In this document: positions 1 through 26,299 of the stretch, one piece after another
Numbering within the stretch: the stretch's first letter is position 1
Layout: the number at the start of each line of letters is the position of its first letter
From: a virus
DNA length: 26,299 bases
Reading direction: 5' to 3' (one strand)
Virus record (IMG/VR): IMGVR_UViG_3300012920_000224
Location: 1 to 26,299 of that record
Made by a program: the position numbers and the translations under genes
The notes under the pieces: generated by a model
Database searches by the model: none
Told to the model about the DNA's origin: nothing
The model's input: only the letters and a program-made list of their open reading frames with translations

Positions 1-240
1 GAAGCAATCTGGAAGAAGCAATACTCTTTAGAAGAGTTCACTGCTGCTGATCAGTTCAAATCATATGCTGATCTTGAAAAGAGATTGAACAGTGTGTTGA
101 ACACATCACGTCCACCAGTAGCACCAGAGGTTGCAACTGAAGAGGAAGAGATAGTAACTGCACCACCAGAACCAGTGACTGCAAGTGCATCCACTGATGA
201 TGATGCCCTATCATACTTTCAGCGTCTAGCAGAAGAGTAA
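1..240 (+). CDS. C-terminal part of probable gp32-like single-stranded DNA-binding protein (5' end outside window)
   Basis: Frame 1 is open from the first base and ends at TAA 238-240, giving 79 residues with no start inside the window. The segment has the stretch FKSYADLEKRLNSVL (residues about 20-34), then a Pro/Glu-rich linker, and finishes in an acidic tail with DDDALSYFQRLAEE. An acidic, flexible C-terminus after a short helical segment is how T4-type gp32 proteins end; that tail recruits replication and recombination partners. The 'FKS(Y/F)..LEKRLN.VL' pattern is what I recall from cyanophage gp32 proteins, but the OB-fold core and zinc motif lie outside the window, so the call rests on the tail only. 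The stop overlaps the next start (TAATG), suggesting translational coupling. Another acidic-tailed phage protein remains possible. Confidence 0.55.
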   Translation, partial: EAIWKKQYSLEEFTAADQFKSYADLEKRLNSVLNTSRPPVAPEVATEEEEIVTAPPEPVTASASTDDDALSYFQRLAEE

Positions 241-791
241 TGGAATACGTCTCATTTGAAGAGACAATCGGAGTCTACGATGGAGATCAATCTGTCGTAG
301 ACTCTTGTTTATCTTATGTGTATGACTTACAGAAAGTTTGCCCTGAGTCAGATGGTAACTCAAACTATGGTGGTTGGCAGAAAGACATAGACCACCCCAT
401 CAAAAAAGTAATTCTAAGAGAGTTCAAAAAATATATCAAACATTATATGATAGAGGAACCTTATTGGGTTGACTTTACCAAATTATTCTGCAATATAAAC
501 CCCACTGGTGCATCAAACACCATGCATCATCATACTGTGGGTGAGTTTAGTGGTGCCTTTTGGTTGAAAGCAAACGAAAACTCAGGTGATCTTGTTGTCA
601 TGAACCCATACCCTAATAAGATGATGAATACCTGCACGATAGCGAAGAGGGACTATAATGCTATGTACTTCACACCTCAGACAAATAGAGGATTATTTTT
701 CAACAGTAACCTCATACACTACGTAGATGTGAATAGATCACAGGAGGACAGAGTATCTATCGCTTATCACATTGGAGTGCACTATCTGTAG
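240..791 (+). CDS. 2-oxoglutarate/Fe(II)-dependent oxygenase-family protein (2OG-FeII_Oxy_5-like)
   Basis: A 183-aa protein with the layout of the small phage 2OG-Fe(II) oxygenases that are common in marine T4-like genomes. Residues 96-98 are three histidines followed by SGAFWLK (104-110), matching the family pattern of an iron-binding His just before a conserved 'SG.(Y/F)(Y/W)L' strand. A glycine-rich turn SGDL follows (115-118), then GLFFNSNLIHYV with the likely distal iron ligand His160, and R171-x-S173, the pair that binds the 2-oxoglutarate carboxylate. The double-stranded beta-helix core therefore looks complete and active. The substrate cannot be read from sequence; phage relatives are guessed to act on proteins or nucleic acids. 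The start overlaps the stop of the upstream gp32-like gene, so the two are probably co-translated. It converges on the minus-strand operon ending at 861. Confidence 0.75.
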   Translation: MEYVSFEETIGVYDGDQSVVDSCLSYVYDLQKVCPESDGNSNYGGWQKDIDHPIKKVILREFKKYIKHYMIEEPYWVDFTKLFCNINPTGASNTMHHHTVGEFSGAFWLKANENSGDLVVMNPYPNKMMNTCTIAKRDYNAMYFTPQTNRGLFFNSNLIHYVDVNRSQEDRVSIAYHIGVHYL

Positions 792-860
792 GGAAAAACG
801 ACCTTTGATTACCAAAAAACGGGAAAAAAAATTCGGGGCAAAAATCACCCTTAAGGTTTT
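792..860. other. Convergent intergenic spacer, A/T-rich
   Basis: This 69-base gap separates the plus-strand oxygenase gene from the end of the minus-strand baseplate operon. It is rich in A runs (as in 823-830) and contains the palindrome CCTTAAGG (849-856) followed by six T on the plus strand. The palindrome has no room for a loop, so it is not a convincing terminator hairpin, although the site is where a bidirectional terminator would be expected. No start codon with a useful frame is present. Confidence 0.4.
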
Positions 861-1517
861 TTAGCGAGGTTCAAGAACTCTAAGATTATCGCCCTTTTTC
901 AACTTTCTATTGATATACTGTGAACTATCGGTATATGTCATTATCTCTCTCATGTCATTTATCACTATAGGGACATATTCTGGTCTTACAAGATATATTG
1001 ATCTTTTGGACTCATTCTTGTTTATTTCATGTTGGAAGTTAGAAACTGAAGTGACTTTATTGATATTGTAGATATTTTCGCCATGTGAGTATGAAAATGT
1101 AAAGTCTGCATCCACCGTCAACCCAGATTGAAGAAGTAATTTATCATCTGGGTTTCTTATCTCAGTTGTTTCATAATGATGTATTTGACTCAATTGCACA
1201 GAATCATACTTATTATCCAAATATCTTTGAAAATCATATTGACTCATAGGCCACTCATCACGTATATTGATGATATTATTAGCAATCAAGACAACCCAGT
1301 CAAGATTTTGATTTTCATATACTTTATGTGCCACATTATCTGGTCTGTCATCACCTTCAATCGTATATCGGTAAAATGCGGTAATGTTTTGAAAAAAATC
1401 TTCACGAACTTTACCTCTTTTGAAGAGGTTTTTTACTTTTATAAAATCTTTGCTAGAATTTCTCTTATCTGAAAAAGAGGGTAATTCTACATCTGGGAAT
1501 AAATCGAAATAGTTCAT
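861..1517 (-). CDS. 53: Baseplate wedge subunit, T4 gp53 homologue
   Basis: A 218-aa protein slightly longer than T4 gp53 (196 aa). Residues about 48-120 carry the gp53 hallmark: an aromatic YRYTI strand, then RPDNVAHKVYENQNLDWVVL, ANNI, RDEWPMS and HHYET. In T4 this region includes a LysM-like fold, and gp53 ties neighbouring wedges together so that the six wedges close around the hub. It is the last gene of the minus-strand operon; its ATG overlaps the stop of gp48 by one base (TAATG), indicating coupled translation. The N-terminal 40 residues are charged and less conserved. I see no truncation or frameshift. The function call is firm because several invariant-looking blocks occur in the right order. 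Confidence 0.93.
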   Translation of the reverse strand: MNYFDLFPDVELPSFSDKRNSSKDFIKVKNLFKRGKVREDFFQNITAFYRYTIEGDDRPDNVAHKVYENQNLDWVVLIANNIINIRDEWPMSQYDFQRYLDNKYDSVQLSQIHHYETTEIRNPDDKLLLQSGLTVDADFTFSYSHGENIYNINKVTSVSNFQHEINKNESKRSIYLVRPEYVPIVINDMREIMTYTDSSQYINRKLKKGDNLRVLEPR

Positions 1518-3010
1518 TAGAATCCTATGTCATCATCAGTAATACTATTTGCACCACTAACACTGAGTCCAGCATCTATCATGCTTGGATCATCTGTAAA
1601 TGGAGCATAATCATCTCTGAATATCGGTGTCAACTCAGTAAATGATAGACCCATAGTGCTTCTTACAGGCATTGATATAGCACTGCTATCTTCATATGAT
1701 TGATAAACACCATCAGGGGTGAAATCTATTTGAACAGAAGTAAGAGCACATATCTTGAATGTATTCAAACCTTTTATTCTTCTTTTATTGTTCCTATACG
1801 TAATTCTAAAAACATTTGGAGATGCTAAAAACAAACTTGATTCTGATGTTGCTGTCGCTCTACTTCGGGATGGTAACATGCCTTGTTTGAACCATCTTTG
1901 AATTTTCCTAACCATTACTGCTTCTGTGTCGCTATTAGGAGCAAAATTGAAGTCAAAATTGAAACTTCTCAATTGTGGTCCTCCAAACAATAATTCTAGA
2001 TTTGGATTTATTGCAGCACCAGTTTGTCTAGTTATGAATTGATCAATATCAACATTTATTCCAATACTGCCCAAAGCAGACCTTGCCAAAACACCACTCA
2101 GTATTGTACCTGAGTTTATATTATTGGGATTTCTATTTGCTGCGTTTACATCTTGTCTTAGATTCTGTAGTGTTTTACCTGTTTCTTTCAATCCACCAGT
2201 AATGACGTTTAGTATCTCACCAGGTTTTGAAAGAGCAGTCTGTACACCTCTTCTTGCAGTGTCGAAAGCAGCTAATTCAACTGCATTTGCTTTTGCCTCA
2301 CCCCAATTCACACCATTACTTACTCCAAGTTTGTTTGGAATAGGTAATTTACATCCACCATGTTTTTCTTGTATATTTTGTGCTCTTGTAACTCCAGACT
2401 TGATAACCTCAGAGGGTATATTTGATCCCACAGGTTGTGGAGGTTGATATGAATATTGTTCGATATAAATGAAATCTTGACTATCATCTACTTCAGTAAT
2501 CATATCAATAGGATAATATAATTCTTCTTTTTTTACTTGAGTGCTCTTATTGAACTCTTGTATCGCTTTTTCAATTGCTGCATCCTCTGCTTTTACTTTT
2601 TCATTATTTCTTGTTTTTTCTCCCTTGATTGGAATGTCATTAATGCTATCACCACCTGCAATTGAATCATATGTTCCATTTTTTATCAGTGCTGCTTCAA
2701 AATCATCTGATGTACCACTTTCAAGTGCATCTACTCTAACTTTATTCATTTTTTCATGATATTTCTGTTCTCTTATTGAAGAATTTTGTATGATTTCTAA
2801 TAAATGTTCTTGACCAGGATCTAATGGATTTACAGGAAAAGTTGATCCTGGTAGAAAAACACTTATCTCTTTAGTCAATCCAGTGGCACCATTTATGCTT
2901 ATATCGATTTGCTCAACAATTCTCATACCAGACTCACTCCATGTTATAGATTCAGTGACCTTTCCACCATCTCCATATGGCGATATTGGTTTTTCTTTCT
3001 CCGTGCTCAT
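1517..3010 (-). CDS. 48: Baseplate tail-tube cap, T4 gp48 homologue
   Basis: A 497-aa protein, longer than T4 gp48 (364 aa). The C-terminal domain, about residues 340-470, has the diagnostic gp48/tail-tube-like pattern: FGGPQLRSFNFDFNFAPNS, then a helix with VRKIQRWFK, SPNVFRITY, a CALTSVQIDFTPDG strand and LSFTELTPIF. In T4, gp48 caps the hub on the dome side and, with gp54, starts tube polymerisation. The N-terminal 340 residues hold a strand-rich start (MRIVEQIDISINGATG), a Lys/Glu-rich helical stretch (about 80-165) and a low-complexity linker; these account for the extra length. The start overlaps the stop of the upstream gene by four bases (ATGA). The neighbours gp53 and gp4 support the assignment, although in T4 itself gp48 sits with gp54 elsewhere. 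Confidence 0.88.
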   Translation of the reverse strand: MSTEKEKPISPYGDGGKVTESITWSESGMRIVEQIDISINGATGLTKEISVFLPGSTFPVNPLDPGQEHLLEIIQNSSIREQKYHEKMNKVRVDALESGTSDDFEAALIKNGTYDSIAGGDSINDIPIKGEKTRNNEKVKAEDAAIEKAIQEFNKSTQVKKEELYYPIDMITEVDDSQDFIYIEQYSYQPPQPVGSNIPSEVIKSGVTRAQNIQEKHGGCKLPIPNKLGVSNGVNWGEAKANAVELAAFDTARRGVQTALSKPGEILNVITGGLKETGKTLQNLRQDVNAANRNPNNINSGTILSGVLARSALGSIGINVDIDQFITRQTGAAINPNLELLFGGPQLRSFNFDFNFAPNSDTEAVMVRKIQRWFKQGMLPSRSRATATSESSLFLASPNVFRITYRNNKRRIKGLNTFKICALTSVQIDFTPDGVYQSYEDSSAISMPVRSTMGLSFTELTPIFRDDYAPFTDDPSMIDAGLSVSGANSITDDDIGF

Positions 3011-3417
3011 TTGTAAAAACTTGGTAAGAATGGTGATGTGGAGATATCAACTCCATTGACAGTGCGAACGAAATCTTCAAATGCCATATCTGCTGCTTTT
3101 TCCATGTCATCCCCAACAAGTCGCACAAACGTTGATTGGACGTATGATCTTAGGTATTTATTATAACCTGGTAACTTGGTTATATCATCTCCAGCATCAA
3201 TATATGCAAGAATCGCTTTTCTATTTCTTGGTTGCGTGTAGTGTAAGTTGACACCGTAGAACGCAGGACCTTGCACTGCAACAATGTAACATAAAGGGTT
3301 TCTATCGTAAAAAGGCAATGTTTCTCTATATTTCGCAGTATATTGAAAAATCATCATACTACCTGGTCTTGGACTGCCCGTCACATCTGATAGTGGAAAA
3401 ACGTTTTTATATTCCAA
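3007..3417 (-). CDS. Conserved small phage protein of unknown function, TTG start
   Basis: A 136-aa protein between gp4 and gp48. It begins with TTG (complement of 3415-3417), not ATG; the next in-frame Met codons are about 20 residues inside. A clear GGAG sits 7 bases before the TTG, which supports the TTG start, and the start overlaps the gp4 stop by 11 bases. Visible features are SPRPGSMMIFQY (residues 15-26), PFYDRNPLCYIV and FYGVNLHYTQPRNR, a Tyr/aromatic-rich block that looks like a compact beta domain, followed by helical segments ending near residue 125. The position among gp4, gp48 and gp53 suggests a role in baseplate or head-tail assembly. I do not recognise the T4 counterpart and would not equate it with gp2 or gp3, which sit near gp4 in T4. 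Confidence 0.8.
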   Translation of the reverse strand: MEYKNVFPLSDVTGSPRPGSMMIFQYTAKYRETLPFYDRNPLCYIVAVQGPAFYGVNLHYTQPRNRKAILAYIDAGDDITKLPGYNKYLRSYVQSTFVRLVGDDMEKAADMAFEDFVRTVNGVDISTSPFLPSFYK

Positions 3418-3841
3418 GTTCTTTCTCCGTTAATATTTGAAACTTCCACTTGCGATCCTTACAAAAATCCTCTGCTGCTGCCCACTTTGCTTGATTTGTA
3501 GCATACGTGAATACCTCAGACACATATTTTTTTGTTCTTCGTTTCTGCATTTTGGGTTCTTTGACCTGTTTTGCAGGTTTGATTTCTATTACTTTTTCTT
3601 GAAAATTACCCTTGACATCCTTGTATTTGACATAGAAATCAGGAAAATACCTATGTATTCTATTATCTACAGGTGATCTGTATGGTATGACTATTTCTTC
3701 AGAAGACCACTTCACAATACTTTTATTTGTATCACAATATTGCATAAATTTCAATTCCCACGATGATCTGTAAATGACCTCTCTGAAGTCACCACTATAC
3801 TTTTTATAGTTTTTAGGTCTGAATTTACCTTTATATGACAT
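3407..3841 (-). CDS. 4: Head completion nuclease, T4 gp4 (gp50) homologue
   Basis: A 144-aa protein, about the same length as T4 gp4 (150 aa) and alignable by eye from end to end: both open with a Tyr-Lys/Ser-Gly-Lys start, then KKYSGD, ITYRS/VIYRSSWE, a K/AW.SE strand, VIPY, YFPD and IEIKP, and end with a KW..A..F...R...F.ILTE segment. The residues Glu29, Asp68, Glu86 and Lys88 (from YFPDFYV and EIKP) form a PD-(D/E)xK-type nuclease signature. In T4, gp4 acts after packaging so that filled heads accept tails; the nuclease-like site may trim DNA ends. It is the first gene of the minus-strand operon and starts 22 bases from a CTAAATA late-promoter motif. There is no obvious Shine-Dalgarno in the short leader. 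Confidence 0.92.
   Translation of the reverse strand: MSYKGKFRPKNYKKYSGDFREVIYRSSWELKFMQYCDTNKSIVKWSSEEIVIPYRSPVDNRIHRYFPDFYVKYKDVKGNFQEKVIEIKPAKQVKEPKMQKRRTKKYVSEVFTYATNQAKWAAAEDFCKDRKWKFQILTEKELGI
3425..3428 (-). promoter_or_regulatory. Shine-Dalgarno GGAG for the TTG-started gene
   Basis: On the minus strand GGAG lies 7 bases upstream of the TTG at 3417-3415, inside the 3' end of gp4. This is near-optimal spacing and is the main reason for choosing the TTG rather than an internal ATG as start. Confidence 0.6.
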
Positions 3842-3852
3842 ACATAGTATGT
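3838..3852. repeat. Inverted repeat ACATAC-ATA-GTATGT over the gp4 start codon
   Basis: Six-base arms (3838-3843 and 3847-3852) flank a three-base centre, and the gp4 start codon (complement of 3839-3841) lies in one arm. In the late mRNA of gp4 this could form a small hairpin hiding the AUG, or be a protein-binding site in the divergent intergenic region. The stem is short and A/T-rich, so chance is a real alternative. Confidence 0.35.
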
Positions 3853-3862
3853 AATCATCATA

Positions 3863-3869
3863 TATTTAG
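3863..3869 (-). promoter_or_regulatory. Putative T4-type late promoter (CTAAATA) for the gp4-gp53 operon
   Basis: TATTTAG on the plus strand reads CTAAATA on the minus strand. This is a variant of the T4 late -10 box TATAAATA that has been proposed in cyanomyoviruses. It lies 22 bases upstream of gp4, right for a late start with a short leader, and directly abuts the ATG of the divergent gp54-like gene at 3870. Late transcription would need the phage gp55-type sigma and the sliding clamp. Confidence 0.5.
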
Positions 3870-4670
3870 ATGGCACAGAGGTCAGAGGCGTTTAGATCAG
3901 GGAGATTTTATCTACCAACTTCGGAGTTGACTGATACAACGACGAAATTTGGTAACATAACGCCAGCGTTCAATAATAATTACGATGTGAGTATAGATTT
4001 TTCTGGAACAGAAGATCTAAGGGGATTTATAAATCAACATGGATTTTATGATCAAAATGGCGGAAAGGAGTCATTATATAATGCAGGTTCATATCTTGCA
4101 TTGTTTTGTTCTGAGGCAGTTTTACCAGGTTCTGACATACAAGTTGGACAAGTAGATGGATTGAGACAAGGATTGTCACAACATTATGCCACATTTAGAA
4201 GATTTCCAGATATACTACTTACATATTACTCTCAGACTGATTATTATACAAATGATGTATTCAATGCATGGATGGAATTTATATCTCCTACACGTATAAA
4301 GAACAATGGGAACACAACGTTTGGGTCAAATACAGATCAAAGAAAACAAAAACCTGCTTTCCGAAAAATGAAATATCCAGAAACATATAAGTGTAACATG
4401 GAAATAACTGCGTTCAGTAAAGATGTAAACGATGAATTTTCAAAATTGAACAAAACAAGTAGATTCAATAATCAATTACCTAGTAGTATTACATATCATA
4501 TACGAAACGTTTTTCCAAGTAGTATCGTTGCAGCACCTCTAGCGTACGGGAGAGCAGAACTAATAAAAACCACTATCACATTCAAATATGAACAATATTT
4601 TGTTGATAGGACATCTAGAAGTGGTGCTATATTGAGTGAGTCTGATAAAATTGAAATCAGATCTACATAA
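3870..4670 (+). CDS. 54: Probable baseplate tail-tube initiator, T4 gp54-like
   Basis: A 266-aa protein (T4 gp54 is 320 aa). Its middle part has the pattern seen in the tail-tube family: SEAVLPGSDI, GLRQGLSQHYATFRRFPDIL (about residues 97-116), then TYYSQTDYYTNDVFNAWMEF, where a tube-fold strand is followed by an amphipathic helix ending in W-x-x-F/I. T4 gp54 and gp48 share this fold with tube protein gp19, and gp54 forms the ring on which the tube polymerises. Divergent placement against gp48/gp53 and immediate linkage to gp26 favour gp54 over the tube protein itself, which normally sits beside the sheath gene. The start codon follows the divergent promoter motif directly, with no Shine-Dalgarno or plus-strand late motif visible, so how it is transcribed is unclear. 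Confidence 0.62.
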   Translation: MAQRSEAFRSGRFYLPTSELTDTTTKFGNITPAFNNNYDVSIDFSGTEDLRGFINQHGFYDQNGGKESLYNAGSYLALFCSEAVLPGSDIQVGQVDGLRQGLSQHYATFRRFPDILLTYYSQTDYYTNDVFNAWMEFISPTRIKNNGNTTFGSNTDQRKQKPAFRKMKYPETYKCNMEITAFSKDVNDEFSKLNKTSRFNNQLPSSITYHIRNVFPSSIVAAPLAYGRAELIKTTITFKYEQYFVDRTSRSGAILSESDKIEIRST

Positions 4671-4692
4671 TCTGTGGTAGAATACAGGTCTA

Positions 4693-4700
4693 AATAAATA
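4693..4700 (+). promoter_or_regulatory. Putative late promoter AATAAATA upstream of gp26
   Basis: The sequence CTAAATAAATA (4690-4700) contains both the CTAAATA and the NATAAATA forms of the T4-like late box, in the 46-base gap between the gp54-like gene and gp26. The box ends 16 bases before the gp26 ATG. It probably drives the run gp26-gp51 and the genes behind it. Confidence 0.6.
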
Positions 4701-4716
4701 CACTGAATCTAATATT

Positions 4717-5445
4717 ATGCCTTTACCAAAGGTCGTTGCACCTACATTTGAATTGCAACTCATATCAACAGGTAAGAAAGTAAAATACAGACCTTTTCTT
4801 GTCAAAGAAGAGAAAGTTTTACTTATAGCACTTGAGAATGGTAGTGATGCCGACATAAGTGCAACACTCAAGAGTGTTCTCAAAGCATGCATTCTCACTC
4901 GTGGTGTGGATGTTGAGAAATTACCTAGTTTTGAATTAGAATACCTATTCTTGAATATAAGGGGTAAATCGATAGGTGAGTCTGTCGAATTACTTGTAAC
5001 ATGCCAAGATGATGGTAAGACTAAAGTTCCACTAACAATCAATCTTTCTGATATCAAACTTGAGGTACCTGATGGACATACTGATATGATCAAACTTGGT
5101 GGTGATATCAATATGAAGATGAAGTATCCTTCAATGCAACAATTCCTTGACAATAACTTCTCTGTATCTGGACTTGAAGGCACAGATAGAATTGATAAAG
5201 CATTTGATGCTGTTGTTGATTGTATCGACCAAATATTCACTACAGATGAGGCATGGAGTGCAGAAGATTGTACAAAGAAGGAACTTATCAAGTTCATAGA
5301 ACAATTGAATTCTCAACAATTCTCGTTGATTGAAGAATTCTTTGCAACAATGCCAAAACTACAGTACAAAGGAACTGTTCACAATCCAAAAACGAAAAAA
5401 GATTCTGAAATCCTAATTGAGGGTTTATCAAATTTTTTCGCATAA
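4717..5445 (+). CDS. 26: Baseplate hub subunit/assembly protein, T4 gp26 homologue (T4_baseplate family)
   Basis: A 242-aa protein (T4 gp26 is 208 aa). The N-terminal half carries the T4_baseplate family pattern: LPKVVAPTFELQLISTGKKV (residues 3-22), then YRPFLVKEEKVLLIALE, a helix, and FELEYLFLNIRGKSIGE followed by a Cys-containing strand. The 'YRPFLVKEEK.LL.A' block is the most recognisable part. The C-terminal half is helical and acidic with a final beta segment. In T4, gp26 is needed for hub assembly; in many phages this gene plus the next small one work as a pair comparable to tail-assembly chaperones. Here the next gene starts at the stop codon (one-base overlap), as expected for a gp26-gp51 pair. 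A late promoter lies just upstream. Confidence 0.85.
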   Translation: MPLPKVVAPTFELQLISTGKKVKYRPFLVKEEKVLLIALENGSDADISATLKSVLKACILTRGVDVEKLPSFELEYLFLNIRGKSIGESVELLVTCQDDGKTKVPLTINLSDIKLEVPDGHTDMIKLGGDINMKMKYPSMQQFLDNNFSVSGLEGTDRIDKAFDAVVDCIDQIFTTDEAWSAEDCTKKELIKFIEQLNSQQFSLIEEFFATMPKLQYKGTVHNPKTKKDSEILIEGLSNFFA

Positions 5446-5642
5446 TGCTATATCATACCAGTATTGATGCGATGCTGGAGACTAATTTTTCTCTTATGCA
5501 GCATCATAAGTGGACTCTAAGTGACATTGAGAAGATGATACCATGGGAAAAAGAAGTTTACGTCAATTTCCTTGTAAAGTATCTTGAAAAACAAAAGTTA
5601 GAAGCACAACAAGCAGCAGCAGCAGATGCAAACGCCTGGTAG
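5445..5642 (+). CDS. 51: gp51-like small baseplate hub assembly protein
   Basis: A 65-aa protein starting on the last base of the gp26 stop. It contains WTLSDIEKMIPWEKEVYVNF (residues 23-42), a short helical motif with 'W.L..IE.MPWE...Y' that recurs in the small proteins placed after gp26 in cyanomyoviruses and annotated as gp51, the hub assembly catalyst. It is much shorter than T4 gp51 (249 aa), so only the position and this motif support the name. The C-terminus is an Ala/Gln-rich tail encoded by a GCA-rich stretch, and the downstream gene starts inside it with a 17-base overlap. It most likely works with gp26 in assembling the hub rather than staying in the virion. Confidence 0.65.
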   Translation: MLYHTSIDAMLETNFSLMQHHKWTLSDIEKMIPWEKEVYVNFLVKYLEKQKLEAQQAAAADANAW

Positions 5643-7020
5643 ACAAGTATCACCACAAACTCCTATGATTCCCGTGGAGCGTAGGGGTGATTCGTCGTCT
5701 AATATTGCTCTGCAAAAAATAACGGAAGAAGTAAAAAATATAGAAAGACCACAGGTAAGAGTATTAGGTCGTATCATATCTCAAATAGATGATGTGAATA
5801 ATACGATGAGAGCGATAAGACAACAAATACGAGAAGATGTAAGAGCAAAGAGAAATTTTTATAGAGAAGAGGCAAAACTACTAAAAAAAGACTCTGATAA
5901 TCTAAGTGGTGTAAAATCAAGTCTTATCACCAATCTTAGAAGAGGGGGTGCTGCCATCGCTGGTGCTTCTGGTTTAGCAGCTTTAGGTCAAGGTAACATT
6001 GGTGGTGCATTATCAGGTCTTGGATTAGCAGGTGCATTATTATCCCCAGAAATAATAGAATTTTTGACTGGATCTGTTGTAAATGTTCTTGCACTCAAGG
6101 GTTTTATAGGTAATAGAGGAGCAGGGACATCGAATGTTGCTACTGGTGTGGTGAGAGGAGCATCAAGAACAAGAAATCCTTTACTTCTTACTGCTGCACT
6201 CGCTGCTAGTTTCTTGATACCTGCACTAGCAAAATCAGGTCAGACTGGAGATCAAAGAAGACAAGAACTCGCAACAAAAGTAATTACTGGTGAACAAACC
6301 ATCAACAAACCTGATGTAACAAGGTTTAGATCCCAATTAGCGAGATTTGATAGAATTTTGACGGGTATAAGTGTAAGTAGTAAAGAAGATAGAGAAGGAA
6401 TGATTGATTTTGATGAGTTAGAAAGAAATAAGGAGAGAAAAGATGGAGTTGAATTAGATTTTTCAGATGAAGATAATCAGAATGGAGAACGACCTGAAGG
6501 TTTTATGAGAGGACTTACAGGACTTCTTGATTTTGCAACTTTCAATATGTTTGACTTGGATAAGAGAGGTGATGGGAATAAGAAAAAGAAAGAAAAAGAT
6601 ATTTCTTTGATTGAGGGTAGTACAAACATTGATTTAGCACAAAATATCGAGGGAGATGTTGAGGGTGATAATTTTGAATTAGATAATTCAACAAAGATTG
6701 CTTTGGTGCAAAATCTATCTGAGAGCACTACATTCAATGATCAAATATCAAATATATTTGAATCAAATGAAGAATTGTCCTCTGATTTACTGCCCAATCT
6801 AAGCATCAAGCAAATGGGTCAACAAATAGTAGGTGGCACTACAAATAATGTAATAGAATTAGGATCAAAAGATAATAATCAAGGTAGTTCATCTGGATTT
6901 CAAGGTCTCACTGCAGTGCCCCCCTCAGTTGCTGTAGATACTAGATTTTCCTCAGGTGGTGGCATAATTGATAGATTTGAGGCAGCGTCATCACTTAGAT
7001 CATACGGAGTATTCTCATGA
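5626..7020 (+). CDS. Unrecognised Gly/Ala-rich coiled-coil protein, possible tape-measure or hub component (1 of 2)
   Basis: A 464-aa protein I cannot assign by sequence. It has a Pro-rich start, a charged helical stretch (about 25-95) that looks coiled-coil, a Gly/Ala-rich hydrophobic block (108-164), a second hydrophobic segment (184-202, PLLLTAALAASFLIPALA), then a long acidic low-complexity region rich in Asn, Asp and Glu, and a Gly/Ser-rich end. It takes the place of T4 genes 28/29 between gp51 and gp27; T4 gp29 is the tape measure. Hydrophobic segments in a virion protein at this place would fit a tape measure or a membrane-inserting tail component. It overlaps gp51 by 17 bases and the next gene by four. 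The next gene has a similar architecture. The name is inference from position. Confidence 0.75.
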   Translation: MQTPGRQVSPQTPMIPVERRGDSSSNIALQKITEEVKNIERPQVRVLGRIISQIDDVNNTMRAIRQQIREDVRAKRNFYREEAKLLKKDSDNLSGVKSSLITNLRRGGAAIAGASGLAALGQGNIGGALSGLGLAGALLSPEIIEFLTGSVVNVLALKGFIGNRGAGTSNVATGVVRGASRTRNPLLLTAALAASFLIPALAKSGQTGDQRRQELATKVITGEQTINKPDVTRFRSQLARFDRILTGISVSSKEDREGMIDFDELERNKERKDGVELDFSDEDNQNGERPEGFMRGLTGLLDFATFNMFDLDKRGDGNKKKKEKDISLIEGSTNIDLAQNIEGDVEGDNFELDNSTKIALVQNLSESTTFNDQISNIFESNEELSSDLLPNLSIKQMGQQIVGGTTNNVIELGSKDNNQGSSSGFQGLTAVPPSVAVDTRFSSGGGIIDRFEAASSLRSYGVFS

Positions 7021-8594
7021 TTGAGAAGTCTCTCGCTGTCATATCAAGAAGAAATAAGAGAGCAAACATAGCTCTGGCAAATGATTTTAGAAATAGATTT
7101 AGATTAGAGAGATCATTTGAAAGAGCATCTCTTAAAACTAAAACAAAACTTTTAGAAGATAGAGATCGTACACTAAAAGCGTTAGTGTTACGCAGTAAGC
7201 AACAAGAAAAAGATAAAGAAGGAAAGGTCGGGGGTGCACTTACTTTACTTGGTGGTGGTGTACTTGGTAGAAAATTTCTTGGTCGTGGTAAAATTCCAAA
7301 ATTACCTACACAAGGCGGTGCATTTTTATCTAGGGTAGGTAAAGTAGGTAAATTTGGTAAGATAGGACCTCTTGCAATATTAGGAACAGGTTTAGATTTT
7401 GCAGGTAGAAGGGCAGAGGGTCAAACAAATTTACAAGCAGGTATTGGTGCAGGTGGTGGTCTTGCAGGTGCTCTTGCAGGTGCAAAATATGGTGCGATTC
7501 TCGGAACCGCTATAGGAGGTCCTGTTGGTACTCTTATTGGGGGTGTAGGTGGCAGTATAATTGGAAGTTTGGCAGGTGGAAGATTAGCAGATCTTTTTAC
7601 TGGAGCAGATAAAAGGAGAAAGTTTGAGGAAAAAAGAGTTGAAATAGCAACTACAAGATCATTGTTCTCCTTTGCACTTGACGATTTAGATTCTATATTA
7701 GACAAATTAGAAAACCTATCATTATTTAATTTACAAAGAAAAGAGGAGGATGATCCCTCATTACCAGCGAGAAGATTTCCATTCGGATCATTTTTCCGTA
7801 AACCTACCGAACCTAAAACACCATTTTTTCAAAGACCTAGTGTTCAAATAACTGGACTTGCTCTCGCTCTTGTAGCTGCACTTGCTCTTGGAGGTCCTAC
7901 AGGTGAGGAAATACCCATAGGAGCAGGGTTACTTGCTGCAATGAATAAAACTAAATTGGGTGCTTTTATTATAAAGAAGTCTCCGTTTCTTACTAGATTT
8001 GCAAAAAAAGCAACTCCACTTATTGATGATGTTATACAAACACCTATATCAAAGAAAGGATTGGAGATACGAGCAGACAAAATTCTAAGAGATTTAGGAG
8101 TAACAATCAAAAAAGAAGTAGGAAAATTCAAGATAACCAAGGGTAGAACAAAAATAAAAAATAAAAAAACACTTCAAAATCAAGACAAGGTAACATTTAG
8201 TGATACTCCTGAAGGTTCTACAATAATCAAACCAAAACCAGGTGAATTAGAGAGAACATTGAAACTTATTGATAAAATCAATAAGAGAATGAATAAGAAT
8301 ATCAATTCAAGAAAGAAAAGGAATTTCATCCAAAAAAATCTATTCAAAAACTTAAAGAGTGACTCTGGTACTAGCGGTGGCACACCTATAGCGTCACTTG
8401 AAGATGAAAATAATAATAATAATACTATTGCACTTGCACCAACAAATAATATTTTTATAATTCAGCAGGGTGATAGTACAACACAACCGCCTATAGTATC
8501 TGGTGACTCTACTATTGTATTGGGAGGTAACGTAAGTAATCCCTTAGATGCCATGTATAAATACGCTGAGATGACAGCACTCCAGACAGCATGA
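7017..8594 (+). CDS. Unrecognised glycine-zipper protein, possible tape-measure or hub component (2 of 2)
   Basis: A 525-aa protein with the same overall plan as its upstream neighbour: a basic helical N-terminus (1-70), then Gly-rich hydrophobic repeats. Residues 141-192 form a strong glycine zipper with repeated GxxxG spacing (for example GAILGTAIGGPVGTLIGG), followed by a helical stretch, and a second membrane-like segment at 277-292 (ITGLALALVAALALGG). The C-terminal half is very Lys-rich (about 340-460) and ends in an Asn-rich tract and a strand with NNIFIIQQG. Glycine zippers of this sort occur in tail tape measures and in pore-forming proteins. It overlaps both neighbours by ATGA. Role in tail-length control or DNA entry is inferred only from composition and from its place ahead of gp27. 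Confidence 0.75.
   Translation: MIEKSLAVISRRNKRANIALANDFRNRFRLERSFERASLKTKTKLLEDRDRTLKALVLRSKQQEKDKEGKVGGALTLLGGGVLGRKFLGRGKIPKLPTQGGAFLSRVGKVGKFGKIGPLAILGTGLDFAGRRAEGQTNLQAGIGAGGGLAGALAGAKYGAILGTAIGGPVGTLIGGVGGSIIGSLAGGRLADLFTGADKRRKFEEKRVEIATTRSLFSFALDDLDSILDKLENLSLFNLQRKEEDDPSLPARRFPFGSFFRKPTEPKTPFFQRPSVQITGLALALVAALALGGPTGEEIPIGAGLLAAMNKTKLGAFIIKKSPFLTRFAKKATPLIDDVIQTPISKKGLEIRADKILRDLGVTIKKEVGKFKITKGRTKIKNKKTLQNQDKVTFSDTPEGSTIIKPKPGELERTLKLIDKINKRMNKNINSRKKRNFIQKNLFKNLKSDSGTSGGTPIASLEDENNNNNTIALAPTNNIFIIQQGDSTTQPPIVSGDSTIVLGGNVSNPLDAMYKYAEMTALQTA
8556..8563 (+). promoter_or_regulatory. Putative late promoter TATAAATA upstream of gp27
   Basis: An exact match to the T4 late box, inside the last codons of the upstream gene and ending 27 bases before the gp27 ATG. 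The position fits a secondary late start for gp27-gp5-spike, besides read-through from the gp26 promoter. Confidence 0.6.
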
Positions 8595-9832
8595 GTCAAA
8601 ATCAATTGTGGACTAAAGGGCATAAGATCGATGCTGTCGATTTAGTGAGCGAGGAGGGAAAATCCTTTGATTTAAAATATCAAGTGGGATTCATAAAATA
8701 TTACGAGGATGTGATAGATCCAGCAATACACGTAGAGATATCCATACAAGATACAAATGGTCTTATAAACAAAATTCCCATAAGGGGTGGTAATTTAGTA
8801 AGAATACGACTAAAACATCCAAGTCAGGAAGGTATCGTAGAAAAAGAACTCGTTGTAACAAACATATCAAATCATATAATAGATCAGAAAAGAGAGGTAT
8901 TTACACTTACCTGCGAGACACTTGGTGCTTTGTCAAATCATACAAATAGGTGTTGGGTAAAATATAAGGGGTCTATTGCATCTACAGTCACTAAGATATT
9001 AGATGAGAAGGTAGATGGAGAGATAAACTTTATTGATACAACTTCAAATAATTGTGAGTTTTATGGTAATTATAGAAGACCATTTAAGGTTATCAGTGAT
9101 TTGTGTCGTAAAGCGATACCACCTACAGGGTCATTTGAGGAGGGTAATGGTGGCACAGCAGGGTATTTGTTCTTTGAAACTCAAGATGGATATAATTTCA
9201 GAAGCATTGATGTTATTTTTAGAGAGGAACCTGAGTTAGAATACTTGATGACTCCATATAAAGGTGGTCTTGATACGACTAATAATTTCAAATTGTCAAG
9301 TGATCCAGTTTTTAGAGAAAGTCATGATATAATAAAGAAACTTAGATCTGGTGCGTACAGTAGTTCAAATTGGTACTATGATGTGCTTACAAGGAAAGTT
9401 CACTTTTACAATTTCAGAGTTGGGGATTATCAACTTGGAAATGAAGATGAGTTGAATCCTCTTGCATTCAAAGAACCTTACTCAAGAATAATTCTTGGAA
9501 CTATAGATAAGGGAACCACAAACAAAGATGCTGATGGTGTTACTATTGACACACCACAAGATCAAGCACGATATCAAGCACAGGCATCAGCAAGATATGC
9601 TGCTATGTTCTCACAAATCTTAGATATCACAGTCCCCATGAATCTTTCACTAAGAGCAGGTATGGTAATCGATGTTAAGTTTCCTGACCTAAATACTGGT
9701 GAACCTCAGGATAAAAACTCTACTGAGAGTGGCAAGTATATGATTGCTAAATTATCTCATGAGTTTGGTAACCCTGCAGGTGATTTCACAGGATTATCTC
9801 TTGTGAGAGATTCATTTACCATCAACGAGTAA
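8591..9832 (+). CDS. 27: Baseplate hub subunit, T4 gp27 homologue
   Basis: A 413-aa protein, close to T4 gp27 (391 aa). The N-terminal domain has the gp27 pattern: a strand ending near residue 30, FIKYYEDVIDPAIHVEISI (residues 34-52), NGLINKIPIRGGNLVRIRL, and later TLTCETLGALSNHTNR and a helix VTKILDEKV. The C-terminal part has RAGMVIDVKFPDL and YMIAKLSHEFG, typical of the second tube-like domain and the final 'saKlsH.f' strand of hub proteins. In T4 the gp27 trimer forms the hub torus between tube and spike, adapting six-fold to three-fold symmetry. The start overlaps the upstream stop by ATGA, a late promoter lies just upstream, and gp5 follows after a 75-aa gene. The assignment is firm. 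Confidence 0.9.
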   Translation: MSQNQLWTKGHKIDAVDLVSEEGKSFDLKYQVGFIKYYEDVIDPAIHVEISIQDTNGLINKIPIRGGNLVRIRLKHPSQEGIVEKELVVTNISNHIIDQKREVFTLTCETLGALSNHTNRCWVKYKGSIASTVTKILDEKVDGEINFIDTTSNNCEFYGNYRRPFKVISDLCRKAIPPTGSFEEGNGGTAGYLFFETQDGYNFRSIDVIFREEPELEYLMTPYKGGLDTTNNFKLSSDPVFRESHDIIKKLRSGAYSSSNWYYDVLTRKVHFYNFRVGDYQLGNEDELNPLAFKEPYSRIILGTIDKGTTNKDADGVTIDTPQDQARYQAQASARYAAMFSQILDITVPMNLSLRAGMVIDVKFPDLNTGEPQDKNSTESGKYMIAKLSHEFGNPAGDFTGLSLVRDSFTINE

Positions 9833-9833
9833 C

Positions 9834-10061
9834 ATGAAAACAATCGAAGAACACATCGCAAAGGATAAAGAAATCCTTGCAGACCCATCTACTTCAGAAC
9901 CAATGAAGAGACATGTAGTCGAAGAGTTACATGAACTTGAGGTTTATGAAGAGCATCATCACGATGAGATTGAAGCAGGTGATCATCACGATCCAAATGT
10001 TTTAGAATTGTTTTGTGAAATGCACCCTGATGAACCAGAGTGTTTGGTATACGATGACTAA
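9834..10061 (+). CDS. Small His/Asp/Glu-rich protein of unknown function between gp27 and gp5
   Basis: A 75-aa protein with 9 His and 24 Asp/Glu residues and two Cys (61 and 70). The His are concentrated in HHHDEIEAGDHHD (41-53). The N-terminal half is predicted helical (MKTIEEHIAKDKEILADP), and the C-terminal end LELFCEMHPDEPEC..YDD looks like a short conserved tail. It starts one base after the gp27 stop and its own stop overlaps the gp5 start, so it is made together with the hub proteins. I recall similar small proteins beside gp5 in cyanomyoviruses but know of no function. The composition would suit binding of divalent metal; spike tips of contractile phages bind iron through His, so a link to spike metallation is conceivable but unproven. 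Confidence 0.8.
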   Translation: MKTIEEHIAKDKEILADPSTSEPMKRHVVEELHELEVYEEHHHDEIEAGDHHDPNVLELFCEMHPDEPECLVYDD

Positions 10062-12088
10062 TGCTTGAAACACGTCATTCTAATATTGAATTCCTTGGGA
10101 AGGATGGATTTCAGTGGTTTATCGCACAGGTAGCCCCTGATATAGTTTGGCGTACAGAAAACAATCAAAACTTTGACAACGGTTTCAGAGCAAAGATAAG
10201 AATACTAGGATATCATCCTGGCGAGAATGATGGTGAGGGTGGTATATCTGATGATGATTTACCATGGGCACATTTCCTTGTGTCACCACAATTCGGTGCA
10301 GGTAATAATGATACTGGCACATCTTTTGCCTTACAAGGTGGTGAGATGGTTATTGGATTCTTCCTTGACGGTGAAGAAGCACAACAACCAATAGTGATTG
10401 GATCATTTTATGCAAACTATAATATTGAGGATTTTACATCATATAAAGAAGCATTAGATAAAGGCACCACTGGATTCAAACCACTAAAAAAAGATCCTTA
10501 TATTGATTATGGTGATCATACATCTATAGAGAAGAAAGAGAAAACAAGTGCAGGTGGTGTTATTGTTGATAGTAATAGTGAAATTGTAGATGAGAATAAG
10601 AACAAAAAGAAAACTATTGAGAAACACTTTGACAATAAATCATATCATGTAAAGGTGCCTGTTGTATGTAATACACCAAAAGAAAAAACCAGTGATATAA
10701 CGAAATCTCTACAAAAATTCTTTGATAAAATAAATTCACTTGAAAAATTTTCTGATGGTTATATAGATCCTGTATTACAAAAGATTGTGAACATAGACGT
10801 TGAGATTGATAAAGCGTCAAAAGAAATTTCTGGTGCAATGTCAGGTATAATAAGAGGAGCGAGATTCAAATTATTTGATGAGATAAACAAAAAAGTAGAT
10901 GAGAAAATAGGATTTCTAAGTCCAGATTTCCTTAGAAAAAGTATAGAGGCAAAAAAACTCAAGGATGGTGTTTTTTGTGCTATTGAAAATATTCTAAATG
11001 GATTGAAAGATTTTGTTGGTAAATTTTTGAAGGAATTGATTGGTAAAATTGTGAATATACCTTTATGTGGTGCTGAACAATTCTTATCTGGATTGATGTC
11101 AGATCTTACGTCAAAGATACAGTCTGCAATTTCACCTGCCTTGAATGGTTTGAGTAAATTTACTGGATCTGCGATGCCTGATTTTCAAGGCATGATGGCA
11201 AAAGCACTAAGTATGACCAGTGCAGCACTTTCATTATTTGAGTGTGAGGGTCAAAAATGTAAAGAAAACCCTGTCGATAGACTCACTAATATAGGATCTG
11301 ATCCTAAGAAATTATTGAACTTCAATAGTCTTCTCAATAAATTTACCACACTAAGTGGAAGTGGTTTATCAGGCACTTTGACAGATTTAGTAGGACTGTC
11401 ATTCCCCAATGTAAATATCATTGGAGACACAGTTGGGTCATTTAGTGGTTCATCACCTCTCAATGGTTTAGTGGGTGGATGTAACGTATCAAGTAAAGTT
11501 TGTGGTCCTCCAAGAATAGAAATATTTGGTGGTGGAGGAATAGGTGCTGCTGCTGATGCTGTAATAAACTCAGTGGGTGATATCATAGGTGTCAATATGA
11601 AAGAGTTTGGAGTTGGTTACACAGAAGCACCTTTCGTTTCCATAATTGATGATTGTAACAATGGTAAGGGTGCTACAGGTAAACCAATTGTAGAAGATGG
11701 AAGAATTGTAAACATCGCAATATCTGATACTGGGGGTAATTATCTTGCACCAGAAAATACATCTGACATAGAGGGTGTGGATGTATTGGGTGAGGTAGTT
11801 GGTGTGGATGTTATATCAACAGGAGTGGGATATGAAGAAGGAGATTTGATAGTAAGTGATAGTGGTCAGACATTGACACCAATTATAGAGGATGGTAGAA
11901 TAATTGGGTCTAATGGTACGATAGATCAGGGACTAACAGATTTACCTGCTCTTACTGTGCAAACAAATACTGGTGTGGGTGCTAAGTTATTACCCATAAC
12001 TAGGTTTATCAAACGTGAAGAATACACTGATCCTGTTGTTCCTGATGCACAGTTGATAACAGTAATCAGTTGCCCTAGGTTCTATTGA
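10061..12088 (+). CDS. 5: Baseplate central hub/spike base, gp5-like OB-fold protein without a visible lysozyme domain
   Basis: A 675-aa protein. Residues about 14-122 form the gp5/VgrG-type OB-fold: FQWFIAQVAPDIVWR at the start, FRAKIRILGYHP, LPWAHFLVSPQFGAG, and the hallmark EMVIGFFLDGEEAQQPIVIG (95-114). T4 gp5 then has a lysozyme domain; here the middle (about 180-420) is helical, amphipathic and Lys-rich, and no Glu/Asp/Thr lysozyme site or G.GH motif is visible. The C-terminus (about 515-640) has two beta repeats with GVGYTEAP / GVGYEEGD followed by DGRI, a module also used in the fibre genes. The beta-helical needle that forms the T4 gp5 C-terminus is missing from this protein and is encoded by the next gene. 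Start overlaps the previous stop (TAATG). Confidence 0.8.
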   Translation: MLETRHSNIEFLGKDGFQWFIAQVAPDIVWRTENNQNFDNGFRAKIRILGYHPGENDGEGGISDDDLPWAHFLVSPQFGAGNNDTGTSFALQGGEMVIGFFLDGEEAQQPIVIGSFYANYNIEDFTSYKEALDKGTTGFKPLKKDPYIDYGDHTSIEKKEKTSAGGVIVDSNSEIVDENKNKKKTIEKHFDNKSYHVKVPVVCNTPKEKTSDITKSLQKFFDKINSLEKFSDGYIDPVLQKIVNIDVEIDKASKEISGAMSGIIRGARFKLFDEINKKVDEKIGFLSPDFLRKSIEAKKLKDGVFCAIENILNGLKDFVGKFLKELIGKIVNIPLCGAEQFLSGLMSDLTSKIQSAISPALNGLSKFTGSAMPDFQGMMAKALSMTSAALSLFECEGQKCKENPVDRLTNIGSDPKKLLNFNSLLNKFTTLSGSGLSGTLTDLVGLSFPNVNIIGDTVGSFSGSSPLNGLVGGCNVSSKVCGPPRIEIFGGGGIGAAADAVINSVGDIIGVNMKEFGVGYTEAPFVSIIDDCNNGKGATGKPIVEDGRIVNIAISDTGGNYLAPENTSDIEGVDVLGEVVGVDVISTGVGYEEGDLIVSDSGQTLTPIIEDGRIIGSNGTIDQGLTDLPALTVQTNTGVGAKLLPITRFIKREEYTDPVVPDAQLITVISCPRFY

Positions 12089-12675
12089 TGGCAGAAAAAC
12101 AATCAAAAAACAAAACAAAGGTGCCACCTATTATCATTCAGCATGCTGAATGTGGTCATGTCACCCTTGGTGATGAGAAGGATAAAGATGTAACGAGACC
12201 AAGAGATGTTGGAGTTTATGGTGGTCATAGTCAAAAATTAAGATTGTTCAGAGATGGTGGATTTGAATTATCTTCAAATGAGGATGCAAATCCATCTCAC
12301 AAGAGTAAAGGTTCAGTGATTCAGTCTGTATGTAAAGGTGCACCTCTTGATATCATATCAGAGGGTGATTTACATATTACTGTTGCAGGTGAATTTACAG
12401 TGAGTGCTGAAAAAATTGTAATGGAAGCGTTGAGCACTGATGAAGAGGGAATAAATCTTGACGCAAATCACGATATAAGAATAAGTGCAGGTAATAATGT
12501 TCTTGTCACAGGCGACAACATAACAATTGATGCAAAGGAAAGAATTGTTTCACATTCTGAAGGGTGGCAGATATTGATTGGTCAGTGTATTAGACTACAT
12601 GAACCACAAACTAAAATGTGCCCTGCTTTTATGCGGGAATATATAGATAACCAAATCAAAACACTGAAAAATTAG
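12088..12675 (+). CDS. Central spike needle, gp5C-like beta-helix encoded as a separate gene
   Basis: A 195-aa protein; I take the ATG at 12088, which overlaps the gp5 TGA by one base (TGATG). After an N-terminal region with HAECGHVTLGD (19-29) and RLFRDGGFELSS (52-63), residues about 85-160 are a run of short alternating strands with Gly/Asn turns: GDLHITVAGEFTVSAEKIV, DANHDIRISAGNNVLVTGDN and ITIDAKERIV. This matches the repeated 'V.G....' octapeptide style of T4 gp5C and of VgrG needles, which trimerise into a rigid membrane-piercing beta-helix. The C-terminal end has Cys167, Cys178 and His171, possibly for tip packing or metal binding, and a helical tail. The gene follows gp5 directly. 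Calling it the needle is inference from repeats and position, but fits well. Confidence 0.75.
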   Translation: MAEKQSKNKTKVPPIIIQHAECGHVTLGDEKDKDVTRPRDVGVYGGHSQKLRLFRDGGFELSSNEDANPSHKSKGSVIQSVCKGAPLDIISEGDLHITVAGEFTVSAEKIVMEALSTDEEGINLDANHDIRISAGNNVLVTGDNITIDAKERIVSHSEGWQILIGQCIRLHEPQTKMCPAFMREYIDNQIKTLKN

Positions 12676-12677
12676 TT

Positions 12678-13505
12678 ATGGCACAAATGAGAGACCTTGA
12701 CACAGGCAAGGTGTACATAGGACCTGAAGATCCAAAGGATGACAGATCAAAAACCACATTGAATGGTGACAAAGAGTATGAGGGAACACTTGCAGCAACA
12801 GGACCTGCATTTGTAGGAGGTCATAGTGAAGATGCAAAGGGTGTAGTCAACATCGGCACAGACGCTGCTGACTTCAAACCTAAAGTTTCAGGTCGTGCAG
12901 TTGATATTGAGGGTGATGTCAAGATCGTGACAGAAGGGGGTACAGCACTTGACATTGAAGGCAACACTGTACAGGAAGGAGATACACAACAAGAAGGTAA
13001 GATAACAGCGTCATCCACGGTGAAGGCAAGTAATTTTGTTGGTGATATCAGTACAACATCAGGCACACCACCAGGATGTAAAGTATTTGACTTACCACAT
13101 CCTAATATAAAAGGATACAGACTTAGACATGCATGTGTAGAAGGACCTGAAGCAGCAGTGTATGTTAGAGGTAAGGTAAGTATTGATGGTGTCATAGAAC
13201 TACCAGACTATTGGCAGAACTTTGTAGATAAGGAGTCAATCACAGTTCATCTCACACCAATTGGTGCATTCCAAGAATTGTTTGTAGATCGTATAGAATA
13301 TGGTAAGAGAGTATATGTCAAGAATCAAGCAGGTGGTAAGATAGATGCTAATTATCAGGTGTGGGCAGACAGACTAGGACATGACATGGTTGTAGAATAT
13401 GAAGGAGAGAGCGTTGCTGATTATCCTGGCGATAGCAGTAAATTCTCTGCTGCAGGTTACGACTATGACATAAGAGAAGATGTTTACCGCACGACTGATA
13501 TTTGA
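12678..13505 (+). CDS. Virion structural protein with conserved C-terminal beta domain
   Basis: A 275-aa protein. Residues 30-120 are strand-turn repeats typical of fibres (VSGRAVDIEGDVKIVTEGG, TALDIEGN, KITASSTVKASNFVGD). Residues about 134-242 form a distinct domain: CKVFDLPHPNIKGYRLRHAC, VEGPEAAVYVRGK, VIELPDYWQNF, ESITVHLTPIGAFQELFV and KRVYVKN. I recognise this domain as one found at the C-terminus of several marine phage fibre and structural proteins, where it follows beta repeats, but its function is unknown to me. The gene begins two bases after the spike gene and so is probably part of the same baseplate transcript, suggesting a part attached to the baseplate. An adhesin or fibre-tip role is possible. 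Confidence 0.72.
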   Translation: MAQMRDLDTGKVYIGPEDPKDDRSKTTLNGDKEYEGTLAATGPAFVGGHSEDAKGVVNIGTDAADFKPKVSGRAVDIEGDVKIVTEGGTALDIEGNTVQEGDTQQEGKITASSTVKASNFVGDISTTSGTPPGCKVFDLPHPNIKGYRLRHACVEGPEAAVYVRGKVSIDGVIELPDYWQNFVDKESITVHLTPIGAFQELFVDRIEYGKRVYVKNQAGGKIDANYQVWADRLGHDMVVEYEGESVADYPGDSSKFSAAGYDYDIREDVYRTTDI

Positions 13506-13737
13506 CTTTGAGCACAGATGTGCTATCATAGATGGAGTTACTAAAAATACCATGTTCCCTGATCAAGTTGTAGACCGTCTTGAAATTTCGATGACTGGTA
13601 GATGGTTCAGAATATTTGGATCAGATGCAGAAATCAAAAAAATAGAGTGTGATTCTGCTGATCAGTTCATGAGAGTATTGGAGGTTGCTAAAGTGGCAGA
13701 AGAAATTGATAAAGAGATCAAGGTTGTATATGTCTAA
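13480..13737 (+). CDS. Small conserved protein of unknown function
   Basis: An 85-aa protein whose ATG lies 26 bases inside the end of the previous gene, preceded by the purine-rich run AAGAGAAG. The sequence has an alpha/beta look: strands in FDFEHRCAIIDGVT and GRWFRIFGS, followed by IKKIECDSADQF and a terminal helix rich in Glu/Lys. No motif is recognised. Its stop overlaps the next start by eight bases (ATGTCTAA), so it is embedded in the late transcript. The alternative is a later start, but no good downstream ATG precedes the conserved-looking part. Confidence 0.65.
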   Translation: MFTARLIFDFEHRCAIIDGVTKNTMFPDQVVDRLEISMTGRWFRIFGSDAEIKKIECDSADQFMRVLEVAKVAEEIDKEIKVVYV

Positions 13738-14059
13738 CTTTCCCTTTTCTGATGTAATCCACAGAATACCAATAGAGGGTGGATTCTATACTAAAAAAGA
13801 AGTAGATAAACTTATAAAGGATGCAGTGGATGAAGCGAGACGTATTGATGAGGAGTCAATGCGGAAGCATAATCGTGATGCAACTATCATAAGTATGATA
13901 CTTGGTTTTACCACTTTAGCATTGTTTGTTGATGGTCTACTTAGATTATTAGGAATTACACCACCATTCATGGGTCTTGATATTGATATCATTGATAAAG
14001 TTGTAGAAAAGGTTGAATCCGACATCGTACCATTGATACAAAGGGTGCCCCGAATCTGA
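13730..14059 (+). CDS. Small single-span membrane protein of unknown function
   Basis: A 109-aa protein taking the ATG at 13730, which overlaps the previous stop; the frame is open further upstream but only with a TTG inside the previous gene. Residues 20-49 form a charged helix (TKKEVDKLIKDAVDEARRID), residues 51-75 a hydrophobic segment (ATIISMILGFTTLALFVDGL), and the rest an amphipathic helix with several Asp/Ile. The layout of a charged N-terminal helix, one membrane span and a short tail resembles small phage membrane proteins such as holin or spanin components, but no lysis gene is nearby and there is no lipobox, so I leave the role open. It is the last gene before the large fibre gene and its late promoter. 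Confidence 0.65.
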   Translation: MSNFPFSDVIHRIPIEGGFYTKKEVDKLIKDAVDEARRIDEESMRKHNRDATIISMILGFTTLALFVDGLLRLLGITPPFMGLDIDIIDKVVEKVESDIVPLIQRVPRI

Positions 14060-14063
14060 GTAG

Positions 14064-14071
14064 TATAAATA
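14064..14071 (+). promoter_or_regulatory. Putative late promoter TATAAATA for the 1890-aa fibre gene
   Basis: An exact T4 late box in the 42-base gap before the fibre gene, ending 30 bases before its ATG. The gap position and exact match make this one of the best promoter calls in the window. Confidence 0.7.
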
Positions 14072-14101
14072 AGTTGAAGGAATGGTGTCGGAACATAGGT
14101 A

Positions 14102-17100
14102 ATGCCACTTAGTAGACTTGAAAATTTTCTAAAAAATGTACAGGGTAACGTCATATACGTGAACCCTGAGGAACTTGATGCAACAGATGACGTTAGTAAT
14201 ACTGGTAATTCCAGAACACGTCCGTTCAAAACAATTCAAAGAGCACTGATAGAATCTGCTAGATTTTCATATCAGTTAGGGAAAGATAACGATAAGTTTG
14301 ATAAAACATCTATTATGGTGTCACCTGGTGTGCACTACATTGATAATAGACCTGGTTTTCAAATTGATAGTAGTGGAAATATAACTGACGTAAATGGAAC
14401 AGCAGCGTCGATAAGTGAGTTATCAATCGGAACAAAGTTTGATATACAAGATCCAGATAATGTTTTATATCACTTCAACTCTGTGCATGGTGGTGTCATA
14501 CTACCAAGAGGTACATCAATTATAGGTACAGACCTTAGAAAGACAAAGATAAAACCAAAGTACATTCCACAACCAGATAATAACGCAATAGATAGGTCTG
14601 CTATATTCAGAGTTACAGGTGGTTGTTTCTTCTTCAACTTCAGTATATTTGATGGAGACCCTGCTGATAGAATATTCAAGGACTATACAAATAACGTATA
14701 CGCTCCAAACTTTTCACATCATAAACTTACTTGTTTTGAGTTTGCTGATGGTAATAATACCATAGCAGGTAAGGACAACACTGACTTAGACATGTATTAT
14801 GCTAAGTTGACTCTTGCTTATGGTACAAACAGTGGAAGAGCTTTACCTAATTATCCAGCAAACACTGACTTCCAAAAAACTATTGATGAATCAAGAATTG
14901 TAGGTGCTGTTTCAAGACTTGGTGACTTAGAGATACAAGATATATTTTCTGGTGCTACCCCAAGTTCTGCTACAGCTACAACTGTCGTCACAGTTGTCAC
15001 AAAAACTGATCATAACTTGAATGTTGAGACACCTGTTATTATCAACGGTGTAAATGATAGTAATTATGACGGTAGTCATGTTGTTGCACAGGTTCTAAGT
15101 GCAACTTCATTTACTTTCACTGTACCTGTAGCACCCACATCCACAGCAACGCCATCGTTGACTGGACTTGCACCTATTGTAATAGTTGAAAGTGATAGCG
15201 TAACATCTGCATCACCTTACATATTCAACGTTTCTTTACGTTCTGTGTTTGGTCTTTGTGGTATGCACATCGATGGAAGTAAAGCAACTGGATTCAAGTC
15301 CATGGTCTGTGCTCAATTTACAGGTATCGGACTGCAGAAAGATGACAATGCTTTCGTAAAATATAATAAGACATCAGGTACATGGCAAGATCAGGCAACA
15401 CTTGGCACATCAGTTACTCTACACACTGATGGTTTAGCATTATACAAACCTGAATATGAGAACTTCCATATCAAAGTATCGAGAGATGCAGTTGCACAGG
15501 TTGTATCTTGTTACGCTGTGGGATATGCGAATCAGTTTATAACTGAGTCTGGTGGTGATGTATCACTTACAAACTCTAACTCAAACTTTGGACACACTGC
15601 TTTAGAATCTGATGGTTTCAAAGATCAGGCATTCATCAAAGATAATAAGGCATACATTACAAGTATTGTACCACCCAAAAAGAATTTCAATAAAGAAGAG
15701 GATGTAAACTGGATATCCATTGACGTACAATCAACCATTGGAGTTTCTACTGATACTCAATTATATCTAACAGACTTCAAAGTAAAAGATACTGTTCCAG
15801 TGCCCACTGCGAGTGGATTTACTGTTGGTAATAAAATAGGTGACAAGTTATTCTGCTCTATACAAAATATTGTGTACGGTGCAGACATACTTATGCCTGG
15901 TCCTCTTGCTGACACAGATACATGGGCATCAGGTAAGAAAGAGGTATTTGTTGGAAGTAATTCTGGTATCAACTCTATTACCAGTAATATCATAACTTTG
16001 GAAGATGTTCATAAATTCAACACAGGTGAAAAGGTAAGGTTCTATTCAGATACAGGTTCATTACCAGATAATATTGAAAGTGATAGAGATTACTTTGCAA
16101 TCACTTCAGGTCTGCAGACAGATCAAATCAAGATAGCAACCACATTCAACAATGCCACAGCAGGTAGTAATCTTACTGGTATAAACAATCTAGGTGGTAA
16201 GATAAGAGTTGTATCTACTGTGTCAGGTAAGGAACCTGGTGAACCAGGTCATCCAATACAATATGATACCACTAATGGGTGGTATGTAAACGTTGGTGCT
16301 GCTAACAGTTTACGTGCTGCGATTGTAACAAACCAAGGTTCAGTTTCAGTCAACACAAACAATACATTCATTGTAAGAAAACCAGACACAAGAAAAGATT
16401 TAGAGAAGATTTACCGTGTGAGATTTGTTGTTCCTGATGATTCAACAAATGCTGCTGCACCTACAAATGGATTCTCAATACAAGAGTCGGCAACATTTAT
16501 TGACGACACGTATTATAGAAATGACAATACAGACCTTACATCTGTATCAAATTTGAGAACACAGAATGCAATTATAGATGCAACATGGAGTTCCAGTGAT
16601 AATGCAGGTATTATTACCTCACAATCTCCTCATAGGTTGAGTGTTGGTAATATTGTAGAGATAAGCAGACTTAGAAGTGCGAACAATACTAATGGTGTTG
16701 ACAATAGTGGATTCAATGGACTATTTGAAGTTACAGCGATAAATGCTGAAACAGTATTCAGTGTAGGTCTCAATACAAATCCTGGCGGTATCAGCACTAT
16801 AACAACTAATGTGCCATATACAAGGCATGATCAGTCAGTTGTAGGTTCTGGTAGAACGTTTGCCCCCTTCTTCACAAAGAGACAATTCAATAATACATAT
16901 CAGGTATTCAATAACGAGGAAGTTCAGGAATTCAAGAAAGATGTACAGGACGGAATATACGATCTTACTGTGTTGGGTTACACTGCACAACCAAACGTAT
17001 CACCATTCTCCACTACATCTAATTTCTTCCCACAAAATATCAACAATCTGAAACCACTTACAGATGTAGACAACCCTGTTGATGATCCTGAAGCAGCAGT

Positions 17101-19774
17101 GTCACATGCTCTTAGGGAAAAAATAGGACAGGTTATAACAAATGATCCTAAGAATAGCATCACAAAAGAATTAATTCATGATTTTATTGATGGTGCGAAC
17201 CTTGGTATAGGAATTACAGGTGGATCTCACTCTGCTGGTGACACAACTATTGATGTCGAAACAGATCATGGTTTCAATGCAATAACAAGTTTTAGTAATG
17301 TATCAGGTGGTATCGGATATGGAACAAGTAGCGGAAGTGCTGAGTTCTATTTCAATGTACCACTGACGGGTGGCACAGGATTCAACGCCACAGTAGACGT
17401 AACTGTTGGTGCAAGTGGTTCTATAACAAGTGCAGAAATCAATAATTACGGTTCGGGATATGAAGTGGGTGATATTTGTATTATAAAGGGAGTTCCCTTT
17501 AGACCATCAGGATCAACAACTGATTGCACTGTAACCATTGGCACTATCAATAATGCACAGGGTGATGCGATTCAGGTGATTGGAGTAGGAAGTGATACTT
17601 ATAATGGTATTCATCGTATTATAAACATAGAGAATTCTAAGAAAATTGCATATAACACTGTCGCAGCTGATGCTTTCTCAGCTGATGGTGGTTTTGTTTA
17701 CCATATTGGTATTGCCACTGCAGTCAATGATATAAAACATGATAGATTGAGTGGTATCGCTACTGTTACACTGAATTCTGACATTGGTTTGAGAAGAGGT
17801 GATGAGATAGTAATAAGTGGTGCAAACCCAGTATATAATGGCACACACACTGTAACAGATAGAGTTGGATACGGTTCATCACTCAAGGTGAATATTGGTA
17901 AGACATCTTCTCAACCTGCTTTCTCAGGTTCAGGTATTGCACATGGATCGGGTATCAGTGCAACAGGGTTCAATCAAACCATGCCAATATACGGTGGTAA
18001 GACAACTACACTGAATAGTGCACTTACATCTACCTCCACATCTTTGAATTTGGCAGACACATCTATGTTACGTAGAGGTGATTACCTGCAAATTGAAGAT
18101 GAGATAGTAAGAATTACGAACAAGAATAAGACCAGCATACTTAGAGGTGCACTAGGAACTAACGCCACTACTCATGAGAAGAATGTAGCAGCACGTAAAA
18201 TCAAAATAATACCAGTAGAAATAAGAAGGAACTCACTGATACGTGCGTCTGGACATACATTTGAGTACGTTGGTTTCGGACCAGGTAACTATTCAACTGC
18301 GATGCCACAGGTTCAAGACAGAGTTCTTGACAATGATGAGCAAATATTAGCACAGTCTGAGCAAACTCGTGGTGGATTAGTGGTTTACACTGCTATGAAT
18401 GACAAGGGTGAGTTCTTTATAGGACGTAAGAAGATTGATGCCCTTACAGGTGAAGAGGTATCAACAATTGATGAGTTTGATACTACATCAGTATCAGCAC
18501 CAACTGCACAATTACCAACTGTAGCATCATTTGATAATCTTACAATCAATCAGAACTTATACAGTAATTCAAACACTGATATCATAGATCTGAAGTTCAG
18601 AGGCAATAGAACAGGTGCAGTGGGCAAACAAGTATTCGTTGGAATACAAGAGACTGAACCACCATCATCACAAACAGGTGACAATATATTATTTGCAACA
18701 TCAGTCAACCGTGGAGGTTACATAGGTTGGGTTCAGACATCTGATCAGGGCACAGAGAAATGGCAACGTTTTGGACCTGTATCAGTTGAGAATGGAACTG
18801 AACATTATGCATTTGACAGAGTAGCAATAGGTCAAACCTTTGCTGACACTGGTGAGGCAATGACAGTCACTGGTGATGTAAGTGTTGGTAGTATAAAGGT
18901 TGATGACCTTACAGTAGGGAGAGTTGTTACCATAGGAACAAGTGGTGAGTTACAAGATTCATCTGCTTTGACATTCGCTGGATCTACACTGACAGCTCAC
19001 ACTTTCACTGTTGATAACAATGCCAGTGTTGGTGCTGATCTTACCATATCAAGAAATCTTTCTGTCACTGGTATAACAACAGCCGAGCATCTTCACTCCA
19101 CAGATGACATTGTTGCTGGTGATAGGATCACCGCAGGTGGAGACGTGCAGGGTGCTAACTTAGTTGCAACTGCGAATGTTACAGCAACAGATAATGTGAA
19201 CGCCACTGACGTTGTAGCATCAGGTCAAGTTCAAGCAGAGCACCTCAAATCTACAAATGATGCAGAGGTGGTTGGTGTGTGTACTGCTGCTAAGTTTGAT
19301 GGTAATGGTATCATACCTATTGGTGGTATTATAATGTGGTCTGGAACAGACGGAGATGTACCATCGAACTGGGCTCTCTGTAATGGAAGTAATGGCACAC
19401 CTAATTTAGTTGATAGATTTATAGTTGGTCGAGGAAGTGCTTACGCATCAGGTGCAACAGGTGGTAGCACACACGCCATCATACCAGAGCACACTCACAC
19501 TGCAACAGGTGGAAACCATGGTCACCCAGTAAAATATTCAACTCAGACCAGTGGTGCTGTAACTGCCGATGCGTCAGGTGGTTTCATCCTAGATGCTACA
19601 GCAACTATTGACTACGCTGCCAATAACGCAGCACCTGGCAACACAGCAGGTGACCAAATTGGACAGAGTGGAAGTCTAGCAATGACTACCGCACAACCTG
19701 TAGGTGCAGCAAGCACAACAAATGCGAACCTACCTCCATATTATGCTATCGCTTATATCATGCGTATCAGTTGA
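14102..19774 (+). CDS. Very large tail fibre/adhesin: beta-helix N-terminus, repeat modules, C-terminal tail collar domain
   Basis: A 1890-aa protein. The N-terminus (about 15-560) has right-handed beta-helix features: VIYVNPEELDATDD, RPFKTIQRALIESARF, then VSPGVHYI, GVILPRGTSIIGTDLRKTKI and a GMHIDGSKATGFKSM block. The middle has several copies of a 'L..GD.V.I.G....YNG...V' module (near residues 300, 830, 1055 and 1210), one interrupted by another domain. Residues 1601-1634 match the DLT..RVV..GTSGEL.DS repeat of the last fibre. Residues 1738-1890 are a phage tail collar domain (GGIIMWSG, NWALCNGSNGTPNLVDRFIV, TGGSTH, PPYYAIAYIMRI), the receptor-binding type known from T4 gp12. This points to a host-contacting fibre. 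No chaperone gene is adjacent. The exact counterpart in T4 cannot be named. Confidence 0.85.
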   Translation: MPLSRLENFLKNVQGNVIYVNPEELDATDDVSNTGNSRTRPFKTIQRALIESARFSYQLGKDNDKFDKTSIMVSPGVHYIDNRPGFQIDSSGNITDVNGTAASISELSIGTKFDIQDPDNVLYHFNSVHGGVILPRGTSIIGTDLRKTKIKPKYIPQPDNNAIDRSAIFRVTGGCFFFNFSIFDGDPADRIFKDYTNNVYAPNFSHHKLTCFEFADGNNTIAGKDNTDLDMYYAKLTLAYGTNSGRALPNYPANTDFQKTIDESRIVGAVSRLGDLEIQDIFSGATPSSATATTVVTVVTKTDHNLNVETPVIINGVNDSNYDGSHVVAQVLSATSFTFTVPVAPTSTATPSLTGLAPIVIVESDSVTSASPYIFNVSLRSVFGLCGMHIDGSKATGFKSMVCAQFTGIGLQKDDNAFVKYNKTSGTWQDQATLGTSVTLHTDGLALYKPEYENFHIKVSRDAVAQVVSCYAVGYANQFITESGGDVSLTNSNSNFGHTALESDGFKDQAFIKDNKAYITSIVPPKKNFNKEEDVNWISIDVQSTIGVSTDTQLYLTDFKVKDTVPVPTASGFTVGNKIGDKLFCSIQNIVYGADILMPGPLADTDTWASGKKEVFVGSNSGINSITSNIITLEDVHKFNTGEKVRFYSDTGSLPDNIESDRDYFAITSGLQTDQIKIATTFNNATAGSNLTGINNLGGKIRVVSTVSGKEPGEPGHPIQYDTTNGWYVNVGAANSLRAAIVTNQGSVSVNTNNTFIVRKPDTRKDLEKIYRVRFVVPDDSTNAAAPTNGFSIQESATFIDDTYYRNDNTDLTSVSNLRTQNAIIDATWSSSDNAGIITSQSPHRLSVGNIVEISRLRSANNTNGVDNSGFNGLFEVTAINAETVFSVGLNTNPGGISTITTNVPYTRHDQSVVGSGRTFAPFFTKRQFNNTYQVFNNEEVQEFKKDVQDGIYDLTVLGYTAQPNVSPFSTTSNFFPQNINNLKPLTDVDNPVDDPEAAVSHALREKIGQVITNDPKNSITKELIHDFIDGANLGIGITGGSHSAGDTTIDVETDHGFNAITSFSNVSGGIGYGTSSGSAEFYFNVPLTGGTGFNATVDVTVGASGSITSAEINNYGSGYEVGDICIIKGVPFRPSGSTTDCTVTIGTINNAQGDAIQVIGVGSDTYNGIHRIINIENSKKIAYNTVAADAFSADGGFVYHIGIATAVNDIKHDRLSGIATVTLNSDIGLRRGDEIVISGANPVYNGTHTVTDRVGYGSSLKVNIGKTSSQPAFSGSGIAHGSGISATGFNQTMPIYGGKTTTLNSALTSTSTSLNLADTSMLRRGDYLQIEDEIVRITNKNKTSILRGALGTNATTHEKNVAARKIKIIPVEIRRNSLIRASGHTFEYVGFGPGNYSTAMPQVQDRVLDNDEQILAQSEQTRGGLVVYTAMNDKGEFFIGRKKIDALTGEEVSTIDEFDTTSVSAPTAQLPTVASFDNLTINQNLYSNSNTDIIDLKFRGNRTGAVGKQVFVGIQETEPPSSQTGDNILFATSVNRGGYIGWVQTSDQGTEKWQRFGPVSVENGTEHYAFDRVAIGQTFADTGEAMTVTGDVSVGSIKVDDLTVGRVVTIGTSGELQDSSALTFAGSTLTAHTFTVDNNASVGADLTISRNLSVTGITTAEHLHSTDDIVAGDRITAGGDVQGANLVATANVTATDNVNATDVVASGQVQAEHLKSTNDAEVVGVCTAAKFDGNGIIPIGGIIMWSGTDGDVPSNWALCNGSNGTPNLVDRFIVGRGSAYASGATGGSTHAIIPEHTHTATGGNHGHPVKYSTQTSGAVTADASGGFILDATATIDYAANNAAPGNTAGDQIGQSGSLAMTTAQPVGAASTTNANLPPYYAIAYIMRIS
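19313..19774 (+). other. Tail collar (gp12-type) receptor-binding domain
   Basis: This is the C-terminal 153 residues of the large fibre. The pattern G.I..WSG...P..W.LCNGSNGTPNL.DRFIVG.G (with a disordered His-rich insert, HTHTATGGNHGH) and the final PPYYAIAYIMRI are diagnostic of the collar fold. In T4 gp12 the matching part binds metal through paired His residues and contacts the cell surface; the HTHT and HGH motifs at about 1798-1808 may do the same here. Confidence 0.8.
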
Positions 19775-19780
19775 TAAATA
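19773..19780 (+). promoter_or_regulatory. Putative late promoter GATAAATA overlapping the fibre stop codon
   Basis: A NATAAATA match that shares bases with the TGA at 19772-19774 and ends 25 bases before the next ATG. The AAGGAG at 19789-19794 follows, giving a compact promoter-leader-ribosome site arrangement. Confidence 0.65.
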
Positions 19781-19788
19781 CAAATACT

Positions 19789-19794
19789 AAGGAG
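19789..19794 (+). promoter_or_regulatory. Shine-Dalgarno AAGGAG for the 679-aa fibre
   Basis: A strong ribosome binding site 11 bases before the ATG at 19806, which fixes that start. Confidence 0.65.
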
Positions 19795-19805
19795 CACACT
19801 GATAA

Positions 19806-21845
19806 ATGGCATCAGTAAATAAGAAATTTGCTGTCGAAAAAGGACTGGAGGTCGGTGATGACGCTCTGGTCGTTGATGCTGATAATAATAAGACTGGTAT
19901 TGGTAAAACTGATGCCAAGTACGGTCTTGATGTAGCAACAACTGCTAATTTTGATGGTATAGTCGCAGCAGGTCAGGTCGGCATAGGAAGCACACAACCA
20001 GCGAACTCTTTGGATGTAAGAGGTGATGCACTATTCGGTGGTAAGATAAGAGATAATTCAGGTGGGGCAGGTACTGACGGACAAGTTATCATATCAACGG
20101 GTTCAGGAACAGGTGCATCATGGTCTTCAACTGCAGAAATTCATACTCTCGCTGCTGACGCTAACAATTCAATACAATTCAAAAAAGCATCTAATGGTAA
20201 ATTTCAGGGTGCTGACAACTTTGTATTCGATCCAACAAACAAACGAGTAGGTATTGGAACAACTCTACCTGAATACTTACTTCAAATCGCAAGAGCACCT
20301 GGCGATAGTTCTAATGGATTCGTACAAATAGGAGGCACATTCCTTGATTCATCAGGTGCAGTTGGTGTTGCTAAGAGTATACTAGCAGCAGGTGAGACAG
20401 GAGAGTTATTATGGGTTGGTGCAGGTGCTAGTGTCACAAATATCCTTCACGTCAACGAGGATGGAAATGATAGTAATGATGGATTTACTCTGAAGACTGC
20501 GAAGAGAACCATAGGTGGTGCTGTAGCGATAGCAACTACAGGTAATACTATAAGAGTTGCTGCTGGTTCGTATACTGAGACAAATCCAGTTATAGTTCCT
20601 AATAACGTTACAATAGACGGTGACGATTTGAGACAGACTCAGATCATACCATCAAATGTTGGAAAAGATTTATTCCATGTAAAGAACGGAACACTTTTAC
20701 AAAACCTATCATTTGTAGGTGCTGCTAACACAGGTGCTATGATTGCTTTCCCACCTGACGGATCAGCAGGTATAATTACACAATCACCATACGTCAGAAA
20801 CTGCACAAACTTCGTACCTAATAGTATGGGTATGAAGGTGGATGGATCTCATGCTATGGGACTGAAGTCAATGAACGTTGACTCATATACACAGTATAAT
20901 CAAGGTGGTATAGGTGTTACCATAAGTAATAACGGATATGCACAGTTAGTATCAATATTCACCATATGTAATGTGACTGGTATTACTGCTGTATCAGGAG
21001 CACAGTGTGATGTCAACAATTCTAACGCATCATTTGGTACGAGAGGTTTAGTTGCATCAGGAGTAGGAACTGTCAATCAAACTGGTGCAGTGGCTCAGGT
21101 AGGTATAGCAGAGGATAATACTATAGTCGTTGGTAGTTTGACTAGCAGACCTTTCACTGGTCAAGTATTCTACCTCGGTGAATTATTCAATGAAGTAAGC
21201 AGTATTTCGATTACCAATGCAGGGTCAGGTTATACCAGCACGAATCCTCCAGTGGTAACAATTGCAGATCCATCAGGACCTGGTGGTATTACTGCAGAGG
21301 GTGTTGCTGTTATAAGTGGTTTTGGTAGTGTAACTTCAATCAACATAAACGCAACTGGGTCACAGTACAGGACGGCTCCAGCAGTCACCATCGCTGCTCC
21401 TAGTTCAGGTGTCACTGCTGCTGCAAGTGCTACCATATCTCCATCCTATTTTACTATAAATAGTGCGACACCCGTAACAGCAGGTGTTTCTACAATTACC
21501 ATTGATCAGAAACTCCCATCTGCTGTAGGCGTTGGTTCGACTGTTCCGTTCGCCAAACAGTCATTGATTCTTGCTTCATCATATACATTTGAGCATGTAG
21601 GTTCAGGTACAAATATCAATACAGCACGTCCTAGCAAGGGTGGCGTTGCGATTCCTGAAAATCAAGCGATATCAGAGCAAGGCGGTAAGGTTGTCTATAC
21701 ATCTACGGATGAGAGAGGTAACCTGAAAGTTGGTGACAACTTCACCATCAATCAACAAACAGGTGACATCACAGGAGATGCTTTCAAAAAGAGCATCCAA
21801 GCACAACTCACTCCACTCATCATAGCAATCGGAGGTAATCTATAA
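19806..21845 (+). CDS. Tail fibre protein with VGIGT repeats, beta-helix and GSGY repeats
   Basis: A 679-aa protein. The N-terminus has repeats of the 'VGIGTt.P...L.V.G' type (for example QVGIGSTQPANSLDVRGD and KRVGIGTTLPEYLLQIA), common in long phage fibres. Residues about 215-430 look like a right-handed beta-helix, opening with ILHVNEDGNDSNDGFTLKTA and KRTIGGAVAIA and including MKVDGSHAMGLKSM, which parallels GMHIDGSKATGFKSM in the 1890-aa fibre. Residues about 470-545 are two GSGY beta repeats (NAGSGYTSTNPPVVTIA, ATGSQYRTAPAVTIA). The C-terminus (595-679) again parallels the large fibre (SYTFEHVGSG, KVVYTSTDERGNLKVG). It therefore looks like a shorter relative of the large fibre lacking the collar. 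A late promoter and strong ribosome site precede it. Confidence 0.8.
   Translation: MASVNKKFAVEKGLEVGDDALVVDADNNKTGIGKTDAKYGLDVATTANFDGIVAAGQVGIGSTQPANSLDVRGDALFGGKIRDNSGGAGTDGQVIISTGSGTGASWSSTAEIHTLAADANNSIQFKKASNGKFQGADNFVFDPTNKRVGIGTTLPEYLLQIARAPGDSSNGFVQIGGTFLDSSGAVGVAKSILAAGETGELLWVGAGASVTNILHVNEDGNDSNDGFTLKTAKRTIGGAVAIATTGNTIRVAAGSYTETNPVIVPNNVTIDGDDLRQTQIIPSNVGKDLFHVKNGTLLQNLSFVGAANTGAMIAFPPDGSAGIITQSPYVRNCTNFVPNSMGMKVDGSHAMGLKSMNVDSYTQYNQGGIGVTISNNGYAQLVSIFTICNVTGITAVSGAQCDVNNSNASFGTRGLVASGVGTVNQTGAVAQVGIAEDNTIVVGSLTSRPFTGQVFYLGELFNEVSSISITNAGSGYTSTNPPVVTIADPSGPGGITAEGVAVISGFGSVTSININATGSQYRTAPAVTIAAPSSGVTAAASATISPSYFTINSATPVTAGVSTITIDQKLPSAVGVGSTVPFAKQSLILASSYTFEHVGSGTNINTARPSKGGVAIPENQAISEQGGKVVYTSTDERGNLKVGDNFTINQQTGDITGDAFKKSIQAQLTPLIIAIGGNL
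21831..21836 (+). promoter_or_regulatory. Shine-Dalgarno GGAGGT for the 112-aa gene
   Basis: A near-consensus site nine bases before the ATG at 21846, encoded in the last codons (Gly-Gly) of the upstream fibre. It suggests efficient translation of the small gene. Confidence 0.6.
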
Positions 21846-22184
21846 ATGGCTGCGATTCCATTAAATCGATTCAAAACTGTAACTCACACTCTTACTACAA
21901 GTAAGGTTGGTATATACACTTGCCCTGCAGGGGTTTCATCGCTAGTCATCTATGGCAATGTTGCAAATGTAGGAACAAGTTCATCTGTCACAGCGTTCAG
22001 TGTTTATCATAGCAGAGATTCAGTAGACACACCCATCGTAGAAAATGCTCGTATTCCACATCAGGATGCGATGTCATTCTTAGATGGAAGATTAGTGTTA
22101 GAAGTAGGTGACGTACTCAAAATCAAGGGTGACTTCTTGAACACACAAAAATGTATAGTTAGTATCTTGGAGAACGCTAAGTAA
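21846..22184 (+). CDS. Small all-beta virion protein of unknown function
   Basis: A 112-aa protein with alternating strands: KTVTHTLTTSKVGIYTCPAG, SSLVIYGNVANVG, SVTAFSVYHS, then FLDGRLVLEVGDVLKIKG and a final KCIVSILE strand. The pattern suggests a compact beta sandwich, a type often found between fibre genes in marine T4-like phages and detected there as a structural protein as far as I recall. It is preceded by a strong GGAGGT and its stop overlaps the next fibre's start (TAATG), so it is produced together with the 615-aa fibre and may be an attachment or connector piece for it. No catalytic motif is seen. Confidence 0.75.
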   Translation: MAAIPLNRFKTVTHTLTTSKVGIYTCPAGVSSLVIYGNVANVGTSSSVTAFSVYHSRDSVDTPIVENARIPHQDAMSFLDGRLVLEVGDVLKIKGDFLNTQKCIVSILENAK

Positions 22185-24031
22185 TGGCAAGACTTCTTTC
22201 AGGCAAAGTTGGTGTTACCAGCTATTCTGGTCTATCTACAGAGAGACAGCAGACTAACGGATTTCCGTCTTTTCTAGGTCTGGAAGAGGTAGAACCTAAT
22301 TTAGGTTTACCATCTAATAACGATTTCGTATTACATGGAGATGTAAACGGAAGAAGATTCTGGGCAGCAGGTTCAGGAGCAGCATCAGGTGCTGTTGATG
22401 GTATAACAGTACAAGACCAAAGTATTACTTCAACAGGTTTTGCTGGTTCAATCACAACATTGAACTTTATAGGTAATGGTGTAACTGTAGAAGATACAAA
22501 GGTGTCTGCAGGTGCAGGGATAGAGGTTGGTGTATCTACAATCACAATCAACAAGGCAAACCTGAATATTCAGGATTCTAGTGGATTTACACCAGTCACA
22601 GGAGTTACAACGGTCAGAGTTGGATCTGGTTTATCATTTGTAGAGATACCACAAGGGCAGTTCTCATCTGGTATTGTATCATTCTTTTCCAATGCCGACT
22701 CCAAAACAGATTTTCAGGACGACAGAGGTAATGATAGTTTTCAGGACGTAACAGTAATAAGAGTAGGTGCAGGTCTTACTATAACTCAACCTGCAGCAGG
22801 GATAGCATCAATATCACCGACAGGTCATGTCGAGCACCTGAAGGTGACAGGTATTGCTTCAGCACCAATATTTGATGGTAACTTACAAGGTAATGTTACT
22901 GGTAATATAACTGGTAATGTCACTGGTAATTTGACAGGTGATTCTGCTGGAACACACACGGGGGCTGTCGTGGGTGACGTGACTGGTAATTTGACTGGTG
23001 AAATAAACTCAGGTCTTGCTACCATAACACAGTTACATGCAGCGACTATCAATACTACTGGTATTATAACTACGTCTGCTGGATTCAATGCACCTGCTGG
23101 ATCGTTCGGCTTCACGGGTGATCTTGTATCTTCTGGTGTAAGTACGGTTGCATTCTTTAGTGGTACTAATATAAAGATATCTGGAATTGGAACTGCTGAT
23201 GGTGGATTCGTTGCACCTGCCAGCAGTCAAGGGTTTGTTGGTAAGTTAGTTGGTGATCACACTGGTAATATAAACTCCACTGGTGTTAGTACCATAACAA
23301 CCTTGAGTGGTACGACTGCCACATACACATCATTTGTTGGATCACTTACAGGATCAGCCTCACTGGTTGACTTAGCACCAGAGACTGCTGATTCAACTTG
23401 TAGTATATTATTTGCAGTCAATCCCACTGGGTCTCAATCTGTAAAAACAAGCACTGGACTTACATTTGATGCCAACGCAGGTATTCTAACTGCAACAGGT
23501 TTCTCAGGCGATGGTAGTAGAATTACAAACTTAGATGCAGGTAATCTAACAGGCACACTATCAAACCTTGATGGATCAGCCCTTACAAACATAGTGTCAT
23601 CATCAGTTGATGTCACTGCAACAAACACAACAAATGCAGATCATTACATATTATTTGCGGACAGTCCCACTGGGGTTGAACCACTAAGAAGTGACACAGA
23701 TCTAAAGTATAATCCTGGTACAAATACATTGACAGCATCAGCGTTCAATGGTTCATGTACAGGACTCACAGGAGATCCAAGTATCTCCGTCACTGACGTT
23801 ACATTGAAAGGAAATATTTTACCAGACACTGATGCTGTGAGGAACTTAGGTTCACCATCAGTAAGATTTTCAAACGTATATACTGCTGACATGCACTTCA
23901 ACAATGAAGGTATCAATAATAGTATAGATGGGACATGGGGTCATTGGACTTTGCAAGAGGGCGATGAGAACATTTTCATGATAAATCAGAGAACTGGTAA
24001 GAGATACAAGATCAATCTAACTGAAGTATAA
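22184..24031 (+). CDS. Tail fibre protein with GNxT repeat tract
   Basis: A 615-aa protein starting at the last base of the previous stop. The N-terminus has MARLLSGKVGVTSYSGLSTE and a conserved-looking FPSFLGLEEVEPNLG (28-42), then LHGDVNGRRFWAAG, probably an attachment domain. Residues about 232-275 are eleven four-residue repeats of the G(N/D)xT kind, and the rest is a series of strand-turn repeats (TGIITTSAGFNAPAG, STVAFFSGTNIKISG, FSGDGSRITNLDAGNLTG). The C-terminal end has ILPDTDAVRNLGSPSVRFSN, VYTADMHFNNEG, and a terminal domain with WTLQEGDENIFMINQRTGK, a module that caps many marine phage fibres. No chaperone domain or collar is visible. It is likely a trimeric fibre of the baseplate region; the receptor is unknown. 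Confidence 0.8.
   Translation: MARLLSGKVGVTSYSGLSTERQQTNGFPSFLGLEEVEPNLGLPSNNDFVLHGDVNGRRFWAAGSGAASGAVDGITVQDQSITSTGFAGSITTLNFIGNGVTVEDTKVSAGAGIEVGVSTITINKANLNIQDSSGFTPVTGVTTVRVGSGLSFVEIPQGQFSSGIVSFFSNADSKTDFQDDRGNDSFQDVTVIRVGAGLTITQPAAGIASISPTGHVEHLKVTGIASAPIFDGNLQGNVTGNITGNVTGNLTGDSAGTHTGAVVGDVTGNLTGEINSGLATITQLHAATINTTGIITTSAGFNAPAGSFGFTGDLVSSGVSTVAFFSGTNIKISGIGTADGGFVAPASSQGFVGKLVGDHTGNINSTGVSTITTLSGTTATYTSFVGSLTGSASLVDLAPETADSTCSILFAVNPTGSQSVKTSTGLTFDANAGILTATGFSGDGSRITNLDAGNLTGTLSNLDGSALTNIVSSSVDVTATNTTNADHYILFADSPTGVEPLRSDTDLKYNPGTNTLTASAFNGSCTGLTGDPSISVTDVTLKGNILPDTDAVRNLGSPSVRFSNVYTADMHFNNEGINNSIDGTWGHWTLQEGDENIFMINQRTGKRYKINLTEV
22877..23008 (+). repeat. Eleven tandem 12-bp (4-residue) repeats in the 615-aa fibre
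   Basis: Consecutive 12-base units GGTAAYNTNACT and diverged forms encode GNLQ-GNVT-GNIT-GNVT-GNLT followed by GDSA-GTHT-GAVV-GDVT-GNLT-GEIN. The first five and the ninth to tenth are close to consensus, the central three (22949-22984) have drifted but keep the Gly codon in register. Each unit would supply one strand-turn step of a beta-helix or triple-stranded fibre. Such a tract can change length by slippage or recombination. Confidence 0.85.
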
Positions 24032-24034
24032 ATA
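24027..24034 (+). promoter_or_regulatory. Putative late promoter TATAAATA for the last fibre gene
   Basis: An exact late box that overlaps the TAA stop at 24029-24031 and ends 29 bases before the next ATG, the same design as at 19773-19780. Confidence 0.65.
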
Positions 24035-24041
24035 TAAAAGA

Positions 24042-24054
24042 TTAGAAATTCTAA
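24042..24054. repeat. Palindrome TTAGAA-A-TTCTAA in the leader of the last fibre
   Basis: Six-base arms around one central base, lying between the late promoter and the ATG at 24064. As RNA it could form a five-base-pair stem with a three-base loop next to the start codon; as DNA it could be a binding site. No Shine-Dalgarno is visible in this leader, which makes the structure more notable, but the A/T content keeps chance plausible. Confidence 0.35.
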
Positions 24055-24063
24055 AATTCAGTT

Positions 24064-26299
24064 ATGTCAAGAGGAAGAGAGCTAGCCAAGGTCGGTGGTA
24101 CTACTCAGACGATTTCTGGTATATCAACTTTTGTTGGTATCTCAACCTTTGCGTCTGACGTAAGAATCCACGGAAAACTAGATGTAGACGGAGATATATC
24201 ATATGATGAGATGACATCTGTCAACTCTAAAGTAACAGGTGTAAGTACAGTTACAGATATTAGGGTCGATAGAAATATAAACGTTGCTGGTATTACATCA
24301 GTCACTGGTGCGTTAGATGCAAATGGTGGTGCTACAATAAACACACTAATTGTAGAAGATCTCACTGACAATAGAGTTGTCATCGCAGGTACAGGTGGTG
24401 AGATAGAGGACAGTGGTAATTTGACTTTTGATGGATCAACACTTGCTGTTACAGGATCACAGACAATCAGTAGTAACATAACTGTTACTGGTAACATAGT
24501 TGGTAATGGAGATGTCGATTTAGGAAACGCCACCAGCGACACAATCACCGCCACAGGTAGATTTGACAGTGATATAGTACCAAGCACAGATGGAGCAAGA
24601 GATTTAGGTGCATCTGGATTAGAATTCAAAGATTTATATATTGATGGTACTGCAAATATAGATGCCTTAGTTGCCGACACAGCGATAGTATCTGATTTGA
24701 CTGACAACAGAGTTGTCATAGCAGGTACATCAGGAGAGTTGGAAGATAGTGCCAATCTTACTTTTGATGGTTCAACACTTGCAGTCACAGGTGCTGCCAC
24801 AGTATCAACCACTCTTGGTGTTACTGGCGAATCTACATTAGCATCCGCTACAGTCAGTGATCTAACAGACAATAGAGTCGTCATTGCAGGTACATCAGGT
24901 GCTCTAGAAGACAGTGCAAACCTTACGTTTGATGGCACAACACTCGATGTCAATGGAGACATAGAGGGATTTAGTCATACCTCTGCTCCTCATGGTTCTA
25001 CCACATCACTTACTGTGACTGTTGTTACTAAGGATGCAACTCACAGGTACAATGGTACAGGAAGCAGTAATGGTTATGCGATTGATGGAGTTCAAGCACC
25101 AACTCTTCATTTCACACCTGGCAGAACTTATAGGTTCGTACATGATAATACAGGGTCACACCCACTCAAGTTTTATCTTGAAGCAGATAAAACAACAAAC
25201 TACACTACAGGTGTAAGTTTCCAAGATACCTACACTGAGATTGCGGTAGGTGATGAGACACCAGCGATATTACATTATCAATGTACTGCTCATGCTAACA
25301 TGGGTAATGTTATAGTAACAAACTCAAATGTAGTCAATTCAAATTACGCTGGAACACTAAGAGGTGGTTTGACTGTTACAGGTGCAGAAACAACATTGTC
25401 ATCTGCTACAGTTTCTGACCTCACATCAGGTCGTGTCACATATGCAGGTGGTTCAGGAGCTTTACAAGACTCAGGTAATCTTACATTCGATGGCACAACA
25501 TTGACCGCAGCAGCAGGTGCTATCACTGGTGCTTTCGATGTTGATGGTGCGACAACTCTTGATGGGTTGACAGTGGCAGAAGCAGCAACTTTCTCTGCAG
25601 GTGTTACCATAACTGGTGCTCTTGATGCTAACGGTGGTGCATCCATTGATAACGTACAAATTGGTGTCACTGGTGATAACGAGATTGATACTTCTTCAGG
25701 TAACCTAACACTCGACTCAGCAGGTGGTACTATAACTCTTGATGATGCTGTAACAGTCACAGGAAATCTAACAGTCACAGGAAACTTACAGATTGATGGA
25801 TCAACCACAACTGTGAACTCCACAACAATGACTGTGGATGACAAAAATATTGTTCTAGGTTCTGGAGCAGCAAATGATGCAGCATGTGATGGTAGTGGTA
25901 TAACTGCAGAGTCTGGTGATGGTAATAAGACATTCAATTGGGTTGATTCAACTGATGCGTGGACATCATCTGAGCATCTAGATCTAGCGTCAGGTAAAGG
26001 TTATAAGTTGAATGGAACAACAGTATTGAGTGGAACAACACTAGGATCTAGTATTGTTACATCATCACTTACTGCTCTTGGTACTATATCCACAGGTGTA
26101 TGGAATGGTACTGCAATAGGTAATGACTACATCGCTGCTATCACATCACCTAATAAAGTAGCACTTAGTTCTCTTGACCTTGATGGAGGCACAGACATAG
26201 GTGCAGCACTGGCAGACGCTGACTTACTAATTGTAGATGATGGTGCAGGTGGCACTAACAGAAAGACTGCTGCATCACGTATCCCAGTATATGTTTTCA
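24064..26299 (+). CDS. Tail fibre protein with repeat units and an inserted cupredoxin-like domain (3' end outside window)
   Basis: Open from ATG 24064 to the window edge, 745 residues so far. The N-terminus MSRGRELAKVGGTTQTISGI leads into repeated beta modules. A 34-residue unit (SDLTDNRVVIAGTSGELEDS then NLTFDGSTLAVTG) occurs four times. Between copies 3 and 4, residues about 316-420 form a cupredoxin-like domain with putative copper ligands His366 (GSHPLKF) and Cys407, His410, Met413 (YQCTAHANMGN). Residues about 567-700 are the widespread marine fibre module NLTVTGNLQIDGSTTTVNST, VDDKNIVLGSGA and LGSSIVTSSLTALGTI. The late promoter at 24027-24034 serves it. It is probably a distal or side tail fibre; its C-terminal tip, which would show the receptor-binding or chaperone domain, is outside the window. 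Confidence 0.85.
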   Translation, partial: MSRGRELAKVGGTTQTISGISTFVGISTFASDVRIHGKLDVDGDISYDEMTSVNSKVTGVSTVTDIRVDRNINVAGITSVTGALDANGGATINTLIVEDLTDNRVVIAGTGGEIEDSGNLTFDGSTLAVTGSQTISSNITVTGNIVGNGDVDLGNATSDTITATGRFDSDIVPSTDGARDLGASGLEFKDLYIDGTANIDALVADTAIVSDLTDNRVVIAGTSGELEDSANLTFDGSTLAVTGAATVSTTLGVTGESTLASATVSDLTDNRVVIAGTSGALEDSANLTFDGTTLDVNGDIEGFSHTSAPHGSTTSLTVTVVTKDATHRYNGTGSSNGYAIDGVQAPTLHFTPGRTYRFVHDNTGSHPLKFYLEADKTTNYTTGVSFQDTYTEIAVGDETPAILHYQCTAHANMGNVIVTNSNVVNSNYAGTLRGGLTVTGAETTLSSATVSDLTSGRVTYAGGSGALQDSGNLTFDGTTLTAAAGAITGAFDVDGATTLDGLTVAEAATFSAGVTITGALDANGGASIDNVQIGVTGDNEIDTSSGNLTLDSAGGTITLDDAVTVTGNLTVTGNLQIDGSTTTVNSTTMTVDDKNIVLGSGAANDAACDGSGITAESGDGNKTFNWVDSTDAWTSSEHLDLASGKGYKLNGTTVLSGTTLGSSIVTSSLTALGTISTGVWNGTAIGNDYIAAITSPNKVALSSLDLDGGTDIGAALADADLLIVDDGAGGTNRKTAASRIPVYVF
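24355..25515 (+). repeat. Four copies of a 34-residue fibre repeat, spaced 336, 165 and 558 bases
   Basis: Units start at 24355, 24691, 24856 and 25414, each about 102 bases and reading E/SDLT..RV..AG..G.L.DS.NLTFDG.TL. Units 2 and 3 are nearly identical in protein and similar in DNA. The 2-to-3 spacing of 165 bases (55 residues) looks like the basic period; the 3-to-4 spacing exceeds it by 393 bases, the size of the inserted cupredoxin-like domain. The 1-to-2 spacing contains an additional module (DIVPSTDGARDLGASGLEFK). Confidence 0.85.
25009..25326 (+). other. Cupredoxin-like domain within the last fibre
   Basis: Residues about 316-421: strands SLTVTVVT, YAIDGVQAPTLHFTPGRTYR, FVHDNTGSHPLKFYL and ILHYQCTAHANMGNVIVTN. 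The order His, then Cys-x2-His-x2-Met near the C-terminus is the type-1 copper ligand set; the C-x2-H-x2-M spacing equals that of amicyanin, the shortest natural ligand loop. The rest, with its hydrophobic strand pattern and 'AP.LHF..G.TYRF' entry, fits the plastocyanin/azurin fold. Copper binding is inferred, not shown. Confidence 0.65.

Follow-up and report, generated by a model that had tools for sequence, protein, structure and literature searches.

A widespread cupredoxin module with a predicted type-1 copper site in marine phage tail proteins

We identified a domain within a phage tail-fibre gene that, on the basis of structural models and profile comparison, belongs to the cupredoxin superfamily and carries the four ligands of a predicted type-1 (blue) copper site. 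The module is not confined to this fibre. It recurs across the tails of marine phages, most often in the baseplate protein gp9, and in large surface proteins of some Prochlorococcus, and almost every copy found retains the ligands.

The window, by which we mean the whole stretch of 26,299 nucleotides analysed here, is a 26.3-kb viral record. The gene carrying the domain (24064–26298, + strand; 745 codons) is open at the 3′ end of the window and continues past the end of the record. Residues 272–458 of its product, spanning the domain and the neighbouring region, match the marine phage family PHROG 30742, ‘tail fiber protein’ (E = 3.8e-41), and its relatives in the isolates P-TIM68, P-SSM2, Bellamy, Melnitz and Mosig are annotated as tail fibres. 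Three upstream genes (19806–24031, +; 679, 112 and 615 amino acids) form part of the same tail-fibre cluster by PHROG matches, the first and third matching tail fibre families and the second (112 amino acids) matching PHROG 1276, of unknown function. The order and sizes of this trio are similar to those of PSSM2_293–295 in P-SSM2, a comparison made at the level of the cluster rather than by gene-by-gene alignment. Other genes nearby make up the tail module of a contractile-tailed phage, with baseplate wedge, tail tube cap, tail tube, hub and several fibres. As an upstream 1,890-amino-acid fibre matches 460 phage records, all of them named Synechococcus, Prochlorococcus, cyanophage or marine virus, the source is likely a phage that infects marine picocyanobacteria, or else one closely related to such phages. 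We also observed a 2OG-Fe(II) oxygenase gene (240–791, +; PHROG 81) at the edge of the tail module and, in the neighbouring fibre (22184–24031, +), a Gly-zipper-like repeat (GNVTGN...) at residues ~234–272 that scores under Pfam cut-offs.

The cupredoxin domain covers residues ~313–420 (25000–25323, +). A preliminary description of this DNA had assigned it to 25009–25326 (residues 316–421), which approximates the whole domain, the first strand of our model beginning at residue 313. By sequence and model, the first copper ligand is His366 (SHPLKF; CAC, 25159–25161, +), just ahead of strand 4, and the remaining three lie in a loop between strands 7 and 8, Cys407-x2-His410-x2-Met413 (CTAHANM; 25282–25302, +). 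Sequence and conservation place these at Cys407 (TGT, 25282–25284), His410 (CAT, 25291–25293) and the axial ligand Met413 (ATG, 25300–25302). Translation of the open reading frame puts all four residues exactly where that description had them, and their spacing and the C-x2-H-x2-M loop, which has the length of the amicyanin loop, are likewise as it reported. Two His, a Cys and an axial Met at the edge of strand 4 and in the strand 7–8 loop are the ligand placement of a type-1 copper site.

AlphaFold2, supplied with 46 relatives, modelled the domain as eight strands with a pLDDT of 87. In this model the first ligand precedes strand 4, the Cys lies at the end of strand 7, and the second His and the Met occupy the loop before strand 8, a predicted layout that is the cupredoxin arrangement. 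A second model, of a divergent subfamily to which the gp9 and podovirus copies are related, reached a pLDDT of 95.7. When both models were compared with the PDB using Foldseek, copper proteins dominated the best 50 matches of each, rusticyanin, copper nitrite reductases, laccases, CueO and bilirubin oxidase above all; pseudoazurin, amicyanin and plastocyanin also appear, and the TM-scores are modest (0.4–0.6). One of these two best-50 lists also contains clotting factors V and VIII, which have the cupredoxin fold, and the other contains one unrelated protein. The predicted fold is thus a Greek-key beta-sandwich of about eight strands like that of solved cupredoxins; the preliminary description had named a fold of another kind as the outcome that would count against it.

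Profile comparison points to homology as well as resemblance. Using hhalign, the phage profile A5 aligned to an alignment of bacterial plastocyanin, azurin and other cupredoxins at 95.9% (E = 5e-9) with the four ligands in register, and the wider phage profile A3 aligned to cellular cupredoxins at 85% (E = 6e-6), while flanking fibre sequence, used as a control, gave 0.1% (E = 0.47). Profile A3 also matches a small secreted protein in several genomes of the genus that contains Prochlorococcus (E = 3e-10 to 4e-9), and this protein itself passes the plastocyanin/azurin family PF00127 (30.0 bits against a cut-off of 21.2). As a single sequence, the window domain had no match above Pfam or NCBIfam cut-offs, and direct PDB and Pfam searches gave either no match or matches below cut-off. 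PF00127 did not match it and only weakly matched a few relatives (best E about 0.01). The amicyanin family TIGR02657 (cut-off 110 bits) did not match it either, the highest score among relatives being 16.3 bits for the gp9 copy of S-ShM2. Nor does it group with the multicopper oxidases, as the fibre contains one such domain and HxH motifs are absent beside the type-1 ligands. Given the confident models, the profile match with ligands in register and the bridging Prochlorococcus-group protein, we assign the domain, on predicted structure and sequence profiles, to the cupredoxin superfamily outside PF00127. A chance motif or a non-cupredoxin fold was considered and ruled out by the models, the Foldseek matches and the profile comparison.

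We assessed ligand conservation in 329 distinct copies drawn from 405 loci together with the window. Conservation is 98.8, 98.8, 98.1 and 98.4% at the four ligand columns, which all rank among the five most conserved of the alignment. Their codons vary synonymously, between CAT and CAC for His and between TGT and TGC for Cys, suggesting purifying selection rather than recent spread. Because seeds that contain the ligands could bias such constancy, ligand-blind searches were carried out. A search with the N-terminal half, whose query stops before His366, recovered 79 complete copies, in which the first His and the Cys are present in 79/79 and the second His and the Met in 77/79; these are close relatives that are conserved overall, with a median of 0.76 for columns of the C-terminal half. 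In a search of the divergent subfamily blind to the Cys, second His and Met, with a query that still contained the first His, 78/78 copies were intact. In view of these limits, the stronger evidence comes from the 329-copy set and from cultured isolates, in which all 12 copies, at 27–56% identity to the query and ranging from gp9 to a subtilisin-like protein, are intact and read HP...C-x2-H-x2-M. An artefact of ligand-containing seeds was considered and rejected on this evidence. Free variation of the four residues among relatives, which the preliminary description had singled out as telling against a copper site, is not what we found, with 98–99% kept. Predicted fold, profile homology and ligand constancy together support its central claim, that the tail fibre of a phage contains a cupredoxin-like domain with an intact type-1 copper site.

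Real ligand losses are few. Two fibre copies (L200 and L209) have Gln in place of the second His and Glu in place of the Met with the rest of the domain kept, and thus represent natural ligand-loss variants; one copy (L324) has Gln in place of the Met and another (L318) lacks the Cys. In two others (L162 and L193) the ligands are all present, but two extra residues lengthen their loop (C-x4-H-x2-M). Ligand-free related copies share proteins or contigs with intact ones at three loci (L324, L336 and L399) and may be decayed copies or other beta-sandwich domains. Their position beside intact copies suggests that the domain can fold without the ligands, which makes retention elsewhere more telling. 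The loop ahead of the first ligand (His366) differs in length among relatives.

With the version in the window as query, the module was found in 49 phage records, and with the gp9-type version in 351 marine records, almost all of them cyanophages; for comparison, the 1,890-amino-acid cyanomyovirus fibre gene of the window matches 460. The gp9-type version mostly forms the C terminus of gp9, the baseplate–fibre connector of cyanomyoviruses. The module is also present in T7-like cyanophages and in phages that infect SAR11 (pelagiphages) or Methylophilales, and is inserted in an S8-protease-like protein. The preliminary description was thus correct in locating the domain in a tail fibre, while its picture of a single odd fibre gives way to that of a widespread module of marine phage tails. 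In S-H9-1 and S-CAM4 (L436 and L437), the module ends a protein of ~670 amino acids that adjoins a structural protein gene and, in S-H9-1, bears the annotation of a subtilisin-like protease. Two copies per open frame, sometimes of different subfamilies, occur in some fibres (L011:4858-5175, L129, L167, L345 and L354).

Beyond phages, 5 of 101 sampled genomes of the Prochlorococcus-containing genus encode the module (E = 3e-32 to 2e-42) in frames of 804 to 2,970 codons (L440:13147-19650, L441, L442, L443 and L444), each with all ligands. In L440, the one examined, Ig-like domains and RTX repeats surround it, and the contig also bears ordinary chromosomal genes (an EngA-type GTPase, CbiQ and pyrroline-5-carboxylate reductase). 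The same host genus has small free-standing relatives (L445–L449 and L453) with a signal-peptide-like N terminus and a C-x2-H-x4-M loop; the one scanned is the protein that passes PF00127. Fibre-like genes with the module were also found on contigs filed as archaeal, flavobacterial, SAR11 or planctomycete (L082, L083, L084 and L085), some of which look like phage sequence inside metagenome-assembled or single-cell genomes. Structure matches of the fibre domain in BFVD include ‘beta-sandwich’ proteins of giant viruses, Pithovirus LCPAC and Marseillevirus LCMAC (A0A481Z6J5, A0A481Z7Q7 and A0A481YWX9), which are known here as matches of fold rather than of ligands.

We tentatively propose that the family is a metal-clamped rigid or adhesive module with a predicted type-1 copper site, common to phage tails and host surface proteins. 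The apo domain would fold inside the host cell and take up copper at its site during or after lysis. The bound metal would then clamp the beta-sandwich at its loop end, in the manner suggested for iron at the HxH sites of T4-type fibre tips, and the particle would so gain an external spacer or adhesive knob that is rigid and stable. Because the four ligands are kept in almost every relative, the tail proteins probably bind copper and virus particles probably carry it. A structural or adhesive use appears likeliest, ahead of redox and decoy functions, on two grounds: the module sits among repeats in unrelated external proteins (fibres, gp9, the S8-protease-like protein and RTX/Ig-like host surface proteins), and relatives differ in the length of the loop that precedes the first His. 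The preliminary description had likewise listed stabilisation of the fibre by metal, along with a decoy for a host cupredoxin-binding protein. Against this, a purely structural module could make do with a different metal site or no site at all, and a few copies have indeed lost the ligands, so that the near-invariance could point to a chemical role instead. It is also possible, although we hold this wider claim more loosely, that the virions of a large share of ocean cyanophages and related marine phages are copper proteins, each with a fixed set of type-1 sites (gp9 at the baseplate, and the fibres) on which the working of the tail or contact with the host depends, and that the module has been shared with host surface proteins by gene exchange.

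A chemical role could take the form of a redox-active fibre, as the preliminary description had raised, in which the copper centre swaps electrons with a partner at the host surface or in the periplasm, or senses redox state, during adsorption or injection. The full type-1 ligand set, the amicyanin-like loop and the kinship to electron carriers are consistent with this, but no partner, second cofactor or conserved docking surface was identified, and neither the variable loop before His366 nor the presence of the module in several unrelated external proteins and host surface proteins fits well with a dedicated electron-transfer site; we consider such a function quite unlikely. The copper-loaded domain might alternatively aid adsorption as a lure or mimic, recognized by a host receptor whose ligand is copper itself or the related cupredoxin that the host carries on its surface or secretes. 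Prochlorococcus-group hosts do encode the module, as part of giant surface proteins, together with a secreted cupredoxin related to it, and a Trojan-horse action of this kind has been proposed for iron bound at HxH sites in marine fibres (PMC11705849). However, no receptor was identified, the giant-protein version occurs in only the five host genomes above, and the module also occurs at the baseplate, in gp9, and in phages whose hosts are SAR11 or Methylophilales, so that we regard a lure as unlikely.

The two remaining explanations concern the metal itself. The site might hold zinc or another metal in a purely structural capacity, given that Cys-His-His-Met sites are generally known to take other metals in vitro and that copper in seawater and in the host is tightly complexed. 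An axial Met in type-1 sites favours copper over zinc, though, and this residue is kept in 98% of copies, making another metal improbable. Finally, the domain could be a metal-free spacer with vestigial ligands, as the ligand-free copies adjoining intact ones might suggest. The same copies show, however, that the fold does not force the ligands to be kept, and ligands that rank among the most conserved columns while their codons vary synonymously, in agreement with the ligand-blind samples and isolates, argue strongly against this explanation, which we consider very improbable. The structural or adhesive, metal-bearing module remains the reading that we prefer.

If the sites do hold copper, very abundant marine viruses would have metalloprotein assemblies as their particles, virus stability or adsorption could depend on copper availability, and viruses would constitute a pool of strongly bound copper in surface seawater. 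The question of phages and metals, which has so far mainly concerned iron in the HxH sites of fibres, gains a second metal with a well-understood ligand set. As gp9 and the fibre domains are small and present in cultured cyanophages, the question of copper is directly testable. A literature search combining cupredoxin, blue copper or plastocyanin-like proteins with phage tails returned no relevant paper; subscription literature lay mostly outside its reach, and an earlier description is possible. A paper on viral nirK (PMC8115048), considered as such a description, deals with an unrelated nitrite reductase gene. The window domain matches inside two families (E = 5.7e-41 and 1.6e-10), neither of which is annotated as a cupredoxin or copper protein. 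The fold and the site are already known, while their setting, breadth and constancy in virion proteins look unreported.

Among the closest known systems is the plastocyanin/azurin family (PF00127), including amicyanin (TIGR02657), with which the module shares the eight-stranded fold and the topological places of the His, Cys, His and Met. The phage C-x2-H-x2-M loop equals that of amicyanin in length, and the ligands are in register in the profile match. In contrast to these families, all phage copies score under the cut-offs, the first ligand is followed by Pro (His-Pro) rather than Asn (His-Asn), and the module is a domain within large virion proteins and not a free electron carrier. Copper nitrite reductases provide its best PDB profile match (E = 3e-4), and small laccases, NirK and CueO are among the best 50 Foldseek matches. 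Laccases also share the His-Pro at the first ligand, within their HPxHLHG motif. Unlike multicopper oxidases, laccases and copper nitrite reductases, however, the phage module is a single domain without type-2 or type-3 ligands and shows no sign of being an enzyme. Iron-binding HxH motifs occur in the tail fibres of T4-type and marine phages (PMC11705849) and likewise place a metal on external tail-fibre proteins, but metal, fold and ligands all differ, and the HxH sites lie on the axis of the fibre trimer while the cupredoxin site lies within one domain. Another cupredoxin of such phages is plastocyanin, encoded by the cyanophage gene petE (PMC3037559). That gene is small, separate and of host origin, and serves photosynthetic electron flow, whereas the module described here is built into the tail proteins.
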